DNA from: a virus
IMG/VR virus record: IMGVR_UViG_3300042731_005759
Location: 112,088-176,087 of that record
Reading direction: 5' to 3' (one strand)
Length of the DNA: 64,000 bases
Position numbers and translations under genes: made by a program. The first letter of the stretch is position 1. Every line of letters begins with the position of its first letter. The notes under the pieces were generated by a model. That model saw only the letters and a list, made by a program, of their open reading frames with translations, was not told the DNA's origin and made no database searches. Shown piece by piece: positions 1-64,000 of the stretch.

Positions 1-1
1 A

Positions 2-475
2 GCACTTATATATCTGATAGATAACCTCTCTCAGTACGAACCAGGTGATGTAATATCTTATGGTGGAGATTGTTATACTACAGTTCAAGTCACAACACCA
101 CCTAATAAGGCAATATTAATAAATCCTGACAATACCTTTACAGACTGTTCTCAATGTACAGGTAGTATGACACCAACATCAACACCTAGTCCTTCTGCAA
201 CGGAAGAGGCGACTTATTGGGTTCTAAGAACATGTGACGGTGGGCCAACTTTAAATGTTATACATGACCCATTCCTTAACCTAAATCAAGGTGCTGCGGT
301 TTACGCCAATAATGAATGTTATGAATTATTTGCTTTAACCTCAGATGATTCAGGTTTAATACTCCACAGTGGAGAATACGAAAATTGTACGGCATGTATA
401 AATGATAATGACCTACCTCAGGAGGGTATAGAAAATGAGGAAGTAGGACCTACACCAACTCCAACAGAAGAATAA
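2..475 (+). CDS. Thr-Pro-tailed virion-associated protein, 5' end outside window
   Basis: The reading frame is open from base 2 to the TAA at 473-475, so this is the C-terminal part of a longer gene. An internal ATG at 167 is probably not the true start, because the frame before it encodes a normal Cys-containing domain (for example GDCYTTVQV and FTDCSQC). Two small Cys-pair domains are separated by a short Thr-Pro-Ser linker, and the protein ends in a TPTPT stretch. The same construction (small Cys-containing modules joined by TP-rich linkers) is used by the next two genes, so it is probably part of the same virion adhesion set. I do not recognise a catalytic fold. Confidence 0.7.
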   Translation, partial: ALIYLIDNLSQYEPGDVISYGGDCYTTVQVTTPPNKAILINPDNTFTDCSQCTGSMTPTSTPSPSATEEATYWVLRTCDGGPTLNVIHDPFLNLNQGAAVYANNECYELFALTSDDSGLILHSGEYENCTACINDNDLPQEGIENEEVGPTPTPTEE

Positions 476-484
476 TTATAAGAT

Positions 485-3460
485 ATGGCATCAATAAAAC
501 TTACATGGTCACATCCGAACAACAACATCCCAACTGAGGGATATATTGTTGGTTATAGACCTAATGGTTCTTCTGATCCGTATGTGGAAATTTATGTAAC
601 TACAGGAACTGAGGTTATGTTGGATGACCTATTACCAAACACTTTATATGAGGGTTATATTAAATCTAATAACGGTAATGGGATTATTAGTAATGGTATT
701 ACTTGGTTACATAATTGTGAAAGAGATTGTACGTTAGGGGTTTCTTTTATTGAAAAAACACCTCCGTTACCACCAACTGCGACACCAACTCCAACACCTA
801 ATCCAACATCTACACCATTTGCAACATCACCACCACAACCAACACCAACAGCAACTTTAAATTGTTATATATACACTATTGAACATGATAGTACGATAAA
901 CGTAACTTCACCAAAATTCACTTGTTACAGTTATGTAAAATGTGAAGATGGACTAACGTATAATGTGTGTGTGTCAGAGGTTAATGCCTTTGATTATCCT
1001 ACACAAATTGACGTTTGTGCTGTTGAAAATACAGTTCAAAACATAACAGATGGTATTAATGTAATTACACAGGGTGTGGCATGTATTAATGAAAATGATG
1101 TACCAACCCCAACACCAACAATTACTTTAACTGCAACACCAAGTGCAACTTCAACACCACAACCAACAAGTACACCTTTACCTACAGAAACAAATATACC
1201 GACACAGACTCCACAACCAACTTTACAACCAACACCTACACCGTCTATAGACCCTAATTTGCCGACACCTAATCCTACTGCAACATCGGGTAACGAACCG
1301 ACACCTAATCCTACTGCAACAGTAGACCCTAATTTACCGACACCCTCACCAACGTCAGGGGATGGACTTGATCCTACTCCAACAAATACTGGTGATGGTA
1401 ATGAACCTACACCAGAGCCTACTTCAACACCAAATAATTTAGGTCCGACTCCAACACCAACATCAGGAGATGGTAATGAACCAACACCTTTCCCAACACA
1501 GACACCAGTATCAACAAGTACACCTATTCCAACTCAAACACCATTACCAACAAATACACCATATGCAACACCTGAACCAACACATACACAACAACCAACA
1601 AGTACACCTGTACCTACAGAAAATTTAGAACCTACACCTACACCAACAGATTGTGAGGTTGATTTAGATTGTTACTCAGAAATATTAGATCCTAATTTAC
1701 CGACTGCGACACCTAATCCAACACTTGTACCAAATCCAACTCCTAATCCTACAAGTACGAATTACCCAACACCTGAACCAACACATACACCACAACCAAC
1801 AAGTACACCTTATCCAACTGGTGTGTCAAACCCAACACCTGTACCAACAAGTACTCCTAATGCGACTTCGACTCCACAACCAAGTCCAACACCATTTGCA
1901 ACTCCAAACCCGACTCCGATACCTTCGTCTACACCTGACGCAACACCACTACCGTCATCTACACCTGATGCAACACCAATTCCTACAACAACACCTGATC
2001 CTACACCAATTCCAACCTCGACACCTGAGTCAACACCTAATGCAACACCAATTCCTACAACAACACCTGATCCTACACCGATACCTTCCTCTACTCCTGA
2101 TCCGACGCCACTACCATCATCAACACCTGACCCAACTCAGGATCCAACCCCTAACCCAACGTCAACACCTAATCCCACACCAAATCCAACTGCATCGGAA
2201 ACACCACAACCAACGTTAACAAGTTCACCGAATCCAACCGCAACACCATTACCAACACAATCATCAAGTGAGGTGTGTATAATGTACGATTGGTTAGGTA
2301 GTCAAGTGATACCACAATCTCATGGTAAAGCATATGCGGACACAACAACTGTTAGTTCTATAACTGAGTTCTATTTATATGATCTTGGTTGTGGTCAACA
2401 AGACTTTGAGTACTTAGTAAATAACTTCTTAACAACAGGATATACATTCACAGTTAGTAGATCTGCGGACAGTAGTTCAGCAACATTTACCTTAGATAGT
2501 TTAAGTGATAATGCGTCTAATGATTATTGGACATTAGGTGTGACGTATGTTTCAGGAAATGTTACACAAGCACCTTCAGGATTACCATGTCACCAACCAA
2601 ATACTTTCTGTTTCAATTATCCTCCACAATCGGGTCAACCTACTCCTGAACCTACAAGTACACCTTATCCGACACCCGCACCTACAAGTACACCCGAAGC
2701 AACAACGGACGTATTGGCACCAACATCAACATTAGGTTATGTCGATGATAATCCACAACCAACACCATTTGCAACACCTAATCCAACACCTGAGTATGGA
2801 CCAACAGCAACGGAAGTTTTACCACCAACAGCCACAGCAATAAGTGAATTAGGTGTATTACCAACTTCAACACCACAATCAACACCTTTCCCAACAGATT
2901 ATCCAACCCCGACTCCAACTGAGAATGGTGGATCAACCTCATTAGCATGTAGATTAACAGTTATAGGTTCTGCGGAGGAAGATGAATCGTTATGTGAATT
3001 AGTAATAAAGTCGTCTTATTCTTTACCTGAACCTACACCAACTCCAACAGTAAATAATTGCGAACTTGTATTGATTGGATCTTCAGAAGATTTAGATTGT
3101 GAATTAGTGTTATTATCAAGTTACAGTGCATTACCAACCATATATACATATTATGTGGTAAATGATTCGACAAACCATTATATATTCTATAATGACGAAA
3201 ATGGTAATGATCTTGTGGGGAACGACCCACAACTCACAATTAAAGTGGGGGACACATTAAACATAACGAACTTATCGGGTGGACATCCATTATACTTTAA
3301 AACATCTCCTACAACAGGTACGGGTGATCAAGTAAATGGTGCGACAGGACAAGGAGCAACCAATGGAACAGTATCATGGACACCAACAGTTGCGGGAACA
3401 TATTATTATCAGTGTAGTGCACACATAAACATGTCAGGTATTATTACAGTGACCAACTAA
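485..3460 (+). CDS. Thr-Pro-rich virion protein with FN3-like N-terminus and C-terminal cupredoxin-like domain
   Basis: The 991-residue product starts with a fibronectin-III-like domain (about residues 3-80, with SIKLTWSHP and LLPNTLYEGYI). It continues with small Cys-bearing modules separated by very long Thr-Pro linkers (about residues 95-120, 205-395, 405-595 and 720-820). Near the end two similar Cys modules occur in tandem (VIGSAEEDESLCELV and VLIGSSEDLDCELVL). The last 105 residues resemble a type-1 copper cupredoxin, with His934 and the motif Cys977-x2-His980-x2-Met983, the spacing seen in amicyanin. A role in host attachment or fibre structure is inferred from the linkers and from the neighbouring tail-type genes. 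Whether it binds copper is unknown. The ATG at 485 lies 5 bases after a TAATTAT box. Confidence 0.75.
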   Translation: MASIKLTWSHPNNNIPTEGYIVGYRPNGSSDPYVEIYVTTGTEVMLDDLLPNTLYEGYIKSNNGNGIISNGITWLHNCERDCTLGVSFIEKTPPLPPTATPTPTPNPTSTPFATSPPQPTPTATLNCYIYTIEHDSTINVTSPKFTCYSYVKCEDGLTYNVCVSEVNAFDYPTQIDVCAVENTVQNITDGINVITQGVACINENDVPTPTPTITLTATPSATSTPQPTSTPLPTETNIPTQTPQPTLQPTPTPSIDPNLPTPNPTATSGNEPTPNPTATVDPNLPTPSPTSGDGLDPTPTNTGDGNEPTPEPTSTPNNLGPTPTPTSGDGNEPTPFPTQTPVSTSTPIPTQTPLPTNTPYATPEPTHTQQPTSTPVPTENLEPTPTPTDCEVDLDCYSEILDPNLPTATPNPTLVPNPTPNPTSTNYPTPEPTHTPQPTSTPYPTGVSNPTPVPTSTPNATSTPQPSPTPFATPNPTPIPSSTPDATPLPSSTPDATPIPTTTPDPTPIPTSTPESTPNATPIPTTTPDPTPIPSSTPDPTPLPSSTPDPTQDPTPNPTSTPNPTPNPTASETPQPTLTSSPNPTATPLPTQSSSEVCIMYDWLGSQVIPQSHGKAYADTTTVSSITEFYLYDLGCGQQDFEYLVNNFLTTGYTFTVSRSADSSSATFTLDSLSDNASNDYWTLGVTYVSGNVTQAPSGLPCHQPNTFCFNYPPQSGQPTPEPTSTPYPTPAPTSTPEATTDVLAPTSTLGYVDDNPQPTPFATPNPTPEYGPTATEVLPPTATAISELGVLPTSTPQSTPFPTDYPTPTPTENGGSTSLACRLTVIGSAEEDESLCELVIKSSYSLPEPTPTPTVNNCELVLIGSSEDLDCELVLLSSYSALPTIYTYYVVNDSTNHYIFYNDENGNDLVGNDPQLTIKVGDTLNITNLSGGHPLYFKTSPTTGTGDQVNGATGQGATNGTVSWTPTVAGTYYYQCSAHINMSGIITVTN
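1100..2260 (+). repeat. Degenerate short tandem repeats encoding Thr-Pro linkers
   Basis: This stretch is built from repeated variants of a 6-9 base unit (CCAACA, CCTACA, ACACCT, ACACCACAA) encoding PTxTP and NPTATP-type peptides, interrupted around 1650-1690 by a short non-repetitive Cys module. Similar tracts occur at about 770-850, 2635-2930, 4035-4275 and 5340-5520, and in another gene at about 23835-24040. The unit is degenerate at third positions, so selection for the peptide pattern is likely. The DNA similarity would still allow recombination or slippage between tracts. Confidence 0.85.
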
Positions 3461-3461
3461 A

Positions 3462-3468
3462 TATTTAT
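3462..3468 (+). promoter_or_regulatory. Candidate late promoter box TATTTAT
   Basis: TATTTAT lies exactly 5 bases before the ATG at 3474. The same heptamer with the same spacing precedes 7643, 20181 and 25987, and with 4 bases precedes 29755. If it is a -10 element, transcription would begin at or next to the start codon. Function is inferred from recurrence only. Confidence 0.5.
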
Positions 3469-3473
3469 GAACA

Positions 3474-6400
3474 ATGGCGTTTTTAGTTGAAATAGGTTTA
3501 AATAATCCATCATCGGGGGCATCTACTTATGATGTTTATATCACTGACTTTGATGTAAACACGGGTTGGATTCAAGTTGTGTCGGGTATCACCTATAACC
3601 AATTTCCTGTTATTGTAAATACTGATGATTATCCCGACGTAAATCACAGTATAAAATATAAAATAGTTAGTGATAATGGTTGTGAATGTGAGGGTTGTCC
3701 TGGTGAACAAATAACAGTTACATACGCTCACGAAGATCAAAACGGGGTATTAACGAATTTTAATGCATCGAATACCACATACTCTGAAATGGAGACGATC
3801 TTATGTAACTATGGTTCTGGCCAAGGACTTTTAGGTAATGGTAATTATAAGATTCAAAAACATGGTTCTAATGTCGCGATAGGAGATGCAATCTTTTACT
3901 CATGGAATGATGCATGTAACCCATACAGTAATAGAATATTTTACCTAAAAGAAACTCTTAATATAATACCAGGTTACTACGTCGTTACAGATGGTAACGG
4001 TATAATAACACAATTAGATTATATAGATTGTACATCACCAACCGCAACACCAACACCAAGTCCTTCAGAAACACCTGTTGCCACCCCTAATCCTACTGCA
4101 TCACCAACACCAAGTAGTACACCTAATGCCACTCCAAACCCTACTGCATCAGAAACTCCTGATGCAACACCTAATCCTACATCATCACCAACTCCAACAC
4201 CTACTGAAACAGAAGATACAAGTCCTACGCCGACACCAAGTAGTACACCTGATGCAACACCTGTACCCCTACAACCGACTAGTGTGATAATATCAGAAGA
4301 TAATATTTCATATGTGACCGCAGCTAATGTGAGTCCTTCCAACTATCCACAAAAAGACGCCGAATATGAAGGTTGGTCGTGGTTAAATATGGAGTCAGGG
4401 TACGAGGTAAGTAATACTAAGAATTGGGAAATTTACGATTCTAATCTTAATCTTTTATCAGGAACGAATCTTGAAGTTGGTTACAGAATTAGACAGGTTC
4501 CATTAAATCAGAATTACTACCAAACTCCTGGTGGTATTTATTATTCATTTGTGTGGACCGACGGGAATAATGTCACTTATCTTATAGGTGTTAATGGGGT
4601 TTCAGAGACATTTACGTATTATGGTAATCCATATACGGTTACATCATTAGATGTAACCTCTAAAACACTAATGAGTGATCTAACATTACCCTCAGGTTAT
4701 ACATTCTACCCTAACCAATTTGGACCAGTTGGAGATGGTCAACCATGGCCACCAGCTAATGAAAGGTTAGGAAGGGTACAACCTTATGATTATCCTGAAA
4801 TTGTAAATTCGGATACGTCGTTTGGGTATACCACAGTTGCCGATGGAGATCAGGGAACAACTGATATATTTATTTTTGCGACTCACCCCAAACCACAACT
4901 CAATACGGTTATACCATCATTATCACCATCTAATACAATTTCATTCATAACTAATTTTACAAATGGGTCAGACTCATCGCTTTTGGTTGATCAGTATTAT
5001 AGGGTACATATTTATCATACTGAATATGAAGGTGTTAATAGTGCTGACGCAATTTCACACGCAAGTACCACACTAATAGGTACAACTAACGATGACCAAA
5101 TTTCATCTGGGAGCCTAATGAATAACTCTGGGGTGGGAAGAACGGTAACCTTTACACCATCAACAACAATTGATTTAACAAATAAACGATTAGTATTTAG
5201 ATATGAATTATATCAATTAGATAATGGTAATAGTTATGAAAATTACAATGATTATACATCGAATATTCATATAAGAGCAGGTAAGAGAGTCTCCGCAACA
5301 AATAACACACTTACAAGAATTACGATTAGTGGAGATATTATTACCCCAACACCTAACCCTACTGCAACACCACAAGCAACACCTGACCCAACTGCAACTA
5401 ATGTACCGACCGCAACACCACAATCGACACCTAACCCTACTGCAACACCAACAGGTACACCGAACGCAACACCTGAACCAACACCAACTAATACACCTAA
5501 CCCTACTACGATACCTAACGCATATTTTGTATCAAACAGTGGTACTGATTCCTTAAGTTCAAATGGTGATATCAATAATCCGTTTAGAACCTTAGATTAT
5601 GCAATCTCAAGAATAAATAATGAAGACACGATATATTTTAGAGAAGGTTCCTATGAGTTTGACGAAAAAGAAATAACAACCACTGGTTTATCATTAAAAT
5701 CATATAATAATGAAAATGTTGTCTTTGACGGAACTAAATCAATCGACGAGTTAAAAGATATTTCTGTTAATGGTGGTAATTGGGTGACATACACAACTGA
5801 TGTTGTGACAGATAACAATCAAACTATAAATGATAAAACACTTTATAGAATTAAATTAAGAAACGATGTTGAAATTTGGCAACTTTTCCATGACAGAAAA
5901 GAAGTGATAAACGCAAGATTCCCAAGTGCTCAATGGGATGATGAAAGTGTATATAGTCATGATAATTGGGGTCATGGGTATTATGATTATAAAGATAATG
6001 GAGATATTGAGGATGGTTCAGGTAATATTATAGGAAATGGAACTGGTAGTCATTACTATTATGAGAATGGTGAAATAGTTGATGTGGCACATAACAATAT
6101 TAATCTATATGATTTTGTTACCGCTCAACAGGGAATAGATAACACATTTGATCTTTCAGGTTCTCTCATCAACTTGAATGTTGGTTCATTTAGAAGTTAT
6201 ACAAAAGTGGTAAACTCACAAACATTAGATACCTCTAATCAGGTTATTAGATTATCATATGATAACGTTGCCACATGGAAAGAAAAACACCATTATTATT
6301 ATTTAGAAAATAAATTAGAATTTTTAAATAGTGAGAACGAATGGTTCTTTGATAACAGTACCAAATATCTATATGTTTGGTTAGAAAACGATGAGGTTCC

Positions 6401-7595
6401 TAGTTTAACAAGTATAAGAGCAAAAGTACAGAGTTATTCATTAAATGTAACTGCGGATAATGTAACTGTTGAAGACATTAATTTCTTTGGAACCACATTA
6501 AGAGGTAATGGTGCTGCTAATTTAACAGTTCGTGATTGTGATTTCTTATATGCAAGTTGTTACCCACATATGTTAAATCAAATAAATTATGGAACACCTA
6601 TCAGTCCTACCACTGATGAAGTTTTCGAAAATCAAACAAGAGTCACAAGTAGTTCAAATGTAACTTTTGAAGGTTGCGCGTTTAGGTATACTGACGGTGA
6701 TGTAATTCATACATCAGGAGGAAATACCACAATCGAAGATTGTTACTTCAATTACATAGATAAAACAGTTACCAACCTATCATCTGTGATGACAACTCTT
6801 AGACTTATGGGTAGTGGTAATATTGTTAAAAACAATACTTTCCGTAAAACAGCAGCGTCTTCAACATTGAATTCAGGTAATGCACCAATCATTGAGTATA
6901 ACGATATGGCCGAGAGTGGTTACTTACAAAGTGACGGTGCCATGATACACCTTATGACAGCACAACAAGAAAACGCCAAAATCAGATTCAATTGGGTACA
7001 CGATACAATTAAATATGGTATAAGATTCGATGGAAATGGTGAAGGATTTAATGGTTATGTTCACCACAATATTGGGTGGAATTGTGAAGGTGCAATAATG
7101 ATAAAAGGTGGTGAGTTAGACGCTAATGGTAATAGTGTTGGTGGACATTTTGTATATAATAACACCGCTTTCAATAGTACGGTGAAGAATGACATCATGG
7201 TATTAAATGTTCAAGCGGGTCAGGACATCAACTTTGGTTCAGTGGTAATGAATAACTTATCTGAGACGTTAAGTGGTCATAGAAGTGATCCTGAGGCATT
7301 TGAATCAAGAATAATAAATTCTAATAACTTCACACCAACTAATGTGGAAGATTATTTAGTAAATGTAAATAGTAATGATTATAGACCAATAAATGATGGG
7401 TCAATAGTAAATGCGGGTAATACCACATATACTAATAGTGAATTTAGTCCAACTGGTGTTGATTCATTGACGGACGATATTGGTGCTATGGATTATAATG
7501 GTAATTCATGGCAAGCGGGTATAACATGGAATAATGAGAGATTTAATTTTTATAGTGAACTAACCCCACAACCAACACCAACTAATACTCCTTAA
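3474..7595 (+). CDS. Large virion protein with Thr-Pro linkers and right-handed parallel beta-helix domain
   Basis: This 1373-residue protein has an N-terminal Cys-containing module (about 1-185), a Thr-Pro linker (about 188-265), an unrecognised beta-rich region (about 270-620) and a second Thr-Pro linker (about 623-680). It ends in a parallel beta-helix of the DUF1565/pectate-lyase-like kind starting at [10 protein letters not shown], followed by [13 protein letters not shown] and repeated GNxIxNNTF-like turns (for example [13 protein letters not shown] and [10 protein letters not shown]). Such folds are common in phage tailspikes, where they bind or cleave surface polysaccharide. I cannot assign catalytic residues, so depolymerase activity is only a possibility. 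It sits among similarly built adhesins and has a candidate late box 5 bases before its ATG. Confidence 0.75.
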
Positions 7596-7630
7596 ACGGA
7601 TTTAATTAAATAATAAATTAAAAGAATAGA

Positions 7631-7637
7631 TATTTAT
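7631..7637 (+). promoter_or_regulatory. Candidate late promoter box TATTTAT
   Basis: TATTTAT is followed by AACAT and then the ATG at 7643, giving the same 5-base gap as at 3462. The upstream 47 bases between genes are very AT-rich and hold nothing else recognisable. Confidence 0.5.
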
Positions 7638-7642
7638 AACAT

Positions 7643-9049
7643 ATGGCACTTAGAAACGTAACATTAACAGGAACTACAATCGGGAGCGGAATCTCGAACG
7701 TAAGTATTTACCACAGTTTTGTGGATCCGAGCAATTTAATACAGGCGGGAGTAACCAGTACACAATTGGCTAATGGTTACACCTTCCAAGATCAAGATTA
7801 TAGATACACATATTATGTTGTATCAGATTCTGCGTGTGGAACAAACACGAGAGTTGTTCTACCAAACGCACCAATAAGTACATTTACTGAAGGTCAAATC
7901 GTGGATATCAGTGACAATGTTATAACACACGACATCACGGCAATAGGTAATACGATAACAGGTACTCAAAACGATTGGATGATTTTTACAGAATTTGGAT
8001 CAACAAGCAACGGACATATAGTTAGATCAGATGATAATGGACAGACTTGGATTAAAGAATCAAGTTCTTCTGCACCTGATAGAGCGATGGCATTTGTTAA
8101 CAACAGTACCAAATCAATCCAAGGTGGTGTATCTTATCCTGTATCCGTTGGTAGTTGGGCTTATAATGCTTATGGGTATTTTACATCAAATGGTGGTTCT
8201 AATTGGTCCCAACAAAATTTAATGACTCGAGGTACTGTTAATAGTAGTGCATACAACTCAGGTTATGTTGGGTATTCTTTTCAAGATGTTCAGACAAGAA
8301 CCACTGCTGAAGGGACTCAAAGAGATGGTCACAACAAATTTGTTTCCTATTTAGGGGCACAGTGGATGTCCACGACGGGACAGTATTTTTCAACAGACTA
8401 TTCATACAGTCAGAAAAGTCATATTGATGAGTGGTTAAATAGTTCTAGCCCTGTAGCTACTTGGCAGAATCGTGATTCCAATGTTAGTGCATCAGGAGTT
8501 AGTCAATCTTTGAGAGGGTATGGGTGTAGACTAACTGATGAAACTGGTCTAGTGAAGATATTTGCAGGTGCATCAAGTGGTTATATGTTAAAAATAACGG
8601 TGGTTAATACCTTCACTGCGGTATCATCTGGTGAGTCAGGTACAAACCAATTAATAACTGCGGTTGGTCATAATCAAGAGGAACTCAACGAACATGGTCA
8701 GGATGGTTCTGAAACTACATGGTTGGCAGCAATAGAAGACCCAAATCAAGCAGCTAACACACAGGAGTTTATTATGAGTACTGATGATGGTGATAATTGG
8801 GTTTCTTATACAGGAACTAATATGGACACGGATTATATATACGATATCAAATACATAAAAGGTAGATGGTATGCCGTTGGTAAGAAAGGAACCGAAGGTA
8901 GGATTTGTTCCACTGCGGACTTAAACGATCCTTGGGAACAAATGGGTACAACAAAACCTTGTAAAACAATAGGTGTTGGTAGAGATATTGAAAACACAAA
9001 AATAATAATTGGTTGTGAAGAAGGATATATAGTACAGAATCAAGTTTAA
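7643..9049 (+). CDS. Asp-box (BNR) beta-propeller virion protein
   Basis: The 468-residue product contains several Asp-box motifs of the S/T-x-D-x-G-x-x-W type: RSDDNGQTW, TSNGGSNW and STDDGDNW, spaced as in beta-propellers of the sialidase or Ycf48 kind. The N-terminal 95 residues (ALRNVTLTGTTIG to about VVLPNAP) resemble the short N-terminal modules of the upstream adhesins. I see no clear sialidase Arg triad, so a structural or carbohydrate-binding propeller is more likely than an active glycosidase. Its place between other TP-linked proteins and a virion-like protein suggests a tail or adhesin component. Confidence 0.7.
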   Translation: MALRNVTLTGTTIGSGISNVSIYHSFVDPSNLIQAGVTSTQLANGYTFQDQDYRYTYYVVSDSACGTNTRVVLPNAPISTFTEGQIVDISDNVITHDITAIGNTITGTQNDWMIFTEFGSTSNGHIVRSDDNGQTWIKESSSSAPDRAMAFVNNSTKSIQGGVSYPVSVGSWAYNAYGYFTSNGGSNWSQQNLMTRGTVNSSAYNSGYVGYSFQDVQTRTTAEGTQRDGHNKFVSYLGAQWMSTTGQYFSTDYSYSQKSHIDEWLNSSSPVATWQNRDSNVSASGVSQSLRGYGCRLTDETGLVKIFAGASSGYMLKITVVNTFTAVSSGESGTNQLITAVGHNQEELNEHGQDGSETTWLAAIEDPNQAANTQEFIMSTDDGDNWVSYTGTNMDTDYIYDIKYIKGRWYAVGKKGTEGRICSTADLNDPWEQMGTTKPCKTIGVGRDIENTKIIIGCEEGYIVQNQV

Positions 9050-9067
9050 ATTGTCTATAATTAAGAT

Positions 9068-11347
9068 ATGAGTTTTTTAAGTCAAAATAATGCAGAGTTT
9101 CTCTCAGCGAGGATAACCCAAAAAGGAAGGAAATCTATTGCGGAAGGTAATTTCCAAATAAAGTTCTTTCAGATTGGTGATTCTGAATTTGACTACACAG
9201 CACCCTTTAATCGTTTAGATGGTATTCAAAATAATCCACAACAGAGTGTATTATCACCATTTGATAAAGACAGCCAAGTTAAATACCCGTATTTAATTGA
9301 TACTGAGGGTACAACAACATATGGTGTACCTATAATGGATTCAATCACTTCTACTATAAGAAATGGTATGGGTCCTGCGGGATTTATAACCGAATATAAA
9401 CCATATGATGAAACAGAATGTACAGGTACTACTGTGGAGTGTGCATCTATGAGATTACCATTAAATGGTTTTACAGGTACAAATGTTATCAGTTTCACAG
9501 AAACACAAGCTTATTTGGATTGTAATAGTGGTTCACAAACTTCGATAGATACTAATAATTTATCTAGGTTTAATGGATGTGAATTCATTACAATTGTTTT
9601 TAATAATGAGTTTGTTAGTGAAGAACAAGTGGTCACAGGAAACTCCACAAGTAAGATATATAAAATAGTATCAATCAATACTGTAACAGGTACAACAACC
9701 ACACCTCAATGTGATAACGTAGTTACTGGTCAAACTACAATAACAATCGATAGACCAACACCTGATTTTTCAAATCACACAGGTTATGCAGAAGTTATCT
9801 GTAATAAATGTAAAATTGAACACCCATTAGAACCACAAACATCAACTGAATGTGTTTCGAGTCAAGTAGATCCGAGTGAACAACATGACCCATGGAAATT
9901 AAACGTTGTATGGAAAGAAAAACCAATCGGTGCTGATACTAATGGTATTGATGAAAGTTTAAGTGGATTCACAAGTAGTAAACATATATCCACAACAGAG
10001 TACTTAGGATATGGCTTATCTAATGGTCAGGTAACTAATACAGGTACTACATATTTTAATTCATATAGTGAAGAAATAACAGTAAAACCTGAAGAACAAA
10101 AATGTGTGGCAATAGTACATTATAGTGAGTTAGGTCATATCTATGACGATCCCGATAGATTCTTTAAGTATGATGATTATATTGGTAGTTCAAATACTGA
10201 GGGTGTCTTAGTTGACGATGAAATTGTTACAGATGTTGAATTTTTTAATGTATATATTCCATTCATTTACTATGAAAATAGTACAGGAACAACAGTAGGT
10301 TCTGAATTTAAGATGGACACTACTGATTATTATTTAGATTCAACTGTTGCGGGTACACCTGGTGATATTAGAACACAATATATAAAGTATAGGTATCTAT
10401 TAGATGAGATAGGTAAAAAGGTAGGTAAAGTCTTCGTTGATAAAAAGATAATCGTATTCGATGACCAAGAATTGGTTTCATTATTAGAGTATCGTTCTAA
10501 TAGGAGACACACCTTACCATCACCAAAAGTATATTCAATACCAAGTGAAAATTCTGCAGAAAACGCTTGTTTTGCGGGAACTACAGGACAAACGTATTGG
10601 GTAACTTACATGTTAACATATTCAGGTGACAAACAATTGAATGGTTTACCGTGTAATTACTTTACAAAAGTTGAGATAAATACAGAGGTTGATGGATGTG
10701 ATATAACATATCCTTCTGATATTGCTTTCAAATTCGGAGGATCTTCAGACCATCCTAATGGGATAGGTTCTTTCCAACATCTAAAAACTGATTTATTAGA
10801 TTCTACCGACGGATATATTGCAGATACCTTTAAAGTTTTAATTCAAGAGACTACAAGTAATTCAGATTTACTACCAGATCCTAATCAATGGATTGAAATG
10901 GATTTTACATCTAAGATACCTAACCATACTGTTGGTAATTTAATTGATCCAACAAACTTAAGAGACCATAGTTTTACTATTTTACTTAGTGATATAGATG
11001 CGGGTTCTTTATTTGACCTTGAAGACTATTTGATTACAGGTACTAATAGTACAAATTATATTCCTGATGAACCATCAACAGATCCACAGTTTGGTGATGA
11101 ACAACCATTCCCTGGTAGTGTAAAACTAGTAAGATCTTCAGACATAGAGGAATTAAGGTTCTTAGTCAATTTACCAAATACTCAATTTACAAATACACAG
11201 AATCCAACACACCACAACGCGGCGACAAAAGTGGTTACTGAAGTGGCATTATTAGATCAAAATAAAAATGTTTTGATTAATGCTAAGACTTCCTCTCCGA
11301 TTAAAAGAGTCGGTACCCAAGTATTTTCTGTAAAATTAGATTTTTAA
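9068..11347 (+). CDS. T4-like virion structural protein, probably tail or baseplate associated
   Basis: The 759-residue protein begins SFLSQNNAEFLSARITQKGR and continues with FQIGDSEFDY. This style of N-terminus is familiar from uncharacterised structural proteins of marine T4-like myoviruses (recognition from memory). The remainder is beta-rich, Thr/Ser-rich and rich in Cys, and ends VALLDQNKNVLINAKT...VFSVKLDF. It has no catalytic motif that I recognise. TATAATT at 9056-9062 lies 5 bases before the ATG, a variant of the spacing used by the late boxes upstream, so it probably belongs to the same late virion group. It is the last adhesin-type gene before the replication block. Confidence 0.6.
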   Translation: MSFLSQNNAEFLSARITQKGRKSIAEGNFQIKFFQIGDSEFDYTAPFNRLDGIQNNPQQSVLSPFDKDSQVKYPYLIDTEGTTTYGVPIMDSITSTIRNGMGPAGFITEYKPYDETECTGTTVECASMRLPLNGFTGTNVISFTETQAYLDCNSGSQTSIDTNNLSRFNGCEFITIVFNNEFVSEEQVVTGNSTSKIYKIVSINTVTGTTTTPQCDNVVTGQTTITIDRPTPDFSNHTGYAEVICNKCKIEHPLEPQTSTECVSSQVDPSEQHDPWKLNVVWKEKPIGADTNGIDESLSGFTSSKHISTTEYLGYGLSNGQVTNTGTTYFNSYSEEITVKPEEQKCVAIVHYSELGHIYDDPDRFFKYDDYIGSSNTEGVLVDDEIVTDVEFFNVYIPFIYYENSTGTTVGSEFKMDTTDYYLDSTVAGTPGDIRTQYIKYRYLLDEIGKKVGKVFVDKKIIVFDDQELVSLLEYRSNRRHTLPSPKVYSIPSENSAENACFAGTTGQTYWVTYMLTYSGDKQLNGLPCNYFTKVEINTEVDGCDITYPSDIAFKFGGSSDHPNGIGSFQHLKTDLLDSTDGYIADTFKVLIQETTSNSDLLPDPNQWIEMDFTSKIPNHTVGNLIDPTNLRDHSFTILLSDIDAGSLFDLEDYLITGTNSTNYIPDEPSTDPQFGDEQPFPGSVKLVRSSDIEELRFLVNLPNTQFTNTQNPTHHNAATKVVTEVALLDQNKNVLINAKTSSPIKRVGTQVFSVKLDF

Positions 11348-11350
11348 GAT

Positions 11351-11380
11351 TTACAATTAACTTTTTTTTGTCTATATATT
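11351..11380 (+). promoter_or_regulatory. Candidate sigma70-type early promoter for the RuvC-like gene
   Basis: TTACAA at 11351-11356 and TATATT at 11375-11380 are separated by 18 bases (or TATATA at 11373 by 16). The -10 lies 17 bases before the ATG at 11398. It falls at the boundary between the structural block and the DNA-metabolism block, which is where a promoter would be expected. Confidence 0.5.
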
Positions 11381-11397
11381 AATTCATAAGTCATATT

Positions 11398-12003
11398 ATG
11401 GACAAAAAATTTAAAAACAAACCAAAAATTTTAGGTTTAGATATTTCAACCAAAACAATTGGGTGGGCTTTATTTGATATAACCGCATCACATCTTTTGG
11501 AACTGACACATTTCTCACCTAAAATTAAACCAAAACCTGAAGATAAGATTGAGGAATTACTTAAAAAGTCTGAGGCGTTTAGAAAACATTTAGAGAACTA
11601 TAAAAATATCGGTATAACAAAAATCATAATTGAGGAACCACTTCTAAATTCTAATAATGTCTACACAGTAGGAACATTACTTAGGTATAATAGTATGGTT
11701 TTAAAATCATGTTATGATGTATTAGGGTTAGTACCAACATTTATATCCACATATAATGCAAGAAAGTTTGCGTTTCCTGACCTAGTCGGTGAAAATGCAA
11801 AGGGAAGAAATGTGTTATTTGGGGGTTATCCTAAAACAATCGATAAAAAACACGTTGTTTGGGAACACGTTAATGATCTCTTTCCTGAAGTTACATGGTT
11901 ATACGCAAGAACAGGTAACCTTAAAAAAGAAAATTATGATATGAGTGATGCGGCAACTGCGGTTATTGGTTACGTAAATAAAATTAAAAGTGAAGATAAC
12001 TAA
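11398..12003 (+). CDS. RuvC-like Holliday junction resolvase
   Basis: The 201-residue product carries the RNase-H/RuvC-fold acidic set: ILGLDISTKTIGWALFD near residue 11 (first Asp), KIIIEEPLL near residue 78 (Glu) and YDMSDAATAV near residue 180 (Asp pair). RuvC enzymes cut four-way DNA junctions during recombination and, in phages, help resolve branched DNA before packaging. T4 itself uses the unrelated endonuclease VII (gp49), so this would be a functional replacement. It lies at the head of a replication and recombination block with its own candidate promoter. Family assignment is good; the exact substrate is inferred. Confidence 0.75.
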   Translation: MDKKFKNKPKILGLDISTKTIGWALFDITASHLLELTHFSPKIKPKPEDKIEELLKKSEAFRKHLENYKNIGITKIIIEEPLLNSNNVYTVGTLLRYNSMVLKSCYDVLGLVPTFISTYNARKFAFPDLVGENAKGRNVLFGGYPKTIDKKHVVWEHVNDLFPEVTWLYARTGNLKKENYDMSDAATAVIGYVNKIKSEDN

Positions 12004-12012
12004 ACAAGGGAC

Positions 12013-12041
12013 TTTACTTTTTTAATTTAAATTCATATATT
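12013..12041 (+). promoter_or_regulatory. Candidate early promoter for a small RNA
   Basis: TTTACT (12013-12018), a 17-base spacer and TATATT (12036-12041) form a good sigma70-type site. Transcription would start near 12048-12050, just before a compact structured region that ends in an intrinsic terminator. Confidence 0.6.
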
Positions 12042-12048
12042 TAATAAT

Positions 12049-12120
12049 AGGACGGGACGTGTAGAAATACACGTAAGGTTGGTAGTCCCTGGGATGTGGT
12101 GTTCTCAGGGACTTTTTTTT
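12049..12120 (+). ncRNA. Candidate 70-nt structured small RNA or leader upstream of primase
   Basis: Directly downstream of the candidate promoter lies a perfect 7-bp hairpin with a GAAA tetraloop (12057-12063 pairing with 12068-12074). A second hairpin follows: GTCCCTG at 12085-12091 pairs with CAGGGAC at 12106-12112, followed by eight T. The segment GTCC at 12085-12088 can alternatively pair with GGAC at 12050-12053 (or GGGAC at 12054-12058), enclosing the first hairpin. It is therefore shared between a terminator and an upstream helix. There is no convincing ORF inside. It could be an independent small RNA or an attenuator controlling primase. I do not match it to a known RNA family. Confidence 0.6.
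12084..12120 (+). terminator. Intrinsic terminator before primase
   Basis: A 7-bp GC-rich stem (GTCCCTG/CAGGGAC, extendable by an A-T pair) with a 14-base loop is followed by TTTTTTTT. It lies 28 bases before the primase ATG, inside the stretch that a TTG-start reading of primase would translate. This argues that translation starts at 12148. Confidence 0.8.
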
Positions 12121-12147
12121 GTCAAAAATTTTTCGTATACTTTTACT

Positions 12148-13086
12148 ATGACCACCAATGAAACAGACTTTTCTCCAATTATAGACGTTTTAGAAGACGT
12201 TTTTGGTGATTATAAAAATCACAATGACTATAGAGGTCAAATATCTTTTGACTGCCCTGTATGTTCCTATGAAATAAAGGGGTTAGATGCGGGTGATGGA
12301 AAGGGAAATCTCGAAATAAACTATAAAATGTTTGTTTATAAGTGTTGGTCGTGTGCGGAAACTCACGACACACATGGACACTTATCTAAGTTGGTTAGAA
12401 AATATGGATCACCACGACAGATTAAACAATTTTTCTTGTTTCTACCTGATGAATTCATACAGGAGAAACAACAATATAAAAAAGTAAAGTTACCTTACAG
12501 TTTTACTCCATTTTCAGAAGTAACTGAAGGACAAAAACTTACACATTATTATAAACAAGCGATTAGATACATAAACTCAAGGAATATAACACCTGAAATG
12601 TTAGAAAAATATAAAATTGGGTACTGTACCGAGGGTTTGTACGAGAATCGAATTGTCGTACCATCTTATGATGGAAACGACAATCTAAATTATTTTGTTG
12701 CGAGATCATATTTGAGTTATTCTAAATTAAAATATAGAAATCCACAAGCGGATAAAGAGAAATTGATTTGGAATGAACATTTAATAGATTGGGAAAAACC
12801 AATTTATTTAGTAGAGGGGGTATTTGATAGTCTATTTGTTGAAAATTCAATACCTCTATTGGGTAAATTCCTAAATAATAACTTGTTTGAAAAGTTATAT
12901 GATAATGCGAAGAAAATCATCATCGTGTTAGATGGTGATGCGTGGGATGATGCCGAAAGATTATACCATAGAATAAACGGAGGTAAGTTAATGGGTAAAA
13001 TATGGATCATTAAACTACCAATCGATAATGATATTGCGGATTTGAGAGGAGATCTCTCCAAATATCAAGAAATACAATTAGATTAA
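12148..13086 (+). CDS. DnaG-type DNA primase (T4 gp61 counterpart)
   Basis: Read from the ATG at 12148 the protein has 312 residues. It has an N-terminal zinc-binding domain, with CPVC and CWSC pairs about 26 residues apart. A Toprim-like domain follows, with KPIYLVEGVFDSLFV (acidic motif 1) and IIIVLDGDAWDDA (DxD motif 2). Primases lay down RNA primers on the lagging strand alongside a replicative helicase, which is not in this window. The frame extends upstream to a TTG at 12079, but that extension covers an intrinsic terminator, so I reject it. A TATACT hexamer at 12136-12141 could be part of a weak promoter. The next gene begins at its stop codon (TAATG), suggesting coupled translation. 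Confidence 0.85.
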   Translation: MTTNETDFSPIIDVLEDVFGDYKNHNDYRGQISFDCPVCSYEIKGLDAGDGKGNLEINYKMFVYKCWSCAETHDTHGHLSKLVRKYGSPRQIKQFFLFLPDEFIQEKQQYKKVKLPYSFTPFSEVTEGQKLTHYYKQAIRYINSRNITPEMLEKYKIGYCTEGLYENRIVVPSYDGNDNLNYFVARSYLSYSKLKYRNPQADKEKLIWNEHLIDWEKPIYLVEGVFDSLFVENSIPLLGKFLNNNLFEKLYDNAKKIIIVLDGDAWDDAERLYHRINGGKLMGKIWIIKLPIDNDIADLRGDLSKYQEIQLD

Positions 13087-13940
13087 TGAATTTAAAGGAA
13101 GAATCAGAGAAAATTAGAAAGGTTTTAGATAGGAGACGAAAAGAACTCGACCTATCATTTATAGAGGAAGATCATTTATACTATATGAGAGGTAAAGAAG
13201 GTATAATTAGGTCTAATTACCCATCTGTTTCTAAAATTATCAAGAAATTTTACGAAGAGTTTGACGCTGAAGGTATCTCCTTAAGAATGGCGAAAGGTAA
13301 CATACAAAGACAAAAGGAATTATTACAAGAATGGAAAGATAAAGGTACTTATGCGACTAATCAGGGTAGTAGAGTACACTATATACTTGAAAAGGTACTC
13401 ATTGAACAGTATGGTGACTATAAAAACGTTAGGGAACCGATTTATCAATGTGATGATGAACAAATACAAAGAAGTGACAACATGATAAATGCGGGTAAAG
13501 ACTTCTTGAAACTGATGCACGAAAGAAATGCAGTATTATTAGACACCGAGATCGTATTAGGTGATCCCGAGTTAGGTTATGTGGGTCAACCCGATAAAGT
13601 ATGGTTAGTAGAAAATAAACAAGGTACTGATTACGGTATTTTGATAACAGATTGGAAAACAAATAAACCCGAAAACTTCAAAAAACAGAGATACACTAAA
13701 AAGATGTATTCTCCATTTGATAATATAGATAGTACTGCACTTGGACACTACTATTTACAACTACCATTTTATGGTAAACTACTTCTAAAAATGTTAGAAG
13801 GTACTGAATATGGTGATAAAAAATTATTAGGGAACATTGTAGTTCTTGTAAAAGAAGATGGTTCCTTTGAAGAGTATAAAGTCCCTGTTGAGGTAACTCA
13901 AAAGATACTTCTCATGGACATGGATAAAATTTTAAAATAA
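13086..13940 (+). CDS. PD-(D/E)XK superfamily nuclease, RecB/Cas4-like
   Basis: The 284-residue protein shows the RecB-type nuclease core: GYVGQPDKVWLV (Asp of motif II) and ILITDWKTNK (DxK, motif III), preceded by an ASN-to-GSRVHYILEKV helix that usually carries the family His/Glu. Proteins of this type digest or trim DNA ends. In phages they often take part in recombination or host DNA degradation. The start overlaps the primase stop by one base and its stop overlaps the next start, so the genes form a tight operon with primase and the nucleotidyltransferases. The exact role is unknown. Confidence 0.7.
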   Translation: MNLKEESEKIRKVLDRRRKELDLSFIEEDHLYYMRGKEGIIRSNYPSVSKIIKKFYEEFDAEGISLRMAKGNIQRQKELLQEWKDKGTYATNQGSRVHYILEKVLIEQYGDYKNVREPIYQCDDEQIQRSDNMINAGKDFLKLMHERNAVLLDTEIVLGDPELGYVGQPDKVWLVENKQGTDYGILITDWKTNKPENFKKQRYTKKMYSPFDNIDSTALGHYYLQLPFYGKLLLKMLEGTEYGDKKLLGNIVVLVKEDGSFEEYKVPVEVTQKILLMDMDKILK

Positions 13941-14383
13941 TGATTAGATACGAAGGTAAAAAAATAGGTTTCACGGCAGGAAATTTTGATCTGTTGCATC
14001 CTGGTTATATATACACCTTTGAAACTGCGAAAGAACACTGTGATTGGTTTATTGTTTTTTTACAGAGAGACCCATCACTACATAGAAAAAGTAAATATAA
14101 ACCAGTGATACCAGTCTATGAAAGATATAAAACTTTAATGTCGATAAAATATATTGATGAGGTTTTCATGTATCAAACTGAAGAAGAATTATTAGATCTA
14201 ATTAAATTCTTTAAACCAGATGTTAGAATTTTAGGTGAAGACTACATAGGTAAAGATTTCACAGGTAAAGACTTACCGATTGAAGTGATTTATACAACTA
14301 GATCACACGATTGGTCAACAACGAAAATAAAAGATTTAATCACAAGACAAACGATTGAACAAAACCCAAATATTTTAAAATGA
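13940..14383 (+). CDS. Cytidylyltransferase-like nucleotidyltransferase, copy 1
   Basis: The 147-residue protein has the HIGH-superfamily fold signature of TagD/RfaE-type cytidylyltransferases: GFTAGNFDLLHPGYIYTFE near the N-terminus, KPVIPVYERYKTLMSIKYIDEV in the middle and WSTTKIKDLI at the end. The usual HxGH reads HPGY here, so the second catalytic His is Tyr. Relatives activate glycerol-3-phosphate, heptose phosphate or other small phosphates with CTP. The substrate here is unknown. A paralogue follows immediately, overlapping by four bases (ATGA), which suggests a duplication and possibly a heteromeric enzyme. Confidence 0.7.
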   Translation: MIRYEGKKIGFTAGNFDLLHPGYIYTFETAKEHCDWFIVFLQRDPSLHRKSKYKPVIPVYERYKTLMSIKYIDEVFMYQTEEELLDLIKFFKPDVRILGEDYIGKDFTGKDLPIEVIYTTRSHDWSTTKIKDLITRQTIEQNPNILK

Positions 14384-14808
14384 GTAAACCAAAAATAGGT
14401 GTTGTTGCGGGTAATTTTGACATAATTCATCCAGGTTATATTGAGATGTTTAGGGAGTGTAGTCAACAATGCGAGGAATTTCATGTCTTATTACACACAG
14501 ATCCTTCTATTGAAAGACCACATAAATTAAAACCAATATTGAGTGTTGAGGAAAGATTTAAAGTACTAATGTCTATTAGATACATAACTAATATACATAT
14601 ATATACATTTGAAAAGGAATTAGTAAAATTATTAGAGACAGTCAAACCTGATGTTAGATTTTTAGGTGATGATTATAGGGAGAAGAAGTTTACTGGTGAT
14701 CATCTCGATATACCTATCTATTATTTGAATAGAGATCATGGATGGAGTACAACTAAATTTAAAAAACTTATACACGATGAGTATAGAAGACAAGTGGAAT
14801 CTGATTGA
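14380..14808 (+). CDS. Cytidylyltransferase-like nucleotidyltransferase, copy 2
   Basis: This 142-residue paralogue of the preceding gene keeps the same landmarks: GNFDIIHPGYIEMF, KPILSVEERFKVLMSIRYI and WSTTKFKKLI. The catalytic motif is again HPGY rather than HxGH, so the substitution predates the duplication or is selected. Sequence identity between the copies is moderate and the tails differ, so the duplication is old. It may modify sugar or lipid head groups. A link to the glycan cluster at 52-64 kb is conceivable but not shown by position. Confidence 0.7.
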   Translation: MSKPKIGVVAGNFDIIHPGYIEMFRECSQQCEEFHVLLHTDPSIERPHKLKPILSVEERFKVLMSIRYITNIHIYTFEKELVKLLETVKPDVRFLGDDYREKKFTGDHLDIPIYYLNRDHGWSTTKFKKLIHDEYRRQVESD

Positions 14809-14935
14809 CGAAAAACTTGGTGTTGTTTATAGTAATTTAGGTATTTGTTGTCAAGATTATTGTGATGCGGCAAGTGCAATACATAACTTAGAAGAAGTTA
14901 TGGATTTATTAGTTGATATAAGAAAAGAAAAATGA
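14777..14935 (+). CDS. Small protein of unknown function
   Basis: From the ATG at 14777 a 52-residue protein is read (SIEDKWNLIDEKLGVVYSNL onward), overlapping the nucleotidyltransferase end by 32 bases and the following gp47-like start by four (ATGA). An upstream in-frame start at 14738 would lie deep in the preceding gene and is unlikely. It is acidic with a CCQDYC cluster and a helical C-terminus (LEEVMDLLVDIRKEK). No family is recognised. The tight coupling supports a real gene. Confidence 0.55.
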   Translation: MSIEDKWNLIDEKLGVVYSNLGICCQDYCDAASAIHNLEEVMDLLVDIRKEK

Positions 14936-15735
14936 TAAAGAAGATTATACATACGGCAGATATACACATTCGTAGGAATCAACACCACGAAAATTATCAA
15001 AAACAATTTGAGAAGTTTATCGAAGACGCGAAAGAAAAATTAAAAGATTATGATTACGATGAGGTTAGAGTCGTTATTGCGGGAGACCTTGTTCATGAGA
15101 AAATCAACATCTCAAATGAACAGTTAGTCGTTACCTCAAAATTCTTAAACGACATAACTAACGAGTTAGGTAAGGTCGTTATTATACCTGGTAATCATGA
15201 TTTCTTGGAAAACAATCATGAAAGAGTTGATAGTATCACACCTGTTGTAGATATGTTACAAAATGATAATATTATCTATTACAAAGATAGTGGTGTATAT
15301 GAAGACGAAAACATAAACTGGGTTGTATACTCATTATACCAACACAACCAAAGACCTAAGTTTGAGAAGGACGGTAAATTCTATGTTGGTTTATTTCATA
15401 GTCCAATTCAAGGGTTGGCGACAGACACTGGTTATGAGTTCGATGATGCATACTCACCTCTTAATTTTAGAGGATTAGACATACTTTTATGTGGTGATAT
15501 ACATAAAAGACAAGTATTTGAATTACCTGATGGTGGACAAGCTATTATGGTGGGATCGATGATACAACAAAATTTCGGTGAAACAGTAAATTATCATGGG
15601 TATGGTATTTATGATGTAGAGACTAATGATTATGAGTTCGTTGATTTAGATAACGAACAACCATTTTTACATTTCTCCATAAACGACATCAAAGATATCG
15701 AAAATGAAACCGAAACACTCCTTAACCTTAAGTAA
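14932..15735 (+). CDS. SbcD/Mre11-like recombination nuclease subunit (T4 gp47 counterpart)
   Basis: The 267-residue product shows the five metallophosphoesterase motifs in order: TADIHIRRN, IAGDLVHEK, IIPGNHDFLEN, LFHSP and CGDIHKRQ. Together with the gp46-like ATPase at 17083 it should form the SbcCD/Mre11-Rad50-type complex that resects DNA ends for recombination-dependent replication. It is shorter than T4 gp47 (about 339 residues), lacking much of the C-terminal capping region. The partner gene is three genes downstream rather than adjacent. The start overlaps the previous gene by four bases. Confidence 0.85.
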   Translation: MIKKIIHTADIHIRRNQHHENYQKQFEKFIEDAKEKLKDYDYDEVRVVIAGDLVHEKINISNEQLVVTSKFLNDITNELGKVVIIPGNHDFLENNHERVDSITPVVDMLQNDNIIYYKDSGVYEDENINWVVYSLYQHNQRPKFEKDGKFYVGLFHSPIQGLATDTGYEFDDAYSPLNFRGLDILLCGDIHKRQVFELPDGGQAIMVGSMIQQNFGETVNYHGYGIYDVETNDYEFVDLDNEQPFLHFSINDIKDIENETETLLNLK

Positions 15736-16204
15736 GGAATTCTTAGATTTTTGTGAAATTAACGAGATCGATAAGATCGACGAGTTAGCACGAGACACCT
15801 TTGAAAGGGGATTCACTATTATAAAATTTGGTGAGACACCGTCTATAGTAAAAGGTAAAGAGACAATCAAAGAAATAGAAAAGGAAGTAGTAAAAGAGGT
15901 AGAAATAATAAAAGAGGTTGAGGTACCAGTAGAAGTAATTAAAGAAGTAAAGGTTGAGGTACCAGTAGAAGTGGTAAAAGAGGTACCAATAAAAGGTGAC
16001 ACGAAAGTAGTAACCAAAGAGGTAATTAAAGAAGTTGAGGTCGAGAAACCTATATACATTACTGACGACAAAGAGATAGAGAAATTAAAAAAGGAAAACA
16101 AAAAACTTCAGGAAGATCTCAACAAAATCACAGAATCACTTACTAATTTCAATAGAGCCAAATACATGAAGAATTCTGATTTGAATTCATTATATGGTGA
16201 GTAA
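15704..16204 (+). CDS. Charged repeat/coiled-coil protein of unknown function
   Basis: The 166-residue protein begins inside the end of the gp47-like gene (32-base overlap). Residues about 50-125 are an imperfect repeat of KEVEVPVEVIKEV-type units, alternating hydrophobic Val/Ile with Glu/Lys. After it comes a predicted coiled coil (IEKLKKENKKLQEDLNKI). The alternation suggests an extended beta or fibrous segment followed by helical oligomerisation. No enzyme motif is seen. Its place between gp47 and gp46 suggests a link to recombination, but this may be incidental. Confidence 0.6.
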   Translation: MKPKHSLTLSKEFLDFCEINEIDKIDELARDTFERGFTIIKFGETPSIVKGKETIKEIEKEVVKEVEIIKEVEVPVEVIKEVKVEVPVEVVKEVPIKGDTKVVTKEVIKEVEVEKPIYITDDKEIEKLKKENKKLQEDLNKITESLTNFNRAKYMKNSDLNSLYGE

Positions 16205-16210
16205 AGGGGG

Positions 16211-16239
16211 TTGACTTTCCCAATATAATTGTGTATCAT
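16211..16239 (+). promoter_or_regulatory. Strong candidate early promoter TTGACT-17-TATCAT
   Basis: TTGACT (16211-16216) and TATCAT (16234-16239) are 17 bases apart, preceded by a GGGGG run. The site at 30501 is very similar (GGGGGG before TTGACT, 17-base spacer, GTG before the -10). The expected start site falls at about 16246, which is the ATG of the next gene. Confidence 0.65.
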
Positions 16240-16245
16240 TTTTAT

Positions 16246-16557
16246 ATGGTAGATATATTATTGTTTTGGGCTTTGTCCGCTTACGGAATGACAACCATTT
16301 TAGTATACGGTTCAATATTCGAGGGTTTAAGAGAATTTATATCCAAACACTCCAAATTTTTCGGTGAACTTATAAACTGCCCCCTATGTACATCTACATG
16401 GGTTGGTTTTTTCTTTTCAATATGTTTCGGTGGACTTACCGTCAAGTATTTTGACGTAGGTTATTTCGGGATATTCTTTGATGGGATGTATACCGCGGGT
16501 ATTGTATGGGTAATAAACGCAATAACTGAATTCTTTGAAGAAAGCAGGATTAAATAG
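16246..16557 (+). CDS. Small membrane protein, DUF1360-like
   Basis: Read from the ATG at 16246 the protein has 103 residues and about three membrane segments (VDILLFWALSAYGMTTILVY, TSTWVGFFFSICFGGLTV and GMYTAGIVWVINAI). Between the first two lies NCPLCTSTWVGF, which resembles the Cys motif of DUF1360 membrane proteins. A GTG at 16231 is possible but overlaps the promoter -10 box, so I prefer 16246. That start coincides with the predicted transcription start, which would make the mRNA leaderless. Function unknown; probably in the host inner membrane. Confidence 0.6.
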   Translation: MVDILLFWALSAYGMTTILVYGSIFEGLREFISKHSKFFGELINCPLCTSTWVGFFFSICFGGLTVKYFDVGYFGIFFDGMYTAGIVWVINAITEFFEESRIK

Positions 16558-16567
16558 TCATGAGTGA

Positions 16568-17086
16568 ATGTTTATACCAGGTAAGTTTAATGATACACTC
16601 ATAAGAAATGCGGTTATTGATTTCTTTAAAAAGAAATTTAAGATCGAATTAAAACACAATGATCTACATAATAAGATAGATTTAGTTGGAGTAAAAGATC
16701 CATACTTAGGGGTTGAGGTCGAACATGGTAAATGGAGTGGAGATTTTTGGAAAAATGATAACTACTCTTTGATTTCTGAACAAAAGTTTAGAACAGCGAA
16801 CATCCCCTCAAGAAAAGAAAAATATTGGTTAGACGAATTTATTTCACATAGAAAGAAACGTCAGAATCCAAGTAGTACTAAAAATATATTTGTCAGGTCC
16901 AATATAGATTTTAGTCAGTTTTTAGTGATTAGACCTGAGACGATAAGAGACACTAAAAAATTGATTAGAACAAACTTTAAACCTAATAATAGTAATGATG
17001 TGGAGACATGGTTATCTTTTAAAAAAGAACATGTTGAGACATATAATCTAAAGAATGGTAGGTTTATAAAACAAAGAACTAAATGA
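16568..17086 (+). CDS. Unknown protein, possible PD-(D/E)XK-type nuclease
   Basis: The 172-residue basic protein contains NKIDLVGVKDPYLGVEVEHGKW, in which an Asp followed by an ExE pair on a strand resembles the active-site layout of PD-(D/E)XK enzymes. The expected Lys is not obvious, so this is a weak suggestion. The C-terminal half is rich in Lys/Arg and may bind nucleic acid. It lies between the small membrane protein and the gp46-like gene, which it overlaps by four bases. I do not recognise a family. Confidence 0.5.
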   Translation: MFIPGKFNDTLIRNAVIDFFKKKFKIELKHNDLHNKIDLVGVKDPYLGVEVEHGKWSGDFWKNDNYSLISEQKFRTANIPSRKEKYWLDEFISHRKKRQNPSSTKNIFVRSNIDFSQFLVIRPETIRDTKKLIRTNFKPNNSNDVETWLSFKKEHVETYNLKNGRFIKQRTK

Positions 17087-19425
17087 GTTATGTCAATCCC
17101 CACATTAAGGTAACTTGGGCTGACACTTCAGAGTCATTTACACCAGAAAAAATCAAGTCAGTAAAAGAGTATTTTAAACAAAAATACAATACTCGATTTG
17201 TAAAGGTAATTACTAAAATCGTTGATGAGAGTAGTGACGCGGTATTGAAGTCACTTGAAGTATCTGATAGTATCTTAGAACCCGAATATCAAAAAAAGTT
17301 GATGAAAGACTTTTTAAAAGAAAATGATATTAAGGTTAACATAGACTATATAGATAGATTAGATAATAAGGTCAATGAAGAACTATTCCAAAAAGAAGAA
17401 AATAGAGTAAAATATAATAGATGGTATGTAAAGACCATTGAATTTGATAATTTCCTTTCTTTTGGTAAAGGAAATAAAATTGATTTTACTGAATTGGATG
17501 GAATCACAGTTGTTGAATCCACACCAAGAAACTTTGGAGGTAAGACCACCGCAACTGTAGATCTATTACTTTTCTTGTTTTTCAATACAACAACCAAAGC
17601 AACTAAAAACTCTGAAATTTTTAATAGATTCCTTAAAGATTCAAGTTATGTTAGGGCAAAAGGGGTGATTAGTATAGATGGTGATGACTATATTATTGAG
17701 AGAACTATTTCAAGAAAACTTAATAGATCAAACGAGTTTAATGTTAGTGGTGAATTGTCATTCAGTAAGATTCTTCCTGACGGTACAACACAAAATTTAT
17801 CAGGAGAACAAAGAAGAGAAACTGAAAAGTTTATCACTACAGCTATAGGTACACAAGAAGATTTTCTTTCAACGATATTAACCACTGGTTCAAACTTAGA
17901 GAGTCTAATAGAATCAAAACCAACTGCAAGAGGACAGATACTATCTAAATTCTTAGGATTAGACAATCTTAGAGAGAAAGAAAGAATTTGTAGTTCACTT
18001 AAAAATGATTATTCTAAAAAATTAATATCTAATACTAATAATAGATTCACTTTAGAACAGGATATTGAAAAGTATCATAAAGATATTATAGAGAAAGATG
18101 AATTGATCCAACAAAAGAATAAATCATTAGACGATTTTACTAATAACCTTAAACAATTAGAAGATAGAAAAGAGAAGATCCTCAGCGAGAAACATACGGA
18201 TGTAGATGAAGACTTAGTAAAGACCAACCCAACAACAATAAAAAGAGAAATCAGCGATGTAAATGATAAGATTAAGTCGATATCGAAAACATTAAAAGAA
18301 ACGAAAGTAAAGGAACCTAAAGAATATTATTTAGAAGATAAACATGATTCAATTAAAGACAAAATTAGGGACCTAAACTTCCAAGTGAAAGAGGATGAAC
18401 TGACAATAGAAAGACACCAAGATAAAATCAAACAATTAACAGAAGGTAGTGTGTGTCCGACGTGTAAAAGACCTTTGGAGGGTGTAGACCACACAAAAGA
18501 AATTGATTCAATAAAAAAAGAAATAAAGACTGTAGAGACAAACATTAAGAAAACGAATAAAAATGTCGACAAATCTACTGAAGAGGAAAAGAAATTCTCT
18601 ACACTTAAAAAGGAATATGATCTTTATGAGAGAAACAAATTGGTCAATGCGAGATATGAGTTAGAGATAGATCAAAAGAAACTTGATTTAGAGAAATTAC
18701 AACAAAAGTTAGATTATTTTGAAACTAACAAAAAGAAACATGAAAGAAATATCGAGATTAACAAAGAACTTATTATCTTAAGGACTAAGATCGATACTGC
18801 ATCATCAGAAATCAAACAATGTAATATACAAATTGAGAGATCCAAAAACGAAATTAGTAATCTGAAAGAGAGAATAGAGACCAATAAACAATTGATTGTA
18901 AAAATTAAACAAGAGGAAGAAATCATTAAGACTTATGACATTTATATGTCTGTGTTTGGGAAAAATGGTATATCCAAAACAATACTAAAAAGAATGATAC
19001 CACTTTTGAATATGGAACTGAGTCATCTACTTGATGATAGTTGTTTCTTTAAATTGGAAGTGAGTATGAATAAAAAGAACGAACTTGAATTTATGATGAT
19101 TGATAGTGACACGAGAGTAGTGAAACCATTATTCGCAGGTTCAGGTTACGAAAAGACAATTGCGTCTTTAGCACTAAGAAGTGTTTTAACAAAAGTTTCA
19201 TCTTTACCTAAACCAAATATTGTGGTTATGGACGAAGTTTTTGGTAAAATTGCGGATGAGAATCTTGAGATGGTTGGTGAGTTCTTTAAGAAGATAAAAA
19301 ATTATTTTGAACATATTTTTGTGATATCACACAACCCTCTTGTAAGGAACTGGTCAGACAATTTATTGATGATTGAGAAAGAAGAAAATATATCAACAAT
19401 CAAGTCTGTATCGGTAAAAATTTAA
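17083..19425 (+). CDS. SbcC/Rad50-like recombination ATPase subunit (T4 gp46 counterpart)
   Basis: The 780-residue protein has the SMC/Rad50 plan. After an unusual N-terminal extension of about 110 residues comes FDNFLSFGKGNKIDF and a P-loop (PRNFGGKTT). Long coiled coils flank a zinc-hook CPTC motif near residue 462, and the C-terminal half has the signature region LFAGSGYEKTIASLALRS and Walker B NIVVMDEVFG. With the gp47-like nuclease it should process DNA ends during recombination. The P-loop lacks the first Gly of the GxNGxGKS/T form used by most relatives. The N-terminal extension may be a fused or lineage-specific module. Confidence 0.85.
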   Translation: MSYVNPHIKVTWADTSESFTPEKIKSVKEYFKQKYNTRFVKVITKIVDESSDAVLKSLEVSDSILEPEYQKKLMKDFLKENDIKVNIDYIDRLDNKVNEELFQKEENRVKYNRWYVKTIEFDNFLSFGKGNKIDFTELDGITVVESTPRNFGGKTTATVDLLLFLFFNTTTKATKNSEIFNRFLKDSSYVRAKGVISIDGDDYIIERTISRKLNRSNEFNVSGELSFSKILPDGTTQNLSGEQRRETEKFITTAIGTQEDFLSTILTTGSNLESLIESKPTARGQILSKFLGLDNLREKERICSSLKNDYSKKLISNTNNRFTLEQDIEKYHKDIIEKDELIQQKNKSLDDFTNNLKQLEDRKEKILSEKHTDVDEDLVKTNPTTIKREISDVNDKIKSISKTLKETKVKEPKEYYLEDKHDSIKDKIRDLNFQVKEDELTIERHQDKIKQLTEGSVCPTCKRPLEGVDHTKEIDSIKKEIKTVETNIKKTNKNVDKSTEEEKKFSTLKKEYDLYERNKLVNARYELEIDQKKLDLEKLQQKLDYFETNKKKHERNIEINKELIILRTKIDTASSEIKQCNIQIERSKNEISNLKERIETNKQLIVKIKQEEEIIKTYDIYMSVFGKNGISKTILKRMIPLLNMELSHLLDDSCFFKLEVSMNKKNELEFMMIDSDTRVVKPLFAGSGYEKTIASLALRSVLTKVSSLPKPNIVVMDEVFGKIADENLEMVGEFFKKIKNYFEHIFVISHNPLVRNWSDNLLMIEKEENISTIKSVSVKI

Positions 19426-19447
19426 TAAAATTTTAACAAACCCGTTG

Positions 19448-19453
19448 TATAAT
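19448..19453 (+). promoter_or_regulatory. Possible -10 element TATAAT before the ClpP-like gene
   Basis: A consensus TATAAT lies between the gp46-like stop and the ClpP-like gene, but no good -35 sits 16-18 bases upstream. Transcription from it would start near 19460, close to a TTG that could otherwise be read as the gene start, which favours the ATG at 19492. Confidence 0.3.
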
Positions 19454-19491
19454 AAAATATTTTGTTTAACTTTGAAAAAACGATTAACCTT

Positions 19492-20166
19492 ATGATACCA
19501 AAAGAATATACTAGTTTTAATTTGTATGCTAAAGACCACAAAATTAGTGGTTCAGATTTACATTATTACAATAAACAAATTGAAAATAGTTTAACCCCGT
19601 ACATCTTAGAAGAGAGACAACTTAACGTTACTGTTATGGATGTTTTTTCTCGTTTGATGATGGAAAGAATTATATGGGTTGCAGGACCTGTAAATGACAA
19701 CATGTCGACTATCGTTCAGGCACAGTTAATGTTCTTGGACAGTTTAGATCATAATGACATTACAATGCATATCGACACACCAGGAGGTTCAGTTAAGTCA
19801 GGATTGTCTATGGTGGATGTTATGGATTACATCAACTCTGATATCAGAACCATCAATACAGGAATGGCGGCATCAATGGGTTCTATTTTACTTGGTGCAG
19901 GAACAAAAGGTAAAAGAGGTTCTTTGTCTTTTTCAAGAACGATGTTACATCAATCTAGTGGTGGTTTCCGTGGGAATATACAAGATGCAGAAATCGATAT
20001 GACTGAATGGAAAAAATTAAACAAACAACTATTTGAACTTTTGGGATCGTACTGTGGTAAGAAACCAGAAGTGGTTATGAATGATGCCACAAGAGACATG
20101 TGGTTATCCGCTGAAGAGGCTGTAGAGTACGGTATCATAGATAATGTTGTCAAGAAAAAAAAATGA
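19492..20166 (+). CDS. ClpP-like serine protease
   Basis: From the ATG at 19492 the protein has 224 residues. It has the full ClpP triad: Ser128 in GMAASMGSILL, His153 in MLHQSSGG and Asp202 in TRDMWLSAEEAVEYGIID, plus the DTPGGSV loop. ClpP peptidases form barrels that degrade unfolded proteins. In phages the fold is also used as a prohead maturation protease. No capsid genes are adjacent, so a maturation role cannot be claimed here. The N-terminal 45 residues are longer than in bacterial ClpP. An upstream TTG at 19462 would add ten residues. The gene sits after gp46 and before membrane-associated genes. Confidence 0.8.
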   Translation: MIPKEYTSFNLYAKDHKISGSDLHYYNKQIENSLTPYILEERQLNVTVMDVFSRLMMERIIWVAGPVNDNMSTIVQAQLMFLDSLDHNDITMHIDTPGGSVKSGLSMVDVMDYINSDIRTINTGMAASMGSILLGAGTKGKRGSLSFSRTMLHQSSGGFRGNIQDAEIDMTEWKKLNKQLFELLGSYCGKKPEVVMNDATRDMWLSAEEAVEYGIIDNVVKKKK

Positions 20167-20168
20167 AG

Positions 20169-20175
20169 TATTTAT
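20169..20175 (+). promoter_or_regulatory. Candidate late promoter box TATTTAT
   Basis: AAGTATTTATAAGTG precedes the ATG at 20181 with the 5-base gap seen at 3462, 7631 and 25975. The identical 15-base string recurs at 22181-22195. Confidence 0.5.
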
Positions 20176-20180
20176 AAGTG

Positions 20181-20891
20181 ATGGGCAAAAAAGGATTCGT
20201 AGGTAAGTTTCTAAATTTAGATATTAAGACTGTAATAATCATCGGTCTTGGTGTTGTACTACTACTTAGAAACTGTACAGGGTCCGATTCAAACAAAGAC
20301 ATTGAAATTGTTAAGGTAGACGGTAAAGACTACGAACTACTTGAAAGAAAGATTGATACTGTAGTTGTTGAAAAGGAAGTAATCGTTGAGAAGTACGTTC
20401 CTAAGTATATAACAAAAGTAGAGACAGTCGAAGTTCAAATACCTGTTGATGTTGATAGTTTGGCCATCGTAAGAAAATACTTCGAGACGTATGTTGTTAA
20501 AGACACTCTCAATCTCACTTATGATTTTCCAAAAGAAGTTACTGATGGTGAAGGAAACAAACCTGACAGTACATTAGGTTTTGGTATCTTAACTGATAAG
20601 ATAACTCAGAATCAAATAGTAGAAAGAGACGTTAAATGGAATTTCAGAATTCCAACAGTATATAATACAACAATAGTAAAGGATCCACCTAAAAACCAAT
20701 TGTATTATGGGTTTAATCTCGGTGTAAATAAGACTGATGTTTTTTCTTCCGCTTCGGGAGGTCTTATCCTTAAGACAAAACAAGACAAGTTATATCAATT
20801 AAATCTTGGTGTCCAAAACGCAGAGGGCACGGGACTCACACCGTATGTATCAGGGGGACTTTTTTGGAAAATTAATCTAAAGAAAGACTAA
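20181..20891 (+). CDS. Single-pass membrane-anchored protein with beta-rich C-terminus
   Basis: Read from the ATG at 20181 (a GTG sits one codon upstream), the 236-residue protein has one N-terminal membrane segment (TVIIIGLGVVLLL). A Val/Glu-rich stretch follows (VVVEKEVIVEKYVPKYITKV), similar in style to the repeat protein at 15704. The C-terminal region (LYYGFNLGVNKTD to GGLFWKINLK) alternates hydrophobic and polar residues like outer-membrane beta strands. An anchored envelope-spanning protein, perhaps lysis or superinfection related, is possible because an amidase lies downstream. That is inference only. Confidence 0.55.
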   Translation: MGKKGFVGKFLNLDIKTVIIIGLGVVLLLRNCTGSDSNKDIEIVKVDGKDYELLERKIDTVVVEKEVIVEKYVPKYITKVETVEVQIPVDVDSLAIVRKYFETYVVKDTLNLTYDFPKEVTDGEGNKPDSTLGFGILTDKITQNQIVERDVKWNFRIPTVYNTTIVKDPPKNQLYYGFNLGVNKTDVFSSASGGLILKTKQDKLYQLNLGVQNAEGTGLTPYVSGGLFWKINLKKD

Positions 20892-20892
20892 A

Positions 20893-21336
20893 ATGGAAAC
20901 ATACATTCTATTTTTATACGGCATGTTCGATGACATGGAGGATATAGAATTCTATTGTAATGAGGTTCTACTCCAAAATAGTGCCGTACATAGATTAAAA
21001 TTTATTGTAGAAAATAATAGGAACCTTGTAATAATTTTACAAACTAAACAAGGTCATGATGAATTTTCTAAGTCACTCCATAAGGATTTGACAATGGATA
21101 ACGTAAAATTTTATTTCATGTTTAGAAGAGACGAAATGATTTCGGCTCACCTACCACAAGAAGTAAAAGATTTTATATTCGGAAATGTAGAAGACAGATA
21201 CTTATCAGTTCAATACAGTAGACCGAAAAAAGTAGTTTCCCTTGATGTTGATGAAATATTAGAGAAGATCAAAAAAGAGGGAATTGATAGTTTAACTGTT
21301 GAGGAAAAAAAGTTCCTTGACGATTTTGAAAATTAA
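20893..21336 (+). CDS. Conserved-looking protein of unknown function
   Basis: The 147-residue acidic protein starts one base after the previous stop. It has an alternating alpha/beta look (YILFLYGMFDDMED, LVIILQTKQG, VKFYFMFRRDEM) and a helical C-terminal tail (LDVDEILEKIKKEGIDSL then TVEEKKFLDDF). That tail type often occurs at the ends of small bacterial and phage proteins. No catalytic motif is visible. Its end contains the -35 of the candidate sigma-factor promoter. Confidence 0.6.
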   Translation: METYILFLYGMFDDMEDIEFYCNEVLLQNSAVHRLKFIVENNRNLVIILQTKQGHDEFSKSLHKDLTMDNVKFYFMFRRDEMISAHLPQEVKDFIFGNVEDRYLSVQYSRPKKVVSLDVDEILEKIKKEGIDSLTVEEKKFLDDFEN

Positions 21337-21353
21337 AAAAATAATTGTATATT
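21325..21353 (+). promoter_or_regulatory. Candidate early promoter for the sigma factor
   Basis: TTTGAA (21325-21330), 17 bases, then TATATT (21348-21353). The start would be near 21360, leaving a roughly 30-base leader before the ATG at 21391. The -35 overlaps the end of the preceding gene. Confidence 0.45.
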
Positions 21354-21390
21354 AGTACTTATCGTTTCACATTAAAATAAATTAGACCGC

Positions 21391-22191
21391 ATGCACAATA
21401 CAACCTTCCTAAACACCGATGAAATCTTTCACTATTTAAAGGACATAAAGAAAATACCAGTCCTTTCAAACGACAGACTCAAACAAATAATCGTCGAACT
21501 TAAAGACGAAAATATCACACCACTACATCACCAAAAAATTCTTAAAGAACTAGTCATTGGTAATTTAAGATTCGTGATTAGTGTTTCAAAACAATATCAA
21601 AATCAAGGTATGGATCTCCCCGATTTAATTTCGGAGGGTAACATTGGTCTAATTAGGGCAGCCAAAGAATTCGATCCAACTAAAAAAGTGAGATTCATTT
21701 CCTATGCGGTCTGGTGGATCAAACAAAGTATTATGGCTTCTTTGAATGATAATGCAAGGACGATAAGACTTCCATCAAACATTATTCAAGACATTCAAAA
21801 ACTTAAAAAAGAACCTCTAACCGAAGAAGGAGAACATACACACACAAAAAAGGGTTCACTTTCTCTACCATATTGTGTAAGTTTAAGTGACAATATAAAT
21901 GAGGAAGGAGACCAACTGATTGATATTGTTATTAATAAAGACGCTGACGACCCTCAACAATTTGTTCAGGATGAAGAAGGAACAAAGGCGAGTGTTAGAA
22001 AGGCATTAGAAGTATTAAATGATAAAGAGAAAGTTATCATAACTAAGTACTTTGGTTTGGACGGTGTCGAATGTAATTTGGAAGACCTTGGAGAGGAATT
22101 TGGATGTACCAAAGAAAGAATTCGACAACTCAAGGAAAAGGCAATGAAGAAGTTGCGTAATGAGAGTTTTGTTCTGCTCAAGTATTTATAA
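21391..22191 (+). CDS. RpoD-like RNA polymerase sigma factor
   Basis: This 266-residue protein is a compact sigma70-family factor. Residues about 56-125 are region 2, with NLRFVISVSKQYQNQG, DLISEGNIGLIRAAKEFD and FISYAVWWIKQSIM. Residues about 123-165 are part of region 3. Residues about 200-258 are region 4, with the helix-turn-helix NLEDLGEEFGCTKERIRQLK. It lacks the long region 1.1/non-conserved region of housekeeping RpoD. The wording KQYQNQG and FISYAVWWI matches Bacteroidota RpoD better than proteobacterial or cyanobacterial RpoD (from memory). T4 uses the highly divergent gp55 for late transcription; this factor may play that part here by reading the TATTTAT boxes. Its own gene has an early-type promoter, as that model needs. 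Confidence 0.85.
   Translation: MHNTTFLNTDEIFHYLKDIKKIPVLSNDRLKQIIVELKDENITPLHHQKILKELVIGNLRFVISVSKQYQNQGMDLPDLISEGNIGLIRAAKEFDPTKKVRFISYAVWWIKQSIMASLNDNARTIRLPSNIIQDIQKLKKEPLTEEGEHTHTKKGSLSLPYCVSLSDNINEEGDQLIDIVINKDADDPQQFVQDEEGTKASVRKALEVLNDKEKVIITKYFGLDGVECNLEDLGEEFGCTKERIRQLKEKAMKKLRNESFVLLKYL
22183..22189 (+). promoter_or_regulatory. Candidate late promoter box TATTTAT overlapping the sigma gene stop
   Basis: AAGTATTTATAAGTG is identical over 15 bases to the site before 20181. Here the gap to the next ATG (22209) is 19 bases, the same as for the 33984 box before the fibre gene at 34010. Confidence 0.45.
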
Positions 22192-22208
22192 GTGTAAAAT
22201 AGATTAAT

Positions 22209-22499
22209 ATGAGAAATTTTATTGACAAGTATTTCATTACCATACTATTCGTAATCCTTATTTTAACTTTTTTTAGGGGTTGTGGTGATAGTAGAGAACT
22301 ATCGGATATCAAAAAGGAAATCGAGACCATAAAAGAAAATACCTTTACAAAAGATGAGTTGGACCTTAGACTAAAAATCGAGGGACTTAAGAGTGAACAC
22401 AGAATGATACAAGCAACAGATAGAAAAATGTTCGACTTAAATAGACAATCTGAAATCGAAAAAGAGTTAGAGGTACTTCAGAAGGAGTTAAATAAGTAA
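22209..22499 (+). CDS. Small single-pass membrane protein with coiled coil
   Basis: The 96-residue protein has an N-terminal membrane helix (YFITILFVILILTFF) followed by RGCGDS and a charged coiled coil (ELSDIKKEIETIKEN and IEKELEVLQKELNK). It lies directly before the large membrane protein, one base apart, and in the same apparent late transcript as the amidase. This layout (small membrane proteins, then an amidase) is compatible with a lysis module containing holin or spanin functions, but no specific family is recognised. Confidence 0.6.
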   Translation: MRNFIDKYFITILFVILILTFFRGCGDSRELSDIKKEIETIKENTFTKDELDLRLKIEGLKSEHRMIQATDRKMFDLNRQSEIEKELEVLQKELNK

Positions 22500-23828
22500 A
22501 TGGGAAAGTGGTTCAACAAGAACTTTAGAACGATCATATATGTTGCGTTCTTAGTTCCTATTATTACCGTCGCAATCGTATCCATCTCACACGTTACTGT
22601 GTGGTATGGTATCTCAAATCCAATGTCGTGGGCACTATACCTTTCAATAGGTATTGAAATTGCCGCACTTTCTGCGTTAGCTGCGATATCAGCACAAATG
22701 GGATCAAAGGTTTATGTTCCATTTGGTATTGTTACGTTGATTCAATTCGTGGGTAACATATTTTTTGCATTTGAATTTATCAAAATAGATGCGGTACAAT
22801 TCTTATCGTGGGTTGAATTAACAGGACCCATATTAGAATACGTCGGTATTGAACAAACTGATTTACAAGCACACAGAAGATTTTTGGCAATATTTGCGGG
22901 TGGTATGTTACCACTAATTTCATTATCATTCCTACATATGTTAGTCAAGTTTAATGAAGAAAAACAGTTGGAGACAAAAGAGGAAGAGAGTGATGATACT
23001 AAAACGGTTATTGAAGAAGAAACTAAAATCAAACCTTCAGAGGAAGATTTAAATAGGTTAGAGGAACTACTTAGTAAGTTCAAACCTGAAGAAAGACCAA
23101 AAGAAGGTAAGACCATATTTGACGCACGAACAAAAGAATGGGATGAGGATGAAGTCGTTGGGAGCGAGTCACGAGAAGAGACTGTGGAAGATGACTCCTC
23201 TGATCATTTTGAGGGTATGTCTGCCGAGACAGCGTATGGTAACGCATATGCAGATGATCCGTCTTATGATGAATTACCACCTGAAGCGAGAGGTTTTAAA
23301 CCACCTGTAAATGAAGAAGAAACTTTGGATGAAGAACCACCTGAATGGTTTACAGAACAACCACCACTAACTGATGAAGAGTTAGAACAATGGGCAAAAG
23401 AATCCGAAGAGGTGGATAATCTTTATTGGAACGAACAATACCCTGAACCATCTGAAGATATCGTTGAGAAACCAAAACCAATCACTCCCAACAAATACGA
23501 AGATTTAGAAAAGTACTTGAGGGAGTCGAGATCTTGGAACACACAAAGTGATGAGGACTCGACACTACCCGATAAAGTAGAGGAGAAACAATTAGATCTT
23601 GATACAGGTGAAATTAAAGACAAAGAACCTGAGGTGACTGAAGAACTAAGAAACATTGATGTTGTTTTAGAGGAGTTACCAACTCCCGAGGGACCTAATT
23701 TCAGTGTAGATGTTCAGATTGATGAAATTCCTGAGGAAACACCTATACCCCAACCCGATTTAAATGTTGGTCAACCACTCCCTTTAGAAAATCAGGACGA
23801 AAACGAACCTGAAAAAAAAAATCAATAG
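22500..23828 (+). CDS. Multi-pass membrane protein with long acidic Pro-rich tail (zero-frame product)
   Basis: The 442-residue product has about four membrane segments in its first 155 residues (for example IIYVAFLVPIITVAIVSI, WALYLSIGIEIAALSALAAI, IVTLIQFVGNIFFAFEFI and FLAIFAGGMLPLISLSFL). A roughly 280-residue tail follows that is very acidic and rich in Pro and Glu. The frame ends at TAG 23826-23828, just after a run of ten A. In the -1 frame the coding pattern continues for another 115 codons with the Thr-Pro repeats used elsewhere in this genome, so this may be the shorter of two products. Function unknown. Position suggests an envelope or lysis role. Confidence 0.7.
   Translation: MGKWFNKNFRTIIYVAFLVPIITVAIVSISHVTVWYGISNPMSWALYLSIGIEIAALSALAAISAQMGSKVYVPFGIVTLIQFVGNIFFAFEFIKIDAVQFLSWVELTGPILEYVGIEQTDLQAHRRFLAIFAGGMLPLISLSFLHMLVKFNEEKQLETKEEESDDTKTVIEEETKIKPSEEDLNRLEELLSKFKPEERPKEGKTIFDARTKEWDEDEVVGSESREETVEDDSSDHFEGMSAETAYGNAYADDPSYDELPPEARGFKPPVNEEETLDEEPPEWFTEQPPLTDEELEQWAKESEEVDNLYWNEQYPEPSEDIVEKPKPITPNKYEDLEKYLRESRSWNTQSDEDSTLPDKVEEKQLDLDTGEIKDKEPEVTEELRNIDVVLEELPTPEGPNFSVDVQIDEIPEETPIPQPDLNVGQPLPLENQDENEPEKKNQ
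23812..23821 (+). other. A10 slippery tract, candidate -1 frameshift site
   Basis: Ten consecutive A follow a G at 23811; zero-frame codons are GAA AAA AAA AAT CAA TAG. A -1 slip on A AAA AAA moves the ribosome into an open frame that avoids the TAG and runs to TAA at 24167. The same run could also cause RNA polymerase slippage or be a sequencing length error. Confidence 0.6.
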
Positions 23829-24169
23829 AACCTACAGATCACCCAACACCAATATTAACTTCGACACCTTTTAGTACACCGATACCAACATCTACTCCTT
23901 TTCCCACACAACTTCCTACACAAACACCATTACCAACAAATACACCAGGTCCAACACCTTACCCCACTTCAACTCTTCGACCTACTGAAACACCTTTACC
24001 TACAGTTACGGTAGAACCAACACCCACACCTCCACCTACAGAATACATAGATCAATTATATTCTGAGAGTATAAATATTGGTACCCCACCACCCATGGAA
24101 CCATTAATTAAGATGGGTGGAAAAGTAATTAGAAGAAATGTTGGAAATTCGAGACGTAGAAATAATTAA
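23822..24169 (+). CDS. Thr-Pro-rich -1 frame extension of the membrane protein
   Basis: Reading TCA at 23822 onward gives 115 codons without a stop: a Thr-Pro-rich stretch (for example TPIPTSTPFPTQLPTQTPLP) followed by EYIDQLYSESINIG, then PPPMEPLIKMGGKVIRR and a basic end. There is no start codon until the ATG near 24094, so it cannot be an ordinary separate gene. A frameshift fusion would give a protein of about 556 residues: membrane domain, acidic tail, Thr-Pro linker and basic C-terminus. It overlaps the amidase start by 32 bases, like other overlaps in this genome. This fills the otherwise geneless 310 bases between 23828 and 24138. Confidence 0.6.
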   Translation, partial: SIEPTDHPTPILTSTPFSTPIPTSTPFPTQLPTQTPLPTNTPGPTPYPTSTLRPTETPLPTVTVEPTPTPPPTEYIDQLYSESINIGTPPPMEPLIKMGGKVIRRNVGNSRRRNN

Positions 24170-24743
24170 TAAAGATGAACTGAATCATCCAAAAAAGTCA
24201 TATAAGAAGAAACAAATTCTTTTATATGACACAAAAAGACGTATTGACGATTTTATCAATAAAATAAAATATCGACAAAATGGTCAATATGAGGATATAC
24301 CTCATTTTATTGTCACAAAAATGGGTGACATATACCAAATATTAGACACTAAGTATCATTCAAAAACATTCGGGGAACATAAAATAGATTGTAGACAAAT
24401 TAAGGTCGCAGTAGAAAATTTAGGTTGGTTAAATAAGAATACCATTACAGGTTATTATAGTAATTGGATTGGCGACCCACATAGATCAGATCCATTCGTT
24501 AGAAGTTGGAGAGATAAATTCTATTGGGACAGGTACACTGATGTCCAAATAGAAAGTATTATAGAACTATGTGTAAATCTTTGTAAAGAACACAATATTA
24601 AAGATAGGATAGTACCTTCTAATGGATTTATAGAAAATATAGAGAAATTCGAGGGAATTGTATGCAAATCCAACTTTTCAAATATTTATACAGATATAAA
24701 CCCTTCGTTTAATTTTAAAAAATTTACTGAGGTCGAAATTTAA
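24138..24743 (+). CDS. N-acetylmuramoyl-L-alanine amidase-like endolysin (Amidase_2 fold)
   Basis: The 201-residue protein fits the Amidase_2/AmpD plan. IPHFIVTKMGDIYQIL carries zinc ligand His56, and QIKVAVENLGWL follows the usual strand. YTDVQIESIIELCVNLCKEH is the Q-helix region, and GIVCKSNFSNIYTDINPSF carries the last ligands. In AmpD these are His154 and Asp164, ten residues apart; here Cys176 and Asp186 have the same spacing, so His appears replaced by Cys. Such enzymes cut the peptide from the glycan in peptidoglycan and usually serve phage lysis. Small membrane-protein genes upstream fit a lysis module. No signal peptide is seen, so it would need a holin-type partner. Confidence 0.65.
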   Translation: MLEIRDVEIINKDELNHPKKSYKKKQILLYDTKRRIDDFINKIKYRQNGQYEDIPHFIVTKMGDIYQILDTKYHSKTFGEHKIDCRQIKVAVENLGWLNKNTITGYYSNWIGDPHRSDPFVRSWRDKFYWDRYTDVQIESIIELCVNLCKEHNIKDRIVPSNGFIENIEKFEGIVCKSNFSNIYTDINPSFNFKKFTEVEI

Positions 24744-24749
24744 GATATT

Positions 24750-25238
24750 ATGAACTACGATAACACAAAAAAGATGTTGAACACACTTAGGAGACTAAAT
24801 GAGTCAACAGATCCTATTTTAGATAAAAATCTAATTAATGAACAAGAGGCGGAAAAAGAATTAAAAGACACTGTAACAGTTGTTGATGGTGTGGAAGTTA
24901 GATTAATTGCGTCCACAGATGAAGATTTAGAATTACAGAATGAATCAAAATCCGCAATAAGTCAAGTTATTGAGAATTTCAAGACACAAGTATCTGATTT
25001 AGGTGATTTAAGACCTGGTTTTACCGTACAAAGTGACCAAATTAGATTAGACGGGTCTTTACCTGATGTAGAATTAAACTTTGTTATCGTTGCGGGTAAG
25101 GAAAAGGGTGTGTATTTGAATACAAGTATGTTAAAAGTAACATATGACTTAATTGGATCAATAGACAAGTTGATAAAGTTTGAAGACGTATTTGCAGATT
25201 CAATGAATGACCTAATTTCACAAAGAAGAATAGACTAA
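24750..25238 (+). CDS. Unknown protein, possibly virion-associated
   Basis: The 162-residue protein starts NYDNTKKMLNTLRRLNES, a helical N-terminus seen in small virion-type proteins of marine T4-like phages (impression only). An alpha/beta domain follows (VEVRLIASTDEDLELQ, LNFVIVAGKEKGVYLNTSML). The next two genes follow with gaps of 1 base and an overlap of 1 base, so the three form one unit. No catalytic motif is visible. Confidence 0.55.
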   Translation: MNYDNTKKMLNTLRRLNESTDPILDKNLINEQEAEKELKDTVTVVDGVEVRLIASTDEDLELQNESKSAISQVIENFKTQVSDLGDLRPGFTVQSDQIRLDGSLPDVELNFVIVAGKEKGVYLNTSMLKVTYDLIGSIDKLIKFEDVFADSMNDLISQRRID

Positions 25239-25239
25239 G

Positions 25240-25479
25240 ATGGCACTTTCAAACACAGATAAAAATCAAATTGAAAGAATTGCAAGAAGTGAGATAAAGA
25301 AATTTCTTGACGGTACACAAGCACATAAGATCGTGGTTGATATGATCAAGAAGGAGATGAACACTCGTGATATAAATGGAAAAGTAGTGGAACTCTCAAC
25401 TAAAGTTGTTGTAGAATTATTTAAACAACTATGGCAACGTAAATCCTTCTGGGAAGGACCATTAAAAAACGTTAAATAA
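25240..25479 (+). CDS. Small helical protein of unknown function
   Basis: The 79-residue, basic, mostly helical protein (NQIERIARSEIKKFL, KVVELSTKVVVELFKQLW) starts one base after the previous stop, and its TAA overlaps the next ATG. Its Trp-containing C-terminus (LWQRKSFWEGPLKNVK) would suit a protein-interaction tail. No family recognised. Confidence 0.55.
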   Translation: MALSNTDKNQIERIARSEIKKFLDGTQAHKIVVDMIKKEMNTRDINGKVVELSTKVVVELFKQLWQRKSFWEGPLKNVK

Positions 25480-25985
25480 TGGCAAAAGAAACAAAAGAGG
25501 CAACAATGGCGGGATCAGCGGGTTCATTTGAGGCACCGTTTGGTAGTTTTATTACTAAAAGAGAGATCTATAAGATCCACAATAAAAAGAAATACAACGA
25601 AGACGGTGATGTCAAGGAACAAGAAGGTGAATTCACCGAGGCTATGACCACAGCGACTTCAGCTGGGGGTCAATATGATGCACCTTTTGGAACAGGAAAG
25701 AAAAATCCATTAAAAATAGATGGTCCCGACTCCATAGTCAAAAGAATGAAGACTATGAGAAAAAAGAATTTCCCAATGTGGGGAGGACCTGAAGGAGTTT
25801 ACGTAAAAGTTAAAGAAAAATGTAAAAAATTCCCTTATTGTGATGAGGGAGATATAAACGCACTTGAATTCTACGAAAATGAGAAGATTAATGAGGCAGT
25901 CAGAGTAATTTCAAAAAAATACGGATTGCCATTACACGAAGTAGAAAAATTAGTGATAAATGACATAAAACGTATATTTATATAA
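25479..25985 (+). CDS. Unknown protein, possibly virion-associated
   Basis: The 168-residue protein contains two copies of a short motif, GSAGSFEAPFGSF and TSAGGQYDAPFGTG, both followed by a lysine-rich segment. Later residues (MRKKNFPMWGGPEGVYVKVKEKC, KKFPYCDEGDI) contain two Cys. The C-terminus (EAVRVISKKYGLPLHEVEKL) is helical. The repeated A/G-PFG motif suggests a small structural protein with tandem binding sites. Its end contains the candidate late box for the next gene. Confidence 0.5.
   Translation: MAKETKEATMAGSAGSFEAPFGSFITKREIYKIHNKKKYNEDGDVKEQEGEFTEAMTTATSAGGQYDAPFGTGKKNPLKIDGPDSIVKRMKTMRKKNFPMWGGPEGVYVKVKEKCKKFPYCDEGDINALEFYENEKINEAVRVISKKYGLPLHEVEKLVINDIKRIFI
25975..25981 (+). 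promoter_or_regulatory. Candidate late promoter box TATTTAT
   Basis: TATTTAT followed by ATAAT and the ATG at 25987 repeats the 5-base gap of the other sites. It overlaps the end of the preceding gene. Confidence 0.45.
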
Positions 25986-25986
25986 T

Positions 25987-27228
25987 ATGAAAGTTTCAGA
26001 TTTAAATAGAATTATTGAAGAAACAATCTCAGAAGAGATTAAGAAATCAATCTTGGAAGAGAGTGATAAAAAGAAAACCGCATATTGTATTAAATGTGAG
26101 GGTGAATATATAGAAATATGTCACACTAAGGAAGAAGCGGAGAAAAAGTGTGAAGAGTATAACAATAATAATCCTGATAAGAAATACATTATCGAGGTAG
26201 AAACTTATGAGTCTAAAGAAGAGTTAATTGACAAGTTAGACGAAATGAGTGAAAAATTAGATTCAGAAAACATGGAAGAAAATCAGACAATCTCAGAATT
26301 AAACCACGACGACCAAAACGAAAACGCATTTGTACTTGCTGCCGATGCTGCGAGAGACAAGGGTGAAAAAGAATTTGAATTCCCTAAGGGGAGTGGTAAG
26401 ATGCACCCTGTAACAATAAAATCAGATATCGATGAGGAAGAAGTTGAAGTTCACGAAGAATTGGAAGAAGTGGAATGTGAAAAATGTGGTAAAGGTATTT
26501 GTGAGTGTGGATCAATGGAAGAAGGTTCTTGTAAGAAATGTGGAAAAGAACTTTGTGAATGTGGTGACATGTACGAGGAAGAATCTATAAATGAATCTAA
26601 TAAAAAAGTCCTTAGATTAAAAGAATCTGAATTGGTTGAGATGATCACAAAAATAGTGAACGAATCAGTACCTGGTCTACAGGCGGTTGAAAATGCACAT
26701 AAAGTGGCAGATAAAGAAACAAAAGAACATATGGCTAACGTCGACAAAAAATTAAAAGATAACCTTTCAGTAGAAGGTAACGATAATCCCGAATTTCCAA
26801 AGGCAATTGGTAAGGGTGGACCTGATACATTAGATCCTAAACAAGCGGTTCATAATACTGAAGACCAACACGAAGAAATGGAGTCAGAAAGAGGAGAACA
26901 CGCATTGGATTTAGACTATGATCATGAACCAACAGATAAGTTTAAAGATAGACTTAAAAAAGCATTAGAAGGAGATTCAACTATGGGTAATGCAGATGGT
27001 GGTAATACTATACCAACTGACACAGGTAAGAAGTTAGCAGCAACCGCTGAGAAAAGAAAGGATAGATATGAAAATCAACCAATGTATAAAAAAGATATCC
27101 AACCTGTAGCCGTAGTTAGTGAAGAAAAGGAAGAAATAACTGAAACAACAAAAGAAGAAAACAACGTTTTAGAGGAAGAAATAAAAAGAATGAAAAGTAT
27201 CTCCTCATATAACGAAAAGACTCAGTAA
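25987..27228 (+). CDS. Acidic protein with duplicated Cys-rich zinc-ribbon-like motif
   Basis: The 413-residue, highly charged protein has a helical N-terminus (SDLNRIIEETISEEIKKSIL) and a small N-terminal Cys domain (TAYCIKCEGEYIEICHTKEE). Around residues 159-196 a duplicated motif appears: CEKCGKGICECG and CKKCGKELCECG, each CxxCxxxxCxC. The rest is low-complexity and acidic, with KVLRLKESELVEMITKIVNE around residue 210. The pattern of helical ends and acidic linkers resembles scaffold-like or internal virion proteins, but no family is recognised. It has a candidate late box 5 bases before its ATG and is followed by an early-type promoter, so it probably ends the transcript. Confidence 0.6.
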   Translation: MKVSDLNRIIEETISEEIKKSILEESDKKKTAYCIKCEGEYIEICHTKEEAEKKCEEYNNNNPDKKYIIEVETYESKEELIDKLDEMSEKLDSENMEENQTISELNHDDQNENAFVLAADAARDKGEKEFEFPKGSGKMHPVTIKSDIDEEEVEVHEELEEVECEKCGKGICECGSMEEGSCKKCGKELCECGDMYEEESINESNKKVLRLKESELVEMITKIVNESVPGLQAVENAHKVADKETKEHMANVDKKLKDNLSVEGNDNPEFPKAIGKGGPDTLDPKQAVHNTEDQHEEMESERGEHALDLDYDHEPTDKFKDRLKKALEGDSTMGNADGGNTIPTDTGKKLAATAEKRKDRYENQPMYKKDIQPVAVVSEEKEEITETTKEENNVLEEEIKRMKSISSYNEKTQ

Positions 27229-27234
27229 TTCCTG

Positions 27235-27263
27235 TTGTCTTTATTTTCTTTTTTTTGTATATT
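27235..27263 (+). promoter_or_regulatory. Candidate early promoter TTGTCT-17-TATATT
   Basis: TTGTCT (27235-27240), 17 bases and TATATT (27258-27263) precede the ATG at 27272 by 8 bases. The expected start site is within a few bases of the start codon. Confidence 0.6.
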
Positions 27264-27271
27264 TTAATTGA

Positions 27272-27739
27272 ATGATGGAAAATAAAGACACATACTTGAA
27301 ATCTATTTTAAATAGTGACAATCTCACAGCACAATCCGAAGTATGGTATAAAGCGTACGGTATTGTATTTGAACGTGTAGAACTTTACTACGATTTCCTT
27401 AATTCATTACATATCTTAATAGATGATACTTATTTAGGTTCTGATGTCCTAATTAATGAGGAAGATCAGAAAAACCATTTTACATGGTGTTGGGAAAAAA
27501 CAATAGACAACCTTTCTAAAGAAAGAATATATCTCAAAAAAAGAGGTTACCATTACGAATACTTTTGGGAATTCTTCTTAGAGTCCTATTACTACCCCCA
27601 AATGGACGAGAGTGAGGTAAAAATCGGAGAATATATATACAAATTGTTTGATTACAATCATTCAAAAACAAGATCTGAATTAGGGGTACTTACTGAAATT
27701 TATAAATTATTAGACAAAAACCTGACTTTAAAAACTTGA
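27272..27739 (+). CDS. Unknown small acidic protein
   Basis: The 155-residue protein is rich in Tyr, Trp and acidic residues (for example QSEVWYKAYGIVFERVELYY and GYHYEYFWEFFLESYYYP). It is mostly helical and resembles no enzyme that I know. It begins ATGATG; the first or second ATG could be used. It has an early-type promoter in front and another (27736) overlapping its stop. Small helical acidic proteins expressed early by phages often bind host proteins, but there is no direct evidence here. Confidence 0.6.
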   Translation: MMENKDTYLKSILNSDNLTAQSEVWYKAYGIVFERVELYYDFLNSLHILIDDTYLGSDVLINEEDQKNHFTWCWEKTIDNLSKERIYLKKRGYHYEYFWEFFLESYYYPQMDESEVKIGEYIYKLFDYNHSKTRSELGVLTEIYKLLDKNLTLKT

Positions 27740-27764
27740 CTTAGCGAAAAAAATTCCATATATT
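27736..27764 (+). promoter_or_regulatory. Strong candidate early promoter TTGACT-17-TATATT
   Basis: TTGACT (27736-27741), 17 bases and TATATT (27759-27764). The start would be near 27771, giving a leader of about 16 bases before the ATG at 27787. The -35 overlaps the previous gene's stop codon. Confidence 0.65.
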
Positions 27765-27786
27765 AGTATCAAAACCGTAAAAAAAT

Positions 27787-27969
27787 ATGGAAACGTTAGT
27801 TAAGATTAAAGACTTGGTTGAGAAAATGTCAGTCGACACTCACAAGGTTTTCGAAAAGGGTAATAGATCTGCATCCATCAGAGCTAGAAAGTATGCCCAA
27901 GAAATTAAAAATCTTATTTCTGTTTATAGAAAAGAAGTCTTAGACGAAATAAAGAGACATGATAAATGA
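27787..27969 (+). CDS. Histone H1-like (Hc1-type) small DNA-binding protein
   Basis: The 60-residue basic helical protein (LVKIKDLVEKM, THKVFEKGNRSASIRARKYA, QEIKNLISVYRKEVLDEIK) follows the layout of the Hc1 histone-like proteins common in Bacteroidota. Their core reads roughly KFYEKGNKAAGTRxRKxxQ in my recollection. Such proteins bind DNA and condense or shape the nucleoid. A phage copy expressed early could act on host or phage DNA. It has its own strong candidate promoter and overlaps the next small gene by 11 bases. Confidence 0.55.
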   Translation: METLVKIKDLVEKMSVDTHKVFEKGNRSASIRARKYAQEIKNLISVYRKEVLDEIKRHDK

Positions 27970-28138
27970 AATTAAAATTTTTTTGTTTGTCCTTAGTTGT
28001 CTTTTCGTAACTAAGTTGTTATTGGAATTTGTCATTAAAATATTCCAACCAGTAACAGAACCTATGAAATTGGGGGACGTAGAAAAAGTCTCTTTGTATC
28101 TCTCAGTATCATACATAATAACATTTATAATAACATAA
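27959..28138 (+). CDS. Small two-helix membrane protein
   Basis: ATG at 27959 opens a 59-residue frame ending at TAA 28136-28138. It has a hydrophobic N-terminal segment (IKIFLFVLSCLFVTKLLLEF) and a second one near the end (LYLSVSYIITFIIT). It overlaps the Hc1-like gene by 11 bases and stops three bases before the next ATG, the tight packing typical of real genes here. Function unknown. Confidence 0.6.
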   Translation: MINEIKIFLFVLSCLFVTKLLLEFVIKIFQPVTEPMKLGDVEKVSLYLSVSYIITFIIT

Positions 28139-28141
28139 ATA

Positions 28142-28621
28142 ATGTTTGAGATAATACAACCATTACGACCTTATTTTCATTCTCTCAGGGAGATAAAACA
28201 AAACGTATCATTAGATATTAAACTACCTGTAAATTGGAAATACGAAAAAATAGTTCAAGTATATAAAACAATTCAAATTAAAGTTCAGGATAAAAACGAT
28301 AAGACCGTTTTAATTTCTGTCATCTCTACCGCAACAGAAGAAGGATATGATACCGTTTTTAATTGTGTTACAGAAATAGTGAATAAGAATATTGAAGAGG
28401 AAAAGAAGAGAAAGTTATTCGATGATAAGGTAAGGGAAATGAGAGCAATGTTTGAACAGATGGATCTCGAACAACTTCAAAATTTAAAAATTAAAGGACA
28501 AAATGTCAAAGACACCTACGAAGAAGGACTTAGTTTGGCTGGAGACGGAGATGAAGAAGGATCAGATGGAGATAGAGAATCACAAGAAGATGATGATCAA
28601 TCAACTGAGGTCGATGAATAA
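28142..28621 (+). CDS. Unknown protein with acidic C-terminal tail
   Basis: The 159-residue protein has an alpha/beta N-terminal half (LPVNWKYEKIVQVYKTIQIK, TVLISVISTATEEGYDTVF), a charged helix (EEEKKRKLFDDKVREMRAMF) and a tail of Asp/Glu/Gly. The first part could be a small binding domain. No family recognised. It overlaps the next small ORF by eight bases. Confidence 0.55.
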   Translation: MFEIIQPLRPYFHSLREIKQNVSLDIKLPVNWKYEKIVQVYKTIQIKVQDKNDKTVLISVISTATEEGYDTVFNCVTEIVNKNIEEEKKRKLFDDKVREMRAMFEQMDLEQLQNLKIKGQNVKDTYEEGLSLAGDGDEEGSDGDRESQEDDDQSTEVDE

Positions 28622-28703
28622 AGAAGATCTCTTTGTAATACCGAAAAAAGAATCTAAGTTTAAGAAATTTATAAAAAGGATATCCAAAGTATTGGGATTA
28701 TGA
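28614..28703 (+). CDS. Very small basic peptide gene
   Basis: ATG at 28614 (overlapping the previous stop as ATGAATAA) opens a 29-residue frame whose basic amphipathic end (KFKKFIKRISKVLGL) overlaps the next ATG by four bases. The frame stays open upstream to 28503 within the previous gene, but that part is probably not translated. The peptide fills an otherwise empty 78-base gap, and this phage rarely leaves gaps. Confidence 0.4.
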   Translation: MNKEDLFVIPKKESKFKKFIKRISKVLGL

Positions 28704-28945
28704 GTGAAACTGAAAAAAAGGGAGACCTACTTAATCAATTAGCAATAATATCTGATCTAATAGAAAAGGTTAATGTCGATACGAACAATAGTACTGTCTT
28801 ATTTGAGGTAAAAGAAGAGATTTACGAGGAGATTAAAGAGTACTTGGATACAAAGTATGATCAGGATATAGAAGATGAGGATAACGGTACCTTTTCGATC
28901 GCATTGGGTGATGTGGTCTTCTTATTTAGTAAGAATAGTGTCTAA
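28700..28945 (+). CDS. Small acidic protein of unknown function
   Basis: The 81-residue acidic protein has a helical N-terminus (LNQLAIISDLIEKVNV) and ends in a possible beta hairpin (FSIALGDVVFLFSKNSV). It converges on the minus-strand gene, with the two 3' ends overlapping by 20 bases. No family recognised. Confidence 0.55.
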   Translation: MSETEKKGDLLNQLAIISDLIEKVNVDTNNSTVLFEVKEEIYEEIKEYLDTKYDQDIEDEDNGTFSIALGDVVFLFSKNSV

Positions 28946-29570
28946 ATAAAGTTTGACTATCGTAACCTTTTTTCTTTAAGATAACATAAAGGTTTTTTCT
29001 TTGATTAGTGGTAACGTCTTTCACAAAGATAAAGTTACCCTTTTTTATTTTCAGGAGATCCTCACGCAATAAATCAAAGAGTCTTTCACTATCACTTAAG
29101 TTCTTGTTACCAAACATCCTAACATCCTCCTCAATCTGTAAAAATAGTTTATTGTTAAGAGTAAAAATTTGCGCAATATCATCTACGTCCTCAAAAACCT
29201 TAATTAGTTCGTGATATCTGATGTGTTTGCGGGTTTTATAATCAAAAATCTTCTCCTCTCTCCAATATGGAATTATCTCTTTTAATCTAAAACCTTTTTG
29301 ATCGACTCCTGCCTCATATAGTCTTCCATAATCATCTCTTTTGGTGACAGTCTTTTTCTTTGCCCATCTATTATCGGGGTATATGAGTGCGAGTTCAAAA
29401 TCTAACTTTTGATTTCTTTTACCACCGTATTCTTTGACAAATCTTGGTTTCTTTTCTGTTTTTAGTTCGTACCACAAATCCCTGACAGCGGGTAGACTAA
29501 CAGTTTGATATATTAAACGTTTTCTCTTCTTATTACAAAAGAGTATGATTTTATATTTTCTTTTTTTCAT
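28926..29570 (-). CDS. Unknown protein on the minus strand
   Basis: The 214-residue basic protein (start at 29570) begins KKRKYKIILFCNKKRKRLIY and contains NRWAKKKTVTKRDDYGRLYE and an acidic-basic C-terminal half (LSDSERLFDLLREDLLKIKK). It resembles conserved hypothetical proteins of marine T4-like phages in its composition, but I cannot name a family or activity. Its ATG overlaps the stop of the small upstream minus-strand gene (ATGA), so the two are co-translated. It is one of only two minus-strand genes supported in the window. Confidence 0.6.
   Translation of the reverse strand: MKKRKYKIILFCNKKRKRLIYQTVSLPAVRDLWYELKTEKKPRFVKEYGGKRNQKLDFELALIYPDNRWAKKKTVTKRDDYGRLYEAGVDQKGFRLKEIIPYWREEKIFDYKTRKHIRYHELIKVFEDVDDIAQIFTLNNKLFLQIEEDVRMFGNKNLSDSERLFDLLREDLLKIKKGNFIFVKDVTTNQRKNLYVILKKKGYDSQTLFRHYSY
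28964..28998 (+). terminator. Possible terminator between convergent genes
   Basis: AACCTTT (28964-28970) pairs with AAAGGTT (28988-28994) and is followed by four further T, just after the end of the + strand gene at 28945. It lies inside the 3' coding end of the minus-strand gene. The stem is AT-rich with a 17-base loop, so it is weak. Confidence 0.35.
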
Positions 29571-29719
29571 TTTAGTAGAAAGGAGAATATTGAGTATATA
29601 CCATACAGAGCCAAACCAAGTATCACTAAGAAAAATATTTTCACATATTTTTCAGTGGTCTCTATCTCTTTGAGTATCTCTTCTCTTTCTCTCTTTTTCT
29701 TACATTTCGAACACGCCAT
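29567..29719 (-). CDS. Small membrane protein with N-terminal CxxC motif
   Basis: On the minus strand ATG at 29719-29717 opens a 50-residue frame. It has an N-terminal ACSKCKKKRE motif, a short helix (REREEILKEIETTEKY) and one membrane segment (VKIFFLVILGLALYGIYSIF). It ends in ATGA shared with the next minus-strand gene. Small CxxC membrane proteins of this design occur in marine T4-like phages (impression). A minus-strand promoter places the predicted transcription start on the ATG. Confidence 0.6.
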   Translation of the reverse strand: MACSKCKKKREREEILKEIETTEKYVKIFFLVILGLALYGIYSIFSFLLK

Positions 29720-29724
29720 AACAT

Positions 29725-29753
29725 AATATAAGTAATTTATAAGTATTTATCAA
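29725..29753 (-). promoter_or_regulatory. Candidate minus-strand early promoter TTGATA-17-TATATT
   Basis: On the minus strand TTGATA (29753-29748), 17 bases and TATATT (29730-29725) lead into the ATG at 29719. The -35 overlaps the + strand TATTTAT box at 29744-29750, so the two promoters are divergent and overlapping. Confidence 0.5.
29744..29750 (+). promoter_or_regulatory. Candidate late promoter box TATTTAT
   Basis: TAAGTATTTAT followed by CAAT and the ATG at 29755 (4-base gap). It shares DNA with the -35 of the divergent minus-strand promoter, so use of one could interfere with the other. Confidence 0.45.
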
Positions 29754-29754
29754 T

Positions 29755-30495
29755 ATGAAATTGATGTCACTTATAGAAGAAGGGTGGTCTGAGAAATATA
29801 AAAAGTCAATTGACTGTAACAACCCAAAGGGATTTAGTCAGAAAGCACACTGTGCAGGTAGAAAAAAGAGAAACCTATCTGAAGAAGATCTTAACGACCT
29901 CAAGTACGGTAAAAAAATCACAGATGAGTATAAGAAAGACATTGAGTATTCTAAAAAAGGTCTATTCAAAGACTTTGATATAACGAAGTTTAAAAAATTA
30001 CATCCACCAAAAAATGATTCTAAGAAGGTCAAAGAAGAATTAGAATTGTTATCATCCTTACCTGAAGCTAATGATTTTGCAGAAAAACATGATAAAATAT
30101 TGGAATGTTTTGAAGAGTATGTGGATGAAAAGGGATATAAAGTATCAAAGAAAATGATGAAAGAACTTCTTGAAAGTTGTGGGGGTGTAATTATGGAACT
30201 AAAATACCATTTCGATAGACCAAGACCACAACAAGTCGCGGAGAAGTTAGGTATGGAAATTGGAGGGTTAGATTTTGATAGTGCAAAATCACCATCGTAC
30301 CCATCAGGTCACTCAACACAATCCAAACTTATAGGTGAGTATCTCTACGGTGAAACCAAAGACAAACATTTTAGAAAAATTGCAGAGAAAATTTCATTGA
30401 GTAGAAATGTTGCACGTGTACATTATGTCAGTGATTCTAAGATGGGTGAACTATTAGGTGAAAAACTCTACGAACATTATAAAAACAAAGGTTAG
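29755..30495 (+). CDS. PAP2-superfamily phosphatase with phage-type N-terminal motif
   Basis: The 246-residue protein has the three PAP2 motifs: KYHFDRPRP (Lys150...Arg157-Pro158), SYPSGHS (183-186) and SRNVARVHYVSD (Ser216-Arg217...His223...Asp227). The family removes phosphate from lipids or small molecules, and relatives include class A acid phosphatases and vanadium haloperoxidases. It has no transmembrane helices, unlike lipid phosphatases, so it is soluble. The first 40 residues carry DCNNPKGFSQKAHCAGRKKR, a motif that I associate with several marine phage proteins of unknown role. The late-type box upstream suggests virion or late function. Confidence 0.75.
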   Translation: MKLMSLIEEGWSEKYKKSIDCNNPKGFSQKAHCAGRKKRNLSEEDLNDLKYGKKITDEYKKDIEYSKKGLFKDFDITKFKKLHPPKNDSKKVKEELELLSSLPEANDFAEKHDKILECFEEYVDEKGYKVSKKMMKELLESCGGVIMELKYHFDRPRPQQVAEKLGMEIGGLDFDSAKSPSYPSGHSTQSKLIGEYLYGETKDKHFRKIAEKISLSRNVARVHYVSDSKMGELLGEKLYEHYKNKG

Positions 30496-30500
30496 GGGGG

Positions 30501-30529
30501 TTGACTATCAGAGTTTTTTTGTGTACTAT
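30501..30529 (+). promoter_or_regulatory. Strong candidate early promoter TTGACT-17-TACTAT
   Basis: A GGGGGG run, TTGACT (30501-30506), 17 bases and TACTAT (30524-30529) closely match the 16211 site. The start would be near 30536, leaving about 23 leader bases before the ATG at 30559. It probably drives the methylase-to-glutaredoxin operon up to the terminator at 33933. Confidence 0.65.
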
Positions 30530-30558
30530 TTTACTATATATCTTAACAAAAGAATTTC

Positions 30559-31464
30559 ATGATAAGTTACATAGGTGGAAAAGCAAGGATAGGTAAATGG
30601 ATTGTGCCGTATATTCCTAATGACATTGAAACATATGTGGAACCCTTTTCAGGTATGTTTTGGGTCTTTTTCAATATGGACCTCTCAAAATTCCCAAACC
30701 TTAAAACGGTAGTTTACAACGATTTTAATAAACTCAATTCCAATCTAATGAAGTGTTCATTAGAATATGATAAATTATGGGAAGAGTTAGAAAAATATCC
30801 ATGTCAACAATTAGGTGTTGAAAATACACCTCCCGAATACTCTGAGATGTTTAAAAGATTTCAAGAAGAGGTTTTTCATCCCGATTTTGTTATTGAAGAG
30901 GGTAAGGAGTTCGAAGCCGCCGCCAAATACGTGTATGTATTGACACAAGTATTCTCAGGGTCTAAACCCGAAACATCAACGTACACTGATTACAAAGGAA
31001 AGTACAGATGTAAGGTTTTGATATTTATGGATAAACTAAAGAATAAAAATTATAGAAAACACTTTGATAAAATTTCTTTTGTTGAGAATTTGGATTTTGA
31101 AAAAGTGATTAAAAAGTATGACTCAGAGAAGTCATATTTCTATGTTGATCCACCGTATTGGAAGACAGAAAATTATTATTCCAACCACGATTTCGATCGT
31201 GCGGATCACGAAAGACTAGCGGACACACTGAAAAATATTGATGGACAATTTAGTTTATCATATTATAACTTCTCTCTTTTAGAGAAGTGGTTCCCATCTC
31301 AAGAGTATAGATGGGCAAGGAAGAATTTTAAAAAATCCGCTAATGCGAAAAAGGATGGTAAGCAAAACGACGCTACTGAACTTTTGATAATGAACTACGG
31401 TCAGATAAAATATCAAGAAGGTCACCAATTTACAATATTTGATATGTCTGATAGTGTTCAATAG
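30559..31464 (+). CDS. D12-class DNA adenine-N6 methyltransferase
   Basis: The 301-residue protein has the Dam/D12 layout: ISYIGGKARIGKWIVPYIP, ETYVEPFSGMFWVFFN (SAM-binding motif I), VVYNDFNKLNSNL, and YFYVDPPYWKTENYYS (DPPY catalytic motif). It would methylate adenine in a short DNA site, probably to protect phage DNA from host restriction or alter regulation. The target sequence cannot be read from the protein. No cognate restriction gene is next to it, so it is an orphan enzyme. It opens the operon that continues with the NusG-like gene. Confidence 0.8.
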   Translation: MISYIGGKARIGKWIVPYIPNDIETYVEPFSGMFWVFFNMDLSKFPNLKTVVYNDFNKLNSNLMKCSLEYDKLWEELEKYPCQQLGVENTPPEYSEMFKRFQEEVFHPDFVIEEGKEFEAAAKYVYVLTQVFSGSKPETSTYTDYKGKYRCKVLIFMDKLKNKNYRKHFDKISFVENLDFEKVIKKYDSEKSYFYVDPPYWKTENYYSNHDFDRADHERLADTLKNIDGQFSLSYYNFSLLEKWFPSQEYRWARKNFKKSANAKKDGKQNDATELLIMNYGQIKYQEGHQFTIFDMSDSVQ

Positions 31465-31479
31465 TTAACACATATAAAA

Positions 31480-31989
31480 GTGCATTGGTATTTAGTAAGA
31501 GTATCACCAGGTAAAGAAAGACAATTATCAGATCAATTCAATACTGATATAGAACTTGGTAATATTATTGGAGTAAAGAGATTTATTTGTCCTACTGAGA
31601 AACAGGTAAAACTTATAAAGAACAAAAAAGTCCTAAGGGATAAAGTAATCTACACAGGTTACATATATTTTGAGGCGGAACATGATCTAACTAGTGACGA
31701 ATTAAAAAACTTACCGTTTTTAACGAGTATTTTTGGTATCCTTGGAGATAGGACTCCACTTAAATTAAATAAGAGGGATGTCTCAAGAATCATAAAAGAG
31801 GATCAACAACCTGTTGGTCTTAATATAGATTATGCTATTGGTGAAACCGTAAAAGTAATAGAAGGACCATTTAGAACATTCGATGGTAAGGTACATAAGA
31901 TAGAAGGTGAAAAGGTTGATGTCGAGGTTAAGATATTTGGAAGACCAACCAAAGTAACACTATCAAAAGGTCAAATCGATAAAGTTTAA
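31480..31989 (+). CDS. NusG-like transcription elongation factor
   Basis: The 169-residue protein (GTG start) has a NusG N-terminal domain (HWYLVRVSPGKERQLSDQF, the RFICPTEKQVKLIKNKK strand pair and VIYTGYIYFEAE) and a C-terminal KOW domain (IGETVKVIEGPFRTFDGKV through TKVTLSKGQI). NusG binds RNA polymerase and supports processivity, and it couples transcription to other factors. A phage copy could replace or compete with the host protein and favour late or long transcripts. With the sigma factor at 21391, this phage encodes two transcription regulators. Confidence 0.8.
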   Translation: MHWYLVRVSPGKERQLSDQFNTDIELGNIIGVKRFICPTEKQVKLIKNKKVLRDKVIYTGYIYFEAEHDLTSDELKNLPFLTSIFGILGDRTPLKLNKRDVSRIIKEDQQPVGLNIDYAIGETVKVIEGPFRTFDGKVHKIEGEKVDVEVKIFGRPTKVTLSKGQIDKV

Positions 31990-32282
31990 TGGATCCTGAA
32001 ATTATTGTCTATTTAACTAAATTGAAAAAATATCTCTCCACTAATATGGAAGCGAGAGAGTATTTCATAAACGATCTTGATGAGGAAGAATTCTTTATTC
32101 ATGTTGAAGATATTGCGGTAAAAAACTTTTATGAAAAAGGAGACCCAACACTAAACATGGAACAATTTGAATTAGTAAAGAACACTTTGAAGTCTAAGAA
32201 GATAATTAATAGAGAGAAAGAGTATTACGAACCTAATATTTTTATCGATAAAAGAGGTTACTGTAAAATTTTAAAAACTTAA
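31989..32282 (+). CDS. Small acidic protein of unknown function
   Basis: The 97-residue protein shares one base with the end of the NusG-like gene and with the start of the ATPase gene. It is helical and acidic in the middle (FINDLDEEEFFIHVED) and more basic near the end. No family recognised. Its fixed position between NusG and the AAA+ gene suggests a shared transcript and perhaps an accessory role. Confidence 0.55.
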   Translation: MDPEIIVYLTKLKKYLSTNMEAREYFINDLDEEEFFIHVEDIAVKNFYEKGDPTLNMEQFELVKNTLKSKKIINREKEYYEPNIFIDKRGYCKILKT

Positions 32283-33352
32283 TGAAATTACCCAAGTATT
32301 ATTCACTTTTTGAACCAGCGTATAGTGAGGAAGTTGCGGGTGAGCAACTCTTTCTAGTCAAGTTTGATAAAATACCATCAACAAGCGTTGATAGAACCGT
32401 ATATACTGAAAAAATAATTCAGAAGTTTGAAGACTTGGGATTTAAAGTGTTTACTAAATTAAGTAGTGTAGGAGGTAGGTCGGGACTCTCAAGAAACTCT
32501 GACGAAACATTATGGTCTTTAGATGAGAAAGAACTTCTTTTGAAAACCAAGAAAGATAGAAATTCTAAAGAAATGAAAGTTTCATTTTACTATTCATTAG
32601 AGAATGGGGAACTAAGAGATCAAATAGATCTTTCTTTTTTAGAGAAACACAAAGTTCGAAGAAAGAAATCTACAATTTCATTAATAAGGTCACAAGGAGG
32701 CGGTTACTTAGATTTAGAGGAGTATGAAATCAAGGTACCGAAAACTAATTTAGAATTAAATTATGGGAAGGATTTTGTTAAAGTACATAAAACAATCATT
32801 GAAAAACTAAACTCAAAGGGCGAGAAAGGAATCGTGTTATTACACGGGGAACCTGGTACTGGTAAAACTACCTATATAAAACATATATCAACTCACGTAA
32901 AGGATAAGAACGTGATATTTGTTCCACCGTCTATGGCTGAGATGTTGACGGACCCGTCAATTATCCCATTTCTCATGGATTACAGAAACAGTATTTTAGT
33001 TATAGAGGATGCGGAGAAAGTACTAGGTTCTCGAGAGAGTAACTCTTTAACTTCACAAAGTACCTCAAACCTTCTAAACTTAACAGATGGTATTTTAGGT
33101 GATTGTCTTAATATTCAAATAATCGCGACATTCAATACTAAAAGAGATAATATTGATGAGGCGTTCATGAGAAAAGGTAGACTAATTGCCGAACACAAAT
33201 TCGATAAATTAAGTATTGAGGATACCAATATTCTTCTTAAACATATAGGTAAAGACATTGAGGTAAATGAAGAAATGGTATTATCTGACATTTATAATAT
33301 TGATGTTGAGGTTTATAAAACAATAAAAGAAAAAGGAAAAATAGGATTTTAA
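32282..33352 (+). CDS. AAA+ ATPase of unknown target
   Basis: The 356-residue protein has an unrecognised N-terminal domain (about 1-165). A AAA+ module follows with Walker A HGEPGTGKTT (near 189), Walker B ILVIEDAEK (near 240), sensor ATFNTKRD (near 282) and a probable arginine-finger region (FMRKGRLIAEH). The domain order resembles Bcs1-like and other phage-encoded AAA ATPases that remodel proteins. No helicase-loader or clamp-loader signature is visible. It is flanked by an unknown gene and thioredoxin. Confidence 0.75.
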   Translation: MKLPKYYSLFEPAYSEEVAGEQLFLVKFDKIPSTSVDRTVYTEKIIQKFEDLGFKVFTKLSSVGGRSGLSRNSDETLWSLDEKELLLKTKKDRNSKEMKVSFYYSLENGELRDQIDLSFLEKHKVRRKKSTISLIRSQGGGYLDLEEYEIKVPKTNLELNYGKDFVKVHKTIIEKLNSKGEKGIVLLHGEPGTGKTTYIKHISTHVKDKNVIFVPPSMAEMLTDPSIIPFLMDYRNSILVIEDAEKVLGSRESNSLTSQSTSNLLNLTDGILGDCLNIQIIATFNTKRDNIDEAFMRKGRLIAEHKFDKLSIEDTNILLKHIGKDIEVNEEMVLSDIYNIDVEVYKTIKEKGKIGF

Positions 33353-33353
33353 T

Positions 33354-33659
33354 ATGAGAGAATTAAGTGCTGAGGAATTAACCTCATTAAAAAATGAAGG
33401 AAAAAAATTATTAGTAGATTTTTGGGCACCATGGTGTGGACCATGTAGAATGTTAATACCAAGGTTAGAATCATTGTCAGAGAAACATCCTGATGTGGAG
33501 TTTGTAAAAGTCAATGTTGATGAGAATAGGGATGTTGCATTAGATTTAGGTATCAGAGGTGTACCAACAGTAATAACATTCAACGGTAATGAATTAGTTG
33601 ATAGACATGTTGGGGTACAACCCGACGAAAAATACGAGGAGTCTATAAGTAAACTATAA
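33354..33659 (+). CDS. Thioredoxin
   Basis: The 101-residue protein has the full active site FWAPWCGPC (Cys28 and Cys31), VDENRDVALDLGIRGVPTV with the cis-Pro, and normal thioredoxin length. It should exchange disulfides in the cytoplasm, and phage thioredoxins often serve ribonucleotide reductase or DNA polymerase. No reductase gene is in the window. A glutaredoxin follows with a one-base overlap, making a redox pair. Confidence 0.9.
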   Translation: MRELSAEELTSLKNEGKKLLVDFWAPWCGPCRMLIPRLESLSEKHPDVEFVKVNVDENRDVALDLGIRGVPTVITFNGNELVDRHVGVQPDEKYEESISKL

Positions 33660-33925
33660 TGTCTGTTTGTGTCTTTACTTTATCGGGGTGTTCTCACTGT
33701 ACGAAACTAAAAAAACGACTAAAAAGTGAAAATATTAAATTCGAAGAATTTAACTCTGATAAACATGAGTTACTAATAGAACAAATAGAGAATCAAATGG
33801 GTGAAATAAATTACCCAACGGTCTTTATCAGGAGACACGATAGTACTGAAGGAATTATATTAATACCAGGTATAAATGTGGATGATGAAGATGAAATGAT
33901 ACAAAAAATTAGAAAAAATATCTAA
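33659..33925 (+). CDS. Glutaredoxin
   Basis: The 88-residue protein starts VCVFTLSGCSHCTKLKKRL, with the CxxC active site as CSHC, and has NYPTVFI with the cis-Pro. This is the usual length for small phage glutaredoxins (compare T4 NrdC). It lies immediately downstream of thioredoxin and is followed by a strong terminator, so it ends the operon that begins with the methylase. Its partner enzyme is outside the window. Confidence 0.85.
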   Translation: MSVCVFTLSGCSHCTKLKKRLKSENIKFEEFNSDKHELLIEQIENQMGEINYPTVFIRRHDSTEGIILIPGINVDDEDEMIQKIRKNI

Positions 33926-33932
33926 ATCTAAA

Positions 33933-33961
33933 GGGGATACAAAATTTGTATCCTCTTTTTT
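33933..33961 (+). terminator. Intrinsic terminator after glutaredoxin
   Basis: GGATACAA (33935-33942) pairs with TTGTATCC (33946-33953), extended by a G-C and a G-T pair, with a three-base loop and a tail of T. It cleanly separates the redox operon from the fibre block. Confidence 0.8.
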
Positions 33962-33983
33962 GTTCCAAGAAACAAACTAAAAG

Positions 33984-33990
33984 TATTTAT
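33984..33990 (+). promoter_or_regulatory. Candidate late promoter box TATTTAT before the fibre genes
   Basis: AAAGTATTTAT lies 19 bases before the ATG at 34010, after a terminator, so it is well placed to drive the fibre block. The same 19-base gap occurs at 22183. Confidence 0.5.
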
Positions 33991-34009
33991 GTTAAAGGAC
34001 TTTTAGTAG

Positions 34010-37000
34010 ATGGCATTACAACAAATATATTGGGAACAGATTGCAACAGAAAATGTTGCTTCAGGATCGGTAATTAATTTAGGTACACCCTCATCCTCAA
34101 TTAATAATATCTACGCAAAAAATTTCTATGTAAACGGTACACAGAGTTTACTTGATTTAGTTGGTGGAGGTGTTGAAGCGGGGATAGGTCCATTAAATAT
34201 CTTCTCTTCTTCAGTTTTAGAGTCCTTAGAGTTTACTGGTTCTAATTTGACAGTCAAAGGTGACTTGAATGTGTTAGGTACTTTTACCTCTTTAAGATCC
34301 GAAACAGTAGTTTTAGATGATAACATAATAGAATTAAATGGTTCTGATGAGTCATTTGGTGGTTTACTTGTAAAGGATCCAACAGCACCAAACTTAGTAT
34401 CAGGTTCATTATTATGGGACACAACTAATGATAGATGGATTGGTGGTCCATTGGGGGGTGAGGAAAATTTAGTTATAACAAGTGAATTAACGACATTATC
34501 ATCTTCATTATCATCATCGATTAATGAGTTATCCCAATCAGTATCTACATCTTTCGACCAAGTTAATAATGATTTAACTGATTTATCATCCTCATTATCT
34601 GCTTCGATAAATGAATTATCACAATCAGTATCATCTTCGTTTGATCAAGTTAATAATGATTTGACAGATTTGTCATCTTCATTATCATCATCGATTAATG
34701 AGTTATCGCAATCAGTTGATTCCTCATTTACTCTAACAGATGGTCGTTTAATTGAGTTAGAATCGACAGGTTCGGATCATGAAGGTAGAATAGTTGGATT
34801 AGAAACTTTTAGTTCCTCATTAGATGCAACTTTTGCGACAGATGAACAATTAACACAATTATCACAATCTATTACGTCCTCAATCGGTGAACTATCATCA
34901 TCTGTTGATGGAAGACTAACCAATTTAGAGTCCTTCAGTTCCTCATTAGATGCAACTTTTGCGACAGATGAACAATTAACACAATTATCACAGTCATTAA
35001 CCTCTTCTATTGGAGAATTGTCATCCTCACTTAGCGATGCGATCAATGATGTACAAACGGATGTTGAGGCAAGTAACATATTTCAACAAACAGGGTCATA
35101 TTATGGTACATCTGAAAATTTACAGATATCAGGTAGTGGTTTAGATTCACCTGATGGTTCTATCACAGGAAAATATGGTGTGATAGTATCACATTCACTA
35201 CATGCAGAGAATATTAATGTGGGTAGACCAACCTCAAACGATTGGGGTACAATGAATGGGTCATACTTTAACAACTTTAACGAAAATACAGACGTTTCGG
35301 AAATTATTAGATTCATGGCGGGATTATTATCGTCATCGGCACCTGATGCGTCACCAAATACAAAATATTATAATGGATATGACAAAAATACCTACAATAC
35401 ATCTACTGATAGTGGTATAGGTGGTTATATTCCACAAGGAACAACTAACCAAACACTATTAGATCTTATATCTGCGGGTCACGCATCTATTGGTGGTACA
35501 ATATTAGGTTCTTTTGGTACTTTTTATACAAATCCAAACTATAGACACTCATTTAGTAGTAATTCGGGTGGATCAACAAGTGTAAGATCGTCTTCAGATA
35601 ACGAATTATTCGGTTTAGGTAGATTAAGTAGTGGTACGCCTACAACATTTAAGGTATCGGGGTCATTCACATTCAAAAAATTCGATCATAATAGGGTTCT
35701 TATTGAAGAATCGAGTTCAAATCACGTGATAATTCAATCAGGTGATGGTACCACAGACGGTGTGACCCTTAAAAAGATAGAATCATCGAATCCTGAACTA
35801 ATACCTGCGGGGTATCAAGACGGAAAATATGTGAATGTATTTTCACCAAGTATAATTAGTGCAGGTACTAATATATCGGATATAGGTTATTATCATATAT
35901 CAAGTTCCATATCAATTGCAAGTGGATCAAGTGATTACACAACACCAATATCAAACAATACTGAGATATTATACGGTCCAATACCAACAATAGAGTCAGG
36001 TATTGGTTCAACAAATTTAGGTGTAGGTGCAACTATAGATTCATATGACCAATTAACGGCCACATCAAGATCATTAAGTGGGGCACCTTACCTACAGACA
36101 GCGACATTCGAAGCGTCAGGTTCAATTACAGGTACATTCAATAAATTATACCAAAATGGAACACATGGTTCTATGACGGGTAATAGTGGACAAAGATCCG
36201 CCTCTGTTTCAAATGGTAGAATATCAACATCGGGTGTATTCTTCGACAGTACATTTACAACACCTAGAAATAGTGGTGATATCCCAACAATTGACGATAC
36301 AATAAAATTAAATAGTGGGTTAAGTTGGAGTGCGGGTACTGGTTATGGTACCTCAGCGAACCAATCAGTATCCATTTCAGGTACAGGTTATGGTGGATCT
36401 AGATCAGCGTCACAAAGTAAATCAGTTCACACCGCAGGTACCTTTGGACAACCTTCCGCAAGTGGTAGTTTACATTATTATGGTAGATCACAGACATATG
36501 ATGGATCAAGTGACACATCAGAAAATTTTACAGGAGAAGGTAGACGTTTACAATTGAATGATAATTTACTTTCTTTTGGGGGTGACTCTTGGAATAACGG
36601 ATTTGAATTATACTCATTACTTGGTAACGAAGATTTACAAGTTAGACCTAACAGATTGGTTAAACCTGGTGGTAATAACGGATATTGGTTAACAAATCCA
36701 AGTTCATCAAGTGATTACAAGTATTATGTGAGAAAGTTCTCCACATCAGGCACAAAAACAAGTATGAGTATCTCTGTTAGTGGACCATCACTAGTTTCAT
36801 GGGATTCAACAAATAATAATTCAGCTTCGGTTGCTATTATGTTCGAATCCACCTCAACAAATGTTTACACCAATGCAAGATTTTACGATCCAACAAAAAC
36901 ATTGGAAAACTTTGTGGGGACGATTAATGCAAACACAGATGGGACAAATCCATTTGGTTCGGATATTGATTTATATGGTAACACGGGTGGTTCAGGATCA

Positions 37001-37135
37001 GGAGGATCGTACACACTACCAATAAGAAACTCAGACGGTATGTTCTTAAATGCAACATACAATGAAATAATAGTATTAGTTAGATACAAAGGTGATCCGT
37101 CACCTATAACATCTATGACAGTAAGTTTTAGTTAA
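34010..37135 (+). CDS. Tail fibre protein with trimeric coiled-coil repeats
   Basis: The 1041-residue protein begins ALQQIYWEQIATENV, then carries a short shared fibre module (GDLNVLGTFTSLRSE, VVLDDNIIELNG, SGSLLWDTTNDRW). Repeated Ser-rich helical units follow (LSSSLSSSINELSQSVS; SSSLDATFATDEQLTQLSQS), as in trimeric phage fibres. The C-terminal 690 residues are beta-rich and Gly/Ser-rich, suited to receptor binding, with no chaperone domain of the S74 type. It opens a run of fibre proteins that share the module, so it is likely part of one multi-protein fibre. Confidence 0.75.
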   Translation: MALQQIYWEQIATENVASGSVINLGTPSSSINNIYAKNFYVNGTQSLLDLVGGGVEAGIGPLNIFSSSVLESLEFTGSNLTVKGDLNVLGTFTSLRSETVVLDDNIIELNGSDESFGGLLVKDPTAPNLVSGSLLWDTTNDRWIGGPLGGEENLVITSELTTLSSSLSSSINELSQSVSTSFDQVNNDLTDLSSSLSASINELSQSVSSSFDQVNNDLTDLSSSLSSSINELSQSVDSSFTLTDGRLIELESTGSDHEGRIVGLETFSSSLDATFATDEQLTQLSQSITSSIGELSSSVDGRLTNLESFSSSLDATFATDEQLTQLSQSLTSSIGELSSSLSDAINDVQTDVEASNIFQQTGSYYGTSENLQISGSGLDSPDGSITGKYGVIVSHSLHAENINVGRPTSNDWGTMNGSYFNNFNENTDVSEIIRFMAGLLSSSAPDASPNTKYYNGYDKNTYNTSTDSGIGGYIPQGTTNQTLLDLISAGHASIGGTILGSFGTFYTNPNYRHSFSSNSGGSTSVRSSSDNELFGLGRLSSGTPTTFKVSGSFTFKKFDHNRVLIEESSSNHVIIQSGDGTTDGVTLKKIESSNPELIPAGYQDGKYVNVFSPSIISAGTNISDIGYYHISSSISIASGSSDYTTPISNNTEILYGPIPTIESGIGSTNLGVGATIDSYDQLTATSRSLSGAPYLQTATFEASGSITGTFNKLYQNGTHGSMTGNSGQRSASVSNGRISTSGVFFDSTFTTPRNSGDIPTIDDTIKLNSGLSWSAGTGYGTSANQSVSISGTGYGGSRSASQSKSVHTAGTFGQPSASGSLHYYGRSQTYDGSSDTSENFTGEGRRLQLNDNLLSFGGDSWNNGFELYSLLGNEDLQVRPNRLVKPGGNNGYWLTNPSSSSDYKYYVRKFSTSGTKTSMSISVSGPSLVSWDSTNNNSASVAIMFESTSTNVYTNARFYDPTKTLENFVGTINANTDGTNPFGSDIDLYGNTGGSGSGGSYTLPIRNSDGMFLNATYNEIIVLVRYKGDPSPITSMTVSFS

Positions 37136-37137
37136 AA

Positions 37138-38346
37138 ATGGCATACGATAAGAACACAAAATCAAGTAGGTTTTTACAAAGTAGGAGATATACACATAAT
37201 ACTCTCACCGATTCACAAGAATCTTTTACCTCGGTATTAGATTTAAATTCAGGTGAGATTTATGTTGATCAACAATTAATACCTTCTTCGGGATTACCAT
37301 TTAACAGTTCCTCTGATCATTTATCAGTCTATACTGATTCTAATACTTCACAAGACGTATTAAAATATTGGTATAGACATAAACTTACTAAATCAGATTT
37401 AAATAATGAAGTTTGGTTTTTCTTAGACCCTGTCGGACCAAGTAGTGGGATAGGTGCACAGTTAATTAGTGATGATCAAGAAGTTAATTTCATCTCACCT
37501 AAGTATGGTGTACCTTCATTGGCAAACTCAACAGTTGAAGATTCCACACCAGGATATCTCATTAAACTTTTTGTTTCAAGTAACTCGACTTCTCCATCCA
37601 ACGGCGATTTAAGACAACCATCAACATACTCATTTGATTACAAAACAGGGGTAGTACAATTTATAAGTGGTACACCATCAAGTAGTCAGTATGTTTACAT
37701 GAGTGTTTATCAGTATGTTGGTAGAACACTTAGCGACCAATTAGGTGGTGGAGGTGCAGGTTCGATCCAAGACATCTTTAAACCAACAGGTTCATTTTAC
37801 GCAACAACAAACGATGTACAAATAACTGGTTCTTTAGATATAACTGGTGATTTTACTGTACATGGTACGTTCACATCATCGTTATCGGAAACAGTTATAA
37901 TCGATGATAATATTATTGAACTAAATGGTAACGAGTCTTCATATGGTGGTTTAAGTATTAAAGACACACAAAACCCGAATACTGTATCAGGTTCATTATT
38001 ATGGGACACAACAAATGATCAATGGATTGCGGGTCAACAAGGATCCGAAGTTCCAATTGCAAGAAAAGATCATTTGATTTGGGGTCAGACAGGATCCATG
38101 TGGTCGGCTAATAGTGATTTAGAAGTCACAGGTTCTGTTACTATTAAAGGTGATTTAAAAGTTGAAGGACAAACAACATTACAATCTCAAGATGTAAACC
38201 AAGACTCTTTAATTGTCTCTGGTGCGATGAGTATTTTAAAAAATGAGATAAATAGTCAAATAAGATCCGCCTCTCTCAACATAGAGAATTTAGGTAACTT
38301 AGGTGATAGGTCAGATAATTCTGTATTAGACTTAGGTGGTTTCTAA
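37138..38346 (+). CDS. Tail fibre protein sharing the fibre module
   Basis: The 402-residue protein starts two bases after the preceding stop. Its N-terminal half (residues about 1-205) is an unrecognised domain that begins AYDKNTKSSRFLQSRRY. It then carries the shared module (GDFTVHGTFTSSLSE, VIIDDNIIELNG, SGSLLWDTTNDQW), followed by a short beta and helical tail. The module is nearly identical at the DNA level to that in the preceding gene. A connector between fibre segments is a reasonable guess. Confidence 0.7.
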   Translation: MAYDKNTKSSRFLQSRRYTHNTLTDSQESFTSVLDLNSGEIYVDQQLIPSSGLPFNSSSDHLSVYTDSNTSQDVLKYWYRHKLTKSDLNNEVWFFLDPVGPSSGIGAQLISDDQEVNFISPKYGVPSLANSTVEDSTPGYLIKLFVSSNSTSPSNGDLRQPSTYSFDYKTGVVQFISGTPSSSQYVYMSVYQYVGRTLSDQLGGGGAGSIQDIFKPTGSFYATTNDVQITGSLDITGDFTVHGTFTSSLSETVIIDDNIIELNGNESSYGGLSIKDTQNPNTVSGSLLWDTTNDQWIAGQQGSEVPIARKDHLIWGQTGSMWSANSDLEVTGSVTIKGDLKVEGQTTLQSQDVNQDSLIVSGAMSILKNEINSQIRSASLNIENLGNLGDRSDNSVLDLGGF

Positions 38347-38355
38347 AATGTACGA

Positions 38356-38362
38356 TATTTAT
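38356..38362 (+). promoter_or_regulatory. Candidate late promoter box TATTTAT
   Basis: GATATTTATTAG lies in the 54-base gap between fibre genes, 38 bases before the ATG at 38401. The longer gap and the lack of a preceding AG make it weaker than the others. Confidence 0.3.
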
Positions 38363-38400
38363 TAGATAATAAACAAATAATTAAATTCTAAAAAAAGAAG

Positions 38401-40476
38401 ATGGCTCAAATTATTAAACACAGAAGAGGTTCGATTGGTGATGTTAAGACCACAACAACAAGAAATGGTGAGGTCTTAGTTGCATCGGGATCAATTTCTG
38501 ATTTATCAGGACCCTTTGTTTTCATCGGTTCTCCTGTTTCTTCGGATGAGGGTGTCGCGGGAGCGTTTAAACCTACATCGAAAATTTATTCGGGTACGAA
38601 TGCACCTACAATCGGTGCGGGTACCTACGGTTCCATCCTTGACGGTACTCCTTTCTATGCTTCTTCTAACGAGTCATTATACATATTGAACAATGACGGT
38701 GTTGGTAATGATAGATTAGACTTAACGGGTAACATCGAAGGTAATACCATAAACGCAACGACTATTACGACACTAACATCGACTGATGTCAATACTACAA
38801 ATGTTACTGCAACAGGTAATATTAGTGCTGTTGATGTCTCGGCATCGGGTGATGGTACTGTTGGTGGAGATTTAACTGTTACAGGTGATATTTCAGGTGC
38901 TAACCTATCTTTATCGGGTAATGCAACAATTGACGGTAATATTGTATTAGGTGGTAACATTAACATAGGTGACGCAGATACTGACACAGTATCTTTTGGT
39001 GGTGAAATTACCTCAAACATTGTCCCTGATGTACATAATACTTATGACCTTGGATCGTCAAGTAAGAATTGGAGAAACTTACACGTAAGTGGAACGGCTT
39101 ACATCTCAACATTAGCGACAGACGATATCCAACTTACTAGTCTAAGTCTACCAGGTAACCTAACTGTTTCAGGTTCAACAACATTCAATGGTGATACAAT
39201 AATTGGTGATGAAGGTGGTGATACACTAACTATCAATGCAGGAACTATCGATATACCAAACATTTCTGCAGGAACAGACAATACAGTACTTGTTTATAAC
39301 GGTTCTTCTATTGTTCATGATGAAATTGACGCAAGAGTTTGGGGATCAACTTTAATTGATGGTTCAGGTACTGCAACACAAATTTCATTTTTCAGTGACA
39401 CAGATAGTATTACAGGTGACAGTGATTTAACATATAACTCAACTACAAATGTCCTTTCAGTAGGAAGTTCGACAGTAGGTAATGATATATCTGCGGCGGG
39501 TACTTTAACAGTAACCACTACTTCTGAATTAAAAGGTGCGGTTGGGATTAACTCAACACTAAACGTTACAGGTTCTGCACAATTAAAATCTTCTTTAGAT
39601 GTTGACGGTGAGGCTACATTGGCAAGTGCCACTGTAGAAGACCTAACTTCAGGTAGAGTAGTATTAGCAGGAACAGGTGGTGCTATTGAAGACAGTGGTA
39701 ACTTAACATTCAACGGTTCAACTTTAGGGGTAACTGGTGATGTTGATGCGTCAGGTGACTTAGGTGGTGCAACTGCAACGATTACAGGAAACGCTGATAT
39801 CGGTGGTAATGTAGGTATCTCAGGTAACACTACAATGACAGGTACATTAACAGTTAATGATAACGTATCTATCTCAGGTAACTTAGAGGTATTGGGTAGT
39901 GCGACTAACGTAACATTACAATCACAAACAGTAGAGATTGATGATAACATTCTTAGATTAAACGCGTATTCTCCATTCGAGAGATATGCAGGTTTTGAAG
40001 TTATCGACTCAGGTTCTTCAAGTACTTCGGCATCTTTATTATGGGATTCACAAAATGATTATTGGTCTTTTATAGATGCGGGAGCTAACTCAAGTAAAGT
40101 GATCGGTACTGTAGCGGCAACACAAGGAAGTGAAACAAGTCTTACTAATAACGCAATACCTGTCGCGGCAGGAGCGAACCAAATTGAAGACTCACTTTTA
40201 ACTGAGAATGGTACTACACTAGCATATAACACTAACAAATTTACTGTAGCGTCTTCTGATGGAGCCACTTTAATTGCAGGTAACGTAACGGTATCTTCAT
40301 CAGGTGGATCAGATGCGGGTAGTAACACTTCATCTATTGTATTTAGAAATTCTTCTAATGTACTTGGTTATGTATCAACATCAGAAACAACTGATGTGTT
40401 AGATGGAATCTTAGGTTATAAAAATAGTGATGGATCATTGGCCTTCTCGACAGTAATTGATGGAGGTTCATTCTAA
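38401..40476 (+). CDS. Tail fibre protein, repeated beta units
   Basis: The 691-residue protein begins AQIIKHRRGSIGDVKTTTTR, the Arg-rich opening common in tail fibre N-terminal domains. Most of the rest is a short degenerate repeat of the GNLTVSGSTTFNGDT type (T/S-x-G-[DN]-[IL]-x-V-[ST]-G), which would form a stacked beta fibre. Near the end it carries a variant of the shared module (GNLEVLGSATNVTLQSQTV, EIDDNILRLNAY, SASLLWDSQNDYW). A strong terminator follows. Confidence 0.75.
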   Translation: MAQIIKHRRGSIGDVKTTTTRNGEVLVASGSISDLSGPFVFIGSPVSSDEGVAGAFKPTSKIYSGTNAPTIGAGTYGSILDGTPFYASSNESLYILNNDGVGNDRLDLTGNIEGNTINATTITTLTSTDVNTTNVTATGNISAVDVSASGDGTVGGDLTVTGDISGANLSLSGNATIDGNIVLGGNINIGDADTDTVSFGGEITSNIVPDVHNTYDLGSSSKNWRNLHVSGTAYISTLATDDIQLTSLSLPGNLTVSGSTTFNGDTIIGDEGGDTLTINAGTIDIPNISAGTDNTVLVYNGSSIVHDEIDARVWGSTLIDGSGTATQISFFSDTDSITGDSDLTYNSTTNVLSVGSSTVGNDISAAGTLTVTTTSELKGAVGINSTLNVTGSAQLKSSLDVDGEATLASATVEDLTSGRVVLAGTGGAIEDSGNLTFNGSTLGVTGDVDASGDLGGATATITGNADIGGNVGISGNTTMTGTLTVNDNVSISGNLEVLGSATNVTLQSQTVEIDDNILRLNAYSPFERYAGFEVIDSGSSSTSASLLWDSQNDYWSFIDAGANSSKVIGTVAATQGSETSLTNNAIPVAAGANQIEDSLLTENGTTLAYNTNKFTVASSDGATLIAGNVTVSSSGGSDAGSNTSSIVFRNSSNVLGYVSTSETTDVLDGILGYKNSDGSLAFSTVIDGGSF

Positions 40477-40500
40477 GAACTATTTTACAATTAAATTGAA

Positions 40501-40534
40501 AAAAAATCCCTTTAGAAATAGAGGGATTTTTTTT
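40501..40534 (+). terminator. Intrinsic terminator between fibre genes
   Basis: AAAAAATCCCT pairs with AGGGATTTTTT around a 10-base loop and continues into T-rich DNA. The A-rich left arm also makes it usable from the opposite strand. It separates the 38401 fibre gene from the giant fibre gene. Confidence 0.8.
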
Positions 40535-40551
40535 ATTATCTAATATCGAAG

Positions 40552-40558
40552 TATTTAT
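40552..40558 (+). promoter_or_regulatory. Candidate late promoter box TATTTAT before the giant fibre gene
   Basis: GAAGTATTTATAAAG lies after the terminator and 75 bases before the ATG at 40634. The intervening leader contains two perfect palindromes, so this transcript would have a structured 5' end, unlike the other late-type sites. Confidence 0.5.
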
Positions 40559-40563
40559 AAAGT

Positions 40564-40601
40564 AACACCTATATAGGTGTTTAAATAAGCGGTATATACC
40601 G
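40564..40601 (+). repeat. Two perfect palindromes in the giant fibre leader
   Basis: AACACCTATATAGGTGTT at 40564-40581 is an 18-base perfect palindrome, and CGGTATATACCG at 40590-40601 is a 12-base perfect palindrome. Each can fold into a small hairpin or bind a dimeric protein. They lie between the candidate late promoter and the ATG. Neither has a T tail, so they are not simple terminators. Confidence 0.6.
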
Positions 40602-40633
40602 TGTTGAAATATTCGAATTAAAAAACCATATAT

Positions 40634-43600
40634 ATGGGACAAACAGTAAAACTGCGTAGGAGTGCTGTAGCTGGAAAAAAACCCATTAATTCACAGTTAG
40701 AATTAGGTGAATTATCGGTAAACACTACAGACGGAAAACTATTTTTCGCTAAATCAGGATCAGTTGGACCCTCAGTCCAAGAAATTATAACAACGGACAC
40801 TGTAAACACAGGATCTATAGAAGTATCGGGTTCACTAAGTGTTACAGGAAGTATAACAGGAACACAATTTACAGGTAGTGGACTTGGTTTAACCGAAGTA
40901 CCCTTAGCACTTTCAGGATCTGACGCAGCAGATGTCTCAATTGACGGTACGTTTACAAGAATAAAATTCGATGAATCAACGGGTATAAAAATTAGTGGTA
41001 CAACAGGTGGAGATGCAACAGTATTCTTATCAGGAGTTGCATCCGATTCAAATACAACAGAAGGTAGAACCGCGAAACTTACAGTTACAGGTGCAACAAG
41101 TACTTGGACATTAACACACAATTTAAATGAAAGACACCCCGTTGTTGAAGTATTCGATTCAAACGACGAAATTATAATTCCACAAAAAATTGAAGCCACA
41201 AGTGATAATCAAATTGTGGTTACCTTCTCGACACCTCAAACAGGTACGGTTACTGCAACTGTTGGTGGTGGATTACCAACAATAGAAAGTGGTTACGGGG
41301 GTAGAATTTTATCTGTTGGAACCGATGGTGTTGCAACATGGAAAACGGGGGTATTAAGTGGTTCTGTAGACCTCACAACACTTACAACAACAAGTTCTTT
41401 TAATACTTATACATCATCTACCGATGATAGATTAGACAGTATCGAAACGACCTCAGGTTCTCATAGTGATAGACTTGATAGTTTAGAAACCACTTCAGGT
41501 TCACAAAATAATAGAATAGGTTCACTAGAAACAATAAGTTCTTCACATGATGGTAGACTTGATTCACTTGAAACAAAAACAGGTAGTTTAGATAGTGACA
41601 TCAGTACATTAGATGGAAGAGTTGATAGTTTAGAGACTAAAACAGGAAGTTTAGATGGTGACATCAGTACATTAGATGGGAGAGTAGATTCTCTTGAAAC
41701 AGAAAGTGGTTCTATTAGATCTGACTTTAACTCCTATACATCTTCTAATGATAGTACAAATACAACACAAAACAGTAGAATATCTTCTTTAGAAACCACT
41801 AGTGGTTCTAATATTAGTAGATTAGGTTCTCTTGAAACCGAAAGTGGGTCAATAAGAGGAGATTTCAATACTTACACATCTTCTAATGATAGTACAAACA
41901 CATCGCAAAATAACAGACTTAACTCACTTGAAACTAACAGTGGATCTCAAGCTACCGACATTGGTACTTTACAAAGTTTCCAAGATGACGTGGAGGCGGG
42001 ATTACAATTCACAGGTTCTAATGTCACAGTAAAAGGAAACTTATTAGTTAAAGGAACAGAAACTAAAGTAAATTCCACAACGGTTGATATCGGTGATAAT
42101 ATAGTCTCATTAAATGGAACAGGAGCAACCAACGCGGGTATAGAGGTCAGAGACACTGAATCACCAGGTGTATTGTCAGGTTCTTTAATATATGATACAG
42201 GTGATAACACTTGGAAGGCAGGTATCAAAGGAAGTGAAGAAAGAATATTAATTAATAGTGACCTTACAACATTAGATGGTAGGTTAGATAGTTTAGAAAC
42301 TACTAGTGGGTCACATGGAGATAGGATTGATAGTATTGAAACATCAACATCATCTTTAAACTCATTTACAAGCAGTATAAACACAACAATTAAAAATAAA
42401 TTAAACACTGATGGTGTAATAAGTGGTTCTGAACAAGTAGATCATGATGCAACTACAAATTACAGTGCGAACGAACATATTGACCACTCAACAATCACAA
42501 TAGGTAGTGGAAAAGGTTTAAGTGGTGGGGGAACTATTGTTACTAATAGGAGTTTAGAATTAAATACGGGATCAAACCATTTCTTGGACGGTGTAAAATC
42601 TAAACTAAATAGTGAGACAGTTGTAAGTGGATCTGAACAAATAGACATAACATCAACAACAAACTATAATTTAGTTGATGGTAGGTTGGACAGTATTGAA
42701 ACATTTACAGGAAGTATTGATAATACATATGCAACTGATACTGACGTAACTAATTTAAGAAACACTTTAAATACATATACTTCCTCTAATGACAGTACTA
42801 ACACAACACAAAATAGTAGAATAAGTTCATTAGAGACTACTTCAGGTTCACATGATGGTAGACTTGACTCACTTGAAACTAAGACGGGTTCACTAGAAAC
42901 CACTAATACCACACAAAATAGTCGTTTATCTTCACTTGAGACTAAAACAGGAAGTTTAGACTCTAAAAATAACACACAAGATAATAGACTTGATTCACTT
43001 GAAACAAAAACAGGTAGTTTAGATAGTGACATCAGCACATTAACAAATACTGATGAAGGTATGAGGGAAGACTTCAACACATATACTTCATCAAACAATA
43101 GTGTTAATACCACACAAGATAATCGACTAAATTCTTTAGAAACAAAAACAGGTAGTTTAGATTCTGATATATCCACATTAGATAGTAGGGTCGATAGTTT
43201 AGAAATTAAGACGGGTAGTTTAGATTCAGACATAACCACATTAGATGGAAGGTTAGATTCACTTGAAACGGAAAGTGGTAGTATTAGAACAGATTTTAAT
43301 TCTCACACATCGTCAATAAACGGTAGGGTTGATAGTGTGGAGAATAAAATAGACTCTCTCCAAACGGAAAGTGGTAGTATTAGAAGTGATTTTAATTCAT
43401 ATACTTCGTCAAATGATAGTACGAATACCACACAGAACAATAAAATATCCTCTTTAGAAACAACAAGTGGTTCACACAACTCACGTTTAACTAATTTAGA
43501 AACCTTCGAGACTAAAGTAGATAACGGATTAGAATTTACAGGTTCTAATGTGACCATTAAAGGTAATTTATTAGTAAAAGGTACCGAAACAAGAGTTAAT

Positions 43601-46600
43601 TCAACCACTGTAGACATAAATGATAATATAATATCACTTAATGGTAGTGGTGCGGCAAGTGCAGGTATAGAAGTACAGGATGTTACTTCTCCAGGTACAT
43701 TATCAGGTTCATTGATATGGGATGGAAGTAACAATTATTGGAAAGCGGGTACAAAAACAAACGAAGAAAAGATTTTAGTACAATCAGACTATACCACATT
43801 AGACGGAAGATTAGACTCCTTAGAAACTACGAGTGGATCTCACGAAGGTAGATTAGATTCGATTGAATCTCAAACAGGTAGTTACCTTACTTCATATAAT
43901 AATGAGTATACTACAGGTGCGACATTTAACACAAGTAATGGTCTTATTACATTTACAAGAAATGATGGTGATACCTTTACTGTAGATATTGATGGGAAAT
44001 ACGCGGAGTCAGGACATAACCATGACGATAGATATTATACGGAGACTGAAACAGGTAACTTCTTTGATGGTACTACAAGTATTAGTGGTTATAATAAAAC
44101 AAATTGGGATAACGCATATGGATGGGGAGATCACTCTACTGTAGGTTATATAACAGGATTTACTGATACAAATATCCACACTACGGGAGCGACATTTGGT
44201 ACCTCTGATGGTATCATAACATTCACAAATAATCAAGGTGACACATATACTGTTGATATTGATGGTAGATTCTCATTATCAAATCATAACCACGATGATA
44301 GATACTACTTAGAAACAGAAATAGATAATTTCTTTGATGGTACTACAAGTATTAGTGGTTATAATAAAACAAATTGGGATAACGCATATGGATGGGGTGA
44401 CCACAGTACAGCAGGTTACTTAACTTCATATAATAATGAATACACGACGGGAGCAACTTTTAATACAGGTAACGGTATAATTACTTTCACTCGTAATGAT
44501 GGTGATACCTTTAGTGTGGATCTTGATGGTAAATATTTCGAGATTAGTGGAGGTACATTGTCGGGTAATATTACTATACAACAATCAAATCCAACAATTA
44601 CACTTGATGAAACTGATGTCACCGCAAGATGGAGATTAAGGACTTCAGGTGGTAGTACAAGATTCCAATACGCATCTGATGCGAGTACATATAGTGACTT
44701 TTTAACTTTAGGTGCGACATCTAATACTATAGAAAATAACACAACCTTTAATGGTACTGTTACTGCATCTTCTTTAATTAAAAGTGGTGGGACATCATCA
44801 CAATTCCTAAAAGCAGATGGTAGTGTGGATTCGAATACGTATCTTACGTCTCACCCTAACATATCCGCAGCATCCTCATCTAATAATTCAGGTAGAACAT
44901 ATATCCAAGATCTTTTATTGGATGGTAATGGACATGTCACGGGAATTACAACCGCAACTGAAACAGTCACAAATACGGATACCAACTATTTTACTACAGG
45001 TGCAACATTTAATACAAGTAATGGTATTATAACTTTTACAGATAACCAAGGAGACACATATACTGTAGATATAGATGGTAGATTCTTAACGAGTTATACT
45101 GAAACCGATCCTGTTTTCACCGCACACGCGGCATATGGTATAACCTCAACTAAAATATCAAATTGGGATACCGCATATGGATGGGGTGATCATAGTACGG
45201 CAGGTTATTTAACTTCTCACCCATCAATATCTGCAGCATCCTCATCTAATAATGGTGGTAGAACATATATCCAAGATATACTTCTTGATGGAAATGGTCA
45301 CGTTACGGGTATAACTACAGCAACGGAAACGGTAACTAACACAGACACAAACTACTACGTTGATGGATTAAGTTTTGATACGGCTACAGGAGTATTAACC
45401 GCTAGTGTCAACGGTGCAACAAACCAAACCGTAGATCTTGATGGTAGATATTCACTAAGTTCTCATAATCATGATAGTGATTATGTGAATGTGTCGGGAG
45501 ATACTATGACAGGAAAACTTACTGTTAATTCAGGTGGTGCATTAATACAAAATTCGGGGAGTTCTCAAAGTACAGTATTAACTATTGAACAAACTGCGGA
45601 TGTTGGATCGACAAGTGATTTATTAATTAAAACAGCATATGATAGAGATGTTGGTATTAGGTTAGAAACATTAGGTGGATCACACAACATATGGCAAGAT
45701 TCTAATGGTGATGATGCATTAATAATAAGTGCGGGTGGATATAATAGAACTAATGATGCAACTGCGGTCTTTAAACAAGATCATAGTGTCCAATTACCAA
45801 ATGGTAGTTTGACTGCAACATCAATTATTAAAAGTGGTGGAACATCATCACAATTCCTAAAGGCGGATGGTAGTGTAGATTCAAACACATACTTAACATC
45901 TCACCCATCAATATCTGCAGCATCCTCATCTAATAATAGTGGTAGGACGTATATTCAAGATATATTAGTTGATGGGAATGGTCACGTTACAGGTATAACT
46001 ACAGCGACTGAGACAGTTACCAACACAGATGAATACACGACAGGTGTTACATGGAATGGTACGACTGCGGTATTGACCTTTACAAGAAATGACGGTGACA
46101 CGTATAGTGTTACCATGTTAGAGACACTAAGTGACGTTACGGTTACGGGTGGTACATATACTAGTGGAACACAAACATTAACATTAACCAAATCTGATGG
46201 AAATACTGTTTCGGTAACTGGTTTTGCGGTAGATACCGATGTGAATTGGTATACTACAGGTGCAACATTTAACACTGGTAATGGTGTTATCACAGGTACT
46301 CACCAAGGAGGTACGTGGACCGTCGACATCGATGGTAGATATTCTCTAACTAGTCACAACCACGACAGTGATTATTTAGCGTTATCAGGTGGAACACTGA
46401 CAGGAGGATTAAATGGTACCACAGGTACATTCTCAGGTAAAGGTACATTTGACAATTTAGAACTTACAAGTGGTGCAAGACACCTCACAATTACACAAAG
46501 TTCTGACGATTGGTTCATATATAATGACCAACAAGATAACGGTATTGTAATCTACAATGGTACAGGTGGTGTTGAAATTCATTACAGTGGATCATCAATT

Positions 46601-49045
46601 GCAGATTTTGATAGTACAGGTATAACACTTAGAGATAATGTAACGATGGCAGGTTCATCGACTATCGACATGGGAACTAATACCATTACCGATACCAAAG
46701 TTGGTCAATGGGATACTGCATATGGTTGGGGGGACCATTCACAAGAAGGGTATTTAACAACTTATAATGATGAATATACCACAGGTGCGACATTTAGTAC
46801 ATCAACGGGAGTCATAACCTTTACAAGAAACGATGGTGATACGTTCACAGTTGATATTGACGGTAGATTCTTAACAAGTTACACAGAAACTGATACATTA
46901 GCGAATGTTACATCGAGAGGTGCAACTACCACTGATAATATTACAACAGGTCATCACACTATTAAATCAGGAAATACCAACAAACAAAGTAGGCATCTCT
47001 TGTATATTGGTGGTGACGGATTAGCATCAGCAGACGCATCTATATATCTTGGTAATGACGGTAATGGTGGTGGATATGGTTGGGAATTATTCTATGAGGG
47101 TTCTGGTAGTGGTAATGCAAATGCATTTATACTGAGAGCCGAAAATTTAGGTACATCTGTCGATACAATGAAGGTACTACAAGATGGTACTGTCACTTTT
47201 GTAAATAATATAACCACATCAGGTACAATAACCGCTTCGGGAGGTAATTCAGGTAATTGGAACACTGCTTATGGATGGGGAGATCACTCAACAGCGGGTT
47301 ATCTAACTTCCTTTAGTGAATCAGATACTTTAGATAGTGTTGTAAGTAGAGGATCATCAACATCAAGTACAGTTTCTGTTGGTAGACTGAATATTGGCTC
47401 TACTGCTGATTCGGATTTCTTAACAGGTAATTCAGAATTATCGGCTAACGGTTATATCATGACTAAGGCGATCGTCAATACAAGTGAGACAGGTACAGGT
47501 CCAGCAGCGATCGTATTTGGTAATGGTTCTACATACGGATCTGATCAAATATCTTTTGTTACTGTGGGTAACACTCGAATGTATATTGATAATAATGGTG
47601 TTGATGTCTCAGTACAATTAAATATGTCCGCTGATATCGACATGGGAACTAATACCATCACTGATACAAAAGTTGGTCAATGGGACACTGCATATGGATG
47701 GGGTGACCATAGTACGGCAGGTTATATAAGTTCTTATGTTAATGATATTGATTACATAGATTCGGCAACATTTAACACAGGTACAGGTGTAATAACAGGT
47801 ACTGGTGTAGGTAACGCAGGATTCACGGTCGATATTGATGGTAGATACCTATTAGATTCAACAGATACATTTACTGGGGCACTTACCATTAATGGGGACA
47901 TCAGAGGTAACGGACAACAACTCGTATTAAACGCAGGTGAATCTTACAGTTACGCCACAGGACAGACAAATGAATACGTCTACGTCAATGCGGAACAAGG
48001 TCTTGAGGTTAACTCTGAAACAGGTAACTGGTCAGGAGGATGGGCGGCAAGAAAGACGGCTCTCCTAAGAGGGGATCTACTAAGAATAGATGGTGAAGAC
48101 CTAACCAAAACAAACATCCAAAACTTTAAAACCGCATACGGTTGGGGAAATCACGCTAGTGGTGGTTATCTGACCTCTTCTTCACAACTTAATGCAAGTA
48201 ACATGACCACAGGTACTTTACCTGATGTTATGTCAAACACCACAAGATATAATATTGGTTATATCGATGGAGTTAGTCAAGATTCAAGAGACAAGATTAG
48301 AGTTTGGGAAAGTGCTTCATATACCATCGGTATGAAATCAGGATATGACTACGGACACTTAGGTTCAGGAGAATATGCGATGTCATTCCAAATGAACGAC
48401 AACCCAGGAAGAGGTTGGTGGTGGGGTCACGACAGTCACACAGACGATCAAGGAGCGATGGCACTTACCACAGATGGTGAATTAGTATTAGCAAAATCAC
48501 TTTCTATTGGTCAGGGTGAGTCAGTAACCGCACCAAGTGATACACCATTATATGTTGAAGGTACAACATCGGGATCAACAGTATTTGATGTCCAAGGTAC
48601 ACAAGGACAACTATTCTCGATTACAGATGATTTAACGGGTGATTTATTCGAGGTATCTGACATATCAGGTATTCCAATCTTAACAGTTAATGCGTCGGGT
48701 ACGGTCACTGTGGATGAAACATTACATGTAACTGGTGATGTAATTGCGTATTATTCTTCGGATGAAAAATTAAAAGATAATGTCAAACCAATTGAAAATC
48801 CATTAGATAAAATAAAGATGATCGGTGGTTATGAGTTTGATTGGAATGGTTTAAGTAAAAATGAGGGTCATGACGTGGGGGTTATTGCACAGGAGATAGA
48901 AAAAGTTTTACCTGAAGTAGTAACTACTCGTTCGAATGGTTATAAAGCGGTTAAGTATGAAAAACTTACAGCATTACTAATTCAGGCCAATAAAGAACTT
49001 TTAGAAAAGGTCGAAAAATTAGAGAAAAAAATCAATGATAAGTAA
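40634..49045 (+). CDS. Giant tail fibre protein with C-terminal S74 intramolecular chaperone
   Basis: The 2803-residue protein starts GQTVKLRRSAVAGKKP, a tail-fibre N-terminal type. The shared module occurs twice (about residues 465-535 and 975-1045). Between and around these are coiled-coil repeats of the LDSLETKTGSLDSDISTL kind. About seven copies of WDTAYGWGDHSTAGYLTS-type units follow in the second half. The last about 100 residues are a peptidase S74 domain: SSDEKLKDNVKPI with the Ser-Lys dyad, GHDVGVIAQEIEKVLPEVV and YKAVKYEKLTALLIQA. S74 domains trimerise the fibre and then cut themselves off before the Ser. It is probably the distal or long tail fibre. Confidence 0.85.
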   Translation: MGQTVKLRRSAVAGKKPINSQLELGELSVNTTDGKLFFAKSGSVGPSVQEIITTDTVNTGSIEVSGSLSVTGSITGTQFTGSGLGLTEVPLALSGSDAADVSIDGTFTRIKFDESTGIKISGTTGGDATVFLSGVASDSNTTEGRTAKLTVTGATSTWTLTHNLNERHPVVEVFDSNDEIIIPQKIEATSDNQIVVTFSTPQTGTVTATVGGGLPTIESGYGGRILSVGTDGVATWKTGVLSGSVDLTTLTTTSSFNTYTSSTDDRLDSIETTSGSHSDRLDSLETTSGSQNNRIGSLETISSSHDGRLDSLETKTGSLDSDISTLDGRVDSLETKTGSLDGDISTLDGRVDSLETESGSIRSDFNSYTSSNDSTNTTQNSRISSLETTSGSNISRLGSLETESGSIRGDFNTYTSSNDSTNTSQNNRLNSLETNSGSQATDIGTLQSFQDDVEAGLQFTGSNVTVKGNLLVKGTETKVNSTTVDIGDNIVSLNGTGATNAGIEVRDTESPGVLSGSLIYDTGDNTWKAGIKGSEERILINSDLTTLDGRLDSLETTSGSHGDRIDSIETSTSSLNSFTSSINTTIKNKLNTDGVISGSEQVDHDATTNYSANEHIDHSTITIGSGKGLSGGGTIVTNRSLELNTGSNHFLDGVKSKLNSETVVSGSEQIDITSTTNYNLVDGRLDSIETFTGSIDNTYATDTDVTNLRNTLNTYTSSNDSTNTTQNSRISSLETTSGSHDGRLDSLETKTGSLETTNTTQNSRLSSLETKTGSLDSKNNTQDNRLDSLETKTGSLDSDISTLTNTDEGMREDFNTYTSSNNSVNTTQDNRLNSLETKTGSLDSDISTLDSRVDSLEIKTGSLDSDITTLDGRLDSLETESGSIRTDFNSHTSSINGRVDSVENKIDSLQTESGSIRSDFNSYTSSNDSTNTTQNNKISSLETTSGSHNSRLTNLETFETKVDNGLEFTGSNVTIKGNLLVKGTETRVNSTTVDINDNIISLNGSGAASAGIEVQDVTSPGTLSGSLIWDGSNNYWKAGTKTNEEKILVQSDYTTLDGRLDSLETTSGSHEGRLDSIESQTGSYLTSYNNEYTTGATFNTSNGLITFTRNDGDTFTVDIDGKYAESGHNHDDRYYTETETGNFFDGTTSISGYNKTNWDNAYGWGDHSTVGYITGFTDTNIHTTGATFGTSDGIITFTNNQGDTYTVDIDGRFSLSNHNHDDRYYLETEIDNFFDGTTSISGYNKTNWDNAYGWGDHSTAGYLTSYNNEYTTGATFNTGNGIITFTRNDGDTFSVDLDGKYFEISGGTLSGNITIQQSNPTITLDETDVTARWRLRTSGGSTRFQYASDASTYSDFLTLGATSNTIENNTTFNGTVTASSLIKSGGTSSQFLKADGSVDSNTYLTSHPNISAASSSNNSGRTYIQDLLLDGNGHVTGITTATETVTNTDTNYFTTGATFNTSNGIITFTDNQGDTYTVDIDGRFLTSYTETDPVFTAHAAYGITSTKISNWDTAYGWGDHSTAGYLTSHPSISAASSSNNGGRTYIQDILLDGNGHVTGITTATETVTNTDTNYYVDGLSFDTATGVLTASVNGATNQTVDLDGRYSLSSHNHDSDYVNVSGDTMTGKLTVNSGGALIQNSGSSQSTVLTIEQTADVGSTSDLLIKTAYDRDVGIRLETLGGSHNIWQDSNGDDALIISAGGYNRTNDATAVFKQDHSVQLPNGSLTATSIIKSGGTSSQFLKADGSVDSNTYLTSHPSISAASSSNNSGRTYIQDILVDGNGHVTGITTATETVTNTDEYTTGVTWNGTTAVLTFTRNDGDTYSVTMLETLSDVTVTGGTYTSGTQTLTLTKSDGNTVSVTGFAVDTDVNWYTTGATFNTGNGVITGTHQGGTWTVDIDGRYSLTSHNHDSDYLALSGGTLTGGLNGTTGTFSGKGTFDNLELTSGARHLTITQSSDDWFIYNDQQDNGIVIYNGTGGVEIHYSGSSIADFDSTGITLRDNVTMAGSSTIDMGTNTITDTKVGQWDTAYGWGDHSQEGYLTTYNDEYTTGATFSTSTGVITFTRNDGDTFTVDIDGRFLTSYTETDTLANVTSRGATTTDNITTGHHTIKSGNTNKQSRHLLYIGGDGLASADASIYLGNDGNGGGYGWELFYEGSGSGNANAFILRAENLGTSVDTMKVLQDGTVTFVNNITTSGTITASGGNSGNWNTAYGWGDHSTAGYLTSFSESDTLDSVVSRGSSTSSTVSVGRLNIGSTADSDFLTGNSELSANGYIMTKAIVNTSETGTGPAAIVFGNGSTYGSDQISFVTVGNTRMYIDNNGVDVSVQLNMSADIDMGTNTITDTKVGQWDTAYGWGDHSTAGYISSYVNDIDYIDSATFNTGTGVITGTGVGNAGFTVDIDGRYLLDSTDTFTGALTINGDIRGNGQQLVLNAGESYSYATGQTNEYVYVNAEQGLEVNSETGNWSGGWAARKTALLRGDLLRIDGEDLTKTNIQNFKTAYGWGNHASGGYLTSSSQLNASNMTTGTLPDVMSNTTRYNIGYIDGVSQDSRDKIRVWESASYTIGMKSGYDYGHLGSGEYAMSFQMNDNPGRGWWWGHDSHTDDQGAMALTTDGELVLAKSLSIGQGESVTAPSDTPLYVEGTTSGSTVFDVQGTQGQLFSITDDLTGDLFEVSDISGIPILTVNASGTVTVDETLHVTGDVIAYYSSDEKLKDNVKPIENPLDKIKMIGGYEFDWNGLSKNEGHDVGVIAQEIEKVLPEVVTTRSNGYKAVKYEKLTALLIQANKELLEKVEKLEKKINDK
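44061..44397 (+). repeat. 67-base perfect direct repeat inside the giant fibre gene
   Basis: The 67 bases 44061-44127 recur at 44331-44397, 270 bases apart, encoding FFDGTTSISGYNKTNWDNAYGW in both copies (shown here by endpoints only in frame). Longer imperfect copies of other segments recur at about 44785-44910, 45210-45280 and 45830-45955. The low divergence points to recent duplication or gene conversion within the fibre. Confidence 0.75.
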
Positions 49046-49746
49046 TGTCGTTCAAAAGAGGACCCAAAATAGTAAGAGAGAATCTACAGATCTTATTAGA
49101 TGCTAACTCTGATAGATCATGGCCAGGTAGTGGAACGACTTGGTACGATATTTCAGGTAATGGAAATAATTTTACATTCAACGGGACACCATATTTTGTT
49201 TCAGGATTTCCAACAACTTATTGGGGAACATCGGGAAGAGTCGCAACTGGTCCCGCATCAAATAGTGTTGGTATAGATAATACCTCAGGGTATAGTATCA
49301 TGTGGTGTTTTAAAACACCCACAGGAAGTTCTAACGGTGCTTTTAAATTTTTTGGTTCAGGAACTTATTCGAGAGCAATATTTGTACACCCTGGTTGGAG
49401 TAATGATACACTTTATTTTGATCAAGGTGGATGTTGTAATGCAGATACAAGAACCCAATATACAAATTCAAATATAGTTGGTGGAAGTGATTGGAGTTTT
49501 GCCGCAGTAACATGCAATACTAATAGAACCTCAAGATCAATTTATTATAATGGTAGTGTTGCAACAACTAACACAACAACAGCATTGAATATAAATTTAA
49601 ATAGTACCGCTATACAATTAAATCCAAGTGATGAGGGTTATAATTGGGCGGGATACTTAGTAAATTTCATGGTATACAATAGAGAGTTGAGTACTGATGA
49701 GTTAGATCAGAACTATAATGCGTTTAAACATAGATTTGGTATATAA
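49045..49746 (+). CDS. LamG/concanavalin-like adhesin
   Basis: The 233-residue protein begins SFKRGPKIVRENLQILLDAN, then GTTWYDISGNGNNFTFNG, the typical opening of a LamG-type lectin domain. It ends GYLVNFMVYNRELSTDELDQ and NYNAFKHRFG, the standard LamG close. Its ATG shares one base with the giant fibre stop. LamG domains bind glycans or proteins, and several phages place such domains at fibre tips. The next gene is a larger relative, so the two probably form alternative or combined receptor-binding tips. Confidence 0.75.
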   Translation: MSFKRGPKIVRENLQILLDANSDRSWPGSGTTWYDISGNGNNFTFNGTPYFVSGFPTTYWGTSGRVATGPASNSVGIDNTSGYSIMWCFKTPTGSSNGAFKFFGSGTYSRAIFVHPGWSNDTLYFDQGGCCNADTRTQYTNSNIVGGSDWSFAAVTCNTNRTSRSIYYNGSVATTNTTTALNINLNSTAIQLNPSDEGYNWAGYLVNFMVYNRELSTDELDQNYNAFKHRFGI

Positions 49747-51008
49747 TGTATTCAGGACCCAAAATAGTAAAAGGAGGATTAGTATTCGGATATGATAACG
49801 GTAAAGCACCTAATTCATCTGAAGAGTCAAATAATTCTTATGGATTAAAGTCAAGAAGATTTTTCAAAGGTGAGTCGACATCGAATCTAATTAATGGTGG
49901 TACTGATAGAGCGGATGGAATAAGTGCACCAATACAATCAGGAAATCATGCGGGGTGTAATGGAACAGTAACTAATGATTATTATTTCAGTGCAACTAGA
50001 CCTCACACACTTAGATGTTATTCATCGAATAATACGGGTTACTTCATGTTATTACAAGAACCTAATGTTACTCTCAACTCAGGAACATACTACACATATT
50101 CTTTCGATTATAAAGTAATAAAGGGAGCACCAAATGTTTTTAATGGTAGTGTGACTGTTTATGGTAATGGATATAAAGTTCCTGATGGTGGAAGTAAAGC
50201 GTCTAATGTCACCGTTCACAATAAAAATATTGGTCGAGGTTGGAAAAGATATAGTTTAACTTATACACCAACTTACACAGGGGTAAACAGATACAGATTG
50301 AATCTCAATACTGGAGGACAACTAGGTATTGGTAATCGTGATTTTGAAGTACTTTTTGATAACTTTCAAATCACACAATCTAATCGTCCAGTGCCCTATG
50401 TCAATGGTGGTATTATAAGATCACATTTCAGTGCCTTGACCGATTTAAAAAGAAATAAATCTATTGGAACAAATAATGTTACATGGGGTTCTAACGGGTT
50501 ATTTACATTTGATGGTACTAATGATTATATGGCAATAGATGATGTTTGTGATGATGTTGCGGGTGGGGATTTTACACTTGAAGCCATTATTAAATGTAGT
50601 GGACTTGATCATAAGTCAGTCATGTCGTTCAACCAAAGTAATGGTAATAATAGGGCACTTTTTATGGTAAGAACAAATGGTATGGGGATTTATGACAATA
50701 GTGCATGGCATATCGGAACAAAAAATGTTAATGACAACGCGTATCACCATGTTGTTTTAACATATGACAAATCGAGTGCGGCCTGTAAAATATATACGGA
50801 CACCGTTCTTAATTTAAACTCAACAATAGCAACAATTAATATTGATGCCGCAGATAAATTTAGTGTGGGAATGGAATGGGACGGAGGTAGCCCGTCTGAC
50901 TTTTTTAATGGAGAAATACCAGTTGTTAAAGTATATAATAAAGTTTTGGAATCTTTAGAGGTAAAGAGAAATTTCAAGGCATATAAAAGAAGATTTAATA
51001 TAACATGA
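49746..51008 (+). CDS. LamG-type adhesin, larger relative
   Basis: The 420-residue protein shares the opening with the preceding gene (YSGPKIVKGGLVFGYDNGK) but inserts a carbohydrate-binding-like beta domain (about residues 40-215) before a LamG domain (LFTFDGTNDYMAIDDV to IPVVKVYNKVLESLEVKRNF). The end AYKRRFNIT parallels KHRFGI in the preceding protein. It is likely a fibre-tip or accessory adhesin. The start overlaps the previous stop by one base. Confidence 0.75.
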   Translation: MYSGPKIVKGGLVFGYDNGKAPNSSEESNNSYGLKSRRFFKGESTSNLINGGTDRADGISAPIQSGNHAGCNGTVTNDYYFSATRPHTLRCYSSNNTGYFMLLQEPNVTLNSGTYYTYSFDYKVIKGAPNVFNGSVTVYGNGYKVPDGGSKASNVTVHNKNIGRGWKRYSLTYTPTYTGVNRYRLNLNTGGQLGIGNRDFEVLFDNFQITQSNRPVPYVNGGIIRSHFSALTDLKRNKSIGTNNVTWGSNGLFTFDGTNDYMAIDDVCDDVAGGDFTLEAIIKCSGLDHKSVMSFNQSNGNNRALFMVRTNGMGIYDNSAWHIGTKNVNDNAYHHVVLTYDKSSAACKIYTDTVLNLNSTIATINIDAADKFSVGMEWDGGSPSDFFNGEIPVVKVYNKVLESLEVKRNFKAYKRRFNIT

Positions 51009-51892
51009 GTACTTTAGGTGGACCTAATAATTTTGGACTTTGGCCAAATGCGGATTTTAGAAATGGTAATGCTAATGAGTGGAGTTTGGGTACTTATAAT
51101 GCAACAGGTGGACCAAATGGGGACGACCCATATATTGAACTCACAGGAGGTGGTGGATCTGGTTGGACAGGTGGTAGAGTTGAAGTAGACTTCAACGCAA
51201 CTTACAGAATGGTTTGTTATGCTAAAACATTTTCTCCTGGTAGTTCAGGTAACAATGCGGGTGGTCACATAGGTTTCGCATGTTATGATGAAAATGATAA
51301 TTTTATTGATTTAAGACACTTAAAAGGTATTGGGGATACACAACTAACGAGGACCGCAACACCTGGTGATACCACCATATACGTTGCAGACGCATCGGGG
51401 TGGTATAATGGGTCGACAGGTTATTTTAGAGGACTTATGTTGTTCGGTGGACAATACCCTTATTCAGAAGGATACACTCGATACGCGGTAACAAGTAACG
51501 GGTATAATGAAAATGGTATGACTAATTTAGGTAATGGAGAGTGGTCAGTAACACTACCAAATGGATTAGGTACGTACAGTGATGTTTTAGTCAATGGATC
51601 TTACCCAATCGGGACTTATCTTTCTAATGGACGTGCGGGTGGTTCATATAACTATGCATTGGGTGCACCCACATACCCAACAACATGGACAAGATATGAT
51701 ACAGGTAATTTCACGGGAACAAGTAGAAACAGTGGAACACCATTTAGATATGGAACAAAATATGTGAGATTTTTAATTTTAAGAAATTATAATAGAAGAA
51801 CAGAGTCACCACAGGATCATGTGTGGGGAATTAGTAAAATCTTCTTTGGAAAAGTGACCGATGGAAGGGTCTACGATAGTAGTAGAGTGTAG
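51005..51892 (+). CDS. Unrecognised beta-rich adhesin-like protein
   Basis: The 295-residue protein is Gly/Tyr/Asn-rich and beta-type (FGLWPNADFRNGNANEW, YIELTGGGGSGWTGGRV, VRFLILRNYNRRTESP). The layout, a jelly-roll-like start with an inserted module (DTTIYVADASGWYNGSTGYF), resembles carbohydrate-binding proteins of marine phage fibres, but I cannot name the family. It overlaps the LamG gene by four bases and is part of the same fibre-tip transcript. Confidence 0.6.
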   Translation: MSTLGGPNNFGLWPNADFRNGNANEWSLGTYNATGGPNGDDPYIELTGGGGSGWTGGRVEVDFNATYRMVCYAKTFSPGSSGNNAGGHIGFACYDENDNFIDLRHLKGIGDTQLTRTATPGDTTIYVADASGWYNGSTGYFRGLMLFGGQYPYSEGYTRYAVTSNGYNENGMTNLGNGEWSVTLPNGLGTYSDVLVNGSYPIGTYLSNGRAGGSYNYALGAPTYPTTWTRYDTGNFTGTSRNSGTPFRYGTKYVRFLILRNYNRRTESPQDHVWGISKIFFGKVTDGRVYDSSRV

Positions 51893-51893
51893 T

Positions 51894-51992
51894 ATGTATA
51901 TAGTAAACGAATTTGAAGAAACAATAGATAATATAACTTACATTATTACTGAGTGGAGTAATGGTGAGGTAATTTTAATTGAAAAAGAATAA
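51894..51992 (+). CDS. Very small protein gene between fibre genes
   Basis: ATG at 51894 opens a 32-residue frame (YIVNEFEETIDNITYIITEW then SNGEVILIEKE) whose TAA overlaps the next ATG (TAATG). It is predicted to form a small beta hairpin. The packing supports translation. Function unknown. Confidence 0.45.
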   Translation: MYIVNEFEETIDNITYIITEWSNGEVILIEKE

Positions 51993-52219
51993 TGGGAATA
52001 ATACCAGCAACAGGTACTGAAGTGAGTATGGGGAGGATATCAAGAGCCTTAGGACTCACTGGTGCTTACCCCCCACCTGCTGGTTCAAACATTAAATTAA
52101 ATGGTACATTAGGTATCAATAGAAGTAATGCCATTACGCCGATAACAGACATTCCAACAGGATCACAAACAGAGGAGTCCACAGATTTCGGTGGATTAGA
52201 CACACCAAATCCATACTAA
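51992..52219 (+). CDS. Small virion-associated protein
   Basis: The 75-residue protein begins GIIPATGTEVSMGRISRALG, an opening typical of small structural proteins in marine phages, and is rich in Gly, Pro and Thr. The rest (NIKLNGTLGINRSNAITPI) looks disordered or beta. It ends the fibre block; a promoter for the glycan cluster follows directly. Role inferred from context only. Confidence 0.55.
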   Translation: MGIIPATGTEVSMGRISRALGLTGAYPPPAGSNIKLNGTLGINRSNAITPITDIPTGSQTEESTDFGGLDTPNPY

Positions 52220-52221
52220 CC

Positions 52222-52250
52222 TTTATAATCTTAGTTTATTTACTTATATT
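52222..52250 (+). promoter_or_regulatory. Candidate early-type promoter TTTATA-17-TATATT
   Basis: TTTATA (52222-52227) and TATATT (52245-52250) are 17 bases apart in the gap between the fibre block and the glycan cluster. The start would be near 52257, 16 bases before the ATG at 52273. Confidence 0.45.
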
Positions 52251-52272
52251 TTTATCTATAGGTTTATAAACA

Positions 52273-52716
52273 ATGCTCAAATTTAATAATAGACATTCTG
52301 AATATGAAAATCTCTACCTTAAGTGGGAAGGTATTCAATACGACAGAAAAAAATTAAAGAGATTTATACGTAGATATAATTTTGTATATATTCTTTCTTT
52401 CATATTTAAATCATATAGAAATGAGTTAGAAATATTAAAAAAAGTTATTGATCATTACGGTAGATCAAGAATACTACAATTAACCACAAATAATGAGTAT
52501 GCATCACGATTATCACATATTGAAAGATTATCAAGAATTGGTTCAAGTGAAATACTTACTAAAGGAACTTATAAACCCGAGACTTATAGAGTAATAAGTA
52601 ATTTACCGAAAAGGGACTATGATCTTATAACGAAAAGAACTCAGGAATTAATAAAAATTGGTCAGTCTGTTTATACACAAGACGATGAATTAAGTAAATC
52701 ATTACCTTCGGATTGA
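52273..52716 (+). CDS. Unknown basic protein
   Basis: The 147-residue basic protein is helical (NLYLKWEGIQYDRKKLKRFI, YRNELEILKKVIDHYGRSRI) and has no catalytic motif. It overlaps the following glycosyltransferase-like gene by four bases. Its role in the glycan cluster, if any, is unclear. A putative late-like AGGTTTATAAACA sequence lies just before the ATG but does not match the TATTTAT box. Confidence 0.5.
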   Translation: MLKFNNRHSEYENLYLKWEGIQYDRKKLKRFIRRYNFVYILSFIFKSYRNELEILKKVIDHYGRSRILQLTTNNEYASRLSHIERLSRIGSSEILTKGTYKPETYRVISNLPKRDYDLITKRTQELIKIGQSVYTQDDELSKSLPSD

Positions 52717-53369
52717 AATCAAAGAATAATACATCCATTTGGTTGAATCAACCACTTAAAGTCTCAATCGTTGTACCGACAAGAGACACAGTACATAGTG
52801 GTTTTGCGTTTTCTTTAAGTCAACTCATAAAAACCTCCGAAAATTTGAATATTGAGACCTTTTTATTTTTTAATTCAGGTTCAGTACTACTAACTCAACG
52901 AGAAAAATTAGTCAACTCTTCCGTTGATGTTGGTGCGGATTATATTTTGTGGTTAGATAGTGATATGACGTTCCCATCAACAACATTAACTAGGTTATTA
53001 TCACATAATAAGAATATTGTTGGATGTAATTACAAAAAAAGATCAAACCCGCAGACACCAGTTGCTTATAAAGAGGTGGGTAATTGGGATAGTTGGTTAC
53101 CGTTGGATGAGGAAAAAAGTTTAGTTGAGGTCCAAGGGGTTGGTATGGGTTGTATTTTGATTAAAACAGAACTTTTTAAAAAAATAAATAAACCATATTT
53201 TGAATTCACTTATAATGAGGAGACTGACGATTGGTTAGGTGAGGATTTTAATTTATTCAGTAAATTTAGAAATATTGGTGAAAATATATACATAGATACG
53301 GATTTGAGTAGGGAAATTGGTCATTTAGGAATCTACAAATTTGGTTTAACAACCAAAAACAAATCTTAA
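52713..53369 (+). CDS. Glycosyltransferase, GT-A fold (family 2-like)
   Basis: The 218-residue protein (TTG start overlapping the previous stop) has a GT-A nucleotide-sugar domain: VSIVVPTRDTVHSGFAFSLS, ADYILWLDSDMTFPSTTLTR with the DxD metal motif, and GVGMGCILIKTELFKK. Such enzymes transfer a sugar from a nucleotide donor. The acceptor is unknown. An ATG start is not available nearby, so TTG is accepted with reserve. It opens the series of transferases in this cluster. Confidence 0.65.
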   Translation: MKSKNNTSIWLNQPLKVSIVVPTRDTVHSGFAFSLSQLIKTSENLNIETFLFFNSGSVLLTQREKLVNSSVDVGADYILWLDSDMTFPSTTLTRLLSHNKNIVGCNYKKRSNPQTPVAYKEVGNWDSWLPLDEEKSLVEVQGVGMGCILIKTELFKKINKPYFEFTYNEETDDWLGEDFNLFSKFRNIGENIYIDTDLSREIGHLGIYKFGLTTKNKS

Positions 53370-53376
53370 TCAAAAT

Positions 53377-53405
53377 AGACTTTCCTTTTAATTTTTTTTT
53401 ATTTA
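53377..53405 (+). promoter_or_regulatory. Candidate promoter TAGACT-17-TATTTA
   Basis: TAGACT (53377-53382), 17 bases and TATTTA (53400-53405). The -10 also matches the TATTTAT late box (53400-53406), so this site could belong to either class. It precedes the ATG at 53416 by 10 bases. Confidence 0.4.
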
Positions 53406-53415
53406 TTCTTTATGT

Positions 53416-54162
53416 ATGAATCACATTGGTTTCGGTATTATGTGCTTCGGAGACCTAATGTACTTTAGGGGCACGACAGAAAAAATAGATAACCTCACAA
53501 AAAGAGGTTACAACTGTTACGTTCTTACAGATAATAGAGACTTTTTTGTAGAAAAATATTGGGGCAAATCAGTTAAGGTGATTTCTTATGATAGATCCTT
53601 TAAGTCATACCACGATAAAATACATTTGGTAAAAGAGATACACAACTTTCATCAGATTGCAATTCTAATTGACGCTGATTCGTTTATTACCGATTACGAT
53701 GTTTTTAGAAGATTAGAAATTTTTGAATACCAAGAAGGTATTTCTTATGTGGACACATTATCAAATCACAAAGCTAAGTTTGGTACTGTTGGTGAGATAC
53801 CTATGGACAGTAAAGAGTGGAAAGAATATGAAAAATACTGTTTGGGTAAATTCAAAAACTTTAAAGATTTAGAGACTATATGGGAATATTTCATAGTCTT
53901 TAATAGATTAGGGTTCAAGAGTAAATCATTCTTTTATGAATACGATAAACTACAAATTATAAAAGAATATTGTGACATCTCATTTGATAAAAGTGTTTCT
54001 GGTGCGGGAGAGGGAATATCCATCGCGTTGGCATCACAATTAAGTGGAAATAAAGTACAAAGAGATTTAAGATTATCAACAATAACAACTAACACAATAA
54101 GACCGATAACAAAATACACACCATCTAATCAAAGACCAAGTTTCATGAAAAATGATAAGTAA
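53416..54162 (+). CDS. Glycosyltransferase-like protein
   Basis: The 248-residue protein has a GT-A-like pattern: HIGFGIMCFGDLMYFRG, a Rossmann-type strand (NCYVLTDNRDFF) and HQIAILIDADSFITDYDVF with a DxD-like DAD motif. The C-terminal part (ISFDKSVSGAGEGISIALA) could form the acceptor side. I cannot assign a family number. It overlaps the methyltransferase start by 11 bases, suggesting one transcript. Confidence 0.6.
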   Translation: MNHIGFGIMCFGDLMYFRGTTEKIDNLTKRGYNCYVLTDNRDFFVEKYWGKSVKVISYDRSFKSYHDKIHLVKEIHNFHQIAILIDADSFITDYDVFRRLEIFEYQEGISYVDTLSNHKAKFGTVGEIPMDSKEWKEYEKYCLGKFKNFKDLETIWEYFIVFNRLGFKSKSFFYEYDKLQIIKEYCDISFDKSVSGAGEGISIALASQLSGNKVQRDLRLSTITTNTIRPITKYTPSNQRPSFMKNDK

Positions 54163-54880
54163 TCAAGGTTACATAGAAGAAAATATCACCACTGATAATG
54201 GGAAAAAATTACCATTTATTTGGACTCATGGTGCAACAACAAAACACATGGGTGATGGTTGGATTGTTTATTCACTAATACAACACATGAGATATAAAAA
54301 TTGTGTCTGTATCGGATCGGGCGGGGGTTTTATCCCAAGGATCATGAGTCAATCAAGATTAGATTTACATTCTCAAGAAATATTTGTTGGTGATAAGGAT
54401 TATAATTGGGGTGATATTGGGGCGACTTATGTTGTAGACCCCTGTAATGGTGTTGGTGGACAAAGTACAATAGATGACGAAAATGGGTTTTATAGAAAAA
54501 CATTTTACCCAAGATTTATAAAAGAAACTTCGGAGAACGCGTTTTACGATTTCTTCGTCAAAGAAAACATCGATATTGATTTACTCTTTATCGATGGGGA
54601 TCATTCATATGAAGGTGTGAAGAAGGACTTTGATTTGTATTCAACAATATTAAATCCTAAAGGATTGATATTGCTTCATGATACTGATTATACATATTCC
54701 GAAACCCTTTTAGTGTCAGAAGATGCAAAAAAAGACTTCTTCCCCTTCGATGGTCCTTCTAAATTAGTAAAAGAACTAAAAAATAATGACGAGTGGGTTG
54801 TTTTGGACCTATTTAACCATGGTTTATTAAAAACTAAACCATCTTCAACAGGACTAACGATAGTAAAAAGAAATGATTAG
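54152..54880 (+). CDS. SAM-dependent methyltransferase, class I (Methyltransf_24-like)
   Basis: The 242-residue protein has NCVCIGSGGGFIPRIM (glycine-rich motif I) and IDIDLLFIDGDHSYEGVKKD, then GLILLHDTDYTYSET. The IDGDHSYEGV...LLHDT signature is that of small-molecule and sugar methyltransferases in glycan clusters. Its substrate is probably a sugar or glycan intermediate made by its neighbours. It overlaps its neighbours on both sides. Confidence 0.7.
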   Translation: MISNQGYIEENITTDNGKKLPFIWTHGATTKHMGDGWIVYSLIQHMRYKNCVCIGSGGGFIPRIMSQSRLDLHSQEIFVGDKDYNWGDIGATYVVDPCNGVGGQSTIDDENGFYRKTFYPRFIKETSENAFYDFFVKENIDIDLLFIDGDHSYEGVKKDFDLYSTILNPKGLILLHDTDYTYSETLLVSEDAKKDFFPFDGPSKLVKELKNNDEWVVLDLFNHGLLKTKPSSTGLTIVKRND

Positions 54881-55727
54881 ATTATTATGTGTTTTAGGTC
54901 ATGGATATGAGTTACTACCTCATTTTATAGAACACTACTCAAAATATGTGGACGAATTAAATTTTGTTCTTTATGAATCAGAATTAACACCAAGGATCGT
55001 AAATAGATCTAAACCAATTATTAATTCATATGATAATTGTAAAATATTAGGTGTTGTAAGAGAGAGGGTTTTTGATTGGGAAAAGGTTACCATACTCTAC
55101 AACATGTATAAAAGAAAGAAAAAAAATGATTGGTGGGTTATTGCCGACATTGACGAGTTCCAACTCTACCCCAATAATGACTTAGAATCATTAGTACAAT
55201 CTTGTGATGATAATTTGTGGGACATTGTAAGAGGTGGTTTTATTGATAGGATTGGAGATTCGGGTGAGTTCCCAAAATTAGAAAATGACATACCGATATT
55301 TGAACAGTTTCCATACGCGGGATTTTTCAGATATCCAATGAGTGATGCGTGTCCTAATAAAGTATCACTTGTGAAAGGACACATCAAGATTACTAATGGT
55401 CAACATTATGCGGAGATAAATGGACAAACTACTTGGAGATGGCAGGGTTGGGGACACCCAACAATCGCACCATATCAAACACATTCTGTACAGGTACATC
55501 ATTTCAAATGGGACCAAACTGTGGTTAGAAGAATAAAAAGAGTTGCGGATGTCAACCAACCATATGCGTTCTCCAAAGAATATAGGAGAATGTATGATGA
55601 GTTAAGAAGAAACGATTTTAGATTAAATCTAAGAAAACGGGATCATATGTTTTTAAAATGTGATAAACCCGATTATAATCAGTATAAACACTGGGATAAA
55701 TTAATAAGAAAAATAGTAAGTATATAA
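54873..55727 (+). CDS. Glycosyltransferase, family-2-like with DxDEF motif
   Basis: The 284-residue protein matches the Glyco_tranf_2_4 style: LLPHFIEHYSKYVDELNFVL, WWVIADIDEFQLYPNNDLES with the DxDEF metal-binding motif, and a C-terminal half rich in Trp and His (HYAEINGQTTWRWQGWGHPT, QVHHFKWDQTV). The HHFKW segment resembles the acceptor-site motif of this group. It overlaps the methyltransferase stop by 8 bases. Confidence 0.7.
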   Translation: MIRLLCVLGHGYELLPHFIEHYSKYVDELNFVLYESELTPRIVNRSKPIINSYDNCKILGVVRERVFDWEKVTILYNMYKRKKKNDWWVIADIDEFQLYPNNDLESLVQSCDDNLWDIVRGGFIDRIGDSGEFPKLENDIPIFEQFPYAGFFRYPMSDACPNKVSLVKGHIKITNGQHYAEINGQTTWRWQGWGHPTIAPYQTHSVQVHHFKWDQTVVRRIKRVADVNQPYAFSKEYRRMYDELRRNDFRLNLRKRDHMFLKCDKPDYNQYKHWDKLIRKIVSI

Positions 55728-55730
55728 ATT

Positions 55731-55943
55731 ATGGCAAAAAAAACGAGTAACAGTATTGAAGAAGAAAAACTATTACTTCAAAATAGACAAGTAAAAGCAT
55801 TAGAAAAAATTGCAAACTGTTTAGATGCACTCACAATATGGTTTGAAGAAATTGACAAACAAGGTTGGGATGATAGATTACAATATTATCTACATGAGTG
55901 GCATAAAAACACTATAGATGATAATGGAGAAGAAGAAAAATAA
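55731..55943 (+). CDS. Small helical protein of unknown function
   Basis: The 70-residue protein is helical (EEEKLLLQNRQVKALEKIAN, CLDALTIWFEEIDKQGW) and acidic at its end. It overlaps the start of the next gene by 26 bases. Similar small proteins appear near glycan genes in marine phages, but I recognise no family. The sequence TATATAAATT precedes its ATG. Confidence 0.5.
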   Translation: MAKKTSNSIEEEKLLLQNRQVKALEKIANCLDALTIWFEEIDKQGWDDRLQYYLHEWHKNTIDDNGEEEK

Positions 55944-57339
55944 ATTAGGTGTTATTGTACCTTACAGGGATAGATATGAACATCTTATAAAATTTAAAGA
56001 AGAAATTAGTTATTATCTCGAATCAAGGAATATAGATTACACATTAATTATTGTCGAACAAGATGATGCAAAACTTTTCAATAGAGGGAAGTTATTGAAT
56101 ATCGGTTTTAAAAAGGCGGTAAAAGAGAAGTGTGACTATGTGGTATTCCACGATATTGATTTGATACCGCTGAAAGTTGATTATTCCTACAGCAATTACC
56201 CTGTTCATCTTGCCACTGATATATTAGGTAAAGAGAACTTTGAAAGAGAAATATTTGACTCATATTTTGGTGGAGTAACGATATTCCCAATAGAGGACTT
56301 TGAGATAGTTAATGGGTATTCTAATGTTTATTGGGGATGGGGTTTTGAAGATGATGATCTTTTTAAAAGATGTGTTGACAAAGGGTTACCATATGATAAA
56401 AGGTCCATCAACGTACAGGGAGGTTCACAAGTTTCATTAGACTTTAATGGTACGAATTCAAGTATTGAAACAAAATTTAACGGAGATCTCAAAACAAAAA
56501 CAACCTTTGTGGTTTCATTCGAACCAGGTGATATATTTTGTAAGGAGGATGAAAATTATGATAGATACACAGTACTTTCAATTCCTTCTATAAATTTTAG
56601 TATATCGTATGATTCTTTCAAAAGATATAAAGTCTTGTTTAAGGATGGTCACGATAAATGGAGTTATATTGATAGTGAAATATTACCCCCACACAAAACA
56701 ACCATAATTGTAACAATTGACCCTATTAGAAAGTTTGTTAAAATGTATCAAGATGGTACCCAAATTGGCCAATTCAAAATTACGGGAAACTTTAGTAGAG
56801 TGAAAGATAAACCAATGTTTATTGGTTCAAAAAATGGGAAAGAAGAATTTTTTAAAGGAACAATATCCCAAGTGGCGGTCTTTAATACAATCCCTAAAAA
56901 AGAAGAATTAGAGATAATATCAAAAAACTATACTTTTTCATTGACCACCGACTTTTCAGGATACACCCACAAAGACTCATTAATACAATATTTTGATATG
57001 AAATATCTTTTAGGATATAGATTAGTCGATTTATGTCGACCAACAGAAACTTATGAAATAGAAAACTGTGAGATAGTTGGTACTAACATTATTAGAGAAT
57101 TTCATATAAAAGTACCAAACAGAAGAAAATGTTACTTCAATCCTTTAAAACATGAAAGTTCAGGTTATAAAAATGGTGGGTGGACTGATGATAATATTAG
57201 ATATAATCAACTTAGATTTCATAACGAAATGGACAAGGGGTTTAGAAATCCCGATGAGGATGGTCTATCAAACTTAGAATACAAAGTATGGAATGAGACT
57301 AAAGTAAATAATCAAATACATTTAAATGTTGGGGTGTGA
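55918..57339 (+). CDS. GT7-type glycosyltransferase with an inserted LamG-like domain, copy 1
   Basis: The 473-residue protein begins with a GT7 (beta-1,4-galactosyltransferase-like) half: LGVIVPYRDRYEHL, KLFNRGKLLNIGFKKA, VVFHDIDLIP (DxD), YFGGVTIFP and YWGWGFEDDDLFKR. At about residue 168 it switches to a LamG-like domain (VSLDFNGTNSSIETKF, GTISQVAVFNTIPKKEELEI) for about 170 residues. The remainder (about 395-473) resembles the GT7 C-terminal part: KNGGWTDDNIRYNQLRF, DGLSNLEYKVW and NNQIHLNVG. The insert would sit at the acceptor side. The next gene repeats this architecture. It may start at ATG 55918 or 55924. Donor and acceptor sugars are unknown. Confidence 0.75.
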   Translation: MIMEKKKNKLGVIVPYRDRYEHLIKFKEEISYYLESRNIDYTLIIVEQDDAKLFNRGKLLNIGFKKAVKEKCDYVVFHDIDLIPLKVDYSYSNYPVHLATDILGKENFEREIFDSYFGGVTIFPIEDFEIVNGYSNVYWGWGFEDDDLFKRCVDKGLPYDKRSINVQGGSQVSLDFNGTNSSIETKFNGDLKTKTTFVVSFEPGDIFCKEDENYDRYTVLSIPSINFSISYDSFKRYKVLFKDGHDKWSYIDSEILPPHKTTIIVTIDPIRKFVKMYQDGTQIGQFKITGNFSRVKDKPMFIGSKNGKEEFFKGTISQVAVFNTIPKKEELEIISKNYTFSLTTDFSGYTHKDSLIQYFDMKYLLGYRLVDLCRPTETYEIENCEIVGTNIIREFHIKVPNRRKCYFNPLKHESSGYKNGGWTDDNIRYNQLRFHNEMDKGFRNPDEDGLSNLEYKVWNETKVNNQIHLNVGV

Positions 57340-58727
57340 GGTTAGGTGTTTGTATACCATATAGAAATAGAAAAGAACATTTAGAGAGACTTCTACCCAA
57401 GTTAAAGGAACACTTGGGCAAACAAGGTATCGAGTATAAAGTATATGTTGGACACCAAGTTGATGATAAGTTATTTAATAGAGGTGCAATGAAAAACATT
57501 GCAGCAATTAGAGCGTTTGAAGATGGTTGTGACTACATTGCTTGGCACGATGTTGACATGTATCCTAATGATTTAAGTTGTGATTACTCTTATCCTGAAA
57601 AAACACCAATACATATAGCAACTAAACTATCAAAATATTCATATTCTATGGGGTATGAACAATATTTTGGTGGAGTAGTGCTTTTTAATAAAGAACAAGT
57701 AGAAAAAACTAACGGATATTCGAATGAGTATTGGGATTGGGGACAAGAAGATGACGATCTATTTTGGAGATGTGATTTTGAGAATTACTCAAATAAAAAC
57801 ACCTTTCAAAATATAACAAAAGACAATGTCAAAAAATTTAATGGGAGATCATCCTTCATATCATTTGACACTAATAGAGAGATTAGTTTATCACTTTTTA
57901 GAAATCACACTATTTCAGTTTTAGTTTCTCCCGACCAACAACCTGATGTAGTGCCAATTTGGTTGGTTGGAGATCAAGAAAGAAAATTCATAGAATATCC
58001 AATATTAAGAAAAGATGGTAGTTGGACTTGGGGTCTATCATTTAATAATTCAAGGGCTCTATCAACACTACATTTCGATATTCAAAATAACCCAATATAC
58101 CATTGGGGAAAGTCAGTAGAGAACAATTGGGCGTGGTTCACAATATCATATGATTATGATAACCAACAATTAAGATTATTTATTAATAATCAACTTATTT
58201 CAAACAATGGGGATACCCTCAAATCAGAACCAATAAGTCTTTCAAATAAATTAAGATCACATAATTCAACAGGATCTTTCTTTTTAGGTAGATGTATCCA
58301 AACTAATAATTATTTCAAGGGTAAGATATCTGATCTTAAAATATACAATAGGTCATTCGATACTTTTGAAGAGTGTCAGGAGAACACAACCAACATCATA
58401 TATGATATTAATGAGGATAATGAACTATTAGAAAATAATATAGAGTACTCACAAGAAGAAATTGAAATAAACAACAATATTTTACCTCACAGAAGAGAAG
58501 GTTCATTTTATTGTTTACCACACGTAGATGAGGGTTTGGTTGATGGTAAATGGGCTAAAGGTGAAACGACCGCAAGGAATGAAAAAAGGTTTGTTACTCA
58601 AATGCAACAAGGTAAAATAAATTACAAAGAAGACGGTATTAATAATACTAAAGAAAAATTAGATATTATAAGTATTGACGATAAGACATATGAAAATACC
58701 GAAATTATAAATGTGGAAATGAAATGA
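57336..58727 (+). CDS. GT7-type glycosyltransferase with an inserted LamG-like domain, copy 2
   Basis: The 463-residue paralogue (GTG start overlapping the previous stop) has the same order: LGVCIPYRNRKEHLERLL, KLFNRGAMKNIAAIRAF, IAWHDVDMYP, YFGGVVLF and YWDWGQEDDDLFWR. A LamG-like insert follows (about residues 165-350; KKFNGRSSFISFDTNREISL to KISDLKIYNRSFDTFEEC). It closes with the GT7 C-terminal portion (WAKGETTARNEKRFVTQMQQ, EDGINNTKEKLDII). An extra acidic linker lies between the insert and the final part. The pair differs in the LamG domain far more than in the catalytic motifs, suggesting different acceptors. Confidence 0.75.
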   Translation: MRLGVCIPYRNRKEHLERLLPKLKEHLGKQGIEYKVYVGHQVDDKLFNRGAMKNIAAIRAFEDGCDYIAWHDVDMYPNDLSCDYSYPEKTPIHIATKLSKYSYSMGYEQYFGGVVLFNKEQVEKTNGYSNEYWDWGQEDDDLFWRCDFENYSNKNTFQNITKDNVKKFNGRSSFISFDTNREISLSLFRNHTISVLVSPDQQPDVVPIWLVGDQERKFIEYPILRKDGSWTWGLSFNNSRALSTLHFDIQNNPIYHWGKSVENNWAWFTISYDYDNQQLRLFINNQLISNNGDTLKSEPISLSNKLRSHNSTGSFFLGRCIQTNNYFKGKISDLKIYNRSFDTFEECQENTTNIIYDINEDNELLENNIEYSQEEIEINNNILPHRREGSFYCLPHVDEGLVDGKWAKGETTARNEKRFVTQMQQGKINYKEDGINNTKEKLDIISIDDKTYENTEIINVEMK

Positions 58728-59746
58728 AAAAAATATTAATATTAGGTGGTGGTGGATTTATCGGTGGATACTTCAGTAAGAAGTTTTACGATGAAGGTCA
58801 CTACGTAAGAACTGTCGACATAAAAGAACATGAATATCTTAAAGATTTCTGTAGTGAATTTGTAAAAGGAGATCTAAGAGATCCGAATTTTGTATCAAAC
58901 ATATTCAGATTAGAAAAAGACCCAAACCATAGTGAAATAATTTACTCATATTCTCATTTTAAACAACCTTTCACCACAATCGATGTGTTTGATGAGGTTT
59001 ATCAGTTTGCCGCTGATATGGGCGGTGCAGGATACATCTTTACTGGTGATAACGATGCGAATGTGATGCACAACTCCGCAACAATTAACTTGAATGTTTT
59101 GGATACTATGGTCAAGACGAAAACAAAAAAGGTATTTTACTCCTCTTCAGCTTGTATCTATCCCGAACATAATCAATTAGATCCAAATAACCCAAATTGT
59201 GAAGAGTCTTCCGCTTACCCAGCAAATCCTGATTCAGAGTATGGGTGGGAAAAACTATTTAGTGAAAGACTTTATTTGTCATATCATAGGAATTATGGGT
59301 TAGACGTAAGGATCGGTAGATTCCATAATATTTTTGGTCCATACGGAACATTTCAAGGAGGAAAAGAGAAAGCGCCCGCTGCACTCTGTAGAAAAGTAAT
59401 CCAATCTCAAAACAACCAAATTGATGTTTGGGGAGATGGGGAACAAACACGTTCATTTTTATTCATAGAAGAATGTTTTGAGGGGGTAATTAAATTTATG
59501 GAATCTGACTTTTTAGGACCATTAAATATTGGTAGTGATGAGATGGTTACAATTAATGATTTGGCTAAAAAGATAATTCAGATTAGTGGTAAAGAAATTA
59601 AGTTACAACATATCGATGGACCTTTAGGTGTTAGAGGTAGAAACAGCGATAATAATTTAATCTATGATAAATTAAAATGGAGACCATCTAAACCTCTTAC
59701 GTATGGTTTAGAAAAAACATATAAATGGATATTAGAACAATTATAA
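58724..59746 (+). CDS. NAD-dependent sugar epimerase, GDP-mannose 3,5-epimerase-like
   Basis: The 340-residue SDR enzyme has the NAD-binding GGGGFIGG near residue 8 and a catalytic YGWEK motif. It also has KVFYSSSACIYPEHNQL, RIGRFHNIFGPYGTFQGG, KEKAPAALCRK, WGDGEQTRSFLFIEE, PLNIGSDEMVTINDLA and GVRGRNSDNN. These segments match my recollection of plant GDP-mannose 3,5-epimerase (GME), which makes GDP-L-galactose or GDP-L-gulose. The plant-like match is unusual for a phage. Function as a GDP-sugar epimerase is likely, but another NDP-sugar epimerase cannot be excluded without biochemical data. It follows the GT7 pair with a four-base overlap. Confidence 0.75.
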   Translation: MKKILILGGGGFIGGYFSKKFYDEGHYVRTVDIKEHEYLKDFCSEFVKGDLRDPNFVSNIFRLEKDPNHSEIIYSYSHFKQPFTTIDVFDEVYQFAADMGGAGYIFTGDNDANVMHNSATINLNVLDTMVKTKTKKVFYSSSACIYPEHNQLDPNNPNCEESSAYPANPDSEYGWEKLFSERLYLSYHRNYGLDVRIGRFHNIFGPYGTFQGGKEKAPAALCRKVIQSQNNQIDVWGDGEQTRSFLFIEECFEGVIKFMESDFLGPLNIGSDEMVTINDLAKKIIQISGKEIKLQHIDGPLGVRGRNSDNNLIYDKLKWRPSKPLTYGLEKTYKWILEQL

Positions 59747-59761
59747 AATGAGTCTGAGTAG

Positions 59762-59790
59762 TTTACATAGTAAGTAAAAATACGTATATT
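59762..59790 (+). promoter_or_regulatory. Strong candidate early promoter TTTACA-17-TATATT
   Basis: TTTACA (59762-59767), 17 bases and TATATT (59785-59790) lie before the radical SAM gene, giving a start near 59797 and about 6 bases of leader before the ATG at 59803. Confidence 0.6.
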
Positions 59791-59802
59791 ATATAAAAAA
59801 AT

Positions 59803-61236
59803 ATGGCAGAAGATACAGTTGGTGGTTTTAAAGATCTTACAAATGAAAATGAGATCTATGTCAACACAAAAAATAAATTAGACAATATCGGTTGTGGTAT
59901 GTGTCTTGCTAAGTGGACCCAAGTGACAATACACTTACAAAATGGTCACACACACTCGTGTCACCATCCAAGAACACACAAAATATCAGAATCAGAAATT
60001 AGTAGAAATCCCTCTGCACTACATAATACTCGTTTTAAAAAATTAAAACGTAAGGAAATGTTAGAGGGTGGTCGTCCCTCGGAGTGTGATTATTGTTGGA
60101 ACGTCGAAGATAATTCTGACAGATTTTCGGATAGGGTGTTTAAATCTTCTGAACCTTGGTCATTACCACATTTTGATGAAATAACACAAAATGATTGGAG
60201 AACAGATTTTAACCCAAGATATGTAGAGGTGGCATTTTCAAATAAATGTAATTTCAAATGTTCCTATTGTGCACCACAATTTTCATCTAAGTGGATGAGT
60301 GAGGTGGAACAGTTTGGTGGATACGATACAAGTTCGAGATTTAATTCTCCTGAACACATGAATAATGAGTCCACTAAACCATTTAAACACAATGAGTATA
60401 ATCCCTACGTTGAGGCATTTTGGAAATGGTGGCCAGATTTATACAATGATTTAGATACTTTTAGAATTACAGGCGGTGAACCACTCCTTTCAAAAGATAC
60501 TTGGAAAGTTTTGGACTATATCCTTGAACAGAAAGAACCAAACAAAAATCTAAAGATTGCAATAAATTCTAATTTAGGTATACCCGATAATTTGGTCGAT
60601 AAACTTATCGATAAAATAAATAAGATTACCGATGAGGGTAGAGTAAAAGAATTTGTTTTATTTACCTCTGCCGATACATGGGGAGATCATGCGGAATATA
60701 TTAGAAACGGATTAGTATTCAATAAGTTTTGGGATAATATCAATAAAATATTGAGTAAATGTCCAAAGGTGGTTATCACTTTTATGGTTACATATAATGC
60801 CCTGTCAGTCCTAAGATATAATAAATTAATAAAAGGGGTTTACGATCTTAAGGAGACTTACAACTCAAGTGATAGATATTGGAACTCCGCGGTGTTCTTA
60901 GATACCTCATATCTAAGATACCCTGGTCACCAAACAGTTCAAGTATTACCTGAAAGTTTCGCACCATTAGTCTTTGAACAAGCAAAATATGCGGATTTCC
61001 TAAGTACTATTGAATTCAATCATACACATATCGGGTATTCAGACATAGAAATACAAAAAATAAAAAGAACATACGATTGGATGATTTCAGATAAGGATCC
61101 CCAAAAGTTACTCACCCTACAAAGGGATTTTCACATCTTTTTCAAAGAACATGATAGAAGAAGGGGTACCAATTTCGTAAAAACATTCCCTGAGTTAGAG
61201 GAATTTTATAATTATTGTGGAGAAATAAAATTATGA
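59803..61236 (+). CDS. Twitch-type radical SAM enzyme
   Basis: The 477-residue protein has the radical SAM cluster motif NKCNFKCSYC (Cys149, Cys153, Cys156) and FRITGGEPLLSKDTW. Extra Cys motifs near the N-terminus (CGMC near 31-34, HSCHH near 53, CDYC near 95-98) would suit one auxiliary iron-sulfur cluster of the twitch type, though here N-terminal. Members of this group in marine phages modify peptides or sugars by unknown chemistry. The gene starts a new transcript and sits in a glycan cluster, so a sugar or glycoprotein substrate is an inference only. Confidence 0.75.
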   Translation: MAEDTVGGFKDLTNENEIYVNTKNKLDNIGCGMCLAKWTQVTIHLQNGHTHSCHHPRTHKISESEISRNPSALHNTRFKKLKRKEMLEGGRPSECDYCWNVEDNSDRFSDRVFKSSEPWSLPHFDEITQNDWRTDFNPRYVEVAFSNKCNFKCSYCAPQFSSKWMSEVEQFGGYDTSSRFNSPEHMNNESTKPFKHNEYNPYVEAFWKWWPDLYNDLDTFRITGGEPLLSKDTWKVLDYILEQKEPNKNLKIAINSNLGIPDNLVDKLIDKINKITDEGRVKEFVLFTSADTWGDHAEYIRNGLVFNKFWDNINKILSKCPKVVITFMVTYNALSVLRYNKLIKGVYDLKETYNSSDRYWNSAVFLDTSYLRYPGHQTVQVLPESFAPLVFEQAKYADFLSTIEFNHTHIGYSDIEIQKIKRTYDWMISDKDPQKLLTLQRDFHIFFKEHDRRRGTNFVKTFPELEEFYNYCGEIKL

Positions 61237-61994
61237 GTCATATAGTAGAACATTCAAGAGCATATGCGGTACTCCCACACAGTAAGTATGGTTTATCGAC
61301 TAGTCCACCATCAAACATAATGAATGATAGTGAATACACTCTTTTTGTTAAGGTCAAAATTGAGAAACAAAAAGAAGATAATGATTCATGTATTATTGCA
61401 AGACCAGGTAGACACAGTGGATTGTTTTTCAGTAATAATAATGAACAAGGTGGTGGATATTTAAAATTCATACTTTGGGCAAAAAAGGGGGATGAATACA
61501 TCACTAAGTATGATGATGTTTACATCGAAGAAAATGATTTAGGTAAAGAATTAATACTTCACACAACAAGAGATAGTGAAAACAATTTTAAATTCTTCAT
61601 TAATGGAGAAGTTAAATCGGAAGTTAAAATAGAGAACGGTGAAGAGTTAATTGATTATAGGGGAGAACCATACTATATAGGTGCAGGTAACCCTTTCTCA
61701 ATCGATCCCGTTTTTTGTAATTACGGTGAATTTGAATTTCACTTTGTTGGGCTAGTAAGTAAAGAAATTTCTTATGAAGATATACTTTCATATTCGTCAA
61801 ATATAATTAAACATGAAAGACATGGTTTAAATGTTTTGTCTAATGACTTTGAGTTAAAAAAACACACTAGTTTTTATTTTGATTTCGAGAACATTTCAAG
61901 ATATAGAATTTGGGACGTATCTGATAATGGTAATCACCTCAATCTTCATTGGAATGAGAGAGATGATTTAATAGAAGACAAAGGATTAATTTAA
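61233..61994 (+). CDS. Stand-alone LamG-like protein
   Basis: From ATG 61233 (overlapping the previous stop as ATGA) a 253-residue protein is read. It has a LamG/concanavalin-like pattern: RAYAVLPHSKYGLSTSPPSN, YTLFVKVKIEKQKED, SCIIARPGRHSGLFFSNNN, NNFKFFINGEVKSEV and FEFHFVGLVSKEIS. The close (HTSFYFDFENISRYRIWDVS, DNGNHLNLHW) matches LamG ends. It resembles the inserts in the GT7 pair in design and may supply acceptor binding for the cluster enzymes, or be an adhesin. Confidence 0.65.
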   Translation: MSHIVEHSRAYAVLPHSKYGLSTSPPSNIMNDSEYTLFVKVKIEKQKEDNDSCIIARPGRHSGLFFSNNNEQGGGYLKFILWAKKGDEYITKYDDVYIEENDLGKELILHTTRDSENNFKFFINGEVKSEVKIENGEELIDYRGEPYYIGAGNPFSIDPVFCNYGEFEFHFVGLVSKEISYEDILSYSSNIIKHERHGLNVLSNDFELKKHTSFYFDFENISRYRIWDVSDNGNHLNLHWNERDDLIEDKGLI

Positions 61995-61998
61995 AGTT

Positions 61999-63294
61999 AT
62001 GTCTATTTACGCTGCACTTGAAGATTGGGATAGTGTAATCAAACATCATTTACCTAATGGGTGTAACAAAAATTGGGTAGAAGATGGGGGTTACTTAAGG
62101 ACATTAGGTAGTTATTTATCTGACGACTATTTGAAAAAAGGAGTAGTACCACATGTTGTTCTACCCGAATACCCAGGTATAGAATATATCCATAAAAATA
62201 GTTTAGTTGGTGGTGATAAAAATTACCTGTACATTATATTCATACTAAACGTAACGTTTTTTTCTGAAAATGCGGAGGATGGATTTAAGTATGTAGATTG
62301 GAGAGTTTTAGAGGACGTAAAAAAAGGAAAATGTAATATTGTTTTCATACAAGACACCGAAGGTATGTCAGGTATGATTGGTACACAAACTGAGTATGAT
62401 TTTCTTCTTATCCAAAAATGGTCAGACAATATAAATTTACCAAGTAGTAATGTACACTATATATGTGGTAATGTCTTAAGTAAGGAGGTCGCACAACAAC
62501 AAGGATGTTCCTTTAATGTTATACCTCTTACAGTACAAGACATATGGGTAAACATAGAAAATTATCCTGATGAAATTATGGAGTTTAACCCGACGGATGA
62601 AAAATATCTTTACTTAAATTACAGTAGAAGACCAAGGTACCATAGAATATTTTTCTACTCAACACTTTTAAAAGAAGGTATATTCCATAAGGGAACAAAT
62701 AGTTTTAATGATTTACGGTGGCCATTACCAGTACGAGAATTACTAAAGAGTGATCCCGATATCTTAGAATACGCGGAAGAGTTATTTAGGATTTCGCCCG
62801 TTTTAATTGATAGAGAGAATGAATCTGATGACATAACTCTTTATATGAATCTAAATGACTATGAAAGGACATTTATATCTGTTGTAACTGAAACTTTGTA
62901 TGAAGAAAATACTCTATTTAATTCTGAGAAGATTTGGAAACCTATTATAATGGGACACCCATTCTTTTTATTGGGTAATCAATATCATTTACAATGGTTG
63001 AGAGACCAAGGATTTAAGACATTCGATAAATGGATTGATGAGAGTTATGATGATGAACCTAAAATGGAGGATCGATCAAATAAAATAATTTCAGAACTGA
63101 AAAGGTTTAGTGAGATGAGTATGGATGAATTAAAAAGGATCAGAGAAGAAATGAACGAAGTTTGTAGGTTCAATAAAGACCATATGAAACTTAGAATAAA
63201 AGAAAGATACCACCAAAATGGGGTTTTCGATAGAAACCAACCCACTACCAATGAATTAAAGAATATACACCGTAAAATGAGTAACCTTATTTAA
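61999..63294 (+). CDS. Probable glycosyltransferase-like protein of unknown family
   Basis: The 431-residue protein contains NSEKIWKPIIMGHPFFLLGN and WLRDQGFKTFDKWI. This pattern (F/SEKxxKPIxxGxPFxxxG...LRxxGFxTF) recurs in GT-B-like and exostosin/fucosyltransferase-like proteins. The N-terminal half (residues 1-200) has an alpha/beta look with strands (VPHVVLPEYPGIEYI, YLYIIFILNVTFF, CNIVFIQDTEG). Assignment to a family is uncertain. Its place between the LamG protein and the sugar-nucleotide dehydrogenase supports a glycan role. Confidence 0.55.
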   Translation: MSIYAALEDWDSVIKHHLPNGCNKNWVEDGGYLRTLGSYLSDDYLKKGVVPHVVLPEYPGIEYIHKNSLVGGDKNYLYIIFILNVTFFSENAEDGFKYVDWRVLEDVKKGKCNIVFIQDTEGMSGMIGTQTEYDFLLIQKWSDNINLPSSNVHYICGNVLSKEVAQQQGCSFNVIPLTVQDIWVNIENYPDEIMEFNPTDEKYLYLNYSRRPRYHRIFFYSTLLKEGIFHKGTNSFNDLRWPLPVRELLKSDPDILEYAEELFRISPVLIDRENESDDITLYMNLNDYERTFISVVTETLYEENTLFNSEKIWKPIIMGHPFFLLGNQYHLQWLRDQGFKTFDKWIDESYDDEPKMEDRSNKIISELKRFSEMSMDELKRIREEMNEVCRFNKDHMKLRIKERYHQNGVFDRNQPTTNELKNIHRKMSNLI

Positions 63295-63300
63295 TAGAAT

Positions 63301-64000
63301 ATGAAATCAGTATCAATCATAGGAATAGGTAAGTTAGGTTTATGCTTAGGTCTCAATTTAGAAAATAGTGGATACAACGTCATAGGAATCGACGTTAATG
63401 AAGAGTATATTAATGATTTGAATAATAATAATTTTCAAACTTCTGAACCTTCAGTAAATCGATTACTATCAACACAAAAAAACATAAAATTTACGACCGA
63501 TATCCAAGAGGCATTTGAGAACGACATTGTTTTTATAGTTGTTTCTACTCCTTCAACACACGAATGGAAATATGATCACAGCAATATAGACAACGTAGTA
63601 AATAAACTACTTGAATTGGGTGTGCAGAAAAAGAGAAAAGATCTTATAATAAACTGTACCACATTCCCTGGTTATTGTGAAGAACTCCATAATAGGACAA
63701 AGGATTATAACGTCCACGTATCATATAATCCTGAGTTTATTGCTCAAGGTTCAATCATTAAAGATCAATTATATGCCGATCATGTGTTAATAGGTGGTTC
63801 AGATGAATACGCCTCTAATTTGATTGAAAAGGTATATATGGATTTCATGGTTAGTGAACCAATATTCAATAAACTCACACCTGTAGAAGCCGAGATCACT
63901 AAGTTGTCGGTAAATTGTTTTCTAACCACGAAAATATCTTATGCAAATATGATTGGTGATATAACTATTCGTTACGGTGGTGATCCTAACAATGTTTTAG
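63301..64000 (+). CDS. UDP-glucose/GDP-mannose dehydrogenase family enzyme, 3' end outside window
   Basis: The ATG at 63301 opens a frame that stays open to the end of the window (233 codons seen). It starts KSVSIIGIGKLGLCLGLNLE (Rossmann NAD motif) and continues IGIDVNEEYINDLN, FENDIVFIVVSTPST, NPEFIAQGSIIKD and PVEAEITKLSVNCFLTTKIS. These are the standard landmarks of UGD-type enzymes that oxidise a nucleotide sugar to its uronic acid. The catalytic Cys lies in the missing C-terminal part. It extends the sugar-nucleotide pathway of this cluster. Confidence 0.8.
   Translation, partial: MKSVSIIGIGKLGLCLGLNLENSGYNVIGIDVNEEYINDLNNNNFQTSEPSVNRLLSTQKNIKFTTDIQEAFENDIVFIVVSTPSTHEWKYDHSNIDNVVNKLLELGVQKKRKDLIINCTTFPGYCEELHNRTKDYNVHVSYNPEFIAQGSIIKDQLYADHVLIGGSDEYASNLIEKVYMDFMVSEPIFNKLTPVEAEITKLSVNCFLTTKISYANMIGDITIRYGGDPNNVL

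What the first reader, a model, noticed from the sequence alone, without database searches (positions are those of the whole stretch)
23812..24169. A10 run and open -1 frame: probable programmed frameshift or polymerase slippage
After a run of ten A, the zero frame stops in 5 bases, while the -1 frame continues for 115 codons with the Thr-Pro repeats seen in other proteins here. That frame has no start codon, so it makes sense only as a fusion to the upstream membrane protein. A slip on A AAA AAA would give a product of about 556 residues.
Basis: seen in the sequence. Interest (0 to 1): 0.75.

Follow-up and report, generated by a model that had tools for sequence, protein, structure and literature searches.

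The report
Conserved A10 slippage site, phage lysis region
A run of ten A's makes a phage membrane-protein gene able to produce a short and a longer protein; the same run, and the same split between the two forms, recurs in many related uncultured phages, so it is very probably a real, selected gene-expression switch next to the gene for the cell-wall-cutting enzyme.

Summary
A10 lies at 23812-23821 in a 442-codon membrane-protein ORF. The zero frame stops 4 nt after the run; the -1 frame is open to 24169. I collected 92 distinct relatives. Forty-eight have an A9-A11 run (36 A10, 10 A11, 2 A9) 0-12 nt before the zero-frame stop, and the extension is always in the -1 frame, never the +1. Four relatives keep the A10 but have the extension in the zero frame. 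A sister clade (40) has a short fused form without the terminal run. The -1 extension is mostly under purifying selection (pooled pN/pS 0.46) and runs into the start of an Amidase_2 endolysin gene. Run length is fixed: 13 of 13 contigs of one phage carry A10. The run is never below 9, although 7-8 suffice for ribosomal slippage, and the codon after AAA-AAA is always AAN (12% expected). I found no conserved downstream structure and no Shine-Dalgarno usage. Best reading: programmed RNA-polymerase slippage (+1 A) making two isoforms of a membrane protein in a lysis-like cassette. Stimulator-free ribosomal -1 frameshifting is the main rival. Protein function and slippage level are untested.

The parts
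22209..22499 (+). Upstream cassette gene, 96 aa: N-terminal TM segment plus coiled coil (spanin-like shape); directly abuts the slippage gene
   Evidence: ORF list. An equivalent ~89-104 aa gene lies directly upstream (gap or overlap -4 to +7 nt) in the 17 other phage loci checked, and at 61 nt in L013. Weak PHROG 25409 hit, unknown function.
22500..23828 (+). Zero-frame ORF, 442 aa: short isoform (4-TM domain plus acidic linker)
   Evidence: hydrophobic segments and linker with 93 D/E against 30 K/R; no Pfam/PHROG family
22500..22973 (+). Conserved 4-TM domain (aa 1-158), family signature SISHVTxWYGxSNPxxW ... TLIQFxGN ... AGGMLPxISLSFLH
   Evidence: 67-sequence alignment A5; AlphaFold model all-helical, mean pLDDT 78; no PDB fold match at E<=0.001
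23812..23821 (+). A10 slippage tract (GAA AAA AAA AAT)
   Evidence: conserved as A9-A11 in 48 proteins and as A10 in 4 fused relatives
23826..23828 (+). Zero-frame stop codon (TAG) 4 nt after the tract
   Evidence: stop lies 0-12 nt after the tract in all 48
23822..24169 (+). -1 frame extension (115 codons plus stop), Thr/Pro-rich, makes the ~556-aa long isoform
   Evidence: purifying selection on the same frame in most relatives
24134..24166 (+). Conserved basic tail RNVGNSRRRNN of the long isoform; dual-coded with the endolysin start
   Evidence: tail motif in 42 of 48; column analysis
24138..24743 (+). Endolysin gene (N-acetylmuramoyl-L-alanine amidase, Amidase_2), start codon inside the -1 extension
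   Evidence: Pfam PF01510 E=2.2e-8, above the curated cut-off; overlap geometry conserved

Best explanation
This is a programmed, selected slippage site that makes one phage gene yield two C-terminal isoforms of a 4-TM membrane protein. Most likely the host RNA polymerase slips while copying the A10 tract. A share of mRNAs then carries one extra A, and standard translation of those reads into the -1 frame to give the ~556-aa form; unslipped mRNAs give the 442-aa form. SHOWN (by sequence): the tract, its conservation, the conserved direction, coding selection on the extension, and natural fusions. INFERRED: that slippage is transcriptional, that both isoforms are made, and that the insertion is +1 A. 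SPECULATIVE: the gene sits between a spanin-like gene and the endolysin, and the endolysin start lies inside the extension, so the two forms may act as a dual-isoform lysis (holin-like) protein, and slipped messages may carry ribosomes on to the endolysin start by translational coupling.
For: (1) 48 distinct homologues have A9 (2), A10 (36) or A11 (10) with the zero-frame stop 0-12 nt later; the -1 extension is 33-151 aa (17 in one cut by its contig end) and the +1 frame only 3-39 aa. (2) Four relatives (L017, L022, L028, L111) have the extension in the zero frame yet still carry A10, two of them twice and one with A9+A10; there slips truncate within 25 codons in either other frame, the layout reported for slippage-expressed Thermus dnaX (PMC5009743). 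(3) The extension evolves as protein: pooled pN/pS 0.46 over 62 non-independent pairs, endolysin overlap removed. (4) For polymerase: run never <9, matching efficient bacterial RNAP slippage on 9 A/T and a 9-10 bp hybrid (PMC5009743); 48/48 tracts continue as AAN after AAA-AAA although AAN is 11.7% of linker codons; no AAG variant although 18% of Lys codons are AAG. (5) No stimulators: downstream fold mean z -0.28, window dG 0.0; no SD use (6/45 genes against 11.6% by chance). (6) RNAP on A tracts is reported to add one or more As (PMC5009743), which predicts -1 rather than +1. (7) Constant run length within strains.
Against: No transcript or protein data. A10 is also a good ribosomal slip site (A_AAA_AAA is inside it), and a strictly conserved -1 direction is what tandem ribosomal slippage gives. 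The four closest phages share CAGGA 14 nt upstream of the tract, which could be an SD-like stimulator, though it is absent elsewhere. A few downstream regions fold well on their own (L010, L052 z about -4; L032 -2.7). The tail motif is dual-coded with the endolysin start, so its conservation is not independent evidence. Some short extensions show Ka/Ks near 1. The 48 loci are related, not independent.
Confidence: 0.7

Rival explanations
1. Programmed -1 ribosomal frameshifting on A_AAA_AAA within the tract, without stimulators (as in some tailed-phage genes) or with a weak SD-like stimulator. Both isoforms are made from one mRNA.
For: The heptamer A_AAA_AAA is in register in both phases seen; direction is always -1; CAGGA 14 nt upstream in the four closest phages; stimulator-free phage frameshifting is known (PMC5009743).
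Against: Seven or eight As would do, yet the run is never below 9 and the following codon is always AAN; the strong E. coli site A_AAA_AAG with a shorter run is never used; no conserved downstream structure; no SD usage, and Bacteroidia ribosomes do not use SD (PMC9976891) if the host is of that group.
Confidence: 0.25
2. Phase variation: DNA-replication slippage changes the tract length, so that individual phages encode either the short or the long form.
For: Homopolymers mutate fast; four fused relatives exist.
Against: One length within each strain group: 13/13 contigs A10 with a pattern that allowed A6-A14, and 12/12 groups constant. Fused relatives keep A10; L111 appears to have lost the intervening stop by a change downstream of the tract rather than in it.
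Confidence: 0.03
3. Sequencing or assembly error: the true DNA is one continuous ORF.
For: Homopolymers are error-prone in some technologies.
Against: The same arrangement in 48 distinct homologues with different flanks, and repeated assemblies of the same phages. A systematic error would also have to leave a stop 0-12 nt downstream in every one.
Confidence: 0.01
4. The -1 frame is not translated; it is a spurious ORF before the endolysin gene, and the apparent tail conservation comes from the overlapping endolysin start.
For: The tail RNVxNSxRRR overlaps the endolysin start; no start codon of its own.
Against: Ka/Ks well below 1 outside the overlap in most pairs; natural fusions; a motif like LYWExDDxNPNQxIYDLENN recurs in the -1 frame of divergent relatives.
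Confidence: 0.03

Closest known systems
Thermus thermophilus dnaX (and Chlorobi dnaX with A10), programmed transcriptional slippage
   Same: A9-A10 tract inside a gene, no stimulator needed, two C-terminal isoforms; which isoform is in the genomic frame differs between relatives (PMC5009743, PMC3711429)
   Different: Unrelated protein; a phage membrane protein; the usual genomic frame here encodes the short form
Shigella spa13 transcriptional slippage
   Same: Slippage gives a ~112-aa C-terminal extension whose end overlaps the start of the next gene and affects its expression (PMC5009743)
   Different: Bacterial secretion gene; no sequence relation; here the next gene is an endolysin and coupling is only inferred
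E. coli dnaX and lambda gpG/gpGT -1 ribosomal frameshifting
   Same: -1 frame, two isoforms from one gene; phage precedent for a needed minor extension product
   Different: dnaX uses A_AAA_AAG with SD and stem-loop stimulators (PMC3711429), lambda G_GGA_AAG (own knowledge); here a long uniform A tract without detected stimulators
Lambda S105/S107-type dual-isoform holins (own knowledge)
   Same: Two forms of a membrane protein from one gene next to an endolysin
   Different: Lambda uses two start codons (N-terminal difference); here a C-terminal extension. Holin function is not shown.

Membership tests
Programmed transcriptional slippage (PTR) genes | Homopolymer of about 9 or more A/T conserved at the frame junction | tested here: met
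   A9-A11 in 48/48, A10 in 4/4 fused relatives
Programmed transcriptional slippage (PTR) genes | mRNA population with inserted or deleted bases | not testable with these tools
   No transcript reads available
Programmed transcriptional slippage (PTR) genes | Alternative frame encodes a conserved product | tested here: met
   Open -1 frame in all, pooled pN/pS 0.46, fused homologues
-1 programmed ribosomal frameshifting genes | Heptamer X_XXY_YYZ in the zero frame | tested here: met
   A_AAA_AAA in register inside the tract
-1 programmed ribosomal frameshifting genes | Upstream SD-like and/or downstream structural stimulator (common, not obligatory) | tested here: not met
   Mean fold z -0.28; no SD usage; CAGGA only in the four closest relatives. 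Because it is not obligatory, this lowers but does not exclude membership.
Holins | Phage membrane protein with TM segments next to an endolysin gene | tested here: met
   4 helical hydrophobic segments, overlaps an Amidase_2 gene
Holins | Sequence or fold match to a known holin | tested here: not met
   Only phrog_33625 at E=0.051, no Pfam match, no PDB fold match
Holins | Causes timed membrane permeabilisation | not testable with these tools
   Needs experiment

The most novel reading that the evidence does not exclude
A phage lineage uses RNA-polymerase slippage on a fixed A10 tract as a set-ratio device for lysis: it makes tail-less and tailed forms of a holin-like membrane protein, and only slipped messages carry ribosomes through the extension to the endolysin start, so that slippage sets both the isoform balance and endolysin output.
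Probability: 0.2. Interest if true: 0.85.

Novelty: new member of a known kind. Interest (0 to 1): 0.6.

Why it matters
Conserved recoding in phages is known mainly from tail-chaperone genes and is ribosomal. A long, length-fixed A tract conserved across a large set of environmental phages, with relatives in which the genomic frame has swapped, would be a clear phage case of programmed polymerase slippage, and would let one measure how evolution tunes slippage. Standard annotation splits or drops the extension, so many genomes probably carry a mis-annotated protein. If the link to lysis holds, it is a new way to make dual-form lysis proteins.

Tried and rejected
Protein-family searches gave no function. 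AlphaFold plus Foldseek of the 4-TM domain gave no PDB match and only two significant viral matches, both uncharacterised uncultured-phage proteins. Isolate-phage collections held one distant relative, a 462-kb uncultured phage without the tract. I first labelled four relatives 'fused without a run', looking only near the stop; reading whole ORFs showed that they carry A10. I rejected the SD-like CAGGA as a general element, because only the four closest loci have it. I rejected the RNVGNSRRR tail as independent evidence because of the endolysin overlap. The A9 at the end of the Clp-protease ORF (20155-20163) gives only a few codons in the -1 frame and is not a second case. The tree of the N-terminal domain left many deep branches unresolved, so the number of independent frame swaps is not firm.

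Full report
WHAT IS THERE. The A10 tract is exactly at 23812-23821. It lies at the end of ORF 22500-23828 (442 aa), whose zero frame reads GAA AAA AAA AAT CAA TAG. The -1 frame is open to the stop at 24167-24169. The window is the end of a 176-kb virus contig, in which A10 is the only A/T tract of 10 or more; there are four of 9 or more.

RELATIVES. No relative was found among annotated phage records except a distant 462-kb uncultured phage. IMG/VR holds many: 288, 259 and 245 confirmed in three overlapping scans, best 80 kept each time. After removing identical proteins I had 92 distinct proteins. These scans used the N-terminal domain, so the set is not biased towards the tract. Two proteins (L195, L200) first labelled RUN were moved to the short class because their tail is in frame.

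THREE ARCHITECTURES. (a) 48 proteins: tract of A9 (2), A10 (36) or A11 (10), zero-frame stop 0-12 nt later, extension always in -1. The -1 frame is 33-151 aa except one cut by the contig end; the +1 frame is 3-39 aa. A tail RNVxNSxRRR closes 42 of them. Of the other six, L072, L090, L165, L168 and L120 have an extension without the tail and L073 runs off its contig. (b) Four proteins (L017, L022, L028, L111) have the same kind of extension and tail in the zero frame. All still carry A10, twice in L017 and L028 and with an extra A9 in L022, and a slip would truncate within 25 codons in either other frame. L017 is the sister of L018, which has architecture (a), with strong support. Frames have therefore swapped while the tract stayed. 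(c) 40 proteins, mostly about 220-305 aa: no long linker, no terminal tract, most ending in a KxLSYxRRDA-like tail at the endolysin start. On the N-terminal tree the short class needs two changes; many deep branches are unresolved.

NOT AN ARTEFACT, NOT PHASE VARIATION. A pattern allowing A6-A14 between the unique flanks of one common phage hit 13 contigs; each match is 35 nt long, which means A10 in all 13. Twelve strain groups each show one single length. Some loci are the same contig fetched more than once, so its counts are not counts of contigs.

THE EXTENSION IS CODING. With the last 12 codons (endolysin overlap) removed, Ka/Ks between relatives with at least 85% identical N-terminal domains is mostly 0.06-0.5 and the pooled pN/pS is 0.46, in the range of the zero-frame linker. 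Some short extensions approach 1 (L029/L032, L064/L077) and one pair with a single synonymous change exceeds it (L035/L057). A motif like LYWExDDxNPNQxIYDLENN recurs in the -1 frame of distant relatives. The basic tail is dual-coded with the endolysin N-terminus (ATG inside the N-V codons), so I do not count its conservation as independent.

WHICH MACHINE SLIPS. Ribosomal -1 slippage needs A_AAA_AAA or A_AAA_AAG, that is a run of 6-8 here. All 48 runs are 9 or longer. The codon after AAA-AAA is AAN in all 48, although AAN codons make up 11.7% of the linker. AAG never interrupts the tract although 18% of Lys codons are AAG. These are what a 9-10 bp RNA-DNA hybrid needs; bacterial RNA polymerase slips efficiently on nine A or T and in Thermus dnaX adds As (PMC5009743), and tracts of more than 7 A are treated as polymerase-type sites (PMC3711429). 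Adding one A gives the -1 frame, the only alternative frame used. Stimulators are lacking: 75 nt downstream fold no better than shuffles (mean z -0.28 over 47 loci; window 0.0 kcal/mol). Genes of the window do not use Shine-Dalgarno sequences (6 of 45 against 11.6% by chance), as in Bacteroidia, whose ribosomes fail to recognise them (PMC9976891). The nearest cultured primases include Flavobacterium phages (32% identity), so a Bacteroidota host is plausible but not shown. The four closest phages share CAGGA 14 nt upstream of the tract; others do not. I put polymerase slippage at about 0.7 and ribosomal shifting at about 0.25; both may occur.

WHERE IT SITS AND WHAT IT MAY DO. The order is constant in the relatives I checked: an 89-104 aa gene with an N-terminal TM segment and coiled coil, the 4-TM slippage protein, then an Amidase_2-type endolysin. 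In architecture (a) the endolysin start usually lies 31-34 nt inside the end of the extension. In the four loci L072, L090, L165 and L168, which lost the tail, the extension ends just before that start. My pattern did not recognise the endolysin in 11 of the 48 loci, but for most of those the same ATG overlap is visible. The tail-bearing frame is thus the one that reaches the endolysin start. This resembles a lysis cassette (spanin-like, holin-like, endolysin), with two forms of the membrane protein and possible translational coupling. The 4-TM domain matches no known family or solved fold, so holin function is a hypothesis.

VERDICT. Observation confirmed; interpretation supported and sharpened. 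It works like known poly-A slippage genes (Thermus dnaX, Shigella spa13). Membership in that class is met on sequence features and untested on mRNA. The protein family and its use in a phage lysis-like cassette appear new in the collections and papers I could search.

Noticed in passing
window 20155-20163: A9 at the very end of the Clp/head-maturation-protease ORF (19462-20166), directly before its TGA; the -1 frame stops after a few codons, so it is not a second frameshift case.
   Followed up: partly
window 11362, 12113, 27249, 30514, 27978: Repeated T-run-G motif (CTTTTTTTTGT...) ahead of genes or in short intergenic stretches; could be a promoter element (TTTG-type as in Bacteroidota) or terminator tracts.
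   Followed up: no
window, 45 ORF starts: No enrichment of Shine-Dalgarno motifs (6/45 against 11.6% by chance) and A/T-rich starts, as expected for phages of Bacteroidota.
   Followed up: partly
L017 aa 271 and 457; L028 aa 256 and 349; L022 aa 385 and 403: Fused relatives carry two long A tracts (A10+A10, or A9+A10) in the open frame, which could give several truncated forms.
   Followed up: partly
L195 (A9, aa 227): In this short-form relative an A9 lies near the 3' end and the +1 frame runs straight into the endolysin frame (208 codons).
   Followed up: no
L013 (RFNS01000300.1, 3339 bp): A contig filed in an alphaproteobacterial lake MAG carries this phage cassette (TM coiled coil, 4-TM protein, amidase); probably a phage contig binned by mistake.
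   Followed up: no
window 22209-22499: 96-aa TM plus coiled-coil protein conserved upstream of the slippage gene (motif SEKRMIQxTDRKxLDVxRQ); spanin-like shape, no known family.
   Followed up: partly
L072, L090, L165, L168: Relatives with A11 that lost the RNV tail; their -1 extension is 33-34 aa and stops within about 5 nt of the endolysin ATG.
   Followed up: partly
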